Shown here piece by piece: positions 1 through 64,000 of a stretch of 64,000 bases of DNA (positions within the stretch are counted from its first letter, which is position 1; each line of letters opens with the position of its first letter). This stretch comes from Sulfitobacter sp. SK011 (GTDB lineage Bacteria; Pseudomonadota; Alphaproteobacteria; Rhodobacterales; Rhodobacteraceae): assembly GCF_003352065.1 (NCBI RefSeq), contig NZ_CP025803.1, positions 372,001 through 436,000 on the forward strand, read 5' to 3'. Both the position numbers and the translations under genes were made by a program. Under the pieces are notes generated by a model. That model was not told where the DNA came from and ran no database searches. It was given only the letters and a program-made list of their open reading frames with translations.

Positions 1-554
1 CCAAAGCGGCCGCACACGACCCGCAAAGAGGGTCCAAACCGAAGCCATAATTGGTCAACTGTCGCGGTCATGATCGCCGCATTTGCGCAGTCATAGATAA
101 ACGCATGAAACCGATAATTATGGGTAAGATAACCGCCGACATCGCCCTGCTCGATCGCCATATTCAGATCGTCATCACAGCTTCGAAGATGGGCAAGTTG
201 AGCCGTGGTTATCCGATTTGCAGCGCGCCTTGTCAGCTCGGGTTCGAGCGCTTTCCTCATAAAACCAAGCTCTTCGACGCTTTCAGCAGTCAGAATAGGG
301 ACGCTGACCCGGCGATTGCCCTGATGGGTCAGCGCGCCCTCGGCGATCAGCCGACGAAGCGCTTCACGCACCGGTGTCATGCCCACACCCAGCTCTGAGG
401 TCAGCCCTTGAATTGTGACCGCCTGTCCGGGTGCCAGATCACCAAAGAGGATCATCGCCCGCAGACGCTCGTAGACGTGCTGATGCACAGGTGCCTTTCC
501 GGTATCCTCAGACGTGAAGGGATTCGTCGGAGCGATCAGTTCCTGGTTCATCAT
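1..554 (-). CDS. GntR-family (FCD-type) transcriptional regulator, 3' end cut off by the window
   Basis: Reading the minus strand from an ATG at 554 (a second ATG at 551) gives an open frame of about 184 residues that runs off position 1. Residues about 20-85 form a winged helix typical of GntR regulators, with the motif VYERLRAMILFGDLAPG, then LGVGMTPVREALRRLIAEGAL and RRVSVP. The remaining part starts an FCD-like helical ligand domain (VEELGFMRKALEP, then HNYRFHAFIY). It lies divergent from the polyamine-type ABC operon starting at 722, so it is a natural candidate for its regulator; that is inference. The ribosome binding site is weak, so the exact start is uncertain. The family call is secure, the ligand unknown. 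Confidence 0.85.
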   Translation of the reverse strand, partial: MMNQELIAPTNPFTSEDTGKAPVHQHVYERLRAMILFGDLAPGQAVTIQGLTSELGVGMTPVREALRRLIAEGALTHQGNRRVSVPILTAESVEELGFMRKALEPELTRRAANRITTAQLAHLRSCDDDLNMAIEQGDVGGYLTHNYRFHAFIYDCANAAIMTATVDQLWLRFGPSLRVVCGRF

Positions 555-721
555 CAAACGCCTGCTTTATGGTCGATACCGGTTACCTTGCACCAACGTG
601 CCGTGCATGAAAGCATAAATTATCTTGCCGTGAGAGGCAAAACTTGATCAAATTAGCCAAAGGCGGGGAAAAACCCTGTCTGTATCACGTCGGTATGACG
701 TCTGTTAAACGGGAGTATTAC
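555..721. promoter_or_regulatory. Divergent promoter region between the GntR gene and the ABC transporter operon
   Basis: This 167-bp gap separates two divergent genes and must hold both promoters. It contains partly symmetric sequence around 570-586 (GGTCGATACCGGTTACC) that could be a GntR-type operator. A GGGAG ribosome binding site at about 711 serves the binding-protein gene. No operator has been demonstrated; the assignment rests on position only. Confidence 0.4.
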
Positions 722-1807
722 ATGAAACTTGGAATTTTGGGCAGCGTTGCTGCCACGGCCTTGCTTGCATCCACGGCGATTGCCGAAGAGGTGCGCGTCT
801 ACAACTGGTCTGACTATATTGACGAATCTCTGCTCGAAAAGTTTGAGACGGAAACCGGCATTGATCTGATCTATGACGTGTTTGACAGCAACGAGGTTCT
901 GGAAACCAAGATGCTGGCCGGTGGGTCAGGCTATGACGTGGTTGTGCCATCGGGCACATTCTTACAGCGCCAGATCACGGCGGGCGCATTTCAGAAGCTG
1001 GACCAGTCCAAGCTGACCAACTCTGGCAACATGTGGGATGTGATCAACACCCGTGTGGCGAAATATGACCCCGACAACCAATATGCGATCAACTATATGT
1101 GGGGCACCACGGGCATTGGCGTGAACATCAACAAGGTCAAGGAAGTGCTGGGCGACGATGCGCCTGTTGGCTCATTGGCGTTGATTTTTGAACCAGAAAA
1201 CATGGAAAAACTGTCTGCCTGCGGTGTGCATTTTCTTGATGCCCCGGCAGAGATCATTCCGGCGGCACTGGCCTATATGGGCGAAGACCCCGACAGCCAG
1301 GACCCCGATGTCATTGCAACGGTAGAGCCGACGCTGACAGCGGTGGCCCCGTTTGTGCAGAAATTCCACAGCTCTGAATACATCAATGCGCTGGCGAATG
1401 GCGACATCTGCGTGGCGTTCGGCTGGTCCGGCGACATCTTGCAGGCGCGTGACCGTGCGGCAGAAGCGGACAATGGTGTCGAAATTGAATTCAATGCACC
1501 CAGCGAAGGGGCGTTGATGTGGTTCGACAACATGGCGATCCCGGTGGATGCGCCAAACCCGGAGGGCGCGCATAAGTTCCTGAACTTTATCATGGACGCG
1601 CAGAACATGGCGGCGGCATCGAACTATGTCTATTACGCCAACGGCAATCTGGCCTCACAGGAGTTTCTGGAAGAAGACGTGATCGGTGATCCGGCGATTT
1701 ATCCGACACCTGAAACACTTGAGAATCTCTACACCACGTCGCCTTATGGCCCCAAGGTGCAGCGGGTTGTGACGCGGCTTTGGACCAAGATCAAATCCGG
1801 TACCTGA
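722..1807 (+). CDS. potF: Periplasmic spermidine/putrescine-type substrate-binding protein
   Basis: A 361-residue secreted solute-binding protein of the PotD/PotF family, expected to capture polyamines in the periplasm for the permease encoded next. The first ~23 residues are a signal peptide ending in STAIA before EEVRVYNWSDYID, the canonical PotD/PotF mature start. Family features follow: FETETGIDLIYDVFDSNEVLETKML, YDVVVPSG and AINYMWGTTGIGVN. I chose the ATG at 722 rather than the upstream in-frame codon at 644 because it has a GGGAG ribosome binding site and begins the signal peptide. It is followed by a hairpin terminator and then the ATPase gene. The adjacent amine oxidase suggests putrescine, but the substrate is inferred and the symbol is by family resemblance. 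Confidence 0.88.
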   Translation: MKLGILGSVAATALLASTAIAEEVRVYNWSDYIDESLLEKFETETGIDLIYDVFDSNEVLETKMLAGGSGYDVVVPSGTFLQRQITAGAFQKLDQSKLTNSGNMWDVINTRVAKYDPDNQYAINYMWGTTGIGVNINKVKEVLGDDAPVGSLALIFEPENMEKLSACGVHFLDAPAEIIPAALAYMGEDPDSQDPDVIATVEPTLTAVAPFVQKFHSSEYINALANGDICVAFGWSGDILQARDRAAEADNGVEIEFNAPSEGALMWFDNMAIPVDAPNPEGAHKFLNFIMDAQNMAAASNYVYYANGNLASQEFLEEDVIGDPAIYPTPETLENLYTTSPYGPKVQRVVTRLWTKIKSGT

Positions 1808-1820
1808 AGTTTTCTGACAA

Positions 1821-1852
1821 AGGGCGAGGCAATATCAGCCTCGCCCTTTTTT
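1821..1852 (+). terminator. Intergenic hairpin with T-run between binding-protein and ATPase genes
   Basis: Ten bases at 1821-1830 (AGGGCGAGGC) pair with 1838-1847 (GCCTCGCCCT) around a 7-nt loop, followed by a run of six T at 1847-1852. This is a textbook intrinsic terminator inside the operon. It probably acts as a partial terminator, so that the binding protein is made in excess over the membrane parts. Confidence 0.85.
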
Positions 1853-1891
1853 GACTGCCAAGACCTCCCGAACAAATGAAAGAAGCACCCT

Positions 1892-3019
1892 GTGAGCCAG
1901 ACCGTTTTTGCACCTTGGGATGATCCTAACGAAAAGCCACTGATCCGGTTTGAGAATGTCACCAAGAAATTTGGCGAGTTTGTCGCCATCGACGATCTCA
2001 CGTTGGATATCTATGCCCAGGAATTTTTTGCGCTGCTGGGGCCATCAGGATGCGGCAAGACGACAATGATGCGCATGCTGGCCGGGTTTGAAAACCCGAC
2101 AGAAGGCAAGATGGAATTGGCCGGACAAGACATCGCCGATGTGCCGCCCAACAAACGCGCCGTCAACATGATGTTTCAGTCTTATGCTTTGTTCCCGCAT
2201 CTGAGCATTTGGGAAAACATCGCCTTTGGTCTCAAGCGTGACAAGCAAAGCAAAGATCAGATTGCGGCACGGGTTGATGAGATGCTCAAGCTCACCCGGC
2301 TGGAAAAATTTGCACAACGCAAACCACATCAGATATCGGGTGGTCAGCGGCAGCGTGTTGCATTGGCGCGGTCTTTGGCCAAGGCACCGAAACTACTTTT
2401 GCTGGACGAACCTCTGGGCGCGCTGGACAAGAAATTGCGCCAAGATACCCAGTTTGAGTTGATGGACATTCAGGAAACGACGGGCACCACATTCGTGATC
2501 GTAACCCACGATCAGGAAGAAGCAATGACCGTGGCATCCCGCGTGGCGGTGATGGACGAAGGCCGGATCATTCAGGTGTCCACCCCGGCGGCGATTTATG
2601 AATATCCAAATTCAGTTTATGTCGCGGATTTCATCGGCGAAGTGAACATCATTGAGGCCACAGCAAAAGCAGTGGGCAAAGATAAGTATCACCTCGACTG
2701 GGCTGAGGGGCAGGACCCGATCGTTGCAATGTCTGAGCACCCCTTCAGCGATGGGCAAAAGGCGCATCTTGCCATTCGACCCGAAAAGATTGGCATCAGC
2801 ACTGAAAAACCCAAGGACGCGGCAAATGCGCTGCAGGGCAAGGTTCTGGACATCGCATATCTTGGCAACCTTTCGACCTATCATGTGGAACTGCCCGGTG
2901 GTCAGATCATCAAGGCGCAGACTGCAAACACCCGCCGTCTTGCACGGCGAGACATCACCTGGGAAGATCCCGTCTGGATTTCATGGAGCGCGACCGCCGG
3001 CGTGTTGTTGGCGCAATGA
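1892..3019 (+). CDS. potA: Polyamine-type ABC transporter ATP-binding protein
   Basis: A 375-residue ATPase energising the importer at the cytoplasmic face. It shows a Walker A motif GPSGCGKTT, the Q-loop region MMFQSYALFPH, the signature ISGGQRQRVALARSL, Walker B LLLLDEPLGALD and the switch histidine in VTHDQEE. A TOBE-like C-terminal regulatory domain follows (about residues 290-370, including LAIRPEKIGI). The start is GTG, giving MSQTVFAPWDD. The stop codon overlaps the ATG of the first permease gene. Length and order are standard for PotA. Confidence 0.9.
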   Translation: MSQTVFAPWDDPNEKPLIRFENVTKKFGEFVAIDDLTLDIYAQEFFALLGPSGCGKTTMMRMLAGFENPTEGKMELAGQDIADVPPNKRAVNMMFQSYALFPHLSIWENIAFGLKRDKQSKDQIAARVDEMLKLTRLEKFAQRKPHQISGGQRQRVALARSLAKAPKLLLLDEPLGALDKKLRQDTQFELMDIQETTGTTFVIVTHDQEEAMTVASRVAVMDEGRIIQVSTPAAIYEYPNSVYVADFIGEVNIIEATAKAVGKDKYHLDWAEGQDPIVAMSEHPFSDGQKAHLAIRPEKIGISTEKPKDAANALQGKVLDIAYLGNLSTYHVELPGGQIIKAQTANTRRLARRDITWEDPVWISWSATAGVLLAQ

Positions 3020-3894
3020 TGCGGCGTTTTGCTCTGATTGCAGTTCCCTATGCATGGCTCCTGGTGCTGTTTCTGGTGCCGTTCATTATCGTTTTCAAAA
3101 TCTCGCTGTCTGATACGGCACTGGCGATCCCGCCTTATACCCCAACCTTGCGCGACGGCTTGGGTGCCCTTCTGGCAGAATTGGATTTTGAGAATTTTGC
3201 CTTCATCGCGTCGGACGATCTGTATTGGAAAGCCTACCTCAGTTCCTTGCGCATTGCGGTGATATCAACGTTCTGCACGCTCTTGGTGGGGTATCCCATT
3301 GCTTACGGCATGGCCAAAGCGCCCGAAGAATGGCGGCCAACCTTGATGATGCTGGTGATCCTGCCGTTCTGGACCAGTTTTCTGATCCGGGTCTATGCAT
3401 GGATGGGTATCCTCAGCACCGAAGGATTGCTGAACCAGTTTTTACTGTGGTTGGGTGTTATCGGCGAGCCTTTGACGATCCTGAACACAAATACAGCCGT
3501 CTATATTGGTATCGTTTATACCTATCTGCCGTTTATGATCCTGCCGATTTACGCAGCGCTCGACCGGTTGGATGAATCCCTGAACGAGGCGGCAGAGGAC
3601 CTTGGCTGTTCGCGCACGCAGGCGTTTTGGCTGGTCACGATCCCCTTGTCCAAGAACGGTATCATTGCCGGGTGTTTCCTGGTCTTTATTCCGGCGCTGG
3701 GCGAATTTGTGATCCCCTCGTTGCTGGGCGGTTCCGGCACGCTGATGATCGGCAAGGTGCTGTGGGAAGAGTTCTTTAACAACCGAGACTGGCCCGTCGC
3801 GAGCGCGGTTGCGGTGATCTTGTTGTTGATCCTGATCATCCCGATTGTGCTGTTTCAGCGGAACCAGCAAAAGCAAGCGGAGGCAGAACAATGA
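3016..3894 (+). CDS. potB: Polyamine-type ABC transporter permease, first subunit
   Basis: A 292-residue inner-membrane permease of the PotB/PotH type with about six hydrophobic spans. The coupling loop EAAEDLGCSRTQAFWLVTIPLSKNG matches the EAA motif that docks onto the ATPase. I start it at the ATG at 3016, whose ATGA overlaps the stop of the ATPase gene, rather than at an ATG at 2983 inside that gene; a second ATG follows directly at 3019. It pairs with the next gene to form the translocation pore. Confidence 0.88.
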   Translation: MMRRFALIAVPYAWLLVLFLVPFIIVFKISLSDTALAIPPYTPTLRDGLGALLAELDFENFAFIASDDLYWKAYLSSLRIAVISTFCTLLVGYPIAYGMAKAPEEWRPTLMMLVILPFWTSFLIRVYAWMGILSTEGLLNQFLLWLGVIGEPLTILNTNTAVYIGIVYTYLPFMILPIYAALDRLDESLNEAAEDLGCSRTQAFWLVTIPLSKNGIIAGCFLVFIPALGEFVIPSLLGGSGTLMIGKVLWEEFFNNRDWPVASAVAVILLLILIIPIVLFQRNQQKQAEAEQ

Positions 3895-4712
3895 AGCGTC
3901 TCAGCTGGTTCAATGTGACTTCTCTGACCCTGGGGTTTGCGTTTCTCTATATCCCGATGATCATTTTGATCATTTACAGCTTTAACGCAGGTAAATTGGT
4001 GACGGTCTGGGCCGGGTTTTCGACCAAATGGTATGGCACCCTGTTCCAGAATGAAGCGTTCATGAACGCTGCGTGGGTTACGATCAAAGTCGCTGTCATC
4101 TCATCCACCTTTGCCACAATCCTTGGCACGATGGCGGCCTATGTGTTGGTGCGTGGTGGACGTTTCATGGGACGCACGCTGTTTTCGGGCATGATATATG
4201 CGCCGCTGGTCATGCCCGAAGTGATAACCGGTCTGTCCTTGCTGCTCTTGTTCATTGGCATCGGGTTGGACCGTGGGGTGCTGACCATCGTTCTGGCGCA
4301 TACCACGTTTTCGATGTGCTACGTTTCGGTTGTGGTGTCGTCGCGGCTGGTCACTTTTGACCGGTCTTTGGAAGAAGCAGCACTCGATCTGGGGTCGTCC
4401 CCCTGGGAGGCGTTCCGGTTGGTGACACTGCCCATCATCGCACCTGCGGTTATTTCCGGCTGGCTTCTGGCCTTTACACTCAGCCTTGATGATCTGGTGA
4501 TCGCCTCGTTTACCTCAGGGCCATCCGCCACAACCTTGCCGATCAAAATATTCAGCGCGGTGCGTTTGGGTGTGTCGCCCGAGATCAATGCGTTGTCGAC
4601 GATCATGATTGCGATTGTAACCATCGGCGTGATCAGCGCCTCTTTGGTCAGTAAACGCAATTCCCTGCGTGCCCAAAAAGATACGCAAGCGGCGGAACGC
4701 ACTGCTGAATGA
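3891..4712 (+). CDS. potC: Polyamine-type ABC transporter permease, second subunit
   Basis: A 273-residue inner-membrane permease of the PotC/PotI type. Six hydrophobic spans are visible, and the EAA loop reads EEAALDLGSSPWEAFRLVTLPIIAP. The start ATG overlaps the stop of the preceding permease (ATGA), and its own stop overlaps the oxidase gene in the same way, so all four are translationally coupled. Confidence 0.88.
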   Translation: MKRLSWFNVTSLTLGFAFLYIPMIILIIYSFNAGKLVTVWAGFSTKWYGTLFQNEAFMNAAWVTIKVAVISSTFATILGTMAAYVLVRGGRFMGRTLFSGMIYAPLVMPEVITGLSLLLLFIGIGLDRGVLTIVLAHTTFSMCYVSVVVSSRLVTFDRSLEEAALDLGSSPWEAFRLVTLPIIAPAVISGWLLAFTLSLDDLVIASFTSGPSATTLPIKIFSAVRLGVSPEINALSTIMIAIVTIGVISASLVSKRNSLRAQKDTQAAERTAE

Positions 4713-6037
4713 AGCGTATCTATCCGGACTTCGCCTATAGCGATGCGCCCCGTGCGGGATGCTGGTGGGATGAAACCTGCCAAGCGCCCGAGCGGCCTGC
4801 GTTGGCAGGTGATCACCGATGTGATGTGGCCATTGTCGGCGGTGGGTTTACGGGCGTTTCAGCGGCTCTGCATCTGGCAGAAGCAGGGGTTGCCGCAACT
4901 GTGCTAGAGAACCGCTATGTTGGATGGGGTGCGTCCGGACGTAACGGCGGGTTCTGCTGTCTGGGTGGCGGCATGCTGGACAACGCGGCATTGGACAAAA
5001 AGGTTGGTCGATCCGGGCGTGATCAATGGCGACAGACCGAACTTGCGGCGGTCAAACTGGTTGAGGACCTGATCACCCGGTTCAACTTTGATGTCGGTCG
5101 CCATTCTGACGGCGAAACCCAATTGGCACACCGTCCCAAAGATATGGAACAGATGCGCCGCAAGCTTGACTATTTTGCCGAGAATTACGGCGTAAAGGCG
5201 CGGCTGACAGAGCAGGCAGATCTAAAGTCCGAGGGCATGAACGCGGGTTTTTATGGCGCTCTGACTGTGCCCATTGGTTTTGGTCTTAACCCCCGCAAGT
5301 ACCTCTTTGGATTGGCAGCGGCGGCGGAAAATGCGGGCGCGCAAATATTTCACGAAACACCTGTGAGCCGCATCACAAGGCATGCCGGAACGTTCCGCAT
5401 CCAAACGCCAAATGGCACGGTGACCGCCGAAAAAGTCATTATCGCCACCAATGGGTATTCATCCGAAGACCTGCCGGAGTGGTTGGCCGCGCGCTATATG
5501 CCCACGCAATCCAGTATTATCGTTACGCGGCCCATGTCTCAGACCGAACTGGGCGCGCAGGGATGGACAAGCGGTCAGGCGTCCTATGATACGCGCCATC
5601 TGCTGCATTATTTTCGGCTGATGCCAGACAATCGCATGTTGTTTGGTGTCCGTGGAGGGCTGATGGCAAACGCTGCATCAGAGGCGCGCGCCATCAACCG
5701 CGCACGTACCGATTTTGAAGCGATGTTCCCCGCCTGGCGCAACGTTGAAACGCCGCATGCGTGGTCCGGTATGGTCTGTATCGCCCGAAACAGAATGCCG
5801 TTTGTTGGCGAAATACCGGGCGAGAATGGCATGTTCACCAGCCTTTGCTATCACGGAAATGGCGTTGCCATGGCCAGCTATTCCGGCGCACTGCTGGCGG
5901 ATATCGTGCAAGAAAAAGAACCAACGAAAATCTATCCGGAAGTGGTGAAACGCCCGCTTGCGCGATTTGAGTTGGGGCGTTTTAGGCGCGCAATCATGCC
6001 TTTTGCCTATGCCGGTTTTGCGCTGTCTGATCGATGA
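4709..6037 (+). CDS. FAD-dependent amine oxidase (gamma-glutamylputrescine oxidase-like)
   Basis: A 442-residue flavoprotein of the DAO/PuuB family. Residues about 38-65 (CDVAIVGGGFTGVSAALHLAEAG) form the dinucleotide-binding fold, followed by WGASGRNGGFCCLGGG, typical of this family. The C-terminal part carries MVCIARNRMPFVGEIPGENGMF and YHGNGVAMASYSG. PuuB oxidises gamma-glutamylputrescine; coupling to a polyamine importer by an ATGA overlap supports a catabolic role for an imported amine. No glutamylpolyamine synthetase (puuA) is visible in the window, so the exact substrate remains inference. Confidence 0.82.
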   Translation: MKRIYPDFAYSDAPRAGCWWDETCQAPERPALAGDHRCDVAIVGGGFTGVSAALHLAEAGVAATVLENRYVGWGASGRNGGFCCLGGGMLDNAALDKKVGRSGRDQWRQTELAAVKLVEDLITRFNFDVGRHSDGETQLAHRPKDMEQMRRKLDYFAENYGVKARLTEQADLKSEGMNAGFYGALTVPIGFGLNPRKYLFGLAAAAENAGAQIFHETPVSRITRHAGTFRIQTPNGTVTAEKVIIATNGYSSEDLPEWLAARYMPTQSSIIVTRPMSQTELGAQGWTSGQASYDTRHLLHYFRLMPDNRMLFGVRGGLMANAASEARAINRARTDFEAMFPAWRNVETPHAWSGMVCIARNRMPFVGEIPGENGMFTSLCYHGNGVAMASYSGALLADIVQEKEPTKIYPEVVKRPLARFELGRFRRAIMPFAYAGFALSDR

Positions 6038-6086
6038 GGCGGGAATAGAGCGGTTGTGGAAGTTGCAGAGCCCACTCGGTCAGAGT

Positions 6087-6752
6087 CTATCTAGCCTCCC
6101 GCAGGCCGTTAACATTGCCAGCCAATACCGCCGACCCTCCCTCTAGAATCAATATGGTTTCCCCGGCTTGGGTGCGCGCTTCGACGATGCGGGCATAGGT
6201 TTCGACCGGGTCAGACAACAGCAATTCACCTTTAGCGCGGCTTTCGACCACAAAGCTGTAAAGTCCGTCCTGAAACGGGGTGCCATCATCCGACACACCT
6301 GCCCATTCAATCGGGTCAGCAGAGACCGGGATGGCGCGGCGCTGCACTTCCTGTCCGTCACTGTCATAAACGACAAGAAACACTTCATCCGACGCGGCCG
6401 CAGGGTTCGGCTCCATCGCGATGGGGCTGCCGTCAAATTGAACGGGGGCAGTGGTGCGTGCCTCCATCCCGATCCAATTGGCCATTTGTGCCATGTTTCC
6501 CGATCCCAATTGCGCGGTGAGCGCAGACAACAGATCATTTGACAGCACCTGTTGTTCAACCATTGAAAACTGTGCCAGCTGGGCGGCGTATTCGGACGAA
6601 TCCATAGGCTCAAGTGGGTTTTGGTGCCTTGCCTGCGCGGTGAGCATTTTCAGGAACGTTTCAAAATCTGATGCCAAAACGGCTTCGCTTGGTGCCGCGC
6701 CACTTTGCGTTGCACCTCTGTTGGCGGCAGCGGTTGTCGAAGAAATATCCAT
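6087..6752 (-). CDS. flgD: Flagellar hook assembly (hook-cap) protein FlgD
   Basis: A 221-residue protein whose N-terminus matches FlgD: FETFLKMLTAQARHQNPLEPMDSSEYAAQLAQFSMVEQQ. FlgD caps the growing hook and is secreted by the flagellar type III system. The C-terminal half carries the FlgD Ig-like part (EVFLVVYDSDGQEVQRRAIPV and DGLYSFVVESRAKGE). An AAAGGG ribosome binding site precedes the ATG at 6752. It lies 12 bp downstream of fliK on the same strand, so the two are co-transcribed. Confidence 0.93.
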   Translation of the reverse strand: MDISSTTAAANRGATQSGAAPSEAVLASDFETFLKMLTAQARHQNPLEPMDSSEYAAQLAQFSMVEQQVLSNDLLSALTAQLGSGNMAQMANWIGMEARTTAPVQFDGSPIAMEPNPAAASDEVFLVVYDSDGQEVQRRAIPVSADPIEWAGVSDDGTPFQDGLYSFVVESRAKGELLLSDPVETYARIVEARTQAGETILILEGGSAVLAGNVNGLREAR

Positions 6753-6764
6753 GGGTGCCCTTTC

Positions 6765-8285
6765 TTAAAGCCTCAGGTCAAGGCCAGTCACGGCCTCGGC
6801 AGAGAGATGGATGCGTGTGTTTTCGATAGCGTCGTGATCAGGATCGAGGGGCGTCGCCTGACCACTGTGATCTGTTGGATGATCAGCCTGCTCATCCGAC
6901 ATGTTCTGTTCTGCACCTGAGAACGAAAAACCAATGTCCTCGTATCCCAGCCTTTGAAATTCCTGAGCAAGCTGGTCGATATGGCGGCGCAGCAAATCAA
7001 GCGTTTCAGGACGTTCCGCCAGCACGTTCACGACAAGACCATGTTCCGAAGGAACAACGGAAAGCCGCACACGCCCCAATTCCTCTGGACTGAGGGTGAT
7101 GTCAACGGGACGGGCAGGCAGGTGCTGTGCCACCTCGGCCAGTTGACGCGCGATGTGCGCGGGCATCTCGGGACGCAAGGCAACAGGCCCCTGCTGAGAT
7201 ATGGGGTCATGCGAAACTTCTGGAGAGAGCAGCAAAAATGGCTCTGTCACAAGCGTTTTTGAAAGGAGGTTTTGGTTCGGCACCGCTTGCCCCGCTACGG
7301 CACTCCAAGACATGCTTTGAATTGGGCCAGTTGGCATTGGTCTGGTCGAAGGTGAAGTGGCCCGATCCAGTGTTGGCCTCATGGTGGGGTCAAATCGTTC
7401 CGGAATTGGCATTTGCCCCTTGTGACCCATGCCCGACGCCCTGATCACCGCATCAGCCTGAGCGGTAGAAGAGGCCTTAAATACCTCAAAGGCTTTTGGT
7501 TCACCCGTCTGTGATTGCTGAACTGAAAACTCTGGCTTTGGTTTTCCTGCTAGGGTGGACGCAGCGTTCTCAAAGTTCTTGCCCGGCATTGGAACGATCA
7601 TGCGCCCGAAGTTATGACTATCCCCTGTCGCCTTCTGGTCTGCTGCTGCAACAAACGGATGAGCAGCATTTGGTTGAGCGTGATCTTTTCCCCCATGGGT
7701 CACAGTTGAACTTGTTTGCGTGTTGAGGCCGAAATTATGGGATGCCTGTGCTTGAGTTTTGGATGCCACGGGCCCGTCAAAGTGATCTGGATTGGGGGAA
7801 GTTTTTGTCGGAGGAGCCGCTTGGGATTCGCCAGGTTTGGAAGCGGCGGTGCTTTGCGTGGCTTTCGCCAAATGACCATTTTCCAATGGCTGGGGCTTTC
7901 TGTGCCCTGAATTAGCAGTGCTGTTCACAGGATCCCTTGCAAACTGAGCAGAGTCTTGACCAGACAGCCCGTTCGCCAAGCTGGTCCGGTTTGCCAAAGT
8001 GTCTGATCCGTCCATATCTTGCTCATCCGCCGGAGCATCAGTGATGTCCGCCGGCTGATCAGCCTCCTCTTCAGGAACCGCCGGTGGGGCGTTGACCTGT
8101 GTATCACCAGATTTGACGTCATTCTCGATTTCAAAAATCTGTTGAAAGCTCGTGAATGTGTCATCCCCTCGTCCGGCAAGGTCTTCATTTGTGCGTTTTT
8201 GAGGCGGCAGCTGTTCGGTTCCGCCCATCGACGGTTTGCCAACCAGAGTACTCTGGTTGGGGAGCTGCGATAATAAAGGATGCAT
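6765..8285 (-). CDS. fliK: Flagellar hook-length control protein FliK
   Basis: A 506-residue protein with a long low-complexity N-terminal part rich in Ala, Gln, Ser and Pro, and a conserved C-terminal domain (PVDITLSPEELGRVRLSVVP, then RPETLDLLRRHIDQLAQEFQRLGYEDIGFSF). This is the FliK C-terminal domain that switches export specificity from hook to filament. I chose the ATG at 8285 (MHPLLSQLP) rather than 8321 because it has a GGAGG site seven bases upstream. It is divergent from the rod-binding gene at 8403. Confidence 0.9.
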   Translation of the reverse strand: MHPLLSQLPNQSTLVGKPSMGGTEQLPPQKRTNEDLAGRGDDTFTSFQQIFEIENDVKSGDTQVNAPPAVPEEEADQPADITDAPADEQDMDGSDTLANRTSLANGLSGQDSAQFARDPVNSTANSGHRKPQPLENGHLAKATQSTAASKPGESQAAPPTKTSPNPDHFDGPVASKTQAQASHNFGLNTQTSSTVTHGGKDHAQPNAAHPFVAAADQKATGDSHNFGRMIVPMPGKNFENAASTLAGKPKPEFSVQQSQTGEPKAFEVFKASSTAQADAVIRASGMGHKGQMPIPERFDPTMRPTLDRATSPSTRPMPTGPIQSMSWSAVAGQAVPNQNLLSKTLVTEPFLLLSPEVSHDPISQQGPVALRPEMPAHIARQLAEVAQHLPARPVDITLSPEELGRVRLSVVPSEHGLVVNVLAERPETLDLLRRHIDQLAQEFQRLGYEDIGFSFSGAEQNMSDEQADHPTDHSGQATPLDPDHDAIENTRIHLSAEAVTGLDLRL

Positions 8286-8402
8286 GGTCGACCTCCGGGA
8301 GTTCTTCTCCGATTTGGTCACTATGCGCTGACATCCTTACTGGTTGTTTACCGCTTTCAGCGCAGGATCGCAAAAATAGAACGCAATTTAAGGATCCGAT
8401 GC

Positions 8403-8684
8403 ATGACGCACATATTACCTGTGGGACCCGCAGCACCGCCTGTTGGCAAAGACAGGGCTTTGATGGAAGCCGCCCAAAAACTGGAGGCCACTTTTCTGGC
8501 TGAAATGCTGAAATCATCAGGGCTTGGTCAGGCGAGTGAGAGTTTTGGCGGCGGGGCCGGGGAAGATCAGTTCGCGTCATTTCTTGTTCAGGAACAAGCG
8601 ATGCAAATGGTCAGGGCCGGAGGCATCGGGTTAAGCGAATCGATTTATGAAACTTTAAAGGAGCGGCAGAATGTCGGATTATAA
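8403..8684 (+). CDS. FlgJ-type rod-binding protein (N-terminal domain only)
   Basis: A 93-residue protein matching the rod-binding domain of FlgJ: AAQKLEATFLAEMLKSSGLGQ, then EDQFASFLVQEQAMQMVRAGGIGLSESIYETL. Like many alphaproteobacterial homologues it has no peptidoglycan hydrolase domain. The ATG at 8403 has an AAGGAT site upstream; the longer frame to 8280 runs through the fliK promoter and is not credible. Its 3' end overlaps flgN by 14 bases. Confidence 0.85.
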   Translation: MTHILPVGPAAPPVGKDRALMEAAQKLEATFLAEMLKSSGLGQASESFGGGAGEDQFASFLVQEQAMQMVRAGGIGLSESIYETLKERQNVGL

Positions 8685-9030
8685 ATCAGAGTTGAACGTT
8701 GACGCGCTGGATGCGCTTCTTGAAGAAGAACGCACAGCATTACTGAGCGGTGCGCTGGACAAGCTGACGGACATGTTGCCACGCAAAGAGGCATTGATTG
8801 ATGCACTGAACGGCGTTCCCCATGCGGACATTCCGACGCTTCAATCGCTCGATATTAAGGTCAAGCGAAACCAGTTGTTGCTCGATGGTGCCTTGGAAGG
8901 CATCAGAAACGTGGCCGAACGTCTGGCGACCTTGCGCCGCCTACGCGGATCGCTTGAAACCTATGGATCCGATGGAAAGAAGCGGAACATTGGCGTCGAC
9001 ACGGATCATTCTGTCGAGAAGCGCGCATGA
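8671..9030 (+). CDS. flgN: FlgN-like flagellar export chaperone
   Basis: A 119-residue, mostly helical, charged protein (LEEERTALLSGALDKLTDMLPRKEALIDAL, then VKRNQLLLDGALEGIRNVAERLATLRRL). This is the pattern of FlgN chaperones, which hold hook-filament junction proteins before export. An AAAGGAG ribosome binding site lies inside the end of the rod-binding gene. Identification is by pattern and neighbourhood, since FlgN is poorly conserved in sequence. Confidence 0.75.
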   Translation: MSDYKSELNVDALDALLEEERTALLSGALDKLTDMLPRKEALIDALNGVPHADIPTLQSLDIKVKRNQLLLDGALEGIRNVAERLATLRRLRGSLETYGSDGKKRNIGVDTDHSVEKRA

Positions 9031-9477
9031 GCGTTTGAATAAAAAGCTGCCTACTCAATCCGGGCGCATTTAGGGGGCGTTAAGGTAAAACCGGACATGG
9101 TGGCGATGCATCCGAGGTCGGGTGGCGCATCGTGATCAAACATAAGCGATTGCACAGGTCAGAACGACATTTCGTCCAACCCTGAATAGGGAGGGACAAC
9201 AACGGACGCAAAGCGTCAATGACTGAAGGAACATGCTTATCGCGACTTTCCAGGCACCACCATGATGCCCACCGCCAGCGATGACCTTTTTACGTTTAAT
9301 GATGACTGGTGCCAAATTGCTTTGCGCACCCATCTCCACCACCTTTATTCACCCAAGACCTTTCTAGGGCGCTAAGGTTTACCGCCTGCTTAACATATCC
9401 AAATGTCATTACTTCTTTTGTGTCCTTGTACTTGGGTTGGCTTTTGCAGCAGATGGATATCAAGGAGTAACGCCATC
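9031..9477 (+). other. 447-bp gap with a possible 37-codon ORF and two CtrA-like boxes
   Basis: No recognisable gene fills this gap. An ATG-ATG start at 9262 opens a 37-codon frame ending at 9375 (begins MMPTASDDLFTFNDDW); its start overlaps a 10-codon frame from 9233 that has a GAAGGA site. Nothing shows that either is expressed. Two near-matches to the CtrA pattern TTAA-N7-TTAA occur: TTTA-GGGGGCG-TTAA at 9069-9083 and TTAC-CGCCTGC-TTAA at 9379-9393. CtrA control of motility genes is known in this group, but these sites are only pattern matches. Confidence 0.3.
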
Positions 9478-10701
9478 ATGCAGCAACCTGTGACAGACAG
9501 TGGATATTCGTGGTTTCGGCTGTTGCTGACCCTGTTGGTTGCAACCGTGGCGAATGCCGGCATGTGGGCGATTATCGTTATCATGCCCGCGGTGGAGGCT
9601 GAGTTTGCGACCACCCGTGCGGACGCGGCACTGCCTTACACCCTGACAATGATCGGTTTCGCGCTGGGAAATTTTGTAATCGGACGGGCAGTGGACCGGT
9701 TTGGCGTCACGCTGTCGCTGATCTGTGCCGCATTGGCGATTGTTGCCGGTCTGGGCCTGGCCATTCTGTCGCATTCTATCGCCATGCTTTCCTTGGCGCA
9801 GTTGCTCGTTGGTTTCGCATCTGCCGTTGGGTTTGGTCCCTTGATTGCCGACATCTCTCATTGGTTTGTGCGCAGACGCGGGATCGCAGTGGCGCTTGTG
9901 GCAAGTGGGAATTACCTGTCCGGGGCGATCTGGCCAATGGTTCTGGCAGGCATCTTGCAAGACAGCGGTTGGCGCGCGGTCTATGCGGTCATGGCCGTTG
10001 TTACACTGGTCTGCGTGATCCCGCTGTCGCTGGCCCTGCGCCGGCAGGTGCCGGAAGATGCGCGCGACGCGGCGCAACTGGCGTCGTCCCTCAATGCACA
10101 ATCGTCAGGCCTTAGCCCGCGTACGTTGCAATACCTTCTTGGCCTTGCTGGCATTGGATGCTGCGTCGCGATGTCGATGCCGCAAGTTCATATCGTATCG
10201 CTTTGCGTGGGCCTAGGTTTTGGTCCGGCAGTGGGCGCTCAGATGCTGTCATTGATGTTGCTCGGCGGTGTCGGGTCGCGCATCGTATCTGGTTTGCTGG
10301 CGGACCGGCTTGGCGGTGTGCGCACTTTGCTGATTGGCTCAATCCTGCAATGCATCGCATTATTCTTGTATCTACCGGCCGGCAGCATGGTTTCGCTATA
10401 TATGGTCAGCCTAATCTTTGGCCTGAGCCAGGGGGGTATCGTGCCCAGCTATGCACTGATCGTCCGCGAATATATGCCCGCAAAAGAGGCCGGTGCACGG
10501 GTTGGTTTCGTATTGATGGCAACGATACTGGGCATGGCGCTGGGCGGTTGGATGTCGGGCCAGATTTACGATCTGACCGGGTCGTACCAATGGGCCTTCA
10601 TAAACGGCATTGTCTGGAACGGGCTGAATATCGCAATCATGATCTGGCTGCTCAACCGCAGCCGTCCGCGCGCACCTCGCATGGCCGTTCAACCGCTCTG
10701 A
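9478..10701 (+). CDS. MFS transporter
   Basis: A 407-residue membrane protein with about twelve hydrophobic spans, of the major facilitator superfamily. The loop between helices 2 and 3 is FVIGRAVDRFGVTLSLI, matching the MFS signature region, with a matching repeat at SGLLADRLGGVRTLLIG in the second half. The ATG at 9478 has an AAGGAG site eleven bases upstream; the longer frame to 9403 adds an unlikely leader. The substrate cannot be read from the sequence. It converges on trhO, overlapping its 3' end by 13 bases. Confidence 0.85.
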   Translation: MQQPVTDSGYSWFRLLLTLLVATVANAGMWAIIVIMPAVEAEFATTRADAALPYTLTMIGFALGNFVIGRAVDRFGVTLSLICAALAIVAGLGLAILSHSIAMLSLAQLLVGFASAVGFGPLIADISHWFVRRRGIAVALVASGNYLSGAIWPMVLAGILQDSGWRAVYAVMAVVTLVCVIPLSLALRRQVPEDARDAAQLASSLNAQSSGLSPRTLQYLLGLAGIGCCVAMSMPQVHIVSLCVGLGFGPAVGAQMLSLMLLGGVGSRIVSGLLADRLGGVRTLLIGSILQCIALFLYLPAGSMVSLYMVSLIFGLSQGGIVPSYALIVREYMPAKEAGARVGFVLMATILGMALGGWMSGQIYDLTGSYQWAFINGIVWNGLNIAIMIWLLNRSRPRAPRMAVQPL

Positions 10702-11588
10702 GCGTGCTTGCGTGCCTTGGTCAGGGTGATCTGCTTTTGCCGCTCGCGAAACCGATCCTTATCCCAATCTGATGTTTCATCAAAACAATGGTGGCAACTG
10801 ACACCAGCCTCAAATTCTGGTCGTTTGGTATCAGACGGCAAGATCGGTCTGCGACAGCCATGACACAGCTCATGTGGTCCTTCGACCAGGCCGTGCCCCA
10901 CGCTCACCCGGTTGTCAAAGACAAAGCAATCTCCCTGCCATGTGCTTTGATCCTGCGGGACCTCTTCGAGGTATTTCAGGATGCCACCCTTTAGGTGAAA
11001 CACATCCTCGACACCCTGGCCCAATAGATAGTTCGTCGATTTTTCGCACCTGATGCCGCCGGTGCAAAACATTGCGACCTTTTTGTTGTGGAACCGATGC
11101 TTGTTTGCTTCCCACCATGCAGGGAATGCGCTGAAGCTTTCTGTCTCAGGGTCGATAGCCCCGTCAAACGTGCCAATCGCAACTTCGTAGTCGTTGCGGG
11201 TGTCGATCACCGCCACGTCTGGGCTTGCGATCAGGGCGTTCCAGTCGCGCGGTTCAACATAGTTTCCAACCCGTGAAAGTGGATCAACATCGGGTTGGCC
11301 CATCGTGACAATCTCACGCTTTACCTTGACTTTCATCTTGCCAAAGGGGCGGTTTTTGCTGGTCGACGTCTTCCATTCCAGATCGGCACATCCGGGCAGG
11401 GCGCGCAGGTGGGCGATCACGGTTTCGATCCCGGCTTGCGGCCCAGCGATGGTCCCGTTCACCCCTTCATGGGCGAACAACAGCGTGCCTTGTACCTCCT
11501 GTGCGACGCAAAGGTCCAGCAGCGCAGGTTGCAGTGCGGCGGGGTCGTCAAACCGGGAAAAGTGATAAAGGGCAGCAATTGTGTACAT
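10689..11588 (-). CDS. trhO: tRNA uridine(34) hydroxylase TrhO (rhodanese-domain protein)
   Basis: A 299-residue cytoplasmic enzyme of the YceA/TrhO family, which hydroxylates U34 of certain tRNAs with oxygen to give 5-hydroxyuridine. It starts at MYTIAALYHFSRF; an N-terminal acylphosphatase-like part includes LLFAHEGVNGTIAG, followed by a rhodanese domain with the active cysteine in AMFCTGGIRCEKS. The C-terminus holds a Cys-rich segment (CHGCRRP and CHHCF). The ATG at 11588 fits family length; the frame open to 11834 overlaps pncA and is not used. Confidence 0.92.
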   Translation of the reverse strand: MYTIAALYHFSRFDDPAALQPALLDLCVAQEVQGTLLFAHEGVNGTIAGPQAGIETVIAHLRALPGCADLEWKTSTSKNRPFGKMKVKVKREIVTMGQPDVDPLSRVGNYVEPRDWNALIASPDVAVIDTRNDYEVAIGTFDGAIDPETESFSAFPAWWEANKHRFHNKKVAMFCTGGIRCEKSTNYLLGQGVEDVFHLKGGILKYLEEVPQDQSTWQGDCFVFDNRVSVGHGLVEGPHELCHGCRRPILPSDTKRPEFEAGVSCHHCFDETSDWDKDRFRERQKQITLTKARKHAQSG

Positions 11589-11678
11589 GGGCGGGGAAAT
11601 AAAGGGTGCAGGGTCTGTTGCGCAAGAGGGCAGTGGGTTAAAACCCGGACAAAGCACGTTTTGGTAAAAGGACATCCC

Positions 11679-12275
11679 ATGCAGGCACTCATTGTTATCG
11701 ACGTTCAGAATGATTTCTGCCCCGGTGGCGCGCTTGCCGTGCCACAAGGCGACGCAATCGTGCAGGGCATCAATACAATGATGGCTGACTTTGATGCCGT
11801 GATTCTGACCCAGGATTGGCATCCGGCGGGCCATTCCTCATTTGCGTCAGCGCATCAGGGCAGCGCGCCGTATGACATGATTGAAATGCCTTACGGTCCA
11901 CAAGCTCTGTGGCCCGACCACTGTATCCAAGGCAGCATGGGAGCAAAGTTTCATATGGAACTACAACAAGACCGTGCCGATCTGATCATCCGAAAGGGGT
12001 ATAACCCTGCCATCGACAGCTATTCCGCGTTTTTTGAGAATGATCACAAGACACCGACCGGATTAGAGGGATACCTGCGCACCCGCGGAATATCAAAGCT
12101 GACTATGGTTGGCCTCGCATTGGATTTCTGCGTGAACTATTCGGCTGTTGACGCAGCGAAACTGGAGTTTGATGTGACCGTTCAAAAGGGTCTGTGCCGG
12201 GCAATTGATCTGAACGGATCGTTGGGCGCCGCAGTCTCGGGCATGCAGGCGGCGGGGGTCAACATTGTCTCATAG
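11679..12275 (+). CDS. pncA: Nicotinamidase (pyrazinamidase) PncA
   Basis: A 198-residue hydrolase that turns nicotinamide into nicotinate for NAD salvage. Catalytic and metal residues are visible: Asp in ALIVIDVQNDF, the metal site in DWHPAGHSSF, Lys in LIIRKGYN, and the nucleophilic Cys in LALDFCVNYSA. An AAAAGGA site precedes the ATG at 11679. The Preiss-Handler partner pncB lies about 850 bp away on the same strand, beyond a gene on the other strand. Confidence 0.95.
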   Translation: MQALIVIDVQNDFCPGGALAVPQGDAIVQGINTMMADFDAVILTQDWHPAGHSSFASAHQGSAPYDMIEMPYGPQALWPDHCIQGSMGAKFHMELQQDRADLIIRKGYNPAIDSYSAFFENDHKTPTGLEGYLRTRGISKLTMVGLALDFCVNYSAVDAAKLEFDVTVQKGLCRAIDLNGSLGAAVSGMQAAGVNIVS

Positions 12276-12315
12276 CCGATGATGCAGCCTTTGCCGTGGT
12301 GACAAGAATGACGTC

Positions 12316-12990
12316 CTAAAGCCCATCCAAAATAGGCCGCCCTGCGGTTACCACGCCTTTCACAATCTTGATGTCCTTTGCCAGATTGGATCGGTCGCCA
12401 AACCGGTCATTGGACAGAATCTTCAATTCCTCTTGCTTGGCGAACTTGAGGATAAAGACATCGGCTTCGGTCCCGGCGGGGCAGACCATCACCTGTTTTT
12501 GGGGCAGGCCCAAAGCCAGGGCGAACCCTTTTTCTGTCAGTGACTTGTCTTTTAAATGGTGGCGTGACGAGGCATCTAGAAAGACAATGGGAGTGATATC
12601 GCGCTGCTTCAGATAGTCCACAACGCTCCGCAAAGTATCGAGTTGGGCGGTTTCTCCATCCCAGTACATCACGTTGGTGCCATCAATCACAATGCGACGC
12701 TTGGTTGATTTTGGCATGCTGTTTTTTGAGATGGGTTTTGGCCCGGTTTGCCGCGACCTGAGGATCGAAGCGATGGCCAAGGCAACAGCAACGGCGAGGG
12801 CCGATGCGACCCAGTAGGGGATCGTTTCGGCATCAATTGGCATTTTCGCGCTAAGATAGGCAACAGCCAAGGCTGTCAGGGCCAAAGACGCCCAATAGAA
12901 ACGCATCAAAAAAGTGATGTACCCAACCAGAGCAAGGCCCAAAACAATTGCTGCCAAGACGCTCATTGGCTCCAAATTTATCTCCGCCAT
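12316..12990 (-). CDS. Membrane-anchored NYN-domain ribonuclease (Zc3h12a-like)
   Basis: A 224-residue protein with two or three N-terminal membrane spans (about residues 10-75) and a C-terminal NYN/Zc3h12a-like nuclease fold (about 95-224). The nuclease acidic residues are visible in RRIVIDGTNVMYW, PAGTEADVFIL and ILSNDRFGD. Related domains cut RNA; membrane attachment suggests activity near the inner membrane. It lies on the opposite strand between pncA and pncB. The fold call is good; target and role are unknown. Confidence 0.78.
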   Translation of the reverse strand: MAEINLEPMSVLAAIVLGLALVGYITFLMRFYWASLALTALAVAYLSAKMPIDAETIPYWVASALAVAVALAIASILRSRQTGPKPISKNSMPKSTKRRIVIDGTNVMYWDGETAQLDTLRSVVDYLKQRDITPIVFLDASSRHHLKDKSLTEKGFALALGLPQKQVMVCPAGTEADVFILKFAKQEELKILSNDRFGDRSNLAKDIKIVKGVVTAGRPILDGL

Positions 12991-13123
12991 AAACTAAACC
13001 ACTCGATTGATGGCCACGTAAATAGGGCCCTTTGATGAATTTATCCCTAAAAGAGGTCGCAATTGCCCTTGCCCTTGCAGGTCTCTCCTTGGCACAAACA
13101 ATGGAATTACAAAGGAAAGATCA

Positions 13124-14416
13124 ATGGTCGATATCGCGTCCCGCGTCTATAACCACAAGTGGAAGATCGACCCCATTGTGCGATCCTTGATTGACACGGA
13201 TTTCTACAAACTGCTGATGTGCCAATCGGTTTTCCGCAACAAACCCGATACACAGGTCACGTTCAGTCTGATCAACCGCTCCAAACTCATCCCGCTGGCT
13301 GACCTGATCGACGAGGGCGAATTGAGAGAGCAGCTGGACCATATCCGGTCCCTGTCCCTCAGTCGGGGGGAATCCACCTGGCTGCGCGGTAACACGTTTT
13401 ATGGCAAGCGCCAGATGTTCCGCCCTGATTTCATGGAGTGGTTCGAGGGGCTGCGCCTTCCGCCTTATCATCTTGAACGCAAAGGCGATCAGTATGAGCT
13501 GACGTTCGAAGGGTCCTGGCCTGAGGTTATGCTGTGGGAAATTCCTGCACTTGCTGTGTTGATGGAACTGCGCGGGCGTGCCGTTCTGAATTCAATGGGA
13601 CGGTTTGAATTGCAGGTGCTTTATGCCCGCGCGATGACCCGCGTTTGGGAAAAGATTGAAACCTTGCGCGGTATTCCTGATTTGTCGATTGCGGATTTCG
13701 GGACCCGACGCCGCCACTCGTTTCTCTGGCAGGATTGGTGTGTTCAGGCCATGCGCGAAGGTCTGGGGGATGCATTTACAGGCACATCCAACTGCAAAAT
13801 CGCGATGAGCCGTGAAGTTGAGGCCATTGGGACCAACGCCCACGAATTGCCAATGGTTTACGCCGCCCTTGCCAAAGACGACGCCGCCCTCGCGCAGGCC
13901 CCCTATGACGTCTTGCAGGACTGGCAGGACGAACACGAAGGCAACCTGCGCATTATCCTGCCGGACACCTATGGCACCAAGGGATTTCTGGACAACGCCC
14001 CCGATTGGCTGGCCGGTTGGACTGGCATCCGGGTCGACAGCGGCGATCCGGCACAGGCGGCGCAGATCGCAATAGACTGGTGGCGAGACCGGGGTGAGGA
14101 CCCCGGCGAAAAGCGGGTGATTTTCAGCGATGGACTGGACGTCGAGAAGATCAGAGAGTTGCACACGGAATTTGCGGGCAAGGTGAAGGTGTCATTCGGC
14201 TGGGGCACATTACTGACCAATGATTTCCGCGGCCTGGTGCCGGATGATGCCTTGGCCCCGTTCAGCCTTGTCTGCAAGGCGGTTGCGGCAAACGGCCAGC
14301 CGACAGTGAAACTGTCGGACAACCCCAACAAAGCGATGGGACCAGCGGACCAGATCGAGCGCTACAAACGGGTGTTTGGCGTGGGCAAGCAAGCCGCGCA
14401 AAAGGTTGTGGTTTGA
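13124..14416 (+). CDS. pncB: Nicotinate phosphoribosyltransferase PncB
   Basis: A 430-residue cytoplasmic enzyme that makes nicotinate mononucleotide from nicotinate and PRPP with ATP. The start DIASRVYNHKWKIDPIVRSL and the block LIDTDFYKLLMCQ are family hallmarks. The histidine that becomes phosphorylated is visible in FGTRRRHSF, and phosphate-binding segments include VDSGDPAQAAQIA and FSDGLDVEKI. The ATG at 13124 has an AAGGAAAG site. Together with pncA it forms the nicotinamide-to-NAD salvage route. Confidence 0.95.
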   Translation: MVDIASRVYNHKWKIDPIVRSLIDTDFYKLLMCQSVFRNKPDTQVTFSLINRSKLIPLADLIDEGELREQLDHIRSLSLSRGESTWLRGNTFYGKRQMFRPDFMEWFEGLRLPPYHLERKGDQYELTFEGSWPEVMLWEIPALAVLMELRGRAVLNSMGRFELQVLYARAMTRVWEKIETLRGIPDLSIADFGTRRRHSFLWQDWCVQAMREGLGDAFTGTSNCKIAMSREVEAIGTNAHELPMVYAALAKDDAALAQAPYDVLQDWQDEHEGNLRIILPDTYGTKGFLDNAPDWLAGWTGIRVDSGDPAQAAQIAIDWWRDRGEDPGEKRVIFSDGLDVEKIRELHTEFAGKVKVSFGWGTLLTNDFRGLVPDDALAPFSLVCKAVAANGQPTVKLSDNPNKAMGPADQIERYKRVFGVGKQAAQKVVV

Positions 14417-14604
14417 AAAATGCGCAACGCGGTGCAGCCGGTTTTCCGCGGCAGTCGAGAATCGGTTCGTAAACGCCTTATTTTTATGAGAAACCCTGTG
14501 CTGCATCGCGACAGTAAAGTGTCGGTATTGCGTCGGTAACAGCAACGGTTTTCGGAGAATTCGCCCGGTCAACCCGGTGTGCGGTGGGGTTTATCACGCA
14601 AGGG

Positions 14605-14760
14605 TTAATGGCGGTGGTGAGGACGAAGTGAGGTTTTGCTGCCAACGAGATAAACCAGCCCGGCAAGTGCCAAGCCGACGCCAAACGCACGTGCGAACAG
14701 ACCAGATCGCCAGACGAGTGCGCCCATCAGCACGCAGTTGCCTCCAAGGCCAATCCGCAC
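14605..14760 (-). pseudogene. Remnant of a DUF4386-type membrane protein (C-terminal piece)
   Basis: In a minus-strand frame different from that of the DUF1772 gene, the segment ending at 14605 reads MGALVWRSGLFARAFGVGLA followed by LAGLVYLVGS. This is the characteristic last part of DUF4386 membrane proteins (G...RSG...R.LGV.L.LAGL.YLV.S). It has no start of its own and overlaps the end of the DUF1772 frame, so it looks like the tail of a deleted gene. The 14417-14604 stretch beyond it holds nothing I recognise. The call rests on motif memory and is tentative. Confidence 0.5.
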
Positions 14761-15224
14761 AAAAGAAGGGCAGAAGAAACCGCACATGCCAACGTTCGCA
14801 CGGTGTTCCAGAACGTCCAGAGAGGCACATAGGTTTGGGTCCAATAGTCATGAGTCGCGCTGCCGTCCAGTTCCATTCCGGCGAGTGTTTCGTTCATCGG
14901 CACATTGAAGAGAAGCGTCACGCCAAAGCATCCAAAAAGGTACGTTAGGCCTGCGACAGCCATGAACACGCTGACCGGTCCATCCAAGTGGGTTGCGGTG
15001 TATCCGACGATGATCAACGAGATGGGCACCAGACCTAGAAAGAGCGTCATGAACACCCAACGAAAGACCTCGCGGTTGATGACTTGCATTGCTTGAACAC
15101 CTTCCACACCGCTGGTCTTGGCAAGGGAGCGCATGATGAAATCGGAAAATGCCAGGAACACGCCGCCCACAAATGCATAAGCGAGAACGGCGAATTGAAT
15201 GAGGATGAATAACCAGAGTGACAT
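14727..15224 (-). CDS. DUF1772 family membrane protein
   Basis: A 165-residue protein with about four membrane spans, matching DUF1772 (anthrone-oxygenase-like) proteins: GGVFLAFSDFIMRSL near the start, then GVEGVQAMQVINREVF and the ending WTQTYVPLWTFWNTVRTLAC. The biochemical role of bacterial members is not established. It follows the metallo-beta-lactamase-fold gene after 62 bp holding a strong hairpin, and its 3' end runs into a gene remnant, so the C-terminus may have been altered. Confidence 0.75.
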   Translation of the reverse strand: MSLWLFILIQFAVLAYAFVGGVFLAFSDFIMRSLAKTSGVEGVQAMQVINREVFRWVFMTLFLGLVPISLIIVGYTATHLDGPVSVFMAVAGLTYLFGCFGVTLLFNVPMNETLAGMELDGSATHDYWTQTYVPLWTFWNTVRTLACAVSSALLLCGLALEATAC

Positions 15225-15258
15225 TGGGCAAGCCCTTCGATGTGAGTTGAGGATGGTC

Positions 15259-15280
15259 CGGGGCGCATTTCTGCGCCCCG
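15259..15280 (-). terminator. Strong stem-loop between the MBL-fold and DUF1772 genes
   Basis: A perfect 9-bp stem (CGGGGCGCA with TGCGCCCCG) closes a 4-nt loop that reads GAAA on the minus strand, a stable tetraloop. No T-run follows, so it may be an RNA stability or processing element rather than a true terminator. Confidence 0.45.
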
Positions 15281-15286
15281 CTGTGG

Positions 15287-16336
15287 TCAGTGCATCACCG
15301 CGTAAAGAAGTGCTGTTTCACAGTGGCTATCGGCCCAGAGATCAACCACCGAAAGCTTGTCTTCCCAACGGTCAATAATCTTCTGCGCACAATCGTCGCG
15401 GATGCCCTCCATAGCGACGCGATAAGCCAGATTTGCGTTTTGAAATTCGACAGCTTCAAACCCGTTCATGAAACGATCATTGAAGCCTGACATCAGATTG
15501 TAGACCGTGGTTCTTACATCAAATGCGTAGTCGCGTGCGGCCACGACGTCCTGACGGTTGCCAAGTATGGACACGTGCCCAGAGAGGAAGTGTTCGAAGT
15601 CGTATTCTAGGAAAGTCGCAAAACTTTCGAAATAGGCATTCACGTTTGTCGTAGCGCCAAAGTTCATGAACGGTGCCTCGCCCGGTGTGATCGTATCGAT
15701 TGCCATAAGAAACTTTTGGTCCGGCAAATAGATCATCACGTCGGTGTCTTCGGCATGGTAATTGGCCGTTTGAAGCTGGATGTCCACGCCGCCGATTGAC
15801 AGGTCCAATGCAGAATCGAAGACCTGCGTTGGTGTAAGAACGCCTTCAAGATGGAACTTCTCAAGCGTTTCAGCCACTTCAGCAGCGGCGACAATTTCCA
15901 GTCCGGGGATGTCGGCGAAAAAGTGACCGCCGCCGTTATGATCACGGTGGCCATGGCTCATGATCAGATGGGTAATTGGGGCATCCGGGGCAGTCATCGC
16001 TATGGCTTTGCGCAGGTTTGCTCCAAAGCTGGGCGGCGCGTCCAGAACCACGACACCATCGTCGGTCACCACAAATGCGGATTGATAGACGAGGTCGGTT
16101 ACAAAGAAGAGCCCCGGTTCGATCTCGCTTACGTGCAAGCCGATTTCGGTGTTGATCGTCGAAGCCCGCGCCCGCATTTGCGGCAACTCCGGAGCGAAAT
16201 TTCGGAAGCTGTCAGGATGGTTGGAGTCAAGCGAGATAGTATTTGCGAGGTTGTGGTCAGTCTCTGCCAATGACGGCACTGCCGATGCAAGCCCGACGAC
16301 ACAGGCAACGGCCGCGAATGTGAGGGAAGTATGCAT
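15287..16336 (-). CDS. Secreted metallo-beta-lactamase-fold hydrolase
   Basis: A 349-residue protein with a signal peptide (residues 1-24, ending SLA before ETDHN) and an MBL fold. The metal-binding motif is MSHGHRDHNGG (HxHxDH), followed by a downstream His in LSGHVSILG. The ATG at 16336 has a GGGAG site; the frame open to 16507 adds an implausible leader. It probably acts in the periplasm; the substrate is unknown. The divergence from known beta-lactamases makes a general hydrolase more likely. An AraC regulator gene precedes it on the same strand. Confidence 0.8.
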   Translation of the reverse strand: MHTSLTFAAVACVVGLASAVPSLAETDHNLANTISLDSNHPDSFRNFAPELPQMRARASTINTEIGLHVSEIEPGLFFVTDLVYQSAFVVTDDGVVVLDAPPSFGANLRKAIAMTAPDAPITHLIMSHGHRDHNGGGHFFADIPGLEIVAAAEVAETLEKFHLEGVLTPTQVFDSALDLSIGGVDIQLQTANYHAEDTDVMIYLPDQKFLMAIDTITPGEAPFMNFGATTNVNAYFESFATFLEYDFEHFLSGHVSILGNRQDVVAARDYAFDVRTTVYNLMSGFNDRFMNGFEAVEFQNANLAYRVAMEGIRDDCAQKIIDRWEDKLSVVDLWADSHCETALLYAVMH

Positions 16337-16430
16337 TTTGGGTCTCCCAGGTTTGAATGCGATGACCATGGGATAGGGGATCAGTGATTTGCAGTATTGG
16401 CTGATCCAGCCAACAAATTGACCAAAGCGG

Positions 16431-17462
16431 TCAGGGTGCCGCCGCGGGTCTGTTCTGTGCTTTGCGGTATTTCGCCGGTGTATCACCAGCCCAACGCTTG
16501 AAGGCACGGTTGAAAGAGCTTTGCTCTGAAAACCCTGTCAGGAATGCGACTTCCGCGATTGAATACCGCTCGTCACACAATAAACCCTCAGCCAATTCCT
16601 GTCGTGTTTCCTCAGTCAGAGTTCGAAAGGTCATGCCATCGTTTGCCAAGCGTCGATGCAACGACCGGACACTCATGCCGAGGTTACGCGCCACGTCTTC
16701 CATTTTTGGTACCCCTTCGCTTAACGCACGTGCAATTACATCCCGGGTTCGTTCATTCAGCGACTTTGTGTGGGTTATCTGTGCGAGTTCCTGATCGAGA
16801 TGCTGCTGCAGGAATTGCGTGATACCTTCATCGCCAAGCTTGTTGGCCCGGTTAATACTTTCAGCCGAAATCAGAATTGCATCGCGGTCTGAACCGAAAA
16901 AGACCGGACAGCCAAAGTAAGCTTCGTGATGTACAATTATGTCTGGCCGGGGATGGGTGAAATGGACTTCAAGTGGCGTGAACGCGCCGTCTTGAGACAC
17001 TTCTCGCGCTATTGCGGTCGCACTTGCAATTGTCGCTTCATTGGACAACCGCAGCCCCAACCGGCGGGCTCCAGGTCGGTGCAGCGCGAACCATGTGTTT
17101 ACCCCGTCAGGCTCCAGTTCGTAGGCGACAACGCTTGTCCAGAGGCGGGCGTAACGCACCACACGGGAATACGATCCAAAGAGCGTTGGAGCCGCCTTGA
17201 ACGCAAGTCCCAACGCACCATAGTCATCACATCGCATCGATGCACCGGTTCGCAACGGCAATTGCGTTGCGTCGATTTCGCCCGCGATTCTCTCTAGCAG
17301 ATCGTAATACGCAGATGCCAAAACCATAACTTTGGGATCAGCCTTGGCATTCGGATCAAGGCCAACAGATTGAAGCAAGGCTGCGGCATCGACACCACTA
17401 CCTGCAGTCGCCACCATCTTGCGTACAAAAAGTGAAGTCACAGCATCCATGGACGCCATCAT
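16431..17462 (-). CDS. AraC-family transcriptional regulator
   Basis: About 343 residues. The N-terminal two thirds resemble the arabinose-binding-like domain of the OruR/ArgR subgroup (LLQSVGLDPNAKADPKVMV). The C-terminal about 100 residues contain two helix-turn-helix units: KMEDVARNLGMSVRSLHRRLA and SIAEVAFLTGFSEQSSFNRAF. No clear ribosome binding site was found, so the start (17462, 17459 or a farther upstream codon) is uncertain. It may control the MBL-fold/DUF1772 pair immediately downstream; that is inference. Confidence 0.85.
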   Translation of the reverse strand: MMASMDAVTSLFVRKMVATAGSGVDAAALLQSVGLDPNAKADPKVMVLASAYYDLLERIAGEIDATQLPLRTGASMRCDDYGALGLAFKAAPTLFGSYSRVVRYARLWTSVVAYELEPDGVNTWFALHRPGARRLGLRLSNEATIASATAIAREVSQDGAFTPLEVHFTHPRPDIIVHHEAYFGCPVFFGSDRDAILISAESINRANKLGDEGITQFLQQHLDQELAQITHTKSLNERTRDVIARALSEGVPKMEDVARNLGMSVRSLHRRLANDGMTFRTLTEETRQELAEGLLCDERYSIAEVAFLTGFSEQSSFNRAFKRWAGDTPAKYRKAQNRPAAAP

Positions 17463-17525
17463 AATGTGGCTGTGGCGATTGTCACTTTTCCAACGCTGAC
17501 TTTTGCTGCAGCGCAACGGTCGCGG

Positions 17526-18185
17526 TTAAAGCACCTGAGACAACAGATGATAGACCGGCAGCAGGGTTTCAAACTCCGCAATCGTGCGATCAACAAGATC
17601 CGCTTTGGTGACAAACGCCGGATCGTCTTTATCAATCCAGGCCGCAAAACCTTTGCGCCGAAGCGCTTCGCCATTGGGATGATCCTTTTCAAAGCCGGGA
17701 GGTACCCGTTTCAGTTCGGGTTCCCCAATGCGGATCCCTTTTTCGCACAGTTCCGCACTGAGGCTGATCAGGTCTGATCCCATGGGTCCCGCCATTGCGG
17801 CACGAAAGTCGGTCAGCGTATCCTTGGGGTATTGAAAAACACCGCAGCCAAGCGAGAGCTTTTCAGATGAGACGCCAAAGAACCACATTGGCGGTTGGCC
17901 CGCCCGGCCCACGGGTATCAACGCGATGTGTAAATGCGCGTTGTACGGCGTTTTGTCCTTCGAAAAACGGATATCGCGATTGATCCGAAAGATCTTGCTG
18001 TCGTGGCTATGGCCGGTCAACGCGCCAAGCCTTCGCGCCAGGTGTGCTGCGAATTGCTTGCCGGGTTCCTTGAGATGTGCCTCATAGGACGCTTTGTTGG
18101 CAGCGAACCATTCTCTGGTGTTGTTTTTCTTAAGGTCACTCAAGTACCTGATCGCCTCTGGTGAAAATGCGCGAAATGTCTCCAT
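17526..18185 (-). CDS. DUF2461 (TIGR02453) family protein
   Basis: A 219-residue soluble protein recognised by the start FRAFSPEAIRYLSDLKKNNTREWFAANK and the block IFRINRDIRFSKDKTPYNAHL, diagnostic of the DUF2461/TIGR02453 family. Its function is not established. It begins 12 bp after the TfoX-like gene and belongs to the same minus-strand run. Confidence 0.85.
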   Translation of the reverse strand: METFRAFSPEAIRYLSDLKKNNTREWFAANKASYEAHLKEPGKQFAAHLARRLGALTGHSHDSKIFRINRDIRFSKDKTPYNAHLHIALIPVGRAGQPPMWFFGVSSEKLSLGCGVFQYPKDTLTDFRAAMAGPMGSDLISLSAELCEKGIRIGEPELKRVPPGFEKDHPNGEALRRKGFAAWIDKDDPAFVTKADLVDRTIAEFETLLPVYHLLSQVL

Positions 18186-18197
18186 GTGTTCCTCCGT

Positions 18198-18542
18198 TCA
18201 TGTCTTTGCAGGCAGTGCGGCGGCATGGTCCAAGCATAGGTGAAGCCAGCGCCGAAGTGCTGATTCATCACAATCATGTGCGTCGACGCGTACGAACCCT
18301 CCCAGCTTTCGGGTGCCGTGGACCACCTCTTGCGCATCAGGGTCCCTGAGCGCGGTTGCCTGGTTCGCCTTGCCCACCCGAAACATGAACCGGCCGATGC
18401 CGTCCTGATGACGCCGCGCCCCGCAGAGCATGTTGCCATTCAAGAAAAAGCAAAGCCCGCCCATCATCTTTTTCTCAGAGATGCCCACGTGCGCGGCAAG
18501 CGCGTCGCGTATGCGCCGATTGAGGTGTTCATCAATGGGCAT
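18198..18542 (-). CDS. TfoX N-terminal-domain protein
   Basis: A 114-residue protein matching the TfoX N-terminal domain: KKMMGGLCFFLNGNMLCGAR and GRFMFRVGKANQATAL. Stand-alone TfoX-N proteins are common in proteobacteria; the domain occurs in the competence regulator TfoX, but no such role can be inferred here. The start is the ATG at 18542, which shares a base with the stop of the MAPEG gene (TGATG), indicating translational coupling. Confidence 0.8.
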   Translation of the reverse strand: MPIDEHLNRRIRDALAAHVGISEKKMMGGLCFFLNGNMLCGARRHQDGIGRFMFRVGKANQATALRDPDAQEVVHGTRKLGGFVRVDAHDCDESALRRWLHLCLDHAAALPAKT

Positions 18543-18940
18543 CAGAAAGACAAACCAAGTTGCCATAGGATCGTGATCGAGAGCACGAGCATTGTGGCTG
18601 TTGTCAGCCCGGCCCCGATCGCACGGCCCTTGCTGTCCGCTGCGGCGCGCAGGCCGAAATAATGGATAAGTCGCGCCAACAGCAGTGCTGCACCACACAG
18701 GGCGACCAGCCAGGGCGCAGCCCCTGCAATTTCCGCCCCTGCAAGCGCCAGAAGGGCAAGCGGTACATATTCCACAAAGTTCCCGTGTGCCCGCATAAGC
18801 CGCAACAGGTCAGCGTTGTCTCCATGCAGCAGCAGGATACCGGTTCTGGCGCGCTTTACGCCAACAGCAATCGCCATGGGTATGCTCATCAGGACAAACA
18901 CGGCGGTCACACCTAGCGCGATCCTAGGGATATCTTCCAT
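18542..18940 (-). CDS. MAPEG family membrane protein
   Basis: A 132-residue protein with four hydrophobic spans. The motif RLMRAHGNFVEYVPLALLALAGAE is the MAPEG signature, followed by LLLARLIHYFGL. Eukaryotic MAPEG members act on glutathione and eicosanoids; bacterial roles are mostly unknown. It overlaps the TfoX-like gene by one base. Confidence 0.88.
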   Translation of the reverse strand: MEDIPRIALGVTAVFVLMSIPMAIAVGVKRARTGILLLHGDNADLLRLMRAHGNFVEYVPLALLALAGAEIAGAAPWLVALCGAALLLARLIHYFGLRAAADSKGRAIGAGLTTATMLVLSITILWQLGLSF

Positions 18941-18963
18941 CTGATCCTTCCTTTCTCGGGGGC

Positions 18964-19350
18964 CTAGGTGGCCATGCTTTCGTATGTGATCAGCGCGAAC
19001 CGCGCGCCCTGCGGATCGGTCAGGGTTGCCATGCGGCCAACGCCCGGCATATCCATTGCGGGCTGAACGACCGCGGCACCCTTGGCCTCAGCCTTGGCCA
19101 CACCCGCATCAACATCCGCAACCGTGAAAAAGATCGTCCAGCTTCCGGTATCTTCCGGCATGGGCGAGAAGCCCCCGATGGCCGTCTCTCCGACAACAGC
19201 AGCCGAATAGCTTGATCCGTCCTGCATCGGCATGTCGTTGATCGTCCAGCCCAGCACATCCTGATAAAAGGCCTTGGCCTTTCCCTGATCAGGGCCGGAA
19301 TGGCCGATCCAGCCGGAATTGCCGATGGTGGTCATGTCAAGAATACTCAT
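18964..19350 (-). CDS. VOC (glyoxalase-like) family protein
   Basis: A 128-residue protein of the vicinal-oxygen-chelate fold: GWIGHSGPDQGKAKAFYQDVLGW at the start and FTVADVDAGVAKAEAKGA with LTDPQGARFAL at the end, giving the paired beta-alpha-beta units. The ATG at 19350 has a GGGAG site; the ATG at 19356 overlaps that site. It sits in the run downstream of the ECF42 sigma gene, a frequent association for such proteins. Substrate unknown. Confidence 0.82.
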   Translation of the reverse strand: MSILDMTTIGNSGWIGHSGPDQGKAKAFYQDVLGWTINDMPMQDGSSYSAAVVGETAIGGFSPMPEDTGSWTIFFTVADVDAGVAKAEAKGAAVVQPAMDMPGVGRMATLTDPQGARFALITYESMAT

Positions 19351-19418
19351 GGTCATCTCCCTTGGTTGCGCCCGCCACATGCGGGTCTGATTCAAGGACG
19401 GATGAACGACGGGCTTCC

Positions 19419-20654
19419 CTACAACCGCTTCAATTCTTTTTTGCTGATTGCGATTTTATCTTTGACAGCAACGCGTTCAGGTGCAGTGGGTGCAAGTGTC
19501 AGGACGGACTGGAATGCCAAAATCGCCCCTTGATGGTCCTCTACCTCCTGCAAAAGCGCGCCGCGCATTGCATGAAACCAACGATATTCCGACAAATCCT
19601 CGGCCAAGGGTTCCATCGCTTTCAGGGCGAATTCAGGACCATGGAGTTTGGCCTGCACCGCAATTTGATTGAGGCGTATGACAGGGGTCGGTTGAAGCGC
19701 ATTAAGCGCGGCATAATGGCTCTCAATCAGCGCCCAGTCTGTATCATCTGACGACGACGCACGTGCATGCGCAGCAGCGATTGCGGCCTGGATGATGTAA
19801 ACACCGTGATGATTGATACGTTGGGCCTTTTGCAGCAGGGCCGTTGCCTCGGCGATATCTTTGCGGTCCCACTTCGTTCGATCCTGATCATCGAGTGCGA
19901 CGAGCTTCCCTTCCGGATCGATCCGAGCCTCCCTTCGCGCGTGCTGCAACAACATCAGCGCCAAGAGGGCGGCCTGTTCGCCCATGGCTGGAAACAGCGC
20001 GACAAGCAGTCGGGCCAAGCGGATTGCCTCCTCGCACAGCGTCAGTTTCATCTGCGAGGGTCCTGCCGACGTTGACCACCCTTCGTTGAACATCAGGTAG
20101 ATCATCAAGGAGACTTCACCCAGCCGCGCGCCACGTTCTGCCGGGCTTGGGGTTCCAAAGGCGATGGCACTGCTGGCGATCTTCTTTTTGGCACGGGTGA
20201 TCCGTTGTTCCATGGTCTTGGGTTTGATCAGGAAAGCCCGGGCAATCTCTTCCACGGCAAGGCCAGCGATGATCCGAAGCGCGAGGGCAATCTGATCCCG
20301 CCGGTCCAGTTCCGGATGGCAGCAGATAAAAAGCAGCCGCAGCACATCGTCACGCATTTCGTTGGGGTCAGGCATTTCCGCAGGCACCGGCTGAAACTCC
20401 TCATTGTGGCGCGACAGGATGGCGGCCCGGCGCTGCGATGTGCGCAGACTATCCAGCCCGGCATTCCGGGCCGTCGCAAGCAACCAAGCCAATGGGTCAC
20501 GCGGTGCCCCGTCCTGTGTCCAGACGGTGAGCGCCTTGAGGCAGGCGTCGGCAAAGGCCTCCTCAGCGACGTCGATATCGCGGAAAATCCGCGTCAGCGC
20601 CGCAATGGCCCTTGGGCGCTTTTGCGCAAAGGTGGCCTCCAACCAGTCAGACAT
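19419..20654 (-). CDS. ECF42-type RNA polymerase sigma factor with C-terminal extension
   Basis: A 411-residue sigma factor. Residues about 1-75 form sigma region 2 (FRDIDVAEEAFADACLKAL) and about 105-165 sigma region 4 with the helix-turn-helix AVEEIARAFLIKPKTMEQRI. A roughly 230-residue helical, TPR-like extension contains YLMFNEGWSTSAG, a conserved feature of the ECF42 group. These sigma factors are paired with DGPF (YCII-like) proteins, and exactly such a gene lies 3 bp upstream on the same strand. The regulon is unknown. Confidence 0.87.
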   Translation of the reverse strand: MSDWLEATFAQKRPRAIAALTRIFRDIDVAEEAFADACLKALTVWTQDGAPRDPLAWLLATARNAGLDSLRTSQRRAAILSRHNEEFQPVPAEMPDPNEMRDDVLRLLFICCHPELDRRDQIALALRIIAGLAVEEIARAFLIKPKTMEQRITRAKKKIASSAIAFGTPSPAERGARLGEVSLMIYLMFNEGWSTSAGPSQMKLTLCEEAIRLARLLVALFPAMGEQAALLALMLLQHARREARIDPEGKLVALDDQDRTKWDRKDIAEATALLQKAQRINHHGVYIIQAAIAAAHARASSSDDTDWALIESHYAALNALQPTPVIRLNQIAVQAKLHGPEFALKAMEPLAEDLSEYRWFHAMRGALLQEVEDHQGAILAFQSVLTLAPTAPERVAVKDKIAISKKELKRL

Positions 20655-20657
20655 TGG

Positions 20658-21029
20658 CTATTCCGATGAAATTGCACCTCCGGCCCAAGCCACCGGTCGG
20701 ACTTCCAGGCGGGCGATGGGTGACGATATCATTTTTGCGTATTCCAAGGCTTCGTTAAGGTCTTTGAAATCCGCGGCATAAAAGCCCAGAAAATTCTCCT
20801 TGGTGTCGGAAAACGGGCCGTCGGTGATAAGCGGACGGCTGCCCTTTGACGTCGCAGGTTCAACCATCACCGCTGACGTTGGCGGCATAAGTTTCATCGA
20901 CACGAACTTTCCCCGCTTCTTCAGCGCCGCCTGAAGCGCGCCATGCCCCGACATGACTTCATCCTGACGGTCCTTGGGAAGCGCTTCAAACACGCCCGCC
21001 TCACCGTAAATCGTGATTGCATAGATCAT
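20658..21029 (-). CDS. YCII/DGPF-domain protein, partner of the ECF42 sigma factor
   Basis: A 123-residue protein of the YCII-related family with the DGPF motif in LITDGPFSDTKENFLGFYAAD. The ATG at 21029 has a clear GGAGG site; the longer frame lacks support. It lies just ahead of the sigma gene with a 3-bp gap. DGPF proteins are consistent neighbours of ECF42 factors and are thought to be linked to their function, though not as classical membrane anti-sigma factors. Confidence 0.85.
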   Translation of the reverse strand: MIYAITIYGEAGVFEALPKDRQDEVMSGHGALQAALKKRGKFVSMKLMPPTSAVMVEPATSKGSRPLITDGPFSDTKENFLGFYAADFKDLNEALEYAKMISSPIARLEVRPVAWAGGAISSE

Positions 21030-21245
21030 TTCTACCTCCGCAGTTTCGTGACATGCTGCAAGGACGCGCGACAACATGCAAATCCGACAACGCGGCAGGC
21101 TTTCGCGGCGCATACCGGACATTCGTCGCGATAGTCGACAGCCGTCCCGAAGCGGTCGTTGATCGTTGGCACCGTAAAAAAGGTAACACAAAGAGCGAGA
21201 AGTGGACTTGATCGGATTTCGCTGCGGTCGCACCAAAGGCTGCTG

Positions 21246-22160
21246 TCAGGTTAGCATCGCTGTCGAAAAGTTTGAGCGTTGAAAAACCCGTTGGGCCGTG
21301 CCAACCGCAACGCATTTGCGCGCCAAGTCGTATTTCAGATCCTCTGGTTCTGCAGACAATTGCGGAAAAATTTCCTGCAATTCCTGCTGCACCCCATATT
21401 TTGACGCACCCTCCGTAAATTCAAAAAACCCTTGGCGGGGACCAGCGCCTTGGTCAGACCCATGGCCGTGGACAACACACCATCGGTAATGAGCATCCGG
21501 TGTTGAGGCGATACGATTAGAGTGCGTTTGGGGTGGCCTGACCCCAGAGCACAGGCCTTGATTTCTATCGGTTTGCGTTTCTCTGGAGAGGCAGGGAATG
21601 TGAGCGTCCGCCTCATGACCAATCGGATCGCACGTGGTCCGTGATCCATCGTGGTCACCAGATCGCCCTTGCGCAGATTTTCGTCGGGCGTCTCACCTTG
21701 CGACGTCAGAATCAACGTTCCCGCCGCAAAGCAGACGACACCCTCGTTGGAAAAGCTGCTGTAGCTGGTCGAATTCGGATTTGTGACACTTGTGACCGTG
21801 TATGGAACGCCCAGTTCCGGGGCCGGATCATGGAAGATGTAGTAGTAGGAATTGCTGGACGCGATATAGATTTCGGTGATGCGATAGGTATTGGTGCCGT
21901 CGGTCAGGGTGATTTCATCACGGGGCTGAACCTGGCCGGACGCTTCGGGATTGCCGAATTCGTCGTAGACGATCACGGTTTGACTGGAATCCTCGTCGCC
22001 CCGGTCGTCGGTTCCGTGCTGGAGACTCGTGTCGGTATCGGTGATCGAAATCAGGTGATCTGTGGGGATGGTAAATGTGATCGTGTCCCCGTTGGTCGGG
22101 CTCCCGCCCGGCAAAAGTGACCTGATTATCATCTTAACCTGAGTAGTTGTACGTCGCCAT
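21246..22160 (-). pseudogene. Hint-domain (Hint_2) protein gene, broken by at least three lesions
   Basis: Three minus-strand frames together rebuild one roseobacter-type Hint protein. It starts with MATYNYSG at 22160 and is stopped by TAA at 22134-22136. The same frame would continue DDNQVTFAG, and dropping one G near 22107 joins it to GSPTNGDTITFTIPTDHL. The middle is intact to about 21418, with the Hint start CFAAGTLILTSQGETPDENL and SPQHRMLITDG. Near 21418 the frame shifts again: the open frame ends in Arg-rich nonsense, whereas the alternative reads FFEFTEGASKYGVQQELQ and EIFPQLSAEPEDL to a stop at 21246. Part of the Hint C-terminal region also seems to be missing at this joint. The lesions are inferred by family pattern. 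Confidence 0.7.
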
Positions 22161-22473
22161 GACATCGGTAGATATCGATGAAGGGTTTCGATTGCGCATA
22201 GCTTGCTTGTCATTGCAGAGCCAAATCAGGACCTTCTGGAAAAATGTGTTCGTTTGACGTGCAACGCTGGATAAGGGAGGCGTTGCAGCGTTGGTCACCG
22301 GTATTTGAGGTGCCAAGGGAAGCGAGAAATTACCATGAAGGCCAAGGCAGCGATTGTCAGAAACGTTGATGCGCTCGACAGGAAGGCACCGACATTGGTG
22401 CAAACCGCAGCATTCTGCGAAAATAATTTTCGCACAGCCCTTCATCGCGACCCGCATCATAAGCCGTCGCTCC
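22161..22473. other. 313-bp gap without a recognisable gene
   Basis: A plus-strand frame begins at an ATG near 22335 (MKAKAAIVRNVDALD) and ends near 22509, overlapping the end of the DMT transporter gene; I recognise no homologue. The minus-strand frame upstream of the Hint remnant is rich in Cys and Arg and looks non-coding. I see no RNA gene here. Confidence 0.3.
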
Positions 22474-23361
22474 TCATCCCCGTCGCTGTGCGCGTTCGCG
22501 CCAGACGATGACCAGACCACCGAGGATGATCAGCAATGCGCCCGGAAACAGCTCGCTCCACGGGGCCTCATCGTAAAACAACCAACCGAACACAAAGGCG
22601 AAGGGGATACCGAAATAGCTGAACGGGGCGAGGTTGCTTTGCTCTGTCATCCTGTACGCGGCGATCAGCAGCAACACCGCTGAGCCGCCAAAAGCGCCCA
22701 TGCCGATGATCCACAGCAGGTCGGTGGGGGATTGAAGGGGCGTAAAGCCTTGTGTGAATGCTGCGAGGATCAGCGACCCAACGACCGCGACGCCGGACGA
22801 ATATAGATTGATCAGGGCCGTCGGCACCTCATGGTCCATCATACGCGCGGTGATCCCGGTAAGTGCATAACAGGCCGCTGCGGCCAGCGGCAGCAGGGCG
22901 GCAGGTGTGAACGTGTCCCGCCCCGGCCCCACGATCATGATCACGCCGACAAAGCCGATCAGCACCGCGGCCCAACGGGCGGCCCCCACCTGTTCACGCA
23001 GCAAAGGCACGGCAAGTGCTACCATAAACAGCGCATTGGCATAGGTGATCGTGGAGGCGGTGGCAAAGCTGAGCAGCCCCAGCGACAGGTAAAAGAAGTA
23101 TTGCGCAAAGGTCAGGATCGCCCCGCGGTTCAGCGCCAGACGCCATTGTCGCACGCGCATTTGCCGACCGCGCACATGCCAGTCAGCTGACCACCACAGC
23201 GCGATGGCCGCCGGGATAAGCCCAAACAAGTTACGATAGGCAGACAGTTCGGCCGCGCCATAATTCCCGGACAGATGTTTGATGATCAGCCCCATTGCGT
23301 CAAACAGGACCAGCGCCAGCAAGGAGTAAAGGATCGCAAGTGTGGTCCGGTTTGTCGGCAT
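22474..23361 (-). CDS. DMT-superfamily (EamA) transporter
   Basis: A 295-residue inner-membrane protein with ten hydrophobic spans forming two EamA repeats. Typical segments are AYRNLFGLIPAAIALWW, FLGLLSFATAS-like SLGLLSFATASTITYANALF, and in the second repeat ALTGITARMMDH and SYFGIPFAFVFGWLFYDE. The ATG at 23361 fits family length; the frame open to 23637 covers the riboswitch region and is not credible. Substrate unknown. It is divergent from the cobalamin locus. Confidence 0.85.
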   Translation of the reverse strand: MPTNRTTLAILYSLLALVLFDAMGLIIKHLSGNYGAAELSAYRNLFGLIPAAIALWWSADWHVRGRQMRVRQWRLALNRGAILTFAQYFFYLSLGLLSFATASTITYANALFMVALAVPLLREQVGAARWAAVLIGFVGVIMIVGPGRDTFTPAALLPLAAAACYALTGITARMMDHEVPTALINLYSSGVAVVGSLILAAFTQGFTPLQSPTDLLWIIGMGAFGGSAVLLLIAAYRMTEQSNLAPFSYFGIPFAFVFGWLFYDEAPWSELFPGALLIILGGLVIVWRERAQRRG

Positions 23362-23438
23362 GGAGCTTTCGATTTTCAGAGATTCGGACGAAGCGAGGCG
23401 GCCCGTGATTGCGTATATATGAGTGACAACTGCCTCAG

Positions 23439-23465
23439 AGACCAGAAAAGAAGCGCTTCTGGTCT
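23439..23465. promoter_or_regulatory. Nine-base inverted repeat between divergent transporter and cobalamin genes
   Basis: AGACCAGAA at 23439-23447 and TTCTGGTCT at 23457-23465 form a perfect 9-bp inverted repeat with a 9-nt spacer. It lies in the promoter region between the DMT transporter and the cobalamin riboswitch, so it could be a repressor operator or an RNA hairpin. No regulator is identified. Confidence 0.4.
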
Positions 23466-23544
23466 GTATGGCGTCGCAAATCCACCTTGCGTTTGGAGAT
23501 GCAAAATGCGTAATTGGGGGCGCTTGGTGTTCCGAAAAGCGCCG

Positions 23545-23735
23545 TTTGGTGTGGGACCGAAAAGGGAATTCAGTAAGGGCCGCTGCATGCAGCACCCGAA
23601 GCCGAAGCCGCCCCCGCGACTGTAAGCGGTGAGCCAAGGCCCAATAGCCACTTGTTCATATGGACAGGGAAGGCGGGCCAAGGCCACGACCCGCGAGCCA
23701 GGAGACCTGCCAGGCGAGAATGAAACGCAACATGC
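23545..23735 (+). promoter_or_regulatory. Cobalamin (B12) riboswitch
   Basis: The leader before cbtB holds the conserved cobalamin riboswitch blocks in order: AAAGGGAA near 23570, GCCGCCCCCGCGACTGTAAGCGG near 23607 (the core with the ACTGTAAGCGG strand), ATAGCCACT near 23645, GGGAAGGCGGGCCAAGG near 23667 and GAGCCAGGAGACCTGCC near 23694. A small hairpin (CCGTC/GACGG) directly before the AAGGAG ribosome binding site is a likely expression platform. Binding of adenosylcobalamin is expected to lower expression of the cobalt uptake and cob genes downstream. Boundaries are approximate. Confidence 0.93.
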
Positions 23736-23764
23736 CGTCGGGTGTGACGGTAAGGAGTACGACA

Positions 23765-23935
23765 ATGACCACGATGACAAAAACGCTTAGCGCCAGCCGC
23801 GCACGATTTTTTCCAGCCCTGTTTGCTGCGATGATCGGCGTTGCCGTGATTTCGCTGACCGGCCATGTACAGGCAGCAGCCCTGCATGACGCGGCACATG
23901 ATGTGCGCCATGCGACAGGCTTTCCCTGCCACTGA
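23765..23935 (+). CDS. cbtB: Cobalt transporter subunit CbtB
   Basis: A 56-residue membrane protein with one span (about residues 14-36) and the diagnostic CbtB ending ALHDAAHDVRHATGFPCH, whose His and Cys residues probably bind cobalt. The ATG at 23765 has an AAGGAG site directly under riboswitch control; the frame open to 23660 runs through the riboswitch. CbtB with CbtA forms a predicted cobalt importer found in B12-regulated loci. Confidence 0.9.
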   Translation: MTTMTKTLSASRARFFPALFAAMIGVAVISLTGHVQAAALHDAAHDVRHATGFPCH

Positions 23936-24069
23936 TCATTTTTAGGTGCGTGTTTGAGGCGGGCTTGTCGATGGACAATGCCTGACCCATTGCGTTTGTG
24001 CAGACGTCAATCTGGCCAACCTGCCACACGCGATTGATCGCGCGGTACGATCATATCGAGGATACATTC

Positions 24070-24756
24070 ATGTTTCAGAGGTTTCTGATAACATCGCTGT
24101 TTGCAGGTGCAGCGGCGGGCCTGATTGCGGGCATCTTGCAATTGATGTTTGTGCAGCCTGTGTTGCTGCACGCAGAGCTTTATGAAAGCGGTGCGCTGGT
24201 CCATTTCGGCGCAACCCCGCCAAGCGCGCATCCAGAATTATCCGGCTTTGATACCGTGCGTGATGGGCTGAGCCTGATTTTCACCATGCTGACCTATACC
24301 GGTTATACGCTGGTTCTGGTCGCCTTGATGAGCATTGCCGAAGAACGCGGCGCGCAGATTGACGGCCGCACAGGCATCCTGTGGGGCATCGCGGGTTTTG
24401 TGACCTTTCATTTCGCGCCGGGCCTGAGCCTTGCCCCGGAAGTGCCGGGTGTCGCCGCCGCAGATATCGGTGCCCGCCAGATATGGTGGTGGGGCACGGT
24501 GGTTGCTGCCGGGATCGCGATGTGGTTGCTGGCCTTTGGCCACAGTTGGACGATGTGGGGCGTCGCCGTGATCTTTTTGGCGGCTCCGCACATGATCGGC
24601 GCACCGGAACCCGACTACTTTGCCGGATCGGTCCCGCCAGAGATCGCGGCCCTTTTTGCGGCCCGCGCCTTTGGTGTTGGTCTGGCAGCCTGGGTTCTGA
24701 TCGGTTCATTTGCGGGCTATTTCTGGCAACGTGAAGGGGCGCGGGAGAATGGATAG
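24070..24756 (+). CDS. cbtA: Cobalt transporter subunit CbtA
   Basis: A 228-residue inner-membrane protein with five or six spans, matching CbtA: FLITSLFAGAAAGLIAGILQ at the start, then QPVLLHAELYESG and the block GFVTFHFAPGLSLAPEVPG. The ATG at 24070 has a GAGG site. It is the partner of CbtB 134 bp upstream and overlaps the His-rich gene downstream by eight bases. Predicted to import cobalt for the corrin pathway. Confidence 0.92.
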   Translation: MFQRFLITSLFAGAAAGLIAGILQLMFVQPVLLHAELYESGALVHFGATPPSAHPELSGFDTVRDGLSLIFTMLTYTGYTLVLVALMSIAEERGAQIDGRTGILWGIAGFVTFHFAPGLSLAPEVPGVAAADIGARQIWWWGTVVAAGIAMWLLAFGHSWTMWGVAVIFLAAPHMIGAPEPDYFAGSVPPEIAALFAARAFGVGLAAWVLIGSFAGYFWQREGARENG

Positions 24757-25258
24757 AAGTCTTGCGCTTTTCGCGATTGGCCTGATCTTTGGCGGCGGTA
24801 TCGGATTTGTCGTTGCGGCAGGAAACGGCATTACGTTTGACGGCCATGATCACGCGGACACAGCAGCGCATGCTGATACAGACGTGGCAACTGCGCATGA
24901 AAACATGGACCATAGCGCGGCGCATGACACACCGATTGATGTGCCATCCGAGGATGCGCCAAAGGTATCACTGATGCTGATGGCCGATCCGATGGCGGGT
25001 TATAACCTGCATGTCACTGTTGAAAATTTCGTATTTCATCCCGAGGGTGCCAGCCTTGCCGCGGTTCCCGGTCAGGGCCATGCACATGTTTATGTAAATG
25101 GTGAAAAACTGTCGCGTCTTTATGGCGAGTGGATGCATATTGCCGCTTTGCCCAAAGGCGACGTGACTGTTGAAGTATCTCTCAACAGTAATGACCACCG
25201 ACCGCTAGCTGTCGATGGCACACCGATTTCTGCCAGCACCACGCTAACCGTTGAATAG
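24749..25258 (+). CDS. His-rich membrane-anchored periplasmic protein of the cobalt locus
   Basis: A 169-residue protein with one N-terminal hydrophobic segment (LALFAIGLIFGGGIGFVVAA), followed by a His/Asp-rich linker (about residues 32-65: many H and D, e.g. FDGHDHADTAAHADT). A folded C-terminal part of about 95 residues contains FVFHPEGASL and GHAHVYVNGEKL. The start is the ATG at 24749, overlapping cbtA, with a GGGAG site. Histidine clusters and the location between CbtA and CobW suggest handling of cobalt in the periplasm. I do not recognise a named family; function is inference. Confidence 0.65.
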   Translation: MDRSLALFAIGLIFGGGIGFVVAAGNGITFDGHDHADTAAHADTDVATAHENMDHSAAHDTPIDVPSEDAPKVSLMLMADPMAGYNLHVTVENFVFHPEGASLAAVPGQGHAHVYVNGEKLSRLYGEWMHIAALPKGDVTVEVSLNSNDHRPLAVDGTPISASTTLTVE

Positions 25259-25335
25259 CCGGGCGCAACTTGCCCGACACCCCTCAATAGGATAGGCCGC
25301 AGGCTTGATCCGCACCCTGCTTTAGGACGTACCCG

Positions 25336-25698
25336 ATGACCGTTACCCTCCACGTCTGCACCACCTGTCGCGCCGGCGAAGTGCTTGAAGAAGACGCGCC
25401 GCGCCCCGGTGCGTTGCTGCATGCCGCACTTACGGGTGCCACGGCACCTGAAGGGGTCAATATCGTCGGTGTTGAGTGCCTGTCTGCCTGTTCGCAAGGG
25501 GCGGCGGTGGCATTGTCGGAACCGGGCAAATGGACCTATGTCTATGGCCGTCTGACCAAGGATGACGCCGGCGATATCCTGGCTGGCGCTGCCGCCTATG
25601 CCGCGACCACCGACGGCCTTGTGCCATGGCGCGAGCGCCCCGTGATTTTCCGCAAACAAAGCCTTGCCCGTATTCCGCCAATGGAGCTGCCCAAATGA
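25336..25698 (+). CDS. DUF1636 family protein, first copy
   Basis: A 120-residue protein with paired cysteines in a thioredoxin-like [2Fe-2S] ferredoxin arrangement: CTTC at residues 8-11 and CLSAC about 45 residues later, typical of DUF1636 (metal-binding) proteins. The stop overlaps the ATG of cobW. DUF1636 genes accompany B12 loci in alphaproteobacteria; a second copy occurs here at 38550. The role is unproven; an electron carrier or metal carrier for the corrin pathway is possible. Confidence 0.82.
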   Translation: MTVTLHVCTTCRAGEVLEEDAPRPGALLHAALTGATAPEGVNIVGVECLSACSQGAAVALSEPGKWTYVYGRLTKDDAGDILAGAAAYAATTDGLVPWRERPVIFRKQSLARIPPMELPK

Positions 25699-26729
25699 CC
25701 GATCTTGCCAAAATTCCCGTAACCGTGATCACCGGCTTTTTGGGGTCCGGGAAAACCACGTTGATCCGCCATTTGATGACCCATTCCAAAGGCCGCCGAT
25801 TGGCGGTTTTGGTCAATGAATTTGGCACCGTTGGTGTCGATGGTGATATCCTCAAATCCTGCGCGGACGAGGATTGCCCGGCAGAGAACATCGTCGAGCT
25901 GGCGAATGGCTGTATCTGTTGCACTGTGGCGGATGATTTCATCCCCACGATTGAGGCGTTGATGGCTATGCCGACGCGGCCTGATCATATTTTGATCGAA
26001 ACGTCGGGCCTGGCGCTGCCCAAGCCGTTGCTAAAGGCATTTGATTGGCCTGCGATCCGGTCCAAGATCACGGTCGACGGGGTGATTGCGCTGGCTGATG
26101 CCGAAGCGGTGGCGGCAGGCACTTTTGCCGCTGATGTTGCGGCGGTGGATGCGCAGCGCTTGTCGGATGATAGTATTGATCATGAAACACCGCTGTCCGA
26201 AGTGTTCGAGGATCAGATTTCTTGCGCTGACATCATTCTGATGTCCAAGGCCGATCTGGCTGGCACGGATGGCCTTGCCGCTGCGCGCAAGGTGATTGAG
26301 GCGGAAAGCCCGCGCAAAATTCCAATTCTCGAAATGAGCGAAGGCGTGATCGACCCCAATGTCGTGCTGGGCCTGAATGCGCAGGCTGAAGATGACCTGG
26401 CGGCGCGGCCCTCGCATCATGACGGACACGATGACCACGAACACGATGACTTTGAAACCGTGGTGATCCCGATGCCCGAGGTGGAAGATGTTGAAGCCTT
26501 GGTGAAATCCATCGAACGGCTGGCACAAGAACAGCATATCCTGCGCGTCAAGGGATACGTGGCCGTGACAGGCAAACCTATGCGTCTGCTGGTTCAGGCC
26601 GTGGGCGCGCGGGTACGGCACCAGTTTGATCGGCCGTGGGGCAGTGACATGCGGGCAGGGCATCTGGTGGTGATTGGCGAACATGATCACGTGGATCCCG
26701 CCAAAATTCGCGCGACGCTGGGTGCCTGA
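25695..26729 (+). CDS. cobW: CobW, G3E-family GTPase of cobalamin synthesis
   Basis: A 344-residue metal-chaperone GTPase. The P-loop is GFLGSGKTTL, the metal-binding CxCC motif sits in ANGCICCTV, and a His/Asp-rich stretch (HHDGHDDHEHDD) lies near residue 240 before the C-terminal domain. CobW is needed in the aerobic pathway and is thought to deliver cobalt to the CobNST chelatase; cobN follows after 3 bp. The ATG at 25695 overlaps the DUF1636 stop; the longer frame is an artefact. Confidence 0.94.
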   Translation: MTDLAKIPVTVITGFLGSGKTTLIRHLMTHSKGRRLAVLVNEFGTVGVDGDILKSCADEDCPAENIVELANGCICCTVADDFIPTIEALMAMPTRPDHILIETSGLALPKPLLKAFDWPAIRSKITVDGVIALADAEAVAAGTFAADVAAVDAQRLSDDSIDHETPLSEVFEDQISCADIILMSKADLAGTDGLAAARKVIEAESPRKIPILEMSEGVIDPNVVLGLNAQAEDDLAARPSHHDGHDDHEHDDFETVVIPMPEVEDVEALVKSIERLAQEQHILRVKGYVAVTGKPMRLLVQAVGARVRHQFDRPWGSDMRAGHLVVIGEHDHVDPAKIRATLGA

Positions 26730-26732
26730 CCC

Positions 26733-29700
26733 ATGCATGTCGTCTTCCGTGAAAGCCATGGGCTGGAGGATGCGGACACCCCGTTTGATCCGGGGCAAAC
26801 GCCCGCTGATCTGGTGGTGCTGTCCTTTTCCGACAGCGACCTTGGCGCATTCGCGGCAGGCTGGCATCGCGGCGGCGGACCAGACGGCAAGCTGCCAACT
26901 TTGCGTCTGTGTAATCTGGTGGCACTGCGCCATCCGGCGTCTGTCGATAATTATGTTGAGGCGACGCTGACCGGGGTCAAGGGCATTTTGATCCGCCTTA
27001 TTGGGGGCGAAAACTATTGGCCCTACGGCATCATGCAGGTTCAGGATTTCGCCCGCCGAAACGGCATTGCCCTGGCGGTGCTGCCCGCGGATGGGCGCGA
27101 GGACCCGGCGCTTGATGCACATTCGACGTTGCCAGTTTCAACCCTGCGCCGTCTGTCGCATTTGTGTGATGCAGGCGGTGCCGTTGCAGCGCAAGCGGCC
27201 CTGGCACAATTGGCGCTGGCTGCCGGGCTTTATGCCGGTCCGGTTCTCGGCGCGAAAACCGTTCCGGATTGCGGGTTTTATGACCCTGATCTGGGTGTGG
27301 TTCCGTTCGCCGACACCCAAGGCGATGCGATCGCTGTCACGTTTTACCGCAGCTACCTGACTGCCGCTGATACCAGCCCTGTTGACGCGATGATCAAGGC
27401 CCTGCGGGATCGCGGGTTCAATGCCATTGGTCTTTTTGTGCCCTCGCTCAAAGCAGAAAGAGCCCGGTCATTTCTGGGCGCGGCTTTGGCGCAGATTGAT
27501 CCGGTGGCCATCGTCAATGCCACTGCGTTTTCGGGCCGTGGCGGTGATGGCACGTCGCCACTTGATGCCCCCGGTTGCCCGGTCTTTCAGATTGCACTTT
27601 CCACGGCGCGCCAAAAGGAATGGGCCGATTCAGAGCGTGGGTTGTCGCCTGCGGATCTGGCCATGCATGTGGTTCTGCCCGAGGTAGATGGCCGGATTTT
27701 CACCGGGGTTGTCAGTTTTAAGGCACCGCAAAAGAAAGACCCGGATCTGCAATTTTCGCGCTTTGCCCATCGGGCAGACCAGGACCGGATCGCTGCGGTG
27801 GCGGACCGGGTTCTGGGGTGGCACAGGCTGGGCCAGACGCCCGCCAAAGATCGCAAACTCGCACTGGTGCTTTCGACCTATCCCGGACGTGCCGACCAGA
27901 TTGCCCATGCTGTCGGCCTTGATGCATTGGCGTCGGTTGAGGATATGTTGCTGACGCTGGCGGGTGCCGGGTATAGCGCTGAGCCCAGCATCGGATTTGG
28001 CAAAACACTGACTCAACAGACGGTTAAATGGCCGCTGTCTGCGTATCAAACAGCGGTTGCGCGTCTGCCGAAAGCCTTGCGGGCCGATCTGGAGACAGCT
28101 TGGGGCGCACCGGAAACAGACCCGTTGTTTGCAGGCGGCGCATTCCATTTCCCGGCCCAGACCTGTGGCAATGCGCTGGTCGCGCTGCAACCGGAACGCG
28201 GTTCGATTGCGGCGCGTGACACGGATTACCACGACCTTGCCCGTGTGCCGCGCCATTCCTATGTGGCGTTCTATTTGTGGCTGCAGGCCCAGGGCATGGA
28301 TGCCCTTGTTCACATCGGCGCGCATGGCACGTTGGAATGGTTGCCGGGCAAAGCGGTGGCGCTGTCAAATGATTGTTGGCCCGAGGCGCTGACCGGACGT
28401 ATGCCGGTGATTTATCCCTTTATTGTCAATGACCCCGGTGAAGCCGCGCAAGCCAAGCGGCGCATTGGGGCGGTGACATTGGGTCACCTGCCGCCCCCGA
28501 TGAAAGACAGCGAAACGCCCGACGGATTGTTGCGGCTTGAACGTCTGTTGGATGAATATTCCACCGCCGATGGGCTTGATCCGGCGCGGCGCGATCGGCT
28601 GATTGAAACGATCCGGTCCGAAGCTCAAGCCGCAGGGGTGGAAAGTGACCTTGGCCTGACCGAAGATGCCAGTGCCGCCGAGGCGATCACCCGCATTGAC
28701 CGGTTTGTGTGTGACATCAAGGAAAGCCAGTATGGCGATGGCCTGCACGTTTACGGCGCAGGAAAAGGGGAGTTCGAAGGACTGCTTGCTGCACTTGATG
28801 GCAAACGGGTCACCTCCGGGCCATCGGGTTCCCCGTATCGCGGGCGCACAGATGTGCTGCCCACGGGCCGCAACCTTTATTCCGTTGATCCGCGCAGTGT
28901 GCCGTCGCGTGCGGCCTATGCCCAAGGGGTGAAACTGGCCGAGGAATTGTTGCGGCGGCATCTGCAGGATCAGGGTGATTGGCCCAAGGGGCTGGTTGTC
29001 GATCTTTGGGGCTCTGCGACCATGCGCACAGCCGGTGAAGAGGTTGCAATGGCGCTGCATCTGGCTGGATTGGCACCAAAATGGGACGATGGGTCAGAAC
29101 GTGTTTCGGGATTTGAGATCCTGCCGCTTACCCTGCTGAACCGCCCGCGCATTGATGTGACCTTGCGGGTGTCTGGGTTGTTCCGCGATGTGTTTCCGGG
29201 CCTCAGTCAGCTGTTCGAGGCCGGAGCCACCGCCCTTGCAGCGCGAGAAGAAGCGCCCGATATGAACCCTTATCTGACGCAGGCACCCCGCGTTTTTGGC
29301 CCAAAGCCGGGTCTTTACGGCATGAACATGGAAAGTGCGTTGCATGATTATTCTGATGCCGGTCGGGATGCGGCGGGTGAGGCGTGGCTCAAAGGGTCCG
29401 AATGGGCGATCAATGCCCAAGGTGAGGCGCATCAGGACCGCGCCGCGTTAGAGGCGCGTTTGCACGGCGCAGACGGATTTGCCCATGTGCAGGATTTGAC
29501 CGAGACGGATGTGTTGCTGGCCGCTGATTATGCCAGCCATGAGGGTGGTTTCGCCGCAGCAATGGCCCATTTGGGCGCGGAGAAGCCAGCGATCTATCAC
29601 GTGGACAGCACCGTTGTTGGCACACCGCGCGCCCGCACGATGCCAGAAGAAATCGCGCGGGTGGTGCGCGCGCGCGCCGCCAATCCCGATTGGGCCAGCG

Positions 29701-29975
29701 GGATGATGCGCCATGGGTTCCGAGGTGCAGCTGAGGTGGCAGCGACGCTTGATAACCTTGCTGCTTTTGCGCATCTCACCCGTGAGGTGCCGGCGCATCT
29801 GATTGACCTCTACTTTGATGCAACGCTGGGCCGCGACGATCTGGTTGCCTTTATGGAGGCGGAAAACCCACAGTCCCTGCAGGAAATGCGCGATCGTTTT
29901 ACGGCCCTGCGCGATGCCGGTTTGTGGATCACGCGCCGCAATTCGATCAGCGCCCAGATGGACATGGCAGAATGA
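26733..29975 (+). CDS. cobN: Cobaltochelatase large subunit CobN
   Basis: A 1080-residue subunit that binds hydrogenobyrinic acid a,c-diamide and inserts cobalt with CobS and CobT, which are not in this window. Hallmarks are FSGRGGDGTSPLDAPGCPVFQ, the block HIGAHGTLEWLPGKAVALS, PTGRNLYSVDPRSVPSRAAY and LVVDLWGSATMRTAGEE. It is shorter than the roughly 1270-residue Pseudomonas protein but runs through all these blocks without a break. The ATG follows cobW by three bases and its stop overlaps cobG (ATGA). Confidence 0.96.
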   Translation: MHVVFRESHGLEDADTPFDPGQTPADLVVLSFSDSDLGAFAAGWHRGGGPDGKLPTLRLCNLVALRHPASVDNYVEATLTGVKGILIRLIGGENYWPYGIMQVQDFARRNGIALAVLPADGREDPALDAHSTLPVSTLRRLSHLCDAGGAVAAQAALAQLALAAGLYAGPVLGAKTVPDCGFYDPDLGVVPFADTQGDAIAVTFYRSYLTAADTSPVDAMIKALRDRGFNAIGLFVPSLKAERARSFLGAALAQIDPVAIVNATAFSGRGGDGTSPLDAPGCPVFQIALSTARQKEWADSERGLSPADLAMHVVLPEVDGRIFTGVVSFKAPQKKDPDLQFSRFAHRADQDRIAAVADRVLGWHRLGQTPAKDRKLALVLSTYPGRADQIAHAVGLDALASVEDMLLTLAGAGYSAEPSIGFGKTLTQQTVKWPLSAYQTAVARLPKALRADLETAWGAPETDPLFAGGAFHFPAQTCGNALVALQPERGSIAARDTDYHDLARVPRHSYVAFYLWLQAQGMDALVHIGAHGTLEWLPGKAVALSNDCWPEALTGRMPVIYPFIVNDPGEAAQAKRRIGAVTLGHLPPPMKDSETPDGLLRLERLLDEYSTADGLDPARRDRLIETIRSEAQAAGVESDLGLTEDASAAEAITRIDRFVCDIKESQYGDGLHVYGAGKGEFEGLLAALDGKRVTSGPSGSPYRGRTDVLPTGRNLYSVDPRSVPSRAAYAQGVKLAEELLRRHLQDQGDWPKGLVVDLWGSATMRTAGEEVAMALHLAGLAPKWDDGSERVSGFEILPLTLLNRPRIDVTLRVSGLFRDVFPGLSQLFEAGATALAAREEAPDMNPYLTQAPRVFGPKPGLYGMNMESALHDYSDAGRDAAGEAWLKGSEWAINAQGEAHQDRAALEARLHGADGFAHVQDLTETDVLLAADYASHEGGFAAAMAHLGAEKPAIYHVDSTVVGTPRARTMPEEIARVVRARAANPDWASGMMRHGFRGAAEVAATLDNLAAFAHLTREVPAHLIDLYFDATLGRDDLVAFMEAENPQSLQEMRDRFTALRDAGLWITRRNSISAQMDMAE

Positions 29976-31102
29976 GTGGCGCACCTCAGATAAAAGGCTG
30001 GTGCCCCGGCGCGCTGCGCCCGATGCTGTCTGGCGATGGATGGGTCGTGCGCGTGCGCCCCTATGGCGGCAGGTTGCGCCGCGCGCAGGCAGATGGCCTT
30101 GCCACGTTGGCTGCGGCGCATGGCAATGGCATGTTTGACCTGTCGGGTCGTGGCAACATTCAGATGCGCGGCGTGCGCGAAGACAGCCACAGACCACTGA
30201 TCGAAGGGCTGCGCCGCATGTCACTGGTGGACGCGGACGCCAGCGTTGAAGGGCGGCGGAATATTCTTGTCACGCCGTTCTGGCAATCCGGGGACGACAC
30301 GGAGCTTTTCGCCGCTGAGTTGACCCAGGCTTTGGCAGCACCGGATGCGCCCGCATTGCCCGGCAAATTTGGTTTTGCCATCGACACGGGGCGTCTGCCG
30401 GTCTTGCAAACCGCATCTGCGGATATCCGGTTGGAACGTGACGCGGGCGGCGGGCTGATCCTTGTTGCGGATGGGGCTGATACTGGCAAACCAGTGACGT
30501 CTGAAACCGCCGTGGATGAGGCTGTTGCACTGGCGCGTTGGTTTATGGTCACCTGCAAAAATCACATGCGGATGGGTCGGCTGATGACCGCAGGCGCAGC
30601 CTTGCCACCCGGTTTCATGGTTCCGCGGCAGACCCAAAGTTATGTTCCAAAACCCGGCCATACGCCCTTGGGTGCCATGATTGCTTTGGCGTTTGGACAA
30701 ATGACATCGGAAACACTTGCAACGCTTGCAAAACACGGCGGGCTGCGGATGACGCCATGGCGGATGCTGCTGGTCGAAAGCGCGCGGCAACTGCCACAGA
30801 TTGATGGGATCATCACCGACGCCAATGACCCGTTGCTGCGCGTTGTGGCCTGTACCGGTGCACCTGGTTGTGGCCAAGGCCTTGGACCCACACGCGACGT
30901 TGCGCGCGCGCTTGCACCGCATGTGCCGTGCGGACAAACGTTACATGTCTCAGGCTGTGCCAAAGGGTGCGCGCACCCCGGTGCGTCGGCGTTAACGATC
31001 ACGGCGACCGAAACTGCGTACGATCTGATCCGGAACGGCAGGGCGTCTGATGCCCCTGAACAAACCAAACTCACCCCCGACACTTTAATCAAGGCGATCT
31101 GA
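29972..31102 (+). CDS. cobG: Precorrin-3B synthase CobG
   Basis: A 376-residue monooxygenase that hydroxylates precorrin-3A and forms the lactone of precorrin-3B using oxygen, so the pathway is the aerobic one. It resembles nitrite/sulphite reductase half domains, starting KGWCPGALRPMLSGDGW and carrying GRGNIQMRG. The [4Fe-4S] cluster ligands are visible as CTGAPGCGQG and VSGCAKGCAHPG. The start ATG at 29972 overlaps the cobN stop, and its stop shares a base with cobH. Confidence 0.93.
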   Translation: MSGAPQIKGWCPGALRPMLSGDGWVVRVRPYGGRLRRAQADGLATLAAAHGNGMFDLSGRGNIQMRGVREDSHRPLIEGLRRMSLVDADASVEGRRNILVTPFWQSGDDTELFAAELTQALAAPDAPALPGKFGFAIDTGRLPVLQTASADIRLERDAGGGLILVADGADTGKPVTSETAVDEAVALARWFMVTCKNHMRMGRLMTAGAALPPGFMVPRQTQSYVPKPGHTPLGAMIALAFGQMTSETLATLAKHGGLRMTPWRMLLVESARQLPQIDGIITDANDPLLRVVACTGAPGCGQGLGPTRDVARALAPHVPCGQTLHVSGCAKGCAHPGASALTITATETAYDLIRNGRASDAPEQTKLTPDTLIKAI

Positions 31103-31731
31103 TGCCCCATACCTACATCACCGACGGCGCAGAGATTTATCGCCAGTCTTTCGCCACCATCAGGTCAGAGGCGGCATTGGACCGTTTCACGCCTGAAGAG
31201 GAAATTGTGACCGTGCGGATGATCCATGCTGCCGGGATGGTGGGGTTGGAGGAGCATGTACGGTTCTCGGACGGCATGGCCATCGCCGCACGCGCAGCAT
31301 TGGAAGATGGCGCACCAATTCTGTGCGACGCCTATATGGTCAGCGAGGGGATAACCCGTAAACGGCTGCCAAAGCAGAACGAGGTCATCTGTACCCTGCG
31401 GGATCCAGAGGTACCGGACATGGCCAAGGCGATGGCCAATACGCGGTCTGCGGCGGCGCTTGAGCTATGGCGGCCCCATCTGGCGGGTGCCGTGGTCGCG
31501 ATTGGCAATGCGCCAACCGCGCTGTTCCATCTGTTGAATATGCTCGAAGACCCTGACTGCCCGCGCCCAGCCGCGATCATCGGCTGCCCGGTTGGCTTTA
31601 TCGGGGCCGCGGAATCAAAAGAAGCACTGATGCAGGACTTGCCAGTGCCTGCAATGATCGTGCAGGGACGTCTGGGGGGGTCGGCCATCACGGTGGCTGC
31701 CGTGAACGCGCTTGCCAGCAGGGTGGAATGA
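31102..31731 (+). CDS. cobH: Precorrin-8X methylmutase CobH
   Basis: A 209-residue enzyme that moves the C11 methyl group to C12 to give hydrogenobyrinic acid. Family segments are EIYRQSFATIRSEA, RMIHAAGMVGLEEHVRFS with the catalytic histidine, and IGCPVGFIGAAESKEAL. TGATG overlap couples it to cobG. Length is standard. Confidence 0.95.
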   Translation: MPHTYITDGAEIYRQSFATIRSEAALDRFTPEEEIVTVRMIHAAGMVGLEEHVRFSDGMAIAARAALEDGAPILCDAYMVSEGITRKRLPKQNEVICTLRDPEVPDMAKAMANTRSAAALELWRPHLAGAVVAIGNAPTALFHLLNMLEDPDCPRPAAIIGCPVGFIGAAESKEALMQDLPVPAMIVQGRLGGSAITVAAVNALASRVE

Positions 31732-31734
31732 ACA

Positions 31735-32466
31735 ATGGGTAAAGTAATCTGTGCAGGTCTGGGACCGGGCGACCCTGAATTGATGTCAGTGAAATCTGAC
31801 CGGGTAATCCGTGGGGCGACGCATCTTGCCTATTTCCGCAAGAAAGGCCGCGCAGGTCAGGCGCGCACAATTGTCAAAGACATGCTGCGCGATGATGTGG
31901 TCGAGTACCCGATGGAATACCCGGTTACCACCGAGCTGCATTTCAGTTCGGATGAATACAAACAGCTGATGGTCGGTTTTTACGCCGAATGGGCCGACAG
32001 GCTGAGCGCTTTGGCACAGGATCACGAGGTCGTTGTGCTCTGCGAAGGCGACCCTTTTTTCTATGGCTCGTTCATGCATCTGCACACCCGGTTGCAAGGC
32101 CGCGCGGAGGTTGAAGTATTGCCTGCAATCCCCGGCATGGTTGGCTGCTGGAATGCGCTTGATCAGCCGTTCACCTGGGGCGACGATGTGATGACCGTGC
32201 TGATGGGCACCTTGCCCGAGGAAGATCTGATCACCCATATGGCGCGCGCCGATGCGCTTGTGGTGATGAAGACCGGGCGCAACTTGCCTGCCGTGCGCCG
32301 CGCGCTTGCCACCACCGGGCGGCTGGACGATGCATGGTTGGTTGAGAAGGGCACAATGCCGGGACAACGGGTTGCCAGGCTGATTGACGTCGATGACGCC
32401 GATTGCCCTTATTTCGCGATTGTTCTGGTGCATGGTCAGGGCCGCAGGCCAGAGGCGGCGGAATGA
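31735..32466 (+). CDS. cobI: Precorrin-2 C20-methyltransferase CobI
   Basis: A 243-residue SAM-dependent tetrapyrrole methylase that methylates C20 of precorrin-2. The N-terminal loop is ICAGLGPGDPELMSVKS, followed by VVLCEGDPFFYGSFMHL and AIPGMVGCWNAL. These match the corrin methylase fold. It starts three bases after cobH and overlaps cobJ. Confidence 0.94.
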   Translation: MGKVICAGLGPGDPELMSVKSDRVIRGATHLAYFRKKGRAGQARTIVKDMLRDDVVEYPMEYPVTTELHFSSDEYKQLMVGFYAEWADRLSALAQDHEVVVLCEGDPFFYGSFMHLHTRLQGRAEVEVLPAIPGMVGCWNALDQPFTWGDDVMTVLMGTLPEEDLITHMARADALVVMKTGRNLPAVRRALATTGRLDDAWLVEKGTMPGQRVARLIDVDDADCPYFAIVLVHGQGRRPEAAE

Positions 32467-33209
32467 CAGGCCAGACCAAAGGATGGATCGCCATCGCAGG
32501 GCTGGGGCCAGGGCGCGATGATCTGGTAACACCTGAGGTGTCTCAGGTCTTGATGCAGGCCACCGATGTCATCGGTTACATTCCCTACGTTGCACGTGTG
32601 GCCCCACGTGAGGGGCTGAACCTGCATCCAACCGACAACCGGGTTGAGATTGACCGCGCGCTTCATGCGCTGCAACTGGCCGCGACAGGGGCACGTGTTG
32701 TTGTGGTGTCCTCCGGTGATCCCGGCGTATTTGCAATGGCTTCCGCTGTTTTTGAGGCGCTGGAAAACCACCCCGAGTTTGCCGAAACAGACATCCGCGT
32801 GTTGCCCGGCATCACCGCGATGCTTGCGGCTGCTGCTGCTGCCGGTGCGCCATTGGGGCATGATTTTTGCGCGATCAACCTAAGTGATAATCTCAAGCCA
32901 TGGGCAACGGTCGAGCACCGATTACGCTTGGCGGCGCGGGCGGACTTTGCAATGGCGTTTTACAATCCCCGTTCCAAATCGCGCCCGCATCAATTCACCG
33001 AATGTCTGAACATCCTGAGACAGGAATGTGGGCTGGACCGTCTGATCACCTTTGCCCGCGCCGTGAGCACCCCAGAACAGAGGATCAGCACGGTCACACT
33101 GGGCGAGGCGACCCCAGATATGGCAGATATGCGCACCGTTGTGCTGGTCGGCAACGCCGCCACACGACGGGTCGGGCGGTATGTTTATACGCCCCGGTCG
33201 GCGTCATGA
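32463..33209 (+). CDS. cobJ: Precorrin-3B C17-methyltransferase CobJ
   Basis: A 248-residue methylase that methylates C17 with ring contraction to give precorrin-4. Segments include IAIAGLGPGRDDLVTPEV, VVSSGDPGVFAMASAVFE, LPGITAMLAAAAAAGAPLGHDF and AFYNPRSKSRP. The ATG at 32463 overlaps the cobI stop. The last 25 bases are antisense to the end of cobK. Confidence 0.95.
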   Translation: MTGQTKGWIAIAGLGPGRDDLVTPEVSQVLMQATDVIGYIPYVARVAPREGLNLHPTDNRVEIDRALHALQLAATGARVVVVSSGDPGVFAMASAVFEALENHPEFAETDIRVLPGITAMLAAAAAAGAPLGHDFCAINLSDNLKPWATVEHRLRLAARADFAMAFYNPRSKSRPHQFTECLNILRQECGLDRLITFARAVSTPEQRISTVTLGEATPDMADMRTVVLVGNAATRRVGRYVYTPRSAS

Positions 33210-33931
33210 CCCAGCCACGCCATCACCTCGGCCACGCCACCGGCGGTGACGTCACCCGGCAAGATAGGGCGGTTTGCCATGATCACCGGCAGGCCCAGAG
33301 TACGGGCGGCATCCAGCTTGGCCCGCGCGCCCACGCCGCCGGCATTCTTCGCCACGACATGCGTGATGGCGTGTTCCTGCATCAAGGCGACATCCCCTTG
33401 GATCGTAAAGGGCCCCCGCGCCAGCAACACCGTGACATCGGGCAAGGGCAGTTCCGCGTCCGGTGCATCCACCAGCCGCAGCACATAGTGATGCTGTGGT
33501 TTGGCGGCAAAGAGGCCAATCTGTTGTTTGCCGATTGCCAGAAACACCCGCGCGGGCGGGTCCGGCAGGGCCGCGGGAATTTCATTGATTGTCGGCACAA
33601 GCGTCCAGTTGTCACCGGGCCCAGCGGCCCATGGCGCGCGCTCAAATCGGATCAGCGGAACCCCGGCATCGCGACAGGCGGCAAAGGCATTCTTGCTCAT
33701 GCCCGCAGCAAATGGATGGGTGGCGTCGATGACATGGGTGATTTTCTTTTCGCCCAAATACTCAATCAACCCCGCCACACCACCAAAACCGCCGATACGG
33801 GTGGACAACGGTTGCGGCACCGGGGATTTGGTGCGCCCCGCATAGGAGTAAACCGCATCGATCCCCGCATCAAACAAAGCTGTGGCCATCTGGCCCGCTT
33901 CGGTTGTGCCACCCAGCAAGAGGACGCGCAT
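33185..33931 (-). CDS. cobK: Precorrin-6A reductase CobK, inverted within the cob operon
   Basis: A 248-residue NADPH-dependent reductase that converts precorrin-6A to precorrin-6B. It starts MRVLLLGGTTEAGQMATAL, followed by VIDATHPFAAGMSKNAF, then IGKQQIGLFA and ITHVVAKNAGG. It is the only cob gene on the minus strand. Its ATG (33931-33929) overlaps the ATG of cobL (33930-33932) head to head, and its 3' end overlaps cobJ by 25 bases. Its promoter must therefore lie inside cobL. Confidence 0.94.
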   Translation of the reverse strand: MRVLLLGGTTEAGQMATALFDAGIDAVYSYAGRTKSPVPQPLSTRIGGFGGVAGLIEYLGEKKITHVIDATHPFAAGMSKNAFAACRDAGVPLIRFERAPWAAGPGDNWTLVPTINEIPAALPDPPARVFLAIGKQQIGLFAAKPQHHYVLRLVDAPDAELPLPDVTVLLARGPFTIQGDVALMQEHAITHVVAKNAGGVGARAKLDAARTLGLPVIMANRPILPGDVTAGGVAEVMAWLGHDADRGV

Positions 33932-35114
33932 GATGGGTGATCCTTGGCTTAGCATCATTGGAATGGCTGACGATAGCGCGACAAACCTGCCGCCTGCAAG
34001 CCGTGCCGCCCTTGACGCGGCGGATGTAATTTTCGGCGGTCCACGACATCTGGAATTGGCGGACGCAGGCGCACGTGGTCGGCCGTGGCCAATTCCCTTT
34101 TCCATTGAGCCGGTGCTGGCCCATCGCAGTCAGCGCGTTGCCGTTCTTGCCTCAGGCGATCCATTTTGGTTTGGCGCTGGCGCAAGCCTCGCGACCCATC
34201 TGCAGCCAGACGAATGGCGGGTGTTCCCGGCACCCTCCACGTTCGCATGGGTCGCGGGCCATCTTGGCTGGCGGTTGGAGGATACGACCTGCCACGGCCT
34301 GCATGCCACGCCTTTTGAACGGCTTCGTGGGGTGCTGGCACCGGGTGGCCAAATGATCTGTCTGGTCCGCGACGGGGATGCACCGCAGGCATTGGCGGCG
34401 TGGTTGACCGGACAGGGCGCAGGTGCGGCGACCCTTTGGATTTGCGAACGGATGGGCGGCGATGCACAGCGCGTGCGTCGATCCACAGCCGGGGAATTTG
34501 ACCTTTCAGACATTGCAGCACCGGTGGCCGTTGCCATCGCCTTGCCCGACAATGTCGGCCTCTCGCGCGCATCTGGGTTGCCAGACGACAGCTTTGCCCA
34601 CGATGGACAGATCACCAAACGACCCATCCGGGCGCTGACCTTGTCTGCGATTGGCCCACGCGCCGACGAATTGCTCTGGGACATTGGTGCCGGGTCCGGG
34701 TCGATCTCGGTAGAATGGTGTCTGGCCGGTGGCCGTTCAATCGCATTTGAACAGCACGCGACACGTGTCGCCAACATCGCACAGAACATCGAGGATTTTG
34801 GCATCGGCCACCGCATGTCGGTTGTTCAGGGCGATGCAGCCACCGCAGTGCAGGACCATCCGGCCCCAGCCGCCGTGTTCGTCGGCGGGGGCGGGAACGC
34901 GGCGTTGTTTGACCATCTGTTTGATCTGCTGCCCAAAGGCACGCGACTTGTGGCCAATGGGGTGACCCTGGAAACCGAAAGCCTGTTGGCACATCTTCAT
35001 GCCAAAATGGGCGGTGATCTGTTGCGCATTGAACTGGCGCAAGCCGCACCGCTTGGCCGGATGCGCGGCTGGGCATCGGCACGCCCCGTTGTGCAATGGA
35101 GTGTTACGTTATGA
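33930..35114 (+). CDS. cobL: Precorrin-6Y C5,15-methyltransferase (decarboxylating) CobL
   Basis: A 394-residue fusion of CbiE-like (residues 1-205) and CbiT-like (about 215-394) domains. It methylates C5 and C15 and decarboxylates ring C. The first domain contains DVIFGGPRHLELA and LASGDPFWFGAGASL; the second has the SAM-binding motif LLWDIGAGSGSISVEWC and VFVGGGGNAALFD. The first of two tandem ATGs (33930, 33933) is used. Its stop overlaps cobE. Confidence 0.93.
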   Translation: MMGDPWLSIIGMADDSATNLPPASRAALDAADVIFGGPRHLELADAGARGRPWPIPFSIEPVLAHRSQRVAVLASGDPFWFGAGASLATHLQPDEWRVFPAPSTFAWVAGHLGWRLEDTTCHGLHATPFERLRGVLAPGGQMICLVRDGDAPQALAAWLTGQGAGAATLWICERMGGDAQRVRRSTAGEFDLSDIAAPVAVAIALPDNVGLSRASGLPDDSFAHDGQITKRPIRALTLSAIGPRADELLWDIGAGSGSISVEWCLAGGRSIAFEQHATRVANIAQNIEDFGIGHRMSVVQGDAATAVQDHPAPAAVFVGGGGNAALFDHLFDLLPKGTRLVANGVTLETESLLAHLHAKMGGDLLRIELAQAAPLGRMRGWASARPVVQWSVTL

Positions 35115-35479
35115 GATTTGCTGGCATCGGATTTCGCGGCGCGGCGGATTTGGCAAGCCTGCAGGACGCATTGCAAAAAGCCATCAGCGCAACCGACGGC
35201 GGTGCAGTTGATGCGCTGGTAAGCGAGGCTTCAAAGGCCCGTGAAAAAGTGTTTCGCGAGTTGGCGCAGGCGATGCGCATTCCGGGCATGGGTGTGACGC
35301 AGACGGATATGGCTCAGATGCTCACGCCGACCCAATCCGCCCGCATTCAAGATAAATTTGGCACAGGCTCATTGGCCGAAGCCGCGGCCCTTGTCGCCGC
35401 CGGACCGGGTGCGCGATTGCTTGCAGAGCGGGTGATCTCAAGCGATGGTATGGCCACTGCGGCGATTGCCGAGAATTAA
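35111..35479 (+). CDS. cobE: CobE, CbiG C-terminal-domain protein
   Basis: A 122-residue protein of the CobE/CbiG-C family: [19 protein letters not shown] at the start and the ending [21 protein letters not shown]. CobE is needed in the aerobic pathway but its precise step is not established. The ATG at 35111 overlaps the cobL stop. The last 102 bases lie in the first unit of an exact tandem repeat, yet the reading frame is complete. Confidence 0.85.
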
Positions 35480-35837
35480 GGGGAAACAAGCCTGTGACGG
35501 TACATTTCATTGGCGCAGGGCCGGGTGCCCCTGATCTGATCACATTGCGCGGGCGTGACCTGATCGCGGCCTGTCCTGTGTGTCTATTTGCCGGGTCTTT
35601 GGTGCCCGAAGCCGCGGCCCTTGTCGCCGCCGGACCGGGTGCGCGATTGCTTGCAGAGCGGGTGATCTCAAGCGATGGTATGGCCACTGCGGCGATTGCC
35701 GAGAATTAAGGGGAAACAAGCCTGTGACGGTACATTTCATTGGCGCAGGGCCGGGTGCCCCTGATCTGATCACATTGCGCGGGCGTGACCTGATCGCGGC
35801 CTGTCCTGTGTGTCTATTTGCCGGGTCTTTGGTGCCC
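35378..35837 (+). repeat. Exact 230-bp tandem duplication across the cobE/cobM junction
   Basis: Positions 35378-35607 and 35608-35837 are identical by eye over 230 bases. The unit runs from inside the end of cobE through the gap (with AAGGGG ribosome binding site) to codon 38 of cobM. The original borders share the 8-mer CCGAAGCC, which recurs at the end of the second unit, as expected for duplication between short repeats. Because 230 is not a multiple of three, the first copy of cobM is shifted into a cobE tail. Confidence 0.95.
35494..35709 (+). pseudogene. Chimeric 71-codon frame: cobM start fused to cobE tail
   Basis: The first duplicated copy of the cobM start (GTG at 35494, with the same AAGGGG site as the true gene) reads [18 protein letters not shown] for 38 codons. 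It then crosses the duplication joint into the cobE tail in the native cobE frame ([17 protein letters not shown]), ending at 35709. The product would be a dead methylase fragment with a CobE tail. Its stop lies 14 bases before the true cobM start, the same spacing as cobE to cobM, so coupling can persist. Confidence 0.85.
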
Positions 35838-36509
35838 GAAGCCTTGCTTTCGCATTGCCCCGAAGGGGCGCAGGTGGTCAACACGGCGCGTATGTCGCTG
35901 GATGAGATTATCGAGGTGATCGCGCAGGCGGACGCGGCGGGTCATGATGTGGCGCGGCTGCATTCTGGTGATCTCTCGGTCTGGTCCGCGATGGGCGAAC
36001 AACTGCGCCGATTGCGCGCGCTCGGTATCGCGTATGACGTCACGCCCGGTGTGCCGTCCTTTGCCGCTGCGGCGGCCGAACTTGGTGCTGAACTGACGCT
36101 TCCCGGTGTCGTTCAATCCGTGATCCTGACCCGCACGTCGGGGCGTGCCACGGCAATGCCTGATGGCGAAACGCTTGAGAACTTTGCGAAAACGGGGGCG
36201 ACGCTGGCAATCCATCTGAGCGTTCATGTTCTGGACAAGGTGGTGACGGACCTGACCCCATTTTATGGTACCGATTGTCCGGTTGCCGTGGTCTGGCGCG
36301 CCAGTTGGCCGGATCAGCGCATCGTCAAGGCAACGCTTGCCACCCTGCAGACCGCAATCGGTGCCGAAATGGAGCGCACGGCGCTGATCCTTGTCGGGCA
36401 CGCGCTGGGGTCCGAAGATTTTGGTGAAAGCCGGCTTTATGCCGGTGATTATGATCGGCGATTCCGGCCTGTTGGCACAGACCCGCGCTTTCCGGAGACA
36501 GCCGAATGA
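35724..36509 (+). CDS. cobM: Precorrin-4 C11-methyltransferase CobM
   Basis: A 261-residue methylase that adds the C11 methyl to precorrin-4. Family segments are [36 protein letters not shown] and [19 protein letters not shown], with [10 protein letters not shown] later. The start is GTG at 35724 with AAGGGG upstream, in the second unit of the tandem duplication. The stop overlaps cobB. Confidence 0.94.
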
Positions 36510-37831
36510 TCCCCCCCGGCATTCTGATTTCCGCACCCTCATCAGGCACCGGCAAGACCACGCTGATGCTGGGCCTTTTGGCCGCGCTCAAGGCGCAAGG
36601 CGTCAACGTGCAGCCCTTCAAAAGCGGCCCGGACTATATTGACCCTGCCTTCCATACGGCCGCATCAGGGCGCGCATCTTTCAACCTTGATAGCTGGTCG
36701 ATGGACCGTGCGCGTATCGACGGTTTGACAGGAAACGCGGCGGGCGCAGATTTGATCCTTGCCGAAGGGTCGATGGGGCTGTTTGACGGTGTGGCGGTGC
36801 CGGGCGCGTGCGGAAATGGCGCAAGTGCTGATGTTGCGGCCCTGATGGGCTGGCCTGTGGTTCTGGTTCTGGATGTGTCCGGTGCAGCGCAATCGGTGGC
36901 GGCGACGGCGCTAGGTTTCAAACTGATGCGCCCGGATGTGACATTGGCGGGCGTGGTCCTGAACCGCGTGGCGTCTCCGCGCCATGATACCCTGGTGCGG
37001 GTCGGGATGGCGCAGGTCGGCGTAACCGTGCTGGGGTCCTTGCCTCGACGGACAGCGATTGAAATGCCTGAACGCCATCTGGGATTAGTGCAGGCCGGAG
37101 AACAGGAAAACCTGCCGCAGCTTTTGGCAGAGGCCGCAGCGTTTGTGACTGAACATGTGGACATCGCAGCCATTCGCGCAGCAGCCGCCGGGACGATGAC
37201 CGATGCACCCCCGCCAGCAAAGATACCGCCGCCCGGGGGCCGCATTGCGCTGGCACAGGACAATGCCTTTGCCTTTGTCTATCCGCATCTGTTGGCCGGT
37301 TGGCGTGCTGCGGGCGCAGAAATTCTGCCATTCTCACCGCTGGCGGATGAGGCACCGGATGTCAGCGCTGATGTGTGCTGGCTGCCCGGCGGGTATCCTG
37401 AATTGCATGCAGGGAAACTGGCGGCGGCGGCGCATTTCCGCACCGGATTGCAAAGCTTTGCCCAGACCAAACCCGTGCACGGCGAATGCGGCGGCTACAT
37501 GGCGATGGGGACCGGAATTATCGACAAGGATGGTGTGCGTCACGAGATGGCAGGCCTCTTGGGATTGGAGACGTCTTTTGCCAAACGCAAGATGCACCTT
37601 GGCTATCGCAAAGCGGACCTGAACGCAGCGATCCCCGGTCATGATGCGCGGGCCCGGCTGCGCGGGCATGAATTTCACTATGCCACCATTCTGACCGAAC
37701 CTGATGCGCCCTTGGCGCACATCACCGACAGCAACGATCTGGACGTGCCGGAAACCGGATCGGTGCGGACCTTTGAAGGTGGCGGACGCGCGACGGGCAC
37801 GTTTTTTCATATGATCGCTGAGGCACCATGA
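36506..37831 (+). CDS. cobB: Hydrogenobyrinic acid a,c-diamide synthase CobB
   Basis: A 441-residue glutamine-dependent amidase that amidates the a and c side chains, giving the substrate of the CobNST chelatase. The N-terminal nucleotide-binding part has [21 protein letters not shown] and [13 protein letters not shown]. The C-terminal glutaminase domain carries the catalytic cysteine in [16 protein letters not shown] overlaps couple it to cobM and cobA. Confidence 0.95.
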
Positions 37832-38553
37832 ACGGCTTTGTCTCTTTTGTCTCCTCCGGGCCGGGTGATCCCGACCTGCTGACCGTCAAGGCGGTGGACC
37901 GGCTGCAAAAGGCCGAAGTGGTTCTGTTTGATGATCTGAGCGCAGGACCGATTCTGGAACACGCCAAACCTGACGCGGATCTGATTGGTGTGGGCAAACG
38001 GGCCGGGCGCGCGTCGCCGAAACAAGATCACGTCAGCCGGGTTCTGGTGGAATATGCTCAAGCTGGATTGCGGGTGGTGCGCCTCAAATCCGGTGATTGC
38101 GGTATGTTCGGACGGCTCGAAGAAGAGATCATCGCGTTGCGGGCGGCGGGCATTCCGTTTGAGATTATTCCCGGTGTGACCTCGGCCTCTGCTGCAGCGG
38201 CTACGGCAGGTATTCCATTGACCCGCCGCCTGACCGCCCGGCGGGTGCAGTTTATTACCGGCGCAGATGTCACCGGTGATTTGCCAGCCGATGTGAACAT
38301 GGCCGCTTTGGCTGACCCTCTGGCGACCACCGTTGTCTATATGGGCAAACGGACTTTTGCCGGACTGGTCGCACGTTTGATCGAACATGGGTTGCCGGGC
38401 GATACACCTGCGATGCTGGCCGAGGCGGTATCGACCCCCGCCGAAAAGGTTCAGCGATTTACGATTGCGACCCTTGCCCTCCATCTGGAAAAAGCGACAA
38501 GCACCACACCTGCGCTGATCTTTTACGGCCCATTGGCGGAGTTTGACGGGTGA
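37828..38553 (+). CDS. cobA: Uroporphyrinogen-III C-methyltransferase CobA (SUMT)
   Basis: A 241-residue methylase that makes precorrin-2 from uroporphyrinogen III, the entry step of the corrin branch. Segments are SSGPGDPDLLTVKAVDRL, VVRLKSGDCGMFGRLEEE, IIPGVTSASAAAATAGIPLT and TTVVYMGKRT. It has no siroheme (CysG-N) domain. Its TGA overlaps the GTG of the next gene. Confidence 0.94.
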   Translation: MNGFVSFVSSGPGDPDLLTVKAVDRLQKAEVVLFDDLSAGPILEHAKPDADLIGVGKRAGRASPKQDHVSRVLVEYAQAGLRVVRLKSGDCGMFGRLEEEIIALRAAGIPFEIIPGVTSASAAAATAGIPLTRRLTARRVQFITGADVTGDLPADVNMAALADPLATTVVYMGKRTFAGLVARLIEHGLPGDTPAMLAEAVSTPAEKVQRFTIATLALHLEKATSTTPALIFYGPLAEFDG

Positions 38554-38852
38554 AGGTTTTTGTCTGCAAGAGCTGTTCCGTCGAAGGTGATTTTGTCGAT
38601 GAGGTGCGCGTCGGATTGCAGGAGGTGGATGTTGTCAGTGTCGACTGCATGTCAGGCTGTGAGCGTGCACAAACGATTGCGTTCCGCAGCCCCGGCAAGG
38701 TTGCATATCTGTTCGGTGACATCACGACGGCGGACATGGACGATTTGCGAAACTTTGTGCGGCTTTATCTGGCGTCCGAAGATGGGACATTCCCGGATGC
38801 ACGCGTGCTGGGCAATCTGCGCACCAAAGCCATCGCGCGGATACCGGGATGA
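38550..38852 (+). CDS. DUF1636 family protein, second copy
   Basis: A 100-residue paralogue of the protein at 25336, with the same cysteine pattern CKSC and CMSGC about 25-30 residues later, and a similar ending TKAIARIPG compared with SLARIPPMELPK. It begins at GTG (GTGA overlap with cobA) and its stop overlaps cobF. Two copies in one corrin operon point to an auxiliary role, for example carrying electrons to CobG, which is not proven. Confidence 0.8.
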   Translation: MKVFVCKSCSVEGDFVDEVRVGLQEVDVVSVDCMSGCERAQTIAFRSPGKVAYLFGDITTADMDDLRNFVRLYLASEDGTFPDARVLGNLRTKAIARIPG

Positions 38853-39601
38853 GCCTTGTGCATCTGACGCTGATCGGGATCGGGACGGGCAACCCCGAGC
38901 ATCTGACCCTGCAGGCGATCCGCGCGATCAACAGGCAGGATTTGATCCTGATCCCGCGCAAAGGCGAGGCAAAGGCCGATCTTGCCGAACTGCGCCGCGC
39001 GATATGTGATGAGGTTTTAAACAACAAAGCCACACAGATTGTGGAATTTGATTTGCCTGTGCGGGATGAAGCGACAGCGGATTATCGGCAACGGGTTGAT
39101 GATTGGCACGACGCCATTGCGCTGGCATGGCAAGAGGCGATGGCAGGTCATCCGGGGGCCGCGAAGGTCGCACTGCTGGTCTGGGGGGATCCATCCCTTT
39201 ATGACAGCACCTTGCGGATTGCCGCGCGGCTGGACCCCGCGCCGGCGCTTGAGGTGATCCCCGGTATCACATCATTGCACGCGCTGACCGCGGCACATGC
39301 GATCCCCGTGAATGACATTGGCGCGCCATTTGTCGTGACCACAGGGCGGCGGTTGCGCGATGAAGGGTGGCCCGCAGGTGTCGATACTGTTGTTGTCATG
39401 CTGGACGGCGATTGTGCATTTCAGACACTGGCAGCTGACGGGGTGCACATCTGGTGGGGTGGGTATGTTGGGATGATGGAACAAATCATTTGCGAGGGGC
39501 CGCTGGTTGAGGTGCGGGATCAGATCATCAAAATGCGCGCTGAGGCGCGGGGCCGGCACGGTTGGATCATGGACATATATATCCTGCGCAGAATGTGCTG
39601 A
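38849..39601 (+). CDS. cobF: Precorrin-6A synthase (deacetylating) CobF
   Basis: A 250-residue methylase that methylates C1 of precorrin-5 with loss of acetate; CobF is specific to the aerobic pathway. The start reads LTLIGIGTGNPEHLTLQAI, then LILIPRKGEAKADLAELR and LLVWGDPSLYDSTLRIA, with the later VVVMLDGDCAFQTL. It is the last gene of the cobalamin run, facing arfB tail to tail. Confidence 0.94.
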   Translation: MSLVHLTLIGIGTGNPEHLTLQAIRAINRQDLILIPRKGEAKADLAELRRAICDEVLNNKATQIVEFDLPVRDEATADYRQRVDDWHDAIALAWQEAMAGHPGAAKVALLVWGDPSLYDSTLRIAARLDPAPALEVIPGITSLHALTAAHAIPVNDIGAPFVVTTGRRLRDEGWPAGVDTVVVMLDGDCAFQTLAADGVHIWWGGYVGMMEQIICEGPLVEVRDQIIKMRAEARGRHGWIMDIYILRRMC

Positions 39602-39636
39602 GGGCCGCCAGTAAACGGTGCGTCCTTGCTTTGGCA

Positions 39637-40059
39637 CTAGGTATCCGGGTCGACTTTTCCACGCATTGCCTTGACCTCACCACGCACCTTCTTGGCCTTC
39701 AATCGCCGTTTCTTGGACCCCAAAGTGGGCCGGGTCGCGATGCGTCGCTTGGGTGGTGTCAGCGCCTTTTTAATCAGTTCCGCCAGACGATCCCGCGCGA
39801 TATCTCGATTGCGCGCCTGTGATCGGGTTTCGTCGCACTGAATGACCAGCGCACCTTCAAGCGTCCAGCGCCGACCGGCCAGCCGTCGCAGTCGCGTTTT
39901 GACCGGACCCGTCAGCGAAGGAGACGTTGCTGCCTCAAACCTCAACTCGACAGCAGACGAGACCTTGTTCACATTCTGGCCACCCGGCCCCGACGCCCGC
40001 ATGAAGGTTTCGGTCAATTCCCAGTCTTGCAGGGCAACGGTATCGGTGATGCGTAACAT
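39637..40059 (-). CDS. arfB: Alternative ribosome-rescue factor / peptidyl-tRNA hydrolase ArfB
   Basis: A 140-residue protein with the GGQ motif in ASGPGGQNVNKVSSAVELRF, the catalytic loop that releases the nascent chain on stalled ribosomes. The C-terminal 45 residues are rich in Lys and Arg (RPTLGSKKRRLKAKKVRGE), the tail that enters the mRNA channel. This matches ArfB/YaeJ in length. Confidence 0.93.
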   Translation of the reverse strand: MLRITDTVALQDWELTETFMRASGPGGQNVNKVSSAVELRFEAATSPSLTGPVKTRLRRLAGRRWTLEGALVIQCDETRSQARNRDIARDRLAELIKKALTPPKRRIATRPTLGSKKRRLKAKKVRGEVKAMRGKVDPDT

Positions 40060-40110
40060 GGGTTCAATATCGCATGGGCATTGGCCAAGTTGAAGGGCGA
40101 GAAACGAAAT

Positions 40111-40136
40111 GGGCCGCTCCAGCTAAGGAGCGGCCC
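40111..40136 (-). terminator. GC-rich hairpin on the minus strand before arfB
   Basis: GGGCCGCTCC at 40111-40120 pairs with GGAGCGGCCC at 40127-40136 around a 6-nt loop. On the minus strand it is followed by ATTTCGTTTC, a weak T-rich tract. It would end transcripts coming from the 40.14-40.30 kb element before arfB. Confidence 0.6.
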
Positions 40137-40290
40137 AATCGAATGGTTTAAGGAGGTGGGATCGGTTAGATCAACTGATCCACCTGGGTTGTTATCGCTG
40201 CCAAGGGCTGCCCTAGCAGGTTACCTCCCAAGCTGTTCCGACACCTCGCTCCAGTACCTTTCTTGACACTAGATCACCTCCTTTACATTT
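40137..40290 (-). ncRNA. Short structured element with a strong ribosome binding site; broken micro-ORF or small RNA
   Basis: On the minus strand an ideal AAAGGAGGTGATC site precedes GTG at 40273, giving a frame of only 18 codons (MSRKVLERGVGTAWEVTC) before TAG. Adding one base at that TAG would continue in frame as GQPLAAITTQVDQLI to a TAA near 40168, that is 34 codons. About 20 bases later CACCTCCTT is fully complementary to AAGGAGGTG of the binding site, so the RNA can fold on itself and hide the start. A terminator hairpin follows. I recognise no known RNA family or peptide; either reading is open. Confidence 0.4.
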
Positions 40291-40407
40291 GTTGAACTCA
40301 CCTGAATCGTTGCACAGGTATTTCAAAACGCAAAGCACTTTTTTCGCTTACATTCCGAAAGTGTGACATTGCCGCACAGGAGGTTCCCTTTGTCATTGCG
40401 ACAACAA

Positions 40408-41028
40408 TCACGCCGTCGGCATGAGCCTGCTGGTAATCATGCGGAACGGGATCAGTGCGACCAGGGCAATGCTGAGTTTCACGGCCCAATCTGCCAGCGC
40501 AAGCGAAACCCAGAGCGGGGCCGCCGGACCAAAGCCAAGCAGCGGCAGAATTTCAGCCGCCCAGGAAACGTCCGTGGCAGGGTGCACAAAAGATAGCGCA
40601 CCGGAAAAGGCGATCCCAAAGAACAATGCCGTATCAACTGTGCTGCCGATCAAAGTGCTGATCAGGGGCGCGCGCCACCAGGCACCGCCGCGCAGGGCGG
40701 CAAAGATGGAAACATCAAGAAGCTGTGCAGCAAGGAACGCCACGCCAGAACCAATTGCGATGCGCAAGGTGACCAGCGGGCCAAATTCGCCCATGATCTG
40801 GGTGCCAATCAATGAACAGATCAGGCCGACTACAAACCCGACAAGGACAACACGGCGGGCAGCCGATGCGCCATAAACGCGGTTCATCACGTCTGTGACC
40901 AGAAACGCGAAGGGGTAAGTGAATGCGCCCCAGGTCAACCACTGACCATAGAGAAATTGAACGAGGATGTTTGAGGCCACAACAATGGTGGCCATGGCAA
41001 GAATGCCGGGAAGATAAGTGCGTGTCAT
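40408..41028 (-). CDS. yhhQ: Queuosine precursor transporter (YhhQ/VUT family)
   Basis: A 206-residue inner-membrane protein with about six spans, matching the YhhQ/COG1738 family: FTYPFAFLVTDVMNRVYGA near residue 40 and LISTLIGSTVDTALFFGIAF near residue 125. YhhQ imports queuosine precursors such as preQ0 and preQ1. A likely preQ1 riboswitch lies directly upstream, which fits. The ATG at 41028 has no clear ribosome binding site, as in some riboswitch-controlled genes. Confidence 0.88.
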   Translation of the reverse strand: MTRTYLPGILAMATIVVASNILVQFLYGQWLTWGAFTYPFAFLVTDVMNRVYGASAARRVVLVGFVVGLICSLIGTQIMGEFGPLVTLRIAIGSGVAFLAAQLLDVSIFAALRGGAWWRAPLISTLIGSTVDTALFFGIAFSGALSFVHPATDVSWAAEILPLLGFGPAAPLWVSLALADWAVKLSIALVALIPFRMITSRLMPTA

Positions 41029-41035
41029 ATGTAAA

Positions 41036-41066
41036 CCGTTTTTTGCAAGGGTGCGGCGACTTGGCC
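41036..41066 (-). promoter_or_regulatory. Probable preQ1-I riboswitch
   Basis: Just before the YhhQ gene the minus strand reads CAAG, a loop with GCCG and CACC, CTTG, then C-AAAAAA-CGG. CAAG/CTTG form the stem, the CACCC segment and the A-run match preQ1-I, and CCG in the loop can pair with CGG after the A-run to make the expected pseudoknot. The stem is only four bases, so the call is by pattern and by the gene it precedes. Confidence 0.6.
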
Positions 41067-41118
41067 AGCGGGGATCGCTGACAGGGGCGCTTTACGGTTT
41101 CCTGACGATGCGCGCAAG

Positions 41119-41997
41119 CTATTCTTCCAGGGCGAATTCCACGATCTGTGTCTGCTGAATGGGCAGAAAATTGTCGTCAGAAACCAGCGTTACGAATGTT
41201 TGACCTGACATATCCCGCCAAATGCTGATGGCTTCAAAATTGTCAAACTGGCCGGGGCCGGTGGTAAGCAGGACCTCTTCGTCCAGGTCAGGCGCAGCAA
41301 GATCGAACCTGCGAATGCGACTGCGAAAGCCCAAAGGCGTCACAGCCCGTTCGAGAAGGTAGAACAGCCCATCATCACTGAAATCCGCACCCACCGGCAG
41401 GAAGGGGCCGCGACGTGGGATATGATGGGCCACATGCCATTCCCCGCCCACATGTGTGAAAACGGGAAATGGGGTATCAATCATGCCCGACCGTTCGGGC
41501 AGTGTGTAAAGTGTCCCATCGGGGTGAACGGCAAGCGCCTCAAGTCCAGAATTGTCCTGCAGGTCTACAAACTCTGTTGTGGTCAAGGCACCTAGGATGC
41601 GCGCAGAGTCGAGATCCACCTGTTCCACCCGATGATCTTGTTCAAAGGATACAAATGCGTGACCATGCGCATCCATGGCCAGCCCTTCGGCATCCAATTC
41701 AAAACTTTCTGACGAGACCCTGACGGTAGGCGTCAATAAGACATGCCCACGCAACTTGAGCGCTGTGAGGACACCGTTCTCACGCAGCATGGTCGCAGTG
41801 ACGAGACTGCCCTTGTCGGTGATCAACGTTATGTCGGTGCCGTTTGCCGTCACCTCGGCCCCGGAGAAACCGCCGAACCACGGATCGGTTTGTGACCAGA
41901 TTAATTTGGACACCTGATGAAGTGACGGTTCGGCCTGTGCGGTCAGTGCGACACAGGTGAATGCAACGAAAAAGGCTGTTCTGATGACGTAGATCAG
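41119..41997 (-). CDS. Secreted phytase-like esterase (PF13449-type), apparent CTG start
   Basis: A beta-propeller-like protein of the esterase-like-activity-of-phytase family (DAEGLAMDAHGHAFVSFEQ, NSGLEALAVHPDGTLYTLPE, GQFDNFEAISIW). A signal peptide lies in frame upstream of the first usual start (GTG at 41913): IYVIRTAFFVAFTCVALTAQ with the AQA cleavage site. No ATG, GTG or TTG occurs between the preceding in-frame stop and 41913; the only fitting codon is CTG at 41997, overlapping the mepA stop as CTGA. So the gene either starts at CTG, giving 292 residues, or has lost its ATG. Confidence 0.7.
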   Translation of the reverse strand: MIYVIRTAFFVAFTCVALTAQAEPSLHQVSKLIWSQTDPWFGGFSGAEVTANGTDITLITDKGSLVTATMLRENGVLTALKLRGHVLLTPTVRVSSESFELDAEGLAMDAHGHAFVSFEQDHRVEQVDLDSARILGALTTTEFVDLQDNSGLEALAVHPDGTLYTLPERSGMIDTPFPVFTHVGGEWHVAHHIPRRGPFLPVGADFSDDGLFYLLERAVTPLGFRSRIRRFDLAAPDLDEEVLLTTGPGQFDNFEAISIWRDMSGQTFVTLVSDDNFLPIQQTQIVEFALEE

Positions 41998-42929
41998 TTG
42001 TCCAGCACAGACTTACATTGGGCGGGCAGGTCGGCCAGCACCAGTTCACGCCGGGGTTTTGGTTTCGGCGCGTTTGGGTTTGGTGGCGGCGGGTTCAGAA
42101 TATTGCGCTGCCATTCGCGTGCATCGGCGCAGCCGTCCCCGGCGGGGGGTGGTGTCTGGTTGGTGCAGCCGCGCGCCCCAGCCGGACAGGCAAGGCGCAC
42201 GTGGAAATGGTAGTGATGCCCATACCATGGCCTGATTTTGCGCAGATAGGCACGGTTGCCTTTTTCATCATTGCACATCTGCACCTTGGCACCGGGGAAT
42301 ACGAAAATACGCTCGACACGCGGGTCTTCGGCGGCGGCTTTGATGATCTCGTGGTGCGCGCGGGTCCAACTGCTGTTCACATATGCACCGTTGGCACGGC
42401 GCATCGAAATGGATGAAATGCTTTCGCGCTGTGCGCGGGACAGGCCCAGTGTTTTCGGGGGCAGCATCCAGATGTCTGCGTCAAGACCAATCTGGTGGCT
42501 GCGATGGCCTGTCAACATCGGACCGCCACGCGCCTGGCTCATATCGCCCACATAAATACCAGCCCAACCGGGCTGCTGAGCGGCTTTGGCGCTGAGTTTT
42601 TTGACCATATCAATCAGGTCGGGATGCCCCCAGTTTCGATTGCGTGACAAGCGCATGGCCTGCCATGTCGGGCCTGTTTCGGCCAGTTGTTCTGCCCCTG
42701 CAAGGCACCCCTTGGCATAGCTGCCATAGGGCGCGGATGACTGTGGCGAGGCAAAACTTTTTGCCCCAAAGAGCTTTTTCGCCTGCACATTGCTGAGTGC
42801 GCCGCCGGACGACCCGATGGTGGGCAGGACCGCTGATCTGCCGCTGATGTCATTGCTGGAATTGCCACCGCCACACGAACCCATTGTCAGGACCAAGGCC
42901 GCACAGGTCAAAAGGCGTGTCAGGATCAT
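41994..42929 (-). CDS. mepA: Penicillin-insensitive murein endopeptidase MepA
   Basis: A 311-residue secreted zinc peptidase that cuts peptidoglycan cross-links. The N-terminus is a signal peptide (TRLLTCAALVLTMGSCGGG), possibly with a lipoprotein cysteine. Metal and active-site residues are visible in GHRSHQIGLDADIWM and WYGHHYHFHVRL. A Pro-rich tail (NPPPPNPNAPKPKPR) precedes the end. Its start overlaps the end of the UMF1 gene (ATGA) and its stop overlaps the esterase gene. Confidence 0.92.
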   Translation of the reverse strand: MILTRLLTCAALVLTMGSCGGGNSSNDISGRSAVLPTIGSSGGALSNVQAKKLFGAKSFASPQSSAPYGSYAKGCLAGAEQLAETGPTWQAMRLSRNRNWGHPDLIDMVKKLSAKAAQQPGWAGIYVGDMSQARGGPMLTGHRSHQIGLDADIWMLPPKTLGLSRAQRESISSISMRRANGAYVNSSWTRAHHEIIKAAAEDPRVERIFVFPGAKVQMCNDEKGNRAYLRKIRPWYGHHYHFHVRLACPAGARGCTNQTPPPAGDGCADAREWQRNILNPPPPNPNAPKPKPRRELVLADLPAQCKSVLDN

Positions 42930-44299
42930 TTTTCAAAATCTCCGTTCGGTTTGACCCATGCTAACAGTATTAGGCCGACAATGAACAGACCCACAACGGG
43001 TGTAATGCCAAGGCGCTGGCTGCCTGTGATGTCACTTGTGAGCGCAATCAGCGCAGGTGCAATGAATGAGGTTGCCTTGCCCGACAATGCATAGAGGCCA
43101 AATGATTCGGTCATGCGGTCCGGGTTGCCCTGACGTGTCATCATGTTGCGCGATGACGCCTGCAATGCGCCACCTGCAGCACCAATCAGTGCACCGGCCA
43201 GATAGAACATGATATCAGGCAAGGTGGAGCCTTGCGCAACGGTCATGCCCAACACGGATGTAGGCGTCAACGAGATGATCAGGCAGGCCGTGAAGATCAG
43301 GATGATACAGCAAAATACGATAACCGGCATGGGCCCGATGCGACGGTCAACCCGGCCACCGATCACACAAAAAATAGCACCCGAGATGGCGGCGAGGATG
43401 CCAAAAATACCAATCTCCTGAATTGACCATTCCAAGACGCCGGACGCATAGAGCCCGCCAAAGGTATACATGCCATTGAGCGCGTCACGGTAAAACATCG
43501 ACGATCCGAGATAGGCCATCAATGAAGGATGCCGCGGCAGATTGCGTAATGTCTGCACCAAATCGGTCAATCCTTTGCCCAGCCGATACCGCGCGGCGGC
43601 CGGTTTGGGGGTGTCGCGTGTATAAAGGAAGAAAGGGATCATGAAGACCGCGAACCAGATCGCAGTCAGGGGTCCGACCACGCGGGTATCGGCCTTGGTC
43701 GCCGGATCCATACCAAAGAGCGGTGACAGTCCGGCCATCGTTTTGCCGCTGGACCCGCTTTGGAACAAGGCAATCATGATGATCAATGCAAGCACCCCAC
43801 CGGCATAACCAAACGCCCAACCGTCCCCTGAAATACGCCCGCGTTCTGCAGGGTCCGGGGATAACTCTGGCAGATAGGCATTGGTAAAGATCGTCGCGAA
43901 CTCCATCCCGATGAGGCCAATGCCGAAAAAGAACAACGCCCAAAGCACCGAGAAATCCTGTGGGGCGGTCCACCAAAGCGCGCCGGACCCAACGACATAA
44001 AGCAGCGAGAACAGCCAGACCCAAGGCAACCTCTTGCCGGACGAATCCGCAACCGCACCCAGGATTGGCGCGAGGATTGCGATGGCGATGCCCGCGATGG
44101 CCAGACCATATCCCCAATAGGCCTGCGCCTGCGCCTTGGCGGCAGACAGTTCCATGCCGCCCTCGACCAGAGAAGCAGTTGCCGTCTGGGCGAAGTAGGG
44201 GCCAAAAATGAAGGTAAGCAGAAGGGTATTGTAAGGCTGGCTTGCCCAATCAAAGAAATACCAGCCCCAGATGCGTTTGCGTGCGGTGATCTGTGTCAT
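42926..44299 (-). CDS. UMF1-type MFS transporter
   Basis: A 457-residue membrane protein with about twelve spans matching the UMF1/Atg22-like family: IWGWYFFDWASQPYNTLLLTFIFGPYF at the start is the family hallmark, then AYLPELSPDPAERGRISGDGWAFGYAGG. Substrates in bacteria are unclear; yeast Atg22 exports amino acids from the vacuole. The ATG at 44299 fits the family; the frame open to 44497 adds an unlikely leader. It overlaps mepA. Confidence 0.88.
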   Translation of the reverse strand: MTQITARKRIWGWYFFDWASQPYNTLLLTFIFGPYFAQTATASLVEGGMELSAAKAQAQAYWGYGLAIAGIAIAILAPILGAVADSSGKRLPWVWLFSLLYVVGSGALWWTAPQDFSVLWALFFFGIGLIGMEFATIFTNAYLPELSPDPAERGRISGDGWAFGYAGGVLALIIMIALFQSGSSGKTMAGLSPLFGMDPATKADTRVVGPLTAIWFAVFMIPFFLYTRDTPKPAAARYRLGKGLTDLVQTLRNLPRHPSLMAYLGSSMFYRDALNGMYTFGGLYASGVLEWSIQEIGIFGILAAISGAIFCVIGGRVDRRIGPMPVIVFCCIILIFTACLIISLTPTSVLGMTVAQGSTLPDIMFYLAGALIGAAGGALQASSRNMMTRQGNPDRMTESFGLYALSGKATSFIAPALIALTSDITGSQRLGITPVVGLFIVGLILLAWVKPNGDFEK

Positions 44300-44369
44300 A
44301 GCTACCCCGTTCTTCGTTGGCTGAAGGTAGAACAGGGCAGCGACGTATGCGCAAGATACGGTTTGGTGC

Positions 44370-44912
44370 TCAGGCGTCCTGCATGGGCGGCCAGGGACGG
44401 TGCGTTTCAGCAGCGCACCATTTTGCCACCCAATCCGGCATCTCTGGCGACGTGGTCGGTTGCCCCATTGCCGACAGCACGGTGTGCGGCGCGACAATAC
44501 CGTTTTTGTTGGTCACGGCAGACCGATAAAGGACATGGCTCGCGCATTCGCCGTTCCGCTTCCACATGGATTGCTCAAGATAGATAAATTTGTCATCCCA
44601 ACACAGGGCTCGGCTTCGCATTTCAAAACGCTCAAACCCGCGAATGCGACGGCGGAAACGAGTTGACGTACCAGCCATGGTCAACCCCCACCCTTCACGC
44701 TTCAATACACCGATCATACCGGCGCGCTGGGCCATTGCCGTGCGCCCCAGATCATAGAGCGACAGCGCGCGGCCATTGTTCAGTTCAAGCCAGACATCCA
44801 GATCATGCGGCCAGCAGATGTGATGGCTGACATGGGTTTCGGTCAGCGTTTCAAGCGGCGGTTGGCGGCTGGCCAGAAAGAGATCTTTGAACAGACGGAC
44901 GAATGGGAACAT
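44370..44912 (-). CDS. Acyl-CoA thioesterase-like protein (hotdog fold, THEM6-like)
   Basis: A 180-residue protein of the 4HBT_2/THEM6-like group: CWPHDLDVWLELNNGRALSLYDLGR is the characteristic first helix and strand, with RRRIRGFERFEMRSRALCWDD in the sheet. It would hydrolyse acyl-CoA or a related thioester; substrate unknown. The ATG at 44912 has an AAAGGAG site. Confidence 0.75.
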   Translation of the reverse strand: MFPFVRLFKDLFLASRQPPLETLTETHVSHHICWPHDLDVWLELNNGRALSLYDLGRTAMAQRAGMIGVLKREGWGLTMAGTSTRFRRRIRGFERFEMRSRALCWDDKFIYLEQSMWKRNGECASHVLYRSAVTNKNGIVAPHTVLSAMGQPTTSPEMPDWVAKWCAAETHRPWPPMQDA

Positions 44913-45040
44913 TTTAGCGTCTCCTTTGGCCGTAGTCAGGTGCACCTGAACGCGTGCGCGTCAAGCATGAACCTCGCGGCACTCTTGCGGTTTTGTGCGC
45001 CGACGCTTAACTGACAGGCACCACTTTGAAAGGGTTTGCC

Positions 45041-45328
45041 ATGTCATCGCTGTTTGAAATTTTGATGCTGCTGCTGAACATCGTTTGGTTTGTCATCATC
45101 GCGCATGTGATCATGTCATGGCTCATCAATTTTCAGGTCCTGAATTTGCGTCAGCCTCTGGTCGCGCAAATCTGGTACGGGCTGAACCGGTTGCTGGAAC
45201 CGCTTTATAGCCGTGTGCGGTCGGTCATCCCTGCGATGGGCGGGCTTGACCTTGCCCCCTTGGTTGTCTTGATCGGTGTGGCGATTTTGCGGATCATCCT
45301 GACCAACAACGCGGCTGCATTCTATTAA
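45041..45328 (+). CDS. YggT family membrane protein
   Basis: A 95-residue protein with two membrane spans typical of YggT: LLNIVWFVIIAHVIMSWLINF and GGLDLAPLVVLIGVAILRIIL, with NRLLEPLYSRVRSVIPAM between. YggT proteins are linked to cell division or osmotic stress in several bacteria. The ATG at 45041 is preceded by GAAAGGG. Confidence 0.88.
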   Translation: MSSLFEILMLLLNIVWFVIIAHVIMSWLINFQVLNLRQPLVAQIWYGLNRLLEPLYSRVRSVIPAMGGLDLAPLVVLIGVAILRIILTNNAAAFY

Positions 45329-45376
45329 ACCCAGATTGGTCTGGCGTATTTTTGGGCCAATGAGGCGCTAGCACTT

Positions 45377-45391
45377 GTTCACCAATTGTTA
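45377..45391 (+). promoter_or_regulatory. LexA-like box upstream of recQ
   Basis: GTTC-ACCAATT-GTTA matches the alphaproteobacterial LexA pattern GTTC-N7-GTTC with one mismatch, about 35 bases before the recQ start. SOS control of recQ would make sense but is not shown by the sequence alone. Confidence 0.4.
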
Positions 45392-45425
45392 GTGTGGGAG
45401 TCTGCAAAAAAGAGCAGACAAACAT

Positions 45426-47495
45426 ATGGGTTCCCACATGACGGCCACACTTTCCGGTGCTGATACGCTGATCCGTGATGTATTCGGCTTTGACGCGTTC
45501 AGGCCCGGACAGCAGGAAATTGTCGAGGCTGTGACAGCCGGCGAAAACGTGCTGGCGATCATGCCGACGGGTGGCGGAAAATCCCTTTGCTTTCAATTGC
45601 CTGCGCTGATGCGCGAGGGGGTCACAGTGGTGATTTCCCCGCTCATTGCACTGATGCGGGATCAGGTGCGGTTCTTGCAAGAGGCGGGTGTGTCGGCGGG
45701 TGCCCTGACCTCTGGCAACACACCTGAAGAAACCGACGCCGTCTGGGAGGCGCTGGAAGCAGGCACGCTCAAGCTGCTTTACATGGCACCAGAGCGGTTG
45801 GCGGCGGGGTCGGCCATGGGCATGCTGCGGCGTGTGAACGTGCGGCTGATCGCGGTCGATGAAGCGCATTGCGTCAGCCAATGGGGTCATGATTTCAGGC
45901 CAGATTATCTTCGCATCGGGGAATTGCGGCGCAGTTTAAACGTGCCACTTGCCGCGTTCACGGCAACTGCGGATGCAGAAACCCAAGTCGAGATTGTGCA
46001 AAAGCTGTTCGATGGGGTTGCGCCACGCGCCTTTCTGCGCGGGTTTGACCGCCCCAACATTCACTTGGCTTTTGCCGCGAAAAACAAACCGCGCGACCAG
46101 ATTTTAAATTTTGCATCCGCGCGCAAAAGCCAATCGGGAATTGTCTATTGCGGAACGCGGGCCAAAACCGAAGGCCTTGCCAAAGCACTGCGCGACGAGG
46201 GTCATGTGGCGCTGCATTATCACGGCGGGATGGACGCCGAAGACCGCCGCATCGCGGAACGGCGGTTTCAACAAGAGGACGGTCTGATTGTGGTTGCCAC
46301 CGTGGCCTTTGGCATGGGCATCGACAAACCGGATATCCGCTGGGTTGCGCATGCCGATTTGCCGAAATCAATCGAATCCTATTATCAGGAAATTGGCCGC
46401 GCTGGCCGCGATGGTGCACCAGCCGAGACTTTGACCCTGTTTGGGGCGGACGACATCCGCCTGCGCCGCAGTCAGATTGACGAAGGGTTGGCCCCACCCG
46501 AACGGCGCAGCGCCGATCATGCGCGGTTGAATGCCTTGCTGGGTCTGGCAGAGGCGTTGGAATGCAGACGTAAGACATTGCTGGGGTATTTCGCTGAGGC
46601 GGACATCACCTGCGGACATTGCGATCTGTGCGATGCGCCAGCTGACGTATTTGATGGCACAACGGCGGTGCGCAAGGCGCTTTCTGCAATCTTACGCACC
46701 GAGGAATGGTTCGGCGCGGGGCATCTGATCGATATTCTGCTGGGGGTCGAGACCGACAAGGTGACACAGCGCGGCCATACCAGCCTTCCGACATTTGGTG
46801 TGGGTACTGAATATGATCGCCGCCAATGGCAGGCGGTTTTCCGGCAGATGATGGGGCATGATCTGATCCGGCCTGACCCGGAACGCCACGGCGCGTTGCG
46901 CATGACCGATGCGGCGCTGCCGATCCTGCGCGATGAGGCCAAGATCAGCCTGCGCGGGGATTCGATCAAGGCAGCATCGGCCACCCGCCGACCCGCAGTC
47001 AAAGAGATGGTAAGCGACGAGGACGCGCCGTTGTTGTCAGCCCTCAAGGCCAAACGCCGCGGTCTGGCAGAGGCGGCCAAGGTCCCGGCATATATTATTT
47101 TCAACGACCGCACGTTGATTGAGATGGCCGAAACCCGGCCCCGCGATCTGGATGGGATGGCGCGGATCGGTGGCGTCGGTGCCAAGAAGCTTGAGACTTA
47201 CGGCAAGGCGTTTCTTGAGGTCATCAACGGAGAGGTGCAGCAAATGCATCCGACAAGGCGCAAATTGGCGGGCCGTGATGCGGGCACGGTCTATGATCAG
47301 TTGTTGCAGGTTCAGGCAGACCTGGCGCGTGGTTCCGCAGGCGCGGACAAACCTATGTCCTGCTCTGCCTCGGTGCTCGCCAAGGTGGCGCAACTGCGCA
47401 ATGCCGACGACAGCGCGTTGAAAAGGCTGCTTGGCGACCGACATGCCGAACGATTTGGACCGGCTTTTCTGGACGTTCTACGGGACGCGGGCTAG
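45426..47495 (+). CDS. recQ: ATP-dependent DNA helicase RecQ
   Basis: A 689-residue 3'-5' helicase. Walker A is IMPTGGGKSLCFQLPAL, the helicase box DEAHCVSQWGHDFRPDY follows, then motifs up to QEIGRAGRDG. The RQC zinc site reads CRRKTLLGYF and CGHCDLC, and an HRDC-like domain lies in the last 100 residues with ARIGGVGAKKLETYG. The start could be 45426 or 45438 (both ATG in frame). Confidence 0.95.
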   Translation: MGSHMTATLSGADTLIRDVFGFDAFRPGQQEIVEAVTAGENVLAIMPTGGGKSLCFQLPALMREGVTVVISPLIALMRDQVRFLQEAGVSAGALTSGNTPEETDAVWEALEAGTLKLLYMAPERLAAGSAMGMLRRVNVRLIAVDEAHCVSQWGHDFRPDYLRIGELRRSLNVPLAAFTATADAETQVEIVQKLFDGVAPRAFLRGFDRPNIHLAFAAKNKPRDQILNFASARKSQSGIVYCGTRAKTEGLAKALRDEGHVALHYHGGMDAEDRRIAERRFQQEDGLIVVATVAFGMGIDKPDIRWVAHADLPKSIESYYQEIGRAGRDGAPAETLTLFGADDIRLRRSQIDEGLAPPERRSADHARLNALLGLAEALECRRKTLLGYFAEADITCGHCDLCDAPADVFDGTTAVRKALSAILRTEEWFGAGHLIDILLGVETDKVTQRGHTSLPTFGVGTEYDRRQWQAVFRQMMGHDLIRPDPERHGALRMTDAALPILRDEAKISLRGDSIKAASATRRPAVKEMVSDEDAPLLSALKAKRRGLAEAAKVPAYIIFNDRTLIEMAETRPRDLDGMARIGGVGAKKLETYGKAFLEVINGEVQQMHPTRRKLAGRDAGTVYDQLLQVQADLARGSAGADKPMSCSASVLAKVAQLRNADDSALKRLLGDRHAERFGPAFLDVLRDAG

Positions 47496-47522
47496 ATCAG
47501 GCACATCTGTACAAAGGGGACT

Positions 47523-48305
47523 ATGATGTTGGTTGTTATTTCGCCCGCCAAGCGGCTGGATTGGGACACACGCGACGTTGCAACGACCGAGCCTGCCTTT
47601 CAGGATGATGCGGTGCGACTGGCCAAGACGGCACGCAATCTGACCTTGGGCAAACTCAAGGGACTGATGGATTTGTCAGATGATCTGGCGCGGCTCAACC
47701 GGGACCGGTTTGCAGCCTTTGAAGATGAACCGGTCAGCGATGTCACAAGGCCGGCAGCACTGGCCTTTGCTGGCGACACCTATCAAGGTCTGGAGGCTGG
47801 CAGCCTTGACACAGACGAGATGGCCTGGGCTCAGGATCACCTGCGCATTCTGTCCGGGCTTTATGGCGTGCTGCGTCCACTGGACGCGATCCAGCCCTAC
47901 CGATTGGAGATGGGCAGCCGCCTGAAAACGCGGCGGGGTAGCAACCTTTATGACTATTGGCGTGACACGCTGTCCAAAGCGCTGAATGCGCAGGCAGCCG
48001 CGGTGGCCAGCGATGTTTTGGTGAACTGTGCAAGCCAGGAATATTTTGGGGCGGTCTCGCCAAAAGCACTGAAGCTCAGGGTCATCACGCCCCAGTTCAT
48101 GGAAGATAAGGGCGATGGAAAAGGGCCAAAGATCGTCAGCTTTTTCGCGAAAAAGGCACGCGGTGCGATGGCGCGTTTTATCGTGCAACATCGGCTGACA
48201 GATCCGGACGCCATTCACGGATTTGAAGCGGGCGGGTATGTCTGGCAGAAAGCAGCATCAACACCGGATCGCCCGGTGTTTGTGCGACCCTATCCCGTAG
48301 CCTGA
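47523..48305 (+). CDS. yaaA: Peroxide stress protein YaaA
   Basis: A 260-residue protein of the YaaA/DUF328 family: VVISPAKRLDWDTRD at the start, LSGLYGVLRPLDAIQPYRLEM in the middle, NCASQEYFGAV, and the late KKARGAMARFIVQHRL. In Escherichia coli YaaA limits free iron and DNA damage under peroxide stress. Two tandem ATG codons (47523 and 47526) start it. Its 3' end overlaps the sensor kinase gene by 16 bases tail to tail. Confidence 0.93.
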   Translation: MMLVVISPAKRLDWDTRDVATTEPAFQDDAVRLAKTARNLTLGKLKGLMDLSDDLARLNRDRFAAFEDEPVSDVTRPAALAFAGDTYQGLEAGSLDTDEMAWAQDHLRILSGLYGVLRPLDAIQPYRLEMGSRLKTRRGSNLYDYWRDTLSKALNAQAAAVASDVLVNCASQEYFGAVSPKALKLRVITPQFMEDKGDGKGPKIVSFFAKKARGAMARFIVQHRLTDPDAIHGFEAGGYVWQKAASTPDRPVFVRPYPVA

Positions 48306-50521
48306 ACAGGGTCGGCAGATAGGGGTGGGATGATACCTGCGCTGACTGCCGCCTCAATCTGGGCGATGATGTCCGGCTTGCGCAGTGGTTTTGTCAAATA
48401 ATGGTCCAGCCCAGCGGCCAGAATGCCCGCGTCATCACCGTCCATCGCATGTGCCGTCATCGCCACGATTGGCACATGTGCACCTGTGTCTGCCTCAAGC
48501 GCGCGGATGGCTCTGGTGGCCTCTTTTCCGTCCATCTTGGGCATTGAGATATCCATGAAGATGATATCGGGGGTAAGGCTTTGGAACAATTCAACGGCTT
48601 CTTCGCCATTGCACGCAAAGGTCAGATCAACTTCCAGATCCTTGATCATTTTTCGAAACACCAGCTGGTTCGTTTTGTTGTCCTCGGCTGCGAGGATGCG
48701 CATCTTTCTCAACGTAACTGCGGCATCTGGGGCGGGTGGCATGACCACCGCCTCGAGCTGCGCCAAAAGTTCCTGACGGGGCAGAGGTTTTTGCAACACG
48801 CCCTGAAGGTGAACCCGTGCGGGATCATTTTCCGCAAGGCCGGGATTTGAACTGAGCAGTAAGATCGGAACGGTGTTGCCGGTGCCGCGCACTGCCTTGG
48901 CCAGTTCGATGCCATTCATCTCAGGCATGTTGTGATCGGTCAGGATCAAATCAATATTCTCATCCAAGCGGGCCAATGCTTCTTGTCCGCTGGCGCAGCT
49001 GATCACACCAAGGCCCAGTAGTTCCAACTGCCGCTCCAATATGGTGCGGTTGATCGCGACGTCATCCACAATCATGATGCGGCGCAGCCCCGCTGGCAGG
49101 CTATGATGATCGGGATGCAAATCAGAGGCGGCTGCCATATCCAGCTTAAAACCAAAGCATGATCCGACGCCTTCTTCGGAGGTAACCCAGATGGTGCCAC
49201 CCATCATGTCGATCAGGCGCTGCGAGATGGCAAGGCCAAGTCCGGTACCGTCAAACTGGCGGTTTCGTTCATTTTCGACCTGATTGAACTCGCCAAATAT
49301 GTGGTTGACCATATTTTCGGGAATGCCAATGCCGGTATCCTCAATGGTGATGTGCAGTGCCACAATGTTTGTCGCCGCATCGGGCACCCCTGTGACCCTG
49401 ACCAACACATGCCCGCTTGTGGTGAATTTGACGGCGTTGCCAACCAGATTGGTCAAGACCTGCCTAATGCGCCCGGGGTCACCCAGCAACTTGGTCGGCA
49501 AGAACATGTCATAGTCCAGCAGCAAGTTCAGGCCTTTACTGCGCGCAGATGTTTGCAGCAGCATCAGGACTTCCTGGATGGCCCGTTCAAGGTCAAAGGG
49601 TTCTGGATGCAGATCAAGTTTCTTGGCCTCAATTTTCGAGTAATCCAGCACGTCGTTGATGATCACCAACAATGCCTCGCCGGAATTCTTGATCGTATCG
49701 ACATAAAGCCGCTGCTCGTCGGTCAGTTCTGTGTCGTTCAGGACATCCGCCATGCCGACAACACCATTCATCGGTGTCCTGATCTCATGGCTCATGTTGG
49801 CAAGGAAAGCCGACTTGGCGCGGTTGGCGCTTTCTGCGATGGCGCGGGCTTCTTTCAGTTGCTCCTCATACATAACGGTCGCCGTGATATCGAGGCCAAG
49901 CGATACCATGTCGCCCCCCGGTCCGCGCTGGTCGATCAATTTGATATGAGTGCCATTCCAAAGTTGGATGACGATAGGTTCGGGTTGCAGGTTGTGCAGG
50001 CGTTCCGTCATCATCTGGCGCCAGCCGTTCGGGTCCAGATGGCCGGTGTTGACGATGCCTTCATCGGTGAGGGCCTGAAGGATCGTCACATAATTGACCC
50101 CCGGTTTGACCACCTCAAGACCATCAAAGATCGCCAGATAGGATCGGTTGGCCATTATCATCTCGTTGTCAGCGTTAAAGAACGCGAAGCCATCGGTTAT
50201 GGTCTCAATCGAATACCATAACCTGCGTTCGACGATCTCGATCTTTTGGTTTGCTGCGGTGAGGTCGGATTTGACCCGTTGATTCTCGCCCCGGATGTTT
50301 TCAACTTCGGCGCGGGTTTCGACAATTTCCTCGGTAAGTTGCTGGGCATGTTGACCCAATTTTCGGTTTGCCGCGAACAGTTCGGCCTGTTTGAGCTCCA
50401 GCAGGCGCTCTGCCGCAAGGCGGCTGCGCCGCTCTTCGGTCAGTTTGTTGGCAAGGCTCATCCGCCACTCCGATGTGGTCCTCAAGACGTCATGCGCAGA
50501 CTGCTGTAACAGGGTGAACAT
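48290..50521 (-). CDS. Soluble hybrid sensor histidine kinase with two receiver domains
   Basis: A 743-residue signalling protein without membrane spans. Residues about 20-100 form a coiled coil, about 100-220 a PAS domain ([25 protein letters not shown]), then HisKA with the phospho-acceptor in [18 protein letters not shown], and the ATPase with N, G1 and G2 boxes ([27 protein letters not shown]). Two receivers follow, with phospho-Asp in [11 protein letters not shown] and [12 protein letters not shown]. The first receiver keeps its acidic pair (IVDD), the second uses AAED. Signal and partners are unknown. Confidence 0.92.
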
Positions 50522-50598
50522 ATGCTTAAGTCCTGCAGCAACACTTGCTCGAAAGGGGGCTGCGTGGCACGATGAAAAGACCCCGAATGGAGAGTGTC

Positions 50599-53500
50599 AT
50601 GACTTTTTTCCGCGCGTTTCGTCTGATTTTCCTGATCCCGATTTTTTTCGCCACGCAAGTCTGGGCTCAGGCTGCGGTGCCGGATCATCGGTATGTCTAT
50701 ACGCAGGATGTGGATTTCTTTGGGGCCGACCTGACCAATCTCTTTGATACGACGCAATCCGCTTGCGAAAGTGCGTGTTCTGCGCAGGCCGATTGTGTCG
50801 CCTTTACCTTCAACAAACGCTCCAACGCATGTTTTCCAAAGTCAGCCATTACAGACAAACAACCCTACAACGGGGCGATGTCGGCCAGCAAAGTATCCAC
50901 GGACCCCGACGTGATAAACAACGCTGCTGCACGCGCGGCTGATCTGGGGATTCTGACAACAAGCGATCTGGAAAGCGCGCGAATGCTGGTTGGCACCAAC
51001 GCGCGGCGCTTGCCCGTCGGCGATGCCGTTCTGGACGACCTGATCGCGGCGATGGTGGCGTCAATCCAATCGGGTGCCACACGGTCAGCATTGGTATGGG
51101 CGGGCAAAGCGGTTGCCGCCTCAGACCGTGCTGACCTCTGGGCGCGATATGCGCGGTTGTCACTGCGCGAGGCAAACCGGGAGGGCAATTCCGAGCGGCA
51201 CCGCGCACGCCTTGATGCGTTGTCAGCGGCGGTGAACGCTTACCTGCGGGCAACCGATGCCGGGGTCCGCGTGGATGCGCTGGATGTGATGGCGCAGGCA
51301 TTGGAAGCGAACCGGCGGGGGCGCGACATGATCCCGGCATTGCGACTGGCCCTTTCCCTGACCCCACGCGACGATCTGAATGCAGCGCTGGACGAGGCCA
51401 TTGGCAAATACGGATTCCGCATTGTGGAACATCGGGTCGATAACGACGCAGCAGCGCCGCGCATTTGCGCCGAATTTTCGGAAAAGCTGGTGCAGGTCGG
51501 TGTCGATTACGAACCTTTTGTGCGGATTGAAGGCAAAGGGCTGGTTGTGCAGGCCGACGAAAGCCAGCTTTGCATTGATGGTGTCGAACACGGCGTGCGC
51601 TATGATGTCACGTTTCGTCAGGGGCTGCCCGCTGCCAGCACAGAAACGCTGCACGAGGATGTGCGGTTGGTCCTTTATGTAAAAGACCGCAATCCAGTGG
51701 TGCGGTTCCCCGGTCGGGCCTATGTGCTGCCGCGCAGCGCGCAGGCGGCATTGCCTGTTGAGACGGTAAACGTCGACACACTGGATCTGAAATTGCGGCG
51801 CGTCAGCGACCGCAATCTGGTGCGCGCGATCAGAGAAAGCTATTTCGGGAAACCCCTGAGCAAATATGAGGATGATCAGTTTTCCAGCGACCTTGCACAG
51901 GAAATCTGGACCGGGACAGGCGATGTTCAAAATACACTGAACGCCGACATGACCACGCGCTTGCCGATGGGCGATGTATTGGTGGGTCAGACAGCGGGCA
52001 TTTATGCGTTAAGCGCTTCAGTGCCGGGACAGGACCCGTATGATTACCCGGCAGCGACGCAATGGTTTGTGCTGTCTGATCTGGGATTGTCGACTTGGGC
52101 AGGCGTGGATGGCATGCAGGTTTCTGTGCGCCGATTGTCAGACACCGCACCGCGTGCTGGGGTAAAACTGACCCTGATTTCGCGCGCAAATGCGATTCTG
52201 GGTGAGGTGACATCAGATGCTGATGGTTTTGCCGCATTTCCGGCGGGCCTGACCCGCGGGACGGGTGCCGCCAGTCCTGCGTTATTGATGGCTGATGATG
52301 GTGGGCGGGATATCGCGTTCCTGCCGCTGACCGATCCGTCCTTTGATCTTTCTGACCGTGGCGTAGAAGGCCATCCGCCCAGCCCGCCGATCGATACGTT
52401 TCTGACCACCGATCGTGGTGCATACCGCGTTGGCGATACCGTTTATGCCACGGTCCTGACCCGGGATGCGCAGGCCAGGGCGCTGACAGATTTGCCAGTG
52501 ACCGCAATCCTCAAGCGTCCTGATGGGGTCGAATACAGCCGCACTCTTAGCCAGAATGCTGTCGCTGGCGGGCATGTTTTTGCGATGCCATTGGGGCCGG
52601 ACGTGCCGCGCGGTGCCTGGCGTCTTGATATCCTGTCAGACGTGGAAAGGCCGGCGCTGGCAAGCCAAACCGTGCTGGTTGAGGATTTTCTGCCGGAACG
52701 GATTGATTTTGATATCAGCCTGCCGGATGCACCTTTGCGGATCACTGGCACGCCCCCTCTGTCTGTAGATGTTCGGTACCTGTTTGGTGCGCCGGGCGCG
52801 GATTTGGCCGTGCAGGGCGATCTGCGCCTGCGTGCGACACGTGAAATTGCGGGCTGGGATGGGTACCTGTTCGGCCGATATGATACCCGATTTGGCACGC
52901 AAACGCAGTCCATCGGCGACGAAGTGACTGATGGTCAGGGCAGGGCGATACTGGCCCTGAAACTGCCGGAACTCAACGAAGATCCGGGAATGCCGCTTGA
53001 GGCCCAGGTGATATTGCGGGTGTCCGAAGGGTCAGGCCGACCAGTTGAACGCCGTCTGACGAAACCAATTGAGCCTGAAATGGCGTTGATCGGGATCAAA
53101 CCGAACTTCGATGATGTCCTGCCTGAGGGCAGTGAGGCCTCGTTTAACCTGATCGCGCTCAACCCTGACGGAACACCTGCACAAATGCCGGTGCGCTGGA
53201 CATTGAACAAGGTTGAGACGCGCTATCAGTGGTATCAACTTTACGGCAACTGGGAGTGGGAGCCGACCACACGTCGCATCCGTCAGGATACGGGTGAGAT
53301 GACAATGGGTGAAACGCCTTTGACCCTGACTGCTCCAACAGAATGGGGCGAATATGAGCTGTTGGTAGAACGCATTGGCACGCCCTATGCGGCAACATCG
53401 GTTCAATTCTATTCTGGCTGGTACGGTGGCGACGGGGCGACGGATACGCCCGATCGTCTGGACCTGTCGTTAAATGACACAGAATTCAGCATGGGCGATA

Positions 53501-56037
53501 CCGTTCAGGTGCGACTGGTTCCTGAAAGTGACGGCGTGGCGCTGATCAGCGTGCTGTCGAACCAGGTGATTGAACGCAAGGCCGTGGCCGTGTCGGCAGG
53601 TGAAAACCTGATCCCGCTGGAGGTGACCGAAGATTGGGGTAGCGGGGCCTACGTCACAGCATCGGTCCTGAGCGCCATGGATGAGGCAACAGGCCAAAAC
53701 CCCACGCGCAGTCTGGGGTTGGCACACGCCGCTGTGCGACCGGGCGATAAGAATTTGTCGGTCAGCTTTGAAACACCGCAGGAGGTTGATGGGCAAGCGG
53801 GCACGATGCGTGCTGCGGTGCTGGTCGATGGGGTGAAACCCGGCGAAACGGCCTATGTCACCCTTGCCGCAGTTGATGTGGGCATATTGAACCTCACAGG
53901 GTTCAAAGCGCCTGATGCGACCGATCATTATTTTGGTCAAAGAAGATTGGGCGTGGAAATGCGCGATCTTTATGGTCGGCTCATCGACGGCATGAACGGC
54001 GCGATGGGCGCTGTGCGGTCGGGCGGTGATGCGGCAGCCAGCGCGCAATTGCAATCACCCCCGCCAACCGAAGAGTTGATGGCGTTTTTTACCGGACCAT
54101 TGCAGATCGGCCCCGATGGCCGCGCCGAGGTTGAAATCATCCGTCCTGCTTTTAACGGGACGATCAAACTGATGGCGGTTGCCTGGTCTGACAGCGCTGT
54201 CGGCGATGCCTCTGCTGACGTTGTCGCCCGCGATCCGGTTGTCGTTACCGCGTCGCTTCCACGGTTTCTCGCGCCCGGCGATCAAAGCCGGTTGTTGCTG
54301 GAACTTGTCCACGCAACAGGTGCATCTGGTGAGATGGCGTTGCAGGTCATTACAGACGCTGGTGTGGCCCTTGGCGATGCGCCGACAATCGTAAGCCTCC
54401 AAGATCAAGGGTCGCAGCGTCTGAGCGTTCCGATCACGGCGCGCGAAATTGGCGATCATCTGATCACCGTTTCGCTGACCACGCCGGATGGCAAAGAATT
54501 GCGCAAGGTGCTGACCATGCCCGTGCGTGACAATGATCCTGAGGTATCAGTAACCCGGCAGTTTGCGCTGGGCGTTGGCGAGACATTCACTTTCGATGGT
54601 AATGTTTTTGCGGGATTGCGGCTGGGCACGGCCAGCGCCACGCTCACCGCTGGGCCGTTGGCGCGGTTCGATGTGCCGGGGCTGTTGCGCCAGTTGGACC
54701 GCTACCCTTACGGCTGCACCGAGCAGGTGACATCGGGCGCGATGCCGCTCTTGTATCTCAGTGCGATGGCGCAGGCCGCAGGCATTGGGGAACCTGCGCA
54801 GATCGACGACAAGATCAGCAAAGCCATTGCCCGCATTTTGACACGACAAGCCAGCAATGGTGCTTTTGGTCTTTGGCGGGCCGAATCCGGCGAGTTCTGG
54901 CTTGATGCCTATGTCACCGATTTCCTGTCCCGCGCCCGCCGTGAGGGTCATGCCGTGCCTGACCTGGCCTTTGCACAGGCGATGGACAACCTGCGCAACC
55001 GGATCAGCTATGCGCCCGATTTTGACGAGGGGGGAGAAGACGTTGCCTACGCCCTTCTTGTGCTTGCACGCGAAGGAGCCGCGAGCATGGGTGATTTGCG
55101 GTATTACGCAGATACCAGGATGAACAATTTCGGGACGCCTTTGGCTGCCGCCCAACTGGGCGCGGCACTTGCGGCTTATGGCGATCAGGTCCGCGCCGAT
55201 ATGATGTTTCGCAGGGCCGGGGCGCTGTTGCTGCGCGACAGGGATCAGCGACGCGGCTGGCGGTCGGATTTCGGGACCAATCTGCGCGATACTGCCGGTG
55301 TTCTCAAACTCACAGCAGAGGCAGGCAGCACTGCCATTGATGCCGCAACGCTGGTGTCCTGGGTTGGCAATGACAACAAACATCTGTCGACACAAGAAGC
55401 GGCCCAAGTGGTTCTGGCGGCGCATGCGCTTTCGTCACCGGATGCGGTGCCGGGTCTTAGGGTGGACGGCCAATCGGTGAATGGCCCTGTGGTAAAACGC
55501 CTGAATGATGGCGACCCGATACCGGCGGTGATCGAAAACGTCAGCGATATCGCGATGGATGTCACGATGACCGCTTATGGGGTGCCAGAGGTGCCGCCAG
55601 CGGCGGGCGGATATGGGTATGCGATTACGCGCAGCTATTTCACGATGGAGGGTGTGCCAGCGCAGGGCCCGATGAAATCGGGGGATCGGATGGTGGTTGT
55701 TCTGGAAGTGAACCCGTTCGAGGATGTGGGCGCGCGGCTGATCCTGGACGATCCGCTTCCGGCAGGTTTTGAGATCGACAACCCCAACCTGCTGCGCAGC
55801 GGTCAGGTCGGTGCGCTTGACTGGTTGCAAACCAAAGAGGCCGAAAACGCCGAATTCCGTAGTGATCGGTTTGTCGCGGCAGTCAATCACCGTGACGCTG
55901 ATGCCTTTCGACTGGCTTACATCGTACGGGCCGTGACACCGGGGACATATCATCACCCCGCAGCCACGGTGACAGATATGTATCGCCCCGAATACCGCGC
56001 CAATACCGACACGGGCGAGGTGACGGTTTCCCCATGA
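50599..56037 (+). CDS. PAN-domain alpha-2-macroglobulin family protein
   Basis: A 1812-residue secreted protein. A signal peptide (FFRAFRLIFLIPIFFATQVWAQ) without a lipoprotein cysteine is followed by a PAN/apple domain with paired Cys (ACESACSAQADCVAFTF). Then come several macroglobulin domains and a thioester motif in DRYPYGCTEQVTSG near residue 1370, and a terpenoid-cyclase-like repeat domain. It is thought to trap foreign proteases in the periplasm. The ATG at 50599 has a GGAGAG site; earlier in-frame codons lack one. It overlaps pbpC (ATGA), the usual partner. Confidence 0.92.
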   Translation: MTFFRAFRLIFLIPIFFATQVWAQAAVPDHRYVYTQDVDFFGADLTNLFDTTQSACESACSAQADCVAFTFNKRSNACFPKSAITDKQPYNGAMSASKVSTDPDVINNAAARAADLGILTTSDLESARMLVGTNARRLPVGDAVLDDLIAAMVASIQSGATRSALVWAGKAVAASDRADLWARYARLSLREANREGNSERHRARLDALSAAVNAYLRATDAGVRVDALDVMAQALEANRRGRDMIPALRLALSLTPRDDLNAALDEAIGKYGFRIVEHRVDNDAAAPRICAEFSEKLVQVGVDYEPFVRIEGKGLVVQADESQLCIDGVEHGVRYDVTFRQGLPAASTETLHEDVRLVLYVKDRNPVVRFPGRAYVLPRSAQAALPVETVNVDTLDLKLRRVSDRNLVRAIRESYFGKPLSKYEDDQFSSDLAQEIWTGTGDVQNTLNADMTTRLPMGDVLVGQTAGIYALSASVPGQDPYDYPAATQWFVLSDLGLSTWAGVDGMQVSVRRLSDTAPRAGVKLTLISRANAILGEVTSDADGFAAFPAGLTRGTGAASPALLMADDGGRDIAFLPLTDPSFDLSDRGVEGHPPSPPIDTFLTTDRGAYRVGDTVYATVLTRDAQARALTDLPVTAILKRPDGVEYSRTLSQNAVAGGHVFAMPLGPDVPRGAWRLDILSDVERPALASQTVLVEDFLPERIDFDISLPDAPLRITGTPPLSVDVRYLFGAPGADLAVQGDLRLRATREIAGWDGYLFGRYDTRFGTQTQSIGDEVTDGQGRAILALKLPELNEDPGMPLEAQVILRVSEGSGRPVERRLTKPIEPEMALIGIKPNFDDVLPEGSEASFNLIALNPDGTPAQMPVRWTLNKVETRYQWYQLYGNWEWEPTTRRIRQDTGEMTMGETPLTLTAPTEWGEYELLVERIGTPYAATSVQFYSGWYGGDGATDTPDRLDLSLNDTEFSMGDTVQVRLVPESDGVALISVLSNQVIERKAVAVSAGENLIPLEVTEDWGSGAYVTASVLSAMDEATGQNPTRSLGLAHAAVRPGDKNLSVSFETPQEVDGQAGTMRAAVLVDGVKPGETAYVTLAAVDVGILNLTGFKAPDATDHYFGQRRLGVEMRDLYGRLIDGMNGAMGAVRSGGDAAASAQLQSPPPTEELMAFFTGPLQIGPDGRAEVEIIRPAFNGTIKLMAVAWSDSAVGDASADVVARDPVVVTASLPRFLAPGDQSRLLLELVHATGASGEMALQVITDAGVALGDAPTIVSLQDQGSQRLSVPITAREIGDHLITVSLTTPDGKELRKVLTMPVRDNDPEVSVTRQFALGVGETFTFDGNVFAGLRLGTASATLTAGPLARFDVPGLLRQLDRYPYGCTEQVTSGAMPLLYLSAMAQAAGIGEPAQIDDKISKAIARILTRQASNGAFGLWRAESGEFWLDAYVTDFLSRARREGHAVPDLAFAQAMDNLRNRISYAPDFDEGGEDVAYALLVLAREGAASMGDLRYYADTRMNNFGTPLAAAQLGAALAAYGDQVRADMMFRRAGALLLRDRDQRRGWRSDFGTNLRDTAGVLKLTAEAGSTAIDAATLVSWVGNDNKHLSTQEAAQVVLAAHALSSPDAVPGLRVDGQSVNGPVVKRLNDGDPIPAVIENVSDIAMDVTMTAYGVPEVPPAAGGYGYAITRSYFTMEGVPAQGPMKSGDRMVVVLEVNPFEDVGARLILDDPLPAGFEIDNPNLLRSGQVGALDWLQTKEAENAEFRSDRFVAAVNHRDADAFRLAYIVRAVTPGTYHHPAATVTDMYRPEYRANTDTGEVTVSP

Positions 56038-58061
56038 CCCAGCGGTTTGGCCTCTTTGTTCTGGTCGCGGTACTTGGCATCGCGGCGGGCGTGAGGGACG
56101 GGTTCGACGCTTGGGTGGATGCGACTGATCTGCCGCCTGTCCTCGTTGAAAACTCGGTTGAGGTGCGCGACCGGGATGGTGAGCTGATGCGGGTCTTTCC
56201 GGTTGAGGATGGGCGGGTTCGACTGGCCCTCAGTCTGGAGAATGTCGACAAAGACTATCTCGCAATGCTGATCGCCTATGAGGATAAGCGGTTTTACCGC
56301 CATCAGGGTGTGGACCCGCTCGCGGCGCTGCGTGCCGTTGCTCAAGCAGCATGGAATGGGCAGGTTATTTCTGGCGGCTCGACGCTGACGATGCAGGTTG
56401 CGCGCCTTTTGGAAAACTCCGGCACGGGGCGCTGGCAGGGCAAACTGCGCCAAGTGCAGGTCGCGCTGGCGCTCGAACGGCGGCTCAGCAAGGATGATAT
56501 CCTGAGGCTGTATCTGGCGCATGCGCCGTACGGCGGTGCTGTCGAAGGGTTGCGCGCGGGGTCTTTGGCGTGGTTTGGCAAAGAACCAGCGCGGCTGACC
56601 ATGGCAGAGGCAGCGCTATTGGTGGCGCTGCCGCAGTCACCCGAAACACGCCGCCCCGATCGCCATCCTGACGCGGCCAAGGCTGCCCGTGCGCGGGTCC
56701 TGGACCGTGTGGATGCACCCGAACAAATGCGATTGGCCGCAGTGCCACAAGCGATGAAACCCTTTATCAGACTGGCCCCGCATCTGGCGGACCAGATGCA
56801 GCACGCGGACCCGTTGGCCGGGCATCACGATCTGACGTTGAATGCCCGTTTGCAGGCAGAAATCGAAAACCTTGCCCGGCGCGCGGTTCAGGGTCAGGCG
56901 CGCGGTGTCTCAGCCGCCATTGTCATTGCGGATCATCAGACTGGCGAAGTGCTGGCCTCGACGGGGTCGCCCGATTATTCGGCCCAAGGCGGCGCGCTTG
57001 GCTTTGTCGATATGACCCGCGCTGTGCGCTCTCCGGGTTCGACGTTAAAGCCCTTTATCTATGGGTTGGCCTTTGATCAGGGGCTGGCCCACCCCGACAC
57101 ACTGATCGACGACAGTCCGGTCGCCTTTGGCCGCTATGCGCCGCAGAATTTCGACGGACAGTTTCGCGGTGAACTCACGGTGCGGGAAGCTTTGCAACTG
57201 TCGCTTAATATCCCGCCCGTTCTGCTGACCCAAGAGCTTGGACCCGCCCGGCTGATGGCCAGTTTGCGCGGAGGTGGCGCTGATCCGCAGGTGCCGGGTG
57301 GCAAGCCGGGTCTGGCGGTGGCGCTGGGTGGTGTTGGCCTGACCCTGAACGATCTTGTGCAGCTTTATGCAGGGCTTGCCAATGGCGGCAAAACGCGGCC
57401 TTTGGTTTGGCGGCTGGGCAGCGAAAACGCATCTCAGCACCAGATGATGTCAAGGTCCGCCGCATGGCAGGTCGGTCACATCCTTGCCAGCATCACGCCA
57501 CCTGCGGGCACCACCGCGCGCAGCGGCCAGATCGCCTATAAGACGGGGACGTCTTATGGCCATCGGGATGCCTGGGCGATTGGGTTTGATGGCCGCCACG
57601 TGGTGGGTGTCTGGCTGGGACGCCCTGATGGTACCCCGGTGCCGGGTGCCTTTGGGGGTGATCTGGCCGCGCCGATTTTGTTTGAGGCCTTTGGCCGGCT
57701 CAAGCCAACGCCCACGCCACTGGCAGCGCCGCCGCCCGAGACCCTGATCCTCAGCACGGCGGCATTGCCCGTTCCGTTGCAACGCTTTCGCAGCCGCGAC
57801 GCGGTTTTTCAAAAAGCCACCGATGCACCTTTGGTCAGTTTCCCCCCTCAAGGGGCAGTGCTGCGGCAAAGCGGCGACAGCATTCCGCTTAAGCTGCGCG
57901 ATGGCGTTCTGCCGATGACGGTGCTGGTGAATGGTGCGCCCGTTTTGACCGGTGTCCGTGAACGCAGTGTCATGCTGCCAATCAGCGGGCCGGGGTTTTC
58001 CCAAATATCAGTGATTGATGCCAGAGGTCGCGGGGCGCAGGTGGAAATCCGTCTGGACTGA
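56034..58061 (+). CDS. pbpC: Penicillin-binding protein 1C (PbpC)
   Basis: A 675-residue bifunctional peptidoglycan synthase. After an N-terminal anchor, the transglycosylase domain has the catalytic Glu in YEDKRFYRHQGVDPLAALRA and the motif SGGSTLTMQVARLLE. The transpeptidase domain carries SPGSTLKPFIYG, the SLN triad and KTGTSYGHRDAW. The C-terminal BiPBP domain follows. It is translationally coupled to the macroglobulin gene, which is common for this pair and links repair of the wall to protease defence. Confidence 0.95.
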   Translation: MTQRFGLFVLVAVLGIAAGVRDGFDAWVDATDLPPVLVENSVEVRDRDGELMRVFPVEDGRVRLALSLENVDKDYLAMLIAYEDKRFYRHQGVDPLAALRAVAQAAWNGQVISGGSTLTMQVARLLENSGTGRWQGKLRQVQVALALERRLSKDDILRLYLAHAPYGGAVEGLRAGSLAWFGKEPARLTMAEAALLVALPQSPETRRPDRHPDAAKAARARVLDRVDAPEQMRLAAVPQAMKPFIRLAPHLADQMQHADPLAGHHDLTLNARLQAEIENLARRAVQGQARGVSAAIVIADHQTGEVLASTGSPDYSAQGGALGFVDMTRAVRSPGSTLKPFIYGLAFDQGLAHPDTLIDDSPVAFGRYAPQNFDGQFRGELTVREALQLSLNIPPVLLTQELGPARLMASLRGGGADPQVPGGKPGLAVALGGVGLTLNDLVQLYAGLANGGKTRPLVWRLGSENASQHQMMSRSAAWQVGHILASITPPAGTTARSGQIAYKTGTSYGHRDAWAIGFDGRHVVGVWLGRPDGTPVPGAFGGDLAAPILFEAFGRLKPTPTPLAAPPPETLILSTAALPVPLQRFRSRDAVFQKATDAPLVSFPPQGAVLRQSGDSIPLKLRDGVLPMTVLVNGAPVLTGVRERSVMLPISGPGFSQISVIDARGRGAQVEIRLD

Positions 58062-58063
58062 CG

Positions 58064-58213
58064 TTGCCGCCCGTGGCACGGGCCGCGTTGAATGGGTACA
58101 TCATCGCCAAGCAAATGGGTGGAGACGCCGACCCTTATGTGGATGTTTTGTCCTGGCAGACGCTTTTATGCCTGATCGTGCTGCCAATCTGGGCCTATGC
58201 GCTGATCGGCTAA
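58064..58213 (+). pseudogene. C-terminal remnant of an AEC-family permease
   Basis: Directly after the pbpC stop an open frame of 49 codons reads LPPVARAALNGYIIAKQMGG, then DADPYVDVLSWQTLLCLIVL, ending in TAA at 58213. This matches the end of auxin-efflux-carrier (AEC) transporters, where the AKQMGGDA block precedes a last span. No start codon or upstream part is present, so it is a remnant whose main part was lost, possibly when the macroglobulin/pbpC pair was placed here. Confidence 0.7.
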
Positions 58214-58276
58214 GTCCCGCATGCCCGTGATGTGCCTGATTGCTGCAGGGTCCGCTCTGCGCTAAGACGTCAGGCA

Positions 58277-58927
58277 ATGAAACGTATCATTCATCCTGTT
58301 GTTGCTTTGATGATGGCGACCCCTTTGGCGGCACATCCACATGTGTTTGTCGACACGGGGCTGGAGATGATTTTTAATGATACCGGGCAGCTGACCCATG
58401 TGCAGGTCACCTGGCAATATGACGCCCTTTACTCATTGTTAATCACTGAGGATATGGGGCTTGATCCTGACTATGACGGTGTTTTGACCACAGCCGAACA
58501 GGCGGCACTGACAGGTTTCGATATGAAATGGGTCGAAGGTTTCAACGGTGATCTTGAGGTGTTGAACGGGGCCGAGGTTCTTGCCCTGTCGGGCCCGTCA
58601 AAGACCACTGCGGTGTTCGCAGAGGGCCGGATTACAACCACGCACTTACGCGAAATTCTGTCGCCTGTGTCTGTCGTAGAGCAGGTGGTGATCAAACCTT
58701 ACGATCCAACCTATTATACGGCCTATGATGTCACCCTGCCTGTGGTGATCAGGGGGTCTGATACATGCCGTGCGCGCGTGAAGATGCCGGATATAAACGC
58801 TGATCTCACCGAAATACGTGACCAGCTCAGCACGCTTGATCCCGACGCTGAACCCCAGGATGCGGGGCTGCCGAATATTGGGGCGGAACTGGCCAATGAT
58901 GTGATCGTGACATGCGCCGGATCATAA
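58277..58927 (+). CDS. DUF1007 family periplasmic protein
   Basis: A 216-residue secreted protein with a signal peptide (VVALMMATPLAAHPHVFVDT) whose mature start HPHVF is the hallmark of DUF1007. It is followed by VQVTWQYDALYSLLITEDMGLD. These proteins pair with NicO-type transporters and are thought to assist with nickel or cobalt outside the membrane. The ATG at 58277 is chosen over an upstream frame. It overlaps the transporter gene by 16 bases. Confidence 0.88.
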   Translation: MKRIIHPVVALMMATPLAAHPHVFVDTGLEMIFNDTGQLTHVQVTWQYDALYSLLITEDMGLDPDYDGVLTTAEQAALTGFDMKWVEGFNGDLEVLNGAEVLALSGPSKTTAVFAEGRITTTHLREILSPVSVVEQVVIKPYDPTYYTAYDVTLPVVIRGSDTCRARVKMPDINADLTEIRDQLSTLDPDAEPQDAGLPNIGAELANDVIVTCAGS

Positions 58928-59811
58928 CTTTGACGGTTTTGGCTGTAGTGTTGGGCCTTGCATTGATGTGGCTCACCGGAGGGTTTGCGGAACTTGGCCT
59001 ATGGGCCGCAAGCCAGCAACGCGCGTTTCAAAACTCCATCGCGATATCGTTGCGCGGCGCACGGGCCGGTGATGCAGGTGCAGTATTGGCACTGGTGACG
59101 GCTTGTTTTGCCTATGGTCTGGCGCATGCTGCGGGTCCGGGCCATGGCAAGGTTCTGATCGGGGCCTACGGGTTTGCGCGCAGGGTTCCGATGTTCCGAT
59201 TGTCCCTCATCGCTCTGGCTGCATCTCTGGGTCAGGCGGTGACAGCAATTGCATTGGTCTATGCGGGCGTGTTGATCCTGAACCTAAGCCGTCAGGCCAT
59301 GGTTGGCGTGACAGAACAGGTTTTTGCGCCCGTAAGCTATGGCGCTATCGCCGCAATCGGATTGTGGTTGGTCTGGCGCGGGCTGCGGCGGTTGCGCGGG
59401 GCCAGTGCGCCGCAGGTGCATAGCCATTCGGATCATGGCGAGGTTTGCGCCAGTTGCGGTCACGCACATGGTCCCACGTTGCAGCAGGTGGAAAACGTGA
59501 ATTCACTGCGCGAAGGTCTGGCGCTGATTGCAGGTATCGCCATTCGGCCCTGCACCGGTGCGCTGTTTGTGCTGATCATTACCTGGCAAATGGGGATCGC
59601 GCTGCTTGGTGTCCTTGGTGCCTTTGCAATGGCGATTGGCACGGCGGCGATCACGATCTCTGTGGGTCTTGCAACAACTGGTCTGCGCGGTGGCATGCTG
59701 GCCGGTGTCGCCGGGTCCACGCGGGGCGCTCAGATTGCTGCGGTCGTGGAAATGGTTGCAGGGTGTTTTGTCGCATTCCTTGCCGCGGTACTGCTGTTGC
59801 GCGCCATCTAG
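58912..59811 (+). CDS. NicO/RcnA-type nickel/cobalt transporter
   Basis: A 299-residue inner-membrane protein with six spans. The motif YGLAHAAGPGHGKVLIGAY carries the metal-binding histidines, and a second His-rich loop is HSHSDHGEVCASCGHAHGP near residue 175, followed by GIAIRPCTGALFVLIITW. NicO family members move nickel or cobalt; direction (import or export) cannot be read here. It is coupled to the DUF1007 gene. Confidence 0.9.
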   Translation: MRRIITLTVLAVVLGLALMWLTGGFAELGLWAASQQRAFQNSIAISLRGARAGDAGAVLALVTACFAYGLAHAAGPGHGKVLIGAYGFARRVPMFRLSLIALAASLGQAVTAIALVYAGVLILNLSRQAMVGVTEQVFAPVSYGAIAAIGLWLVWRGLRRLRGASAPQVHSHSDHGEVCASCGHAHGPTLQQVENVNSLREGLALIAGIAIRPCTGALFVLIITWQMGIALLGVLGAFAMAIGTAAITISVGLATTGLRGGMLAGVAGSTRGAQIAAVVEMVAGCFVAFLAAVLLLRAI

Positions 59812-59815
59812 GCGA

Positions 59816-61858
59816 TCATCGCCGCCCTTCACGCAGCCACGCGCCGGTGATCAGAGCGGCGCTGAGCAGCAATACCAACCATCCCGGCAGGATCGGCGTC
59901 TGGCGCACATCGCGGGTTTCATATGCGCCGCGCGGGGTCAGGCCCAGCCATCCGCGCCCGGCAGCGGGACGACCTGCGCGCACGTTGCGCAACCGCGGTG
60001 ATCCATCCTCAAGTCGCACAACACCACCGCGCAATGCGGAAATTGCAGGTGCCAAGGCCACTGCATCGGCGATGGTTTCGACAAATTCACGTGGTGCGGC
60101 AGGGCCAAGGCCGATCACCGACGTCTCATCGCCATTTTCCAGGCGATAAAGGCCAATATCAGGCCCTTGATACGTGCCCTCAAATGTACCGGGTCCGTTG
60201 GGTGTCAGATCAACCGCGCTGGTGCTGCCATCGGGTGCCGTAACAATGACCGGGGGGGCGGTTTCGCCCAAGGTCCGGCGCGTGATGCGCATGCTTTGAC
60301 CCTCAGCGGTGGCGGTCAACGCTTCTTCCTCAAGCTCGGGTTCTTTCATCATCCAATGGGCCAGGCGGCGCAGCAGTTCCAACTGTGGTCCGCCCCCTTC
60401 ATAGCCCCGGCTCCAAAGCCATGCATGATCCGATGCCAAGAGCGCCACGCGTCCTTCGTCAACTCTGTTCAGGATCAAAAGCGGCCGCCCTTCGATCCCT
60501 TCAAGAACCACATTTCCCTGTGGTTCGGCGACATCAATCTGGCGCAGCCAGCGACCCCAATCGCCATTGCCGGGCAACCCCGCCGTAACGGGATGACGCT
60601 TGCCCAAATCGCTGACCGTTGGCAGGAAGGGATCCTCAAACACCCGCGCGGAAGGTGTGGCAGGCAACACCGACCCCAAGGGCGACCGATAAAGGCTGTC
60701 TGCGCTGGCAAAATCGGGGCCAGCAGCAACCAGCACCGCCCCACCTTTGCGCACATAATTCGCCACGTTCTCAAGATAGAGGCCGGGCAGGATGCCGCGC
60801 CGTTTGTAGCGGTCAAATATGATCAGATCGAAATCGTCGATTTTTTCCATGAACAATTCACGGGTGGGAAATGCGATCAGGGACAGTTCGCCAACCGGCA
60901 CGCCGTCCTGCTTTTCGGGCGGGCGCAGAATGGTAAAATGCACCAGATCGACAGAGCTGTCAGACTTCAGCAGGTTGCGCCATGTGCGCCCGCCCGGATG
61001 CGGCTCGCCGCTGACCAACAGCACGCGCAGGCGGTCACGCACGCCGTTCATCTGGATCAGCGCGGCATTGTTGCGGTCCGTCAACTCGCCGTCTGCGAAG
61101 GGCAGCGAAAAGCGGATCACATTGCGCCCCCCGTGGGGCAGCGTGACGGGAAGGGTAATGTCCTCGCCAATCGGGACACGGAACGTCTGTGCCGGTTCGC
61201 CGTCGATGGAAATATCGAGGGCTGCAAGGGTTTGCCCGGCAGGTGCCGCCCCCAAATCGTCAATGCGCAGGGTAAGCGTCACCGCTTCACCGATGATGGC
61301 AAATGCAGGGGCATTGCGCACGGTCAGGCGGCGGTCCCAATCATCCGCTCGCCCCGACAGAAGCACATGCATGGGCGCGGGCAGGTCGATAGGCAAATCG
61401 GCGTCATGCACGCGGCCATCGCTGATCGCTAGGATGCCAGCAACCCGCGCGCGGGGTTCTTCGGCCAGCGCATCGGCAATGGCAGTCATCAATTCGGTGC
61501 CCGCATCCCCCGCACCATCCGGCACAGAGACACGGCGCACCTCGGTATTGGGTCGCGCGGCGATCTGGGCAGCGATGGCATTGGCGGCATCGGCGCTTTG
61601 ATCTGCGCGGTCGCCCAGTTTCTGGCTGGCACTGTTGTCTTCGACAAGCAGCACAATATCGCTGAGCGGTGCGCGGTCTTCTTGCTGATATGATGGCCCT
61701 GCAAGGGCACCCAGAATAACAAGTGCCGCCAATCCGCGCAACGCCCAGCCCTGCAGCCCCCGCAATCCAGCCAATACAACGCCAAGTGCCGCAATAATCG
61801 CCACAACAATCAGCAGTGACAAGGGAACCAACGGGTCAAAGACAATGGTTGCCGTCAT
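59816..61858 (-). CDS. Large membrane protein with glutamine-amidotransferase-like fold
   Basis: A 680-residue protein with two N-terminal spans (VPLSLLIVVAIIAALGVVLAG and WALRGLAALVILGALAG), a VWA-like segment starting DIVLLVEDNSASQ, a glutamine-amidotransferase-like part (DDFDLIIFDRYKRRGILPG, NYVRKGGAVLVAAGPDF), and one C-terminal span. It is coupled (ATGA) to the DUF4159 gene. Such pairs occur with MoxR ATPase/VWA clusters in proteobacteria; the function is not known. Domain calls are by pattern. Confidence 0.72.
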   Translation of the reverse strand: MTATIVFDPLVPLSLLIVVAIIAALGVVLAGLRGLQGWALRGLAALVILGALAGPSYQQEDRAPLSDIVLLVEDNSASQKLGDRADQSADAANAIAAQIAARPNTEVRRVSVPDGAGDAGTELMTAIADALAEEPRARVAGILAISDGRVHDADLPIDLPAPMHVLLSGRADDWDRRLTVRNAPAFAIIGEAVTLTLRIDDLGAAPAGQTLAALDISIDGEPAQTFRVPIGEDITLPVTLPHGGRNVIRFSLPFADGELTDRNNAALIQMNGVRDRLRVLLVSGEPHPGGRTWRNLLKSDSSVDLVHFTILRPPEKQDGVPVGELSLIAFPTRELFMEKIDDFDLIIFDRYKRRGILPGLYLENVANYVRKGGAVLVAAGPDFASADSLYRSPLGSVLPATPSARVFEDPFLPTVSDLGKRHPVTAGLPGNGDWGRWLRQIDVAEPQGNVVLEGIEGRPLLILNRVDEGRVALLASDHAWLWSRGYEGGGPQLELLRRLAHWMMKEPELEEEALTATAEGQSMRITRRTLGETAPPVIVTAPDGSTSAVDLTPNGPGTFEGTYQGPDIGLYRLENGDETSVIGLGPAAPREFVETIADAVALAPAISALRGGVVRLEDGSPRLRNVRAGRPAAGRGWLGLTPRGAYETRDVRQTPILPGWLVLLLSAALITGAWLREGRR

Positions 61859-64000
61859 TGTCCCAACCGATCCAGCAGGGCGGGAACATGCACCTGATCT
61901 GACTTATAGTTGCCCGTCAGCACATGCATGACGAGGTTCACACCAAACCGATTGGCCAACTCGCGCTGCCGCTCACCGGAATAGCCGCGCCCGATGGGCA
62001 ACAGGGGTGCGCCGTCACTGCGCACGGCCCAAGCAGCGGCCCAATCGTTGCCGCCGATGATCACCGGCGTCACACCATCGTTGAGGTTCCTGAACGGCAT
62101 CCCTTCGATGCGTTCGGCATCAGGTGGGGATGCCTCAACCCAGACATCGCGGCTAATGTAGCGGCCCGGAAAATCCTGCAACAGATAGAATGTTCGGGTC
62201 AGCACATGATCGGCAGGCAGCGGTTCAAGCGGTGGAATATCAAGCGGTTCGGCAAGTTCCTGCAGCTTGCGGCCATTGGGGCTGGCGGCCCCATAACGCG
62301 CAGTATCCGCGTCGCGGGTATCGAAAACGATCAACCCGCCAGATCGCAGATATTCGTTCAGCTTGCCATAAGCCTCGGCAGAGGGGCGCGGCTGATCTGG
62401 TGTGATCGGCCAATAAAGGATCGGGAAAAACGCCAGTTCGTCCGTTTCGAGGTCAACACCGATTGGTGTAGCCGGTTCGACCGAGGTGCGAAAGAAAAGC
62501 GTGTCTGACAGGCCCACGAGCCCCGCATGGGCGATCTCATCAAGTTGAGCATTGCCCGTCATGACATGCGCCAGTGACACTTCGTTTGTGGCTTCAAGGG
62601 CGAAAGCATCTGCGTTGGTTTGGGCATGGCCTGTGATCGGCTGACCAATGAGAGGCAGCGCCAGCAAGACCACCGCCGCCGCATTGCTGCGGGTCAACAA
62701 ACGGCCCGACAGCGCCAGTGAAGCGACAACATCTGCCAGAAGCAGCAAGATCGAAAGGCTCAGCAGCCAACCGGCGATGGGCTGTTCCGGGGCCACGGCA
62801 AGGCCGCGCACGGTCACATTGGCGGGCCATGTTGCGGGCGTCAGCATGCTCTCGCCCGTAAAAACATTGCGCGCCAAACGTCGGTCACCGGACCCGTAAA
62901 TCCCGGGTTGCATCCGCGGCCCTGCTGGGGCGTTGATCAGGTCAGGGCCATTCACACCGGGCAGATTTCCCGCATCTGTCAGAACGCCATAGCCATCCAT
63001 CACCCGTAGTGGCGTCCATGTCGTGCCCACCAGATCACCGGCGTCCGGTGTCGCGGCCGCAGAGGACACCGCCAACCGCTCCATCATCTCGACGAACAAG
63101 CCCGAAATCGGTAAAGTGGACCATTCTGCCGTTGCCGTTACATGAAACAGCACAATCTGACCCTGGCCAACAGGTTTGCGCGTGACCAAAGGCGTCCCAT
63201 CACTGAGCGAGGCGATGACACGGTTTGCCAAAGTGGGATCCGGTTGCGCCACAACTTGTGCAGAGACCACGACATCGTCCGGGACGTTCAGACCAAAAAA
63301 GGGTGATGTGTCCCGAAATGGTGCGAGCGATTTTGGCTCCCCCCATGACATCGCGCCTCCGACACTGCGCCCGCCGGCCCGAAGGCGCACGGGCATCAGC
63401 GGGTCTTCGTCAATCCGGCTGATGTCGCTTGCGGCAATGCGGGGGCCAGCAAAACGGACCAGCATGCCACCACTGTCAATCCAGTCCATCAGCGGCCCCG
63501 CTTCGGCCTCTGAGAGTGTCGCAATATCGGCCAGCACGATCACATCGGGGTTGGCTGGCAATACATCGGCAAGTGATCCGTCGATCAGATCAGCGGTTGG
63601 TGCCAGCGCCTGCTCGATGTAGTGCAAGGGCGACAGAAGTTGCAGGCCCTCGCGGTCATTGCGCCCGCCAATCAGTGCAACTTCGCGGCGGCGCAACCCG
63701 TCATCCACAATCGTTGTCGCCCCGGCAGAGCGTTGCCCGGCAATCACGAACCCCGTCACCCGCGCCCGCATTTCTGCAGGCAGGGCCAGTTCGGCGCTTG
63801 CGTTCACGGACCCTTGTTCAAATAGCGCAGGGACAGTTGCCAGAATACGGGCATTGCCCGCAGGGTCGCGCCCTTCTGTCTGGATAACGACCTCTCGTTC
63901 AGGTCCAGCGGCGGCGCGGTTAAGCTCCAGCTTGACAACATTGTCTTCGTACCGCGCAGGCGCGATCGCCAACACGTTTGCGGCGGTCTGATAGACGTCA
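61855..64000 (-). CDS. DUF4159 domain membrane protein, 5' end beyond the window
   Basis: At least 715 residues; the frame is open to the window end (reads DVYQTAANVLAIAP before the first internal candidate start at 63975), so the N-terminus is missing. The C-terminal about 200 residues match DUF4159: FFPILYWPITPDQPRPSAEA, LNEYLRSGGLIVFDTRD and DHVLTRTFYLLQDFPGRY. Before it lie membrane spans (AGWLLSLSILLLLADVVASLAL) and a Rossmann-like part with DVIVLADIATLSEAEA. N-terminal BatA-type spans are typical of the family and are expected outside the window. Confidence 0.85.
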   Translation of the reverse strand, partial: DVYQTAANVLAIAPARYEDNVVKLELNRAAAGPEREVVIQTEGRDPAGNARILATVPALFEQGSVNASAELALPAEMRARVTGFVIAGQRSAGATTIVDDGLRRREVALIGGRNDREGLQLLSPLHYIEQALAPTADLIDGSLADVLPANPDVIVLADIATLSEAEAGPLMDWIDSGGMLVRFAGPRIAASDISRIDEDPLMPVRLRAGGRSVGGAMSWGEPKSLAPFRDTSPFFGLNVPDDVVVSAQVVAQPDPTLANRVIASLSDGTPLVTRKPVGQGQIVLFHVTATAEWSTLPISGLFVEMMERLAVSSAAATPDAGDLVGTTWTPLRVMDGYGVLTDAGNLPGVNGPDLINAPAGPRMQPGIYGSGDRRLARNVFTGESMLTPATWPANVTVRGLAVAPEQPIAGWLLSLSILLLLADVVASLALSGRLLTRSNAAAVVLLALPLIGQPITGHAQTNADAFALEATNEVSLAHVMTGNAQLDEIAHAGLVGLSDTLFFRTSVEPATPIGVDLETDELAFFPILYWPITPDQPRPSAEAYGKLNEYLRSGGLIVFDTRDADTARYGAASPNGRKLQELAEPLDIPPLEPLPADHVLTRTFYLLQDFPGRYISRDVWVEASPPDAERIEGMPFRNLNDGVTPVIIGGNDWAAAWAVRSDGAPLLPIGRGYSGERQRELANRFGVNLVMHVLTGNYKSDQVHVPALLDRLGQ

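Follow-up and report, generated by a model that had tools for sequence, protein, structure and literature searches.

Tandem duplications that span the junction between two neighbouring genes are already well known. Both parent genes are preserved, and a hybrid made of the 5′ part of the downstream gene and the 3′ part of the upstream gene comes to lie between them. Duplications and their endpoints have been followed in chemostat populations of Salmonella, and that study states that every duplication or deletion confirmed by experiment carried short direct repeats at its endpoints (PMC3411829). Five of six junctions with 11–27 bp of homology were verified there by padlock probe, PCR being negative where it was done; neither of the two duplication junctions tested at 7 and 9 bp of microhomology was verified, and the homology cut-off for duplication was deduced to be 11 bp (PMC3411829). 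For Escherichia coli mutation-accumulation lines, the portion of a second report used here gives no verified tandem duplication in 37 lines sequenced by Nanopore, and one true and seven false duplication calls in 104 lines sequenced by Illumina (PMC10292909).

Here, we describe a tandem repeat at the border of cobE and cobM in Sulfitobacter sp. SK011, whose genome is assembled as one contig of 4,190,786 bases. The whole stretch of DNA that we analysed, called the window below, is 64,000 bases long and covers positions 372001 to 436000 of that contig. Like the Salmonella duplications, as far as they are described in the part of the study drawn on here, the repeat consists of copies set head to tail, and a short direct repeat marks the novel junction as well as the two ends (PMC3411829). 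Unlike them, its direct repeat measures 8 bp and falls under the 11-bp cut-off, its unit is only 230 bp, and it stands in a reference assembly, whereas the Salmonella cases in that same part were minority junctions in a population (PMC3411829). One narrow literature search found no published account that joins cobE, cobM or cobalamin with tandem duplication. The features of the locus, all on the plus strand, are as follows.

35111–35479, +, cobE, intact, 122 aa, Pfam CbiG_C
35376–35605, +, repeat unit 1, 230 bp: end of cobE, gap, start of cobM
35376–35383, +, left border 8-mer CCGAAGCC, in cobE, codons GCC GAA GCC
35478–35483, +, Shine-Dalgarno-like AAGGGG, copy 1, now before the hybrid frame
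35494–35709, +, predicted cobM'-'cobE hybrid frame, 71 codons, GTG start behind AAGGGG
35606–35835, +, repeat unit 2, identical to unit 1
35606–35613, +, novel junction 8-mer CCGAAGCC, between unit 1 and unit 2
35708–35713, +, Shine-Dalgarno-like AAGGGG, copy 2, before intact cobM
35724–36509, +, cobM, intact, 261 aa, TIGR01465 cobM_cbiF
35836–35843, +, right border 8-mer CCGAAGCC, in cobM, codons CCC GAA GCC

A preliminary description of the locus had reported two identical, adjacent 230-base units, and this was borne out both by direct comparison, in which the units agree at 230 of 230 positions, and by Tandem Repeats Finder (35376–35843, period 230, 2.0 copies, 100% match, 0 indels). Identity extends 8 bases beyond unit 2, to 35843, and not at all leftward, for a total of 238 bp. 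The same 8-mer marks both borders and the junction, which supports the earlier suggestion that it was the likely substrate of the duplication; elsewhere in the window it occurs at 39, 23596 and 23602 on the same strand and once on the opposite strand. Because of this 8-bp border homology, the unit can be taken to start anywhere from 35376 to 35384, giving nine equivalent registers, and the previously given span of 35378–35837 is a valid one among them. Each unit comprises the final 104 bp of cobE, a gap of 14 bp and the initial 112 bp of cobM. As the unit holds cobE, gap and cobM sequence only, we rejected insertion of a mobile element or phage; a compositional island was likewise rejected, with GC staying between 0.60 and 0.66 across 34000–37499 when read in steps of 250 bp.

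As the duplication spans a gene–gene junction, both parent genes are whole, and the earlier claim that one intact cobE and one intact cobM are retained holds. The product of cobE passes the PF01890 (CbiG_C) cut-off over residues 4–120 (64.8 bits against 27) and reaches the cut-off of no NCBIfam model (best 31.6 against 376); the gene is named from the CbiG_C domain together with its position before cobM. CobM passes the TIGR01465 equivalog cut-off for precorrin-4 C11-methyltransferase (327.9 bits against 259.65). The 118 bases upstream of intact cobM are the same with or without the duplication, which suggests that translation of cobM should be little affected.

Between the two genes, the predicted hybrid frame joins CobM residues 1–40 to the CobE C-terminus, fused in frame because the two 8-mers lie in the same codon phase. 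The preliminary description took a chimeric 71-codon frame with a good ribosome-binding site to be translated here; such a frame is indeed present, the site being a copy of cobM's own, and its translation is a prediction. Its product matches TP_methylase over residues 2–42 only (38.2 bits, cut-off 27.8) and fails the CobM equivalog cut-off (57.4 bits against 259.65); by these models the predicted product is a fragment of CobM and not a CobM. The layout is that of known junction-spanning hybrid genes, but the hybrid here is a 71-codon fragment with no complete domain. If made, it would be expected to be unstable. It also carries a risk for annotation, as it may be called a partial cobM and so be mistaken for a broken or duplicated B12 gene.

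How unusual is such a repeat in this genome? The window and 40 stretches of 20 kb (864,000 bases, 20.6% of the contig) were scanned for repeats that are exact over 25 bp or more and have a period of 15–4999. The scan recovered 20 of 20 planted 230-bp duplications in a control limited to periods of 100–399. Apart from the 230-bp repeat, the one tandem hit was a run of 25 bases with a period of 15, and the 8 further repeat rows were dispersed, falling in three stretches (L088, L089 and L096). In L096 (G000:C1:3100001-3120000), a near-exact repeat of about 700 bp at 5153–5853 recurs 4943 bp further on, dispersed and non-tandem. The 230-bp repeat is not due to chance. A repeat-rich genome or a systematic assembly stutter was considered and rejected, as nothing else of this size was found in the 864 kb.

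We then turned to relatives. A search at the DNA level matched the locus in 34 of 60 genomes, and the closest named CobE matches, among 50 loci from which the window's own record was possibly excluded, are from Sulfitobacter. In 79 relative loci, of which 70 are distinct over the first 700 bases, cobM comes next after cobE at a distance of 7 to 155 bases, and in 78 of them a single CobM start and a single CobE end were counted. In the remaining one, L074, there is another, weak CobM-start match (40% over 30 residues) 848 bp further on, which is probably a paralogous methylase. By the same count, the window's own copy (L001) has two CobM starts and two CobE ends. Across 89 relative loci (644,402 bases, with some overlaps and some genomes represented twice), there were no exact tandem runs of at least 30 bp with a period of 30–2999, a further reason to reject a repeat-rich genome or a systematic stutter.

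Searches with the hybrid protein agree. Within the genus, 56 of 62 genomes match, and residues 1–71 are covered only in the genome of the window (G000) and in none of the 61 others. A CobM-start match, one each, was found in 48 of those 61 (E 6.2e-19 or better); the other 13 are uninformative, with 7 weak matches (E about 1e-4 to 1e-3) and 6 without any. In a sample of the family, a match was obtained in 337 of 394 genomes; of the matches listed in order of E-value, none but that of G000 covers residues 1–71 (best other E 2.0e-24, own match 1.4e-40). The expectation that close relatives carry a single unit is confirmed in the relatives examined, and an old, genus-wide duplication, which was seen in none of them, is rejected.

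The nearest relative offers a view of what the locus may have looked like before. L002, whose genome belongs to the same genus as the window, and L031, one of the named Sulfitobacter matches and identical to L002 over the first 1300 bases, have one unit, with 191 of 229 positions identical to ours. Their left place reads GGCCGAAGCT and their right place CCCGAAGCC, matching the 8-mers of the window at 7 of 8 and 8 of 8 bases, respectively, so that a 7-base direct repeat, CCGAAGC, stands at both ends of their single unit. Judged from this alignment, their arrangement appears close to the expected starting state. In L007, L010 and L033, it is the left place that carries all 8 bases and the right one that does not, so the bases may have changed in more than one order; in more distant aligned loci, one or both places differ by at least one base.

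Collectively, these data make it probable that the repeat is genuine and arose by a single microhomology-mediated tandem duplication between two 8-bp direct repeats. The substrates would have been two copies of CCGAAGCC set 230 bp apart, in Ala-Glu-Ala codons of cobE and Pro-Glu-Ala codons of cobM. Slippage, template switching or unequal exchange could each have served as the cellular pathway, and RecA-independent misalignment or template switching at the replication fork seems the most likely. The new junction would be in frame and would thereby create the cobM'-'cobE hybrid, with its copies of the cobM ribosome-binding site and the cobE stop. Reduced to a single unit, the sequence contains 28 direct repeats of at least 8 bp (periods 20–1099), 17 of them across the cobE/cobM border, including four of 9 bp and one of 10 bp, the longest. 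The 8-bp repeat taken to have been used is usable and unexceptional, and it counts against this reading that longer repeats at the border would have been passed over. A hairpin-driven event was rejected, as the 81-bp stretches around the three 8-mers contain no exact inverted repeat of 7–14 bp with a loop under 60. The duplication would be expected to be close to selectively neutral, and recombination to bring the array back to a single unit at some rate.

The preliminary description also called the event very recent. Complete identity speaks for this and makes it plausible, but 0 differences at 230 sites bound the divergence between copies only at about 1.3% (95% upper limit), a bound that holds only if gene conversion, which can keep copies identical, has not erased differences. 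The limit is roughly 8% of the divergence of the nearest relative over the unit (38/229).

If the repeat were instead an artefact of assembly, produced by an untrimmed overlap at a join, a chimeric read or a polishing error, then the cell would have one unit. Several observations fit such an origin. An exact identity of 238 bp is what an untrimmed overlap yields. The contig begins at the first base of dnaA (L112, G000:C1:1-20000, 1–1362; TIGR00362, 541.7 bits, cut-off 343.9), with dnaN next; it has therefore probably been circularised and then rotated, its original ends being joined somewhere inside, and an untrimmed overlap at that internal join would mimic an exact tandem repeat. The repeat is moreover an isolated oddity in the scanned fifth of the genome, and the relatives examined have one unit. 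Seen against the 11-bp cut-off of the Salmonella study, in the part drawn on here, 8 bp of homology is short (PMC3411829), and this, with the rarity of verified duplications, would count against a real event. Against an artefact stands the position of the borders. When breakpoints were placed blindly at this locus, with spacings of 50–599, microhomology of at least 8 bp arose in 202 of 464,475 placements (0.043%); a careless contig join is therefore unlikely, and an event guided by homology is favoured. The repeat also ends exactly on a direct repeat that, but for one base, is common to the nearest relative. An artefact that itself requires homology, such as template switching during PCR or whole-genome amplification, escapes the microhomology argument. 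The assembly error that had been raised earlier as the alternative to a recent event is thus less likely given the microhomology, yet it retains some weight, at perhaps one chance in several. Were the repeat false, it would mark a fault of assembly in a single-contig genome.

A maintained arrangement, in which either the hybrid protein or the repeat would serve a function, for instance tuning cobM output through copy number, is in our estimation very improbable. Speaking for it are the in-frame fusion, the good ribosome-binding site and the retained CobM residues 1–40, which still match TP_methylase. However, the hybrid was found in no relative examined, its match to the CobM model is that of a fragment, the 118 bases upstream of cobM are as they would be in the single-unit state, and the codon phase of the 8-mers by itself entails a fusion in frame. 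Judged by these features, there is no sign of function for the duplication or the hybrid. We give slighter credence still to an expandable and collapsible cassette, in which each added unit would supply one more complete 71-codon hybrid cistron, equipped with identical signals, and leave cobE and cobM undamaged; on that reading, the number of units might differ within the population, and the hybrid might be a nascent gene or tune cobM translation. A genuine, single duplication, which we prefer, would be a clean example of how a junction-spanning event makes a hybrid frame with no visible cost to its parent genes.

The repeat lies within a cob cluster. The protein with a NIR_SIR half domain encoded at 29924–31102 is, by its position, a candidate cobG. 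It is followed by CbiC/precorrin-8X methylmutase, two tetrapyrrole methylases and, on the minus strand, CbiJ/CobK; then come a CbiE+CbiT fusion (cobL), cobE, cobM, cobB, cobA, a DUF1636 protein and cobF. CbiJ/CobK (33185–34105, −) thus runs opposite to the plus-strand cluster around it, and its longest ORF overlaps the longest ORF of cobL. As its Pfam match starts at residue 60 of that ORF, translation probably begins at a more internal start, which would shrink or abolish the overlap with cobL. The DUF1636 protein, between cobA and cobF (38550–38852, +), scores 74.1 bits against PF07845 and has no NCBIfam match. Beside the end of the cluster, an RF-1 domain protein of 140 aa is encoded at 39637–40059 (−), and a Vut_1 putative vitamin uptake transporter lies nearby at 40408–41028 (−).
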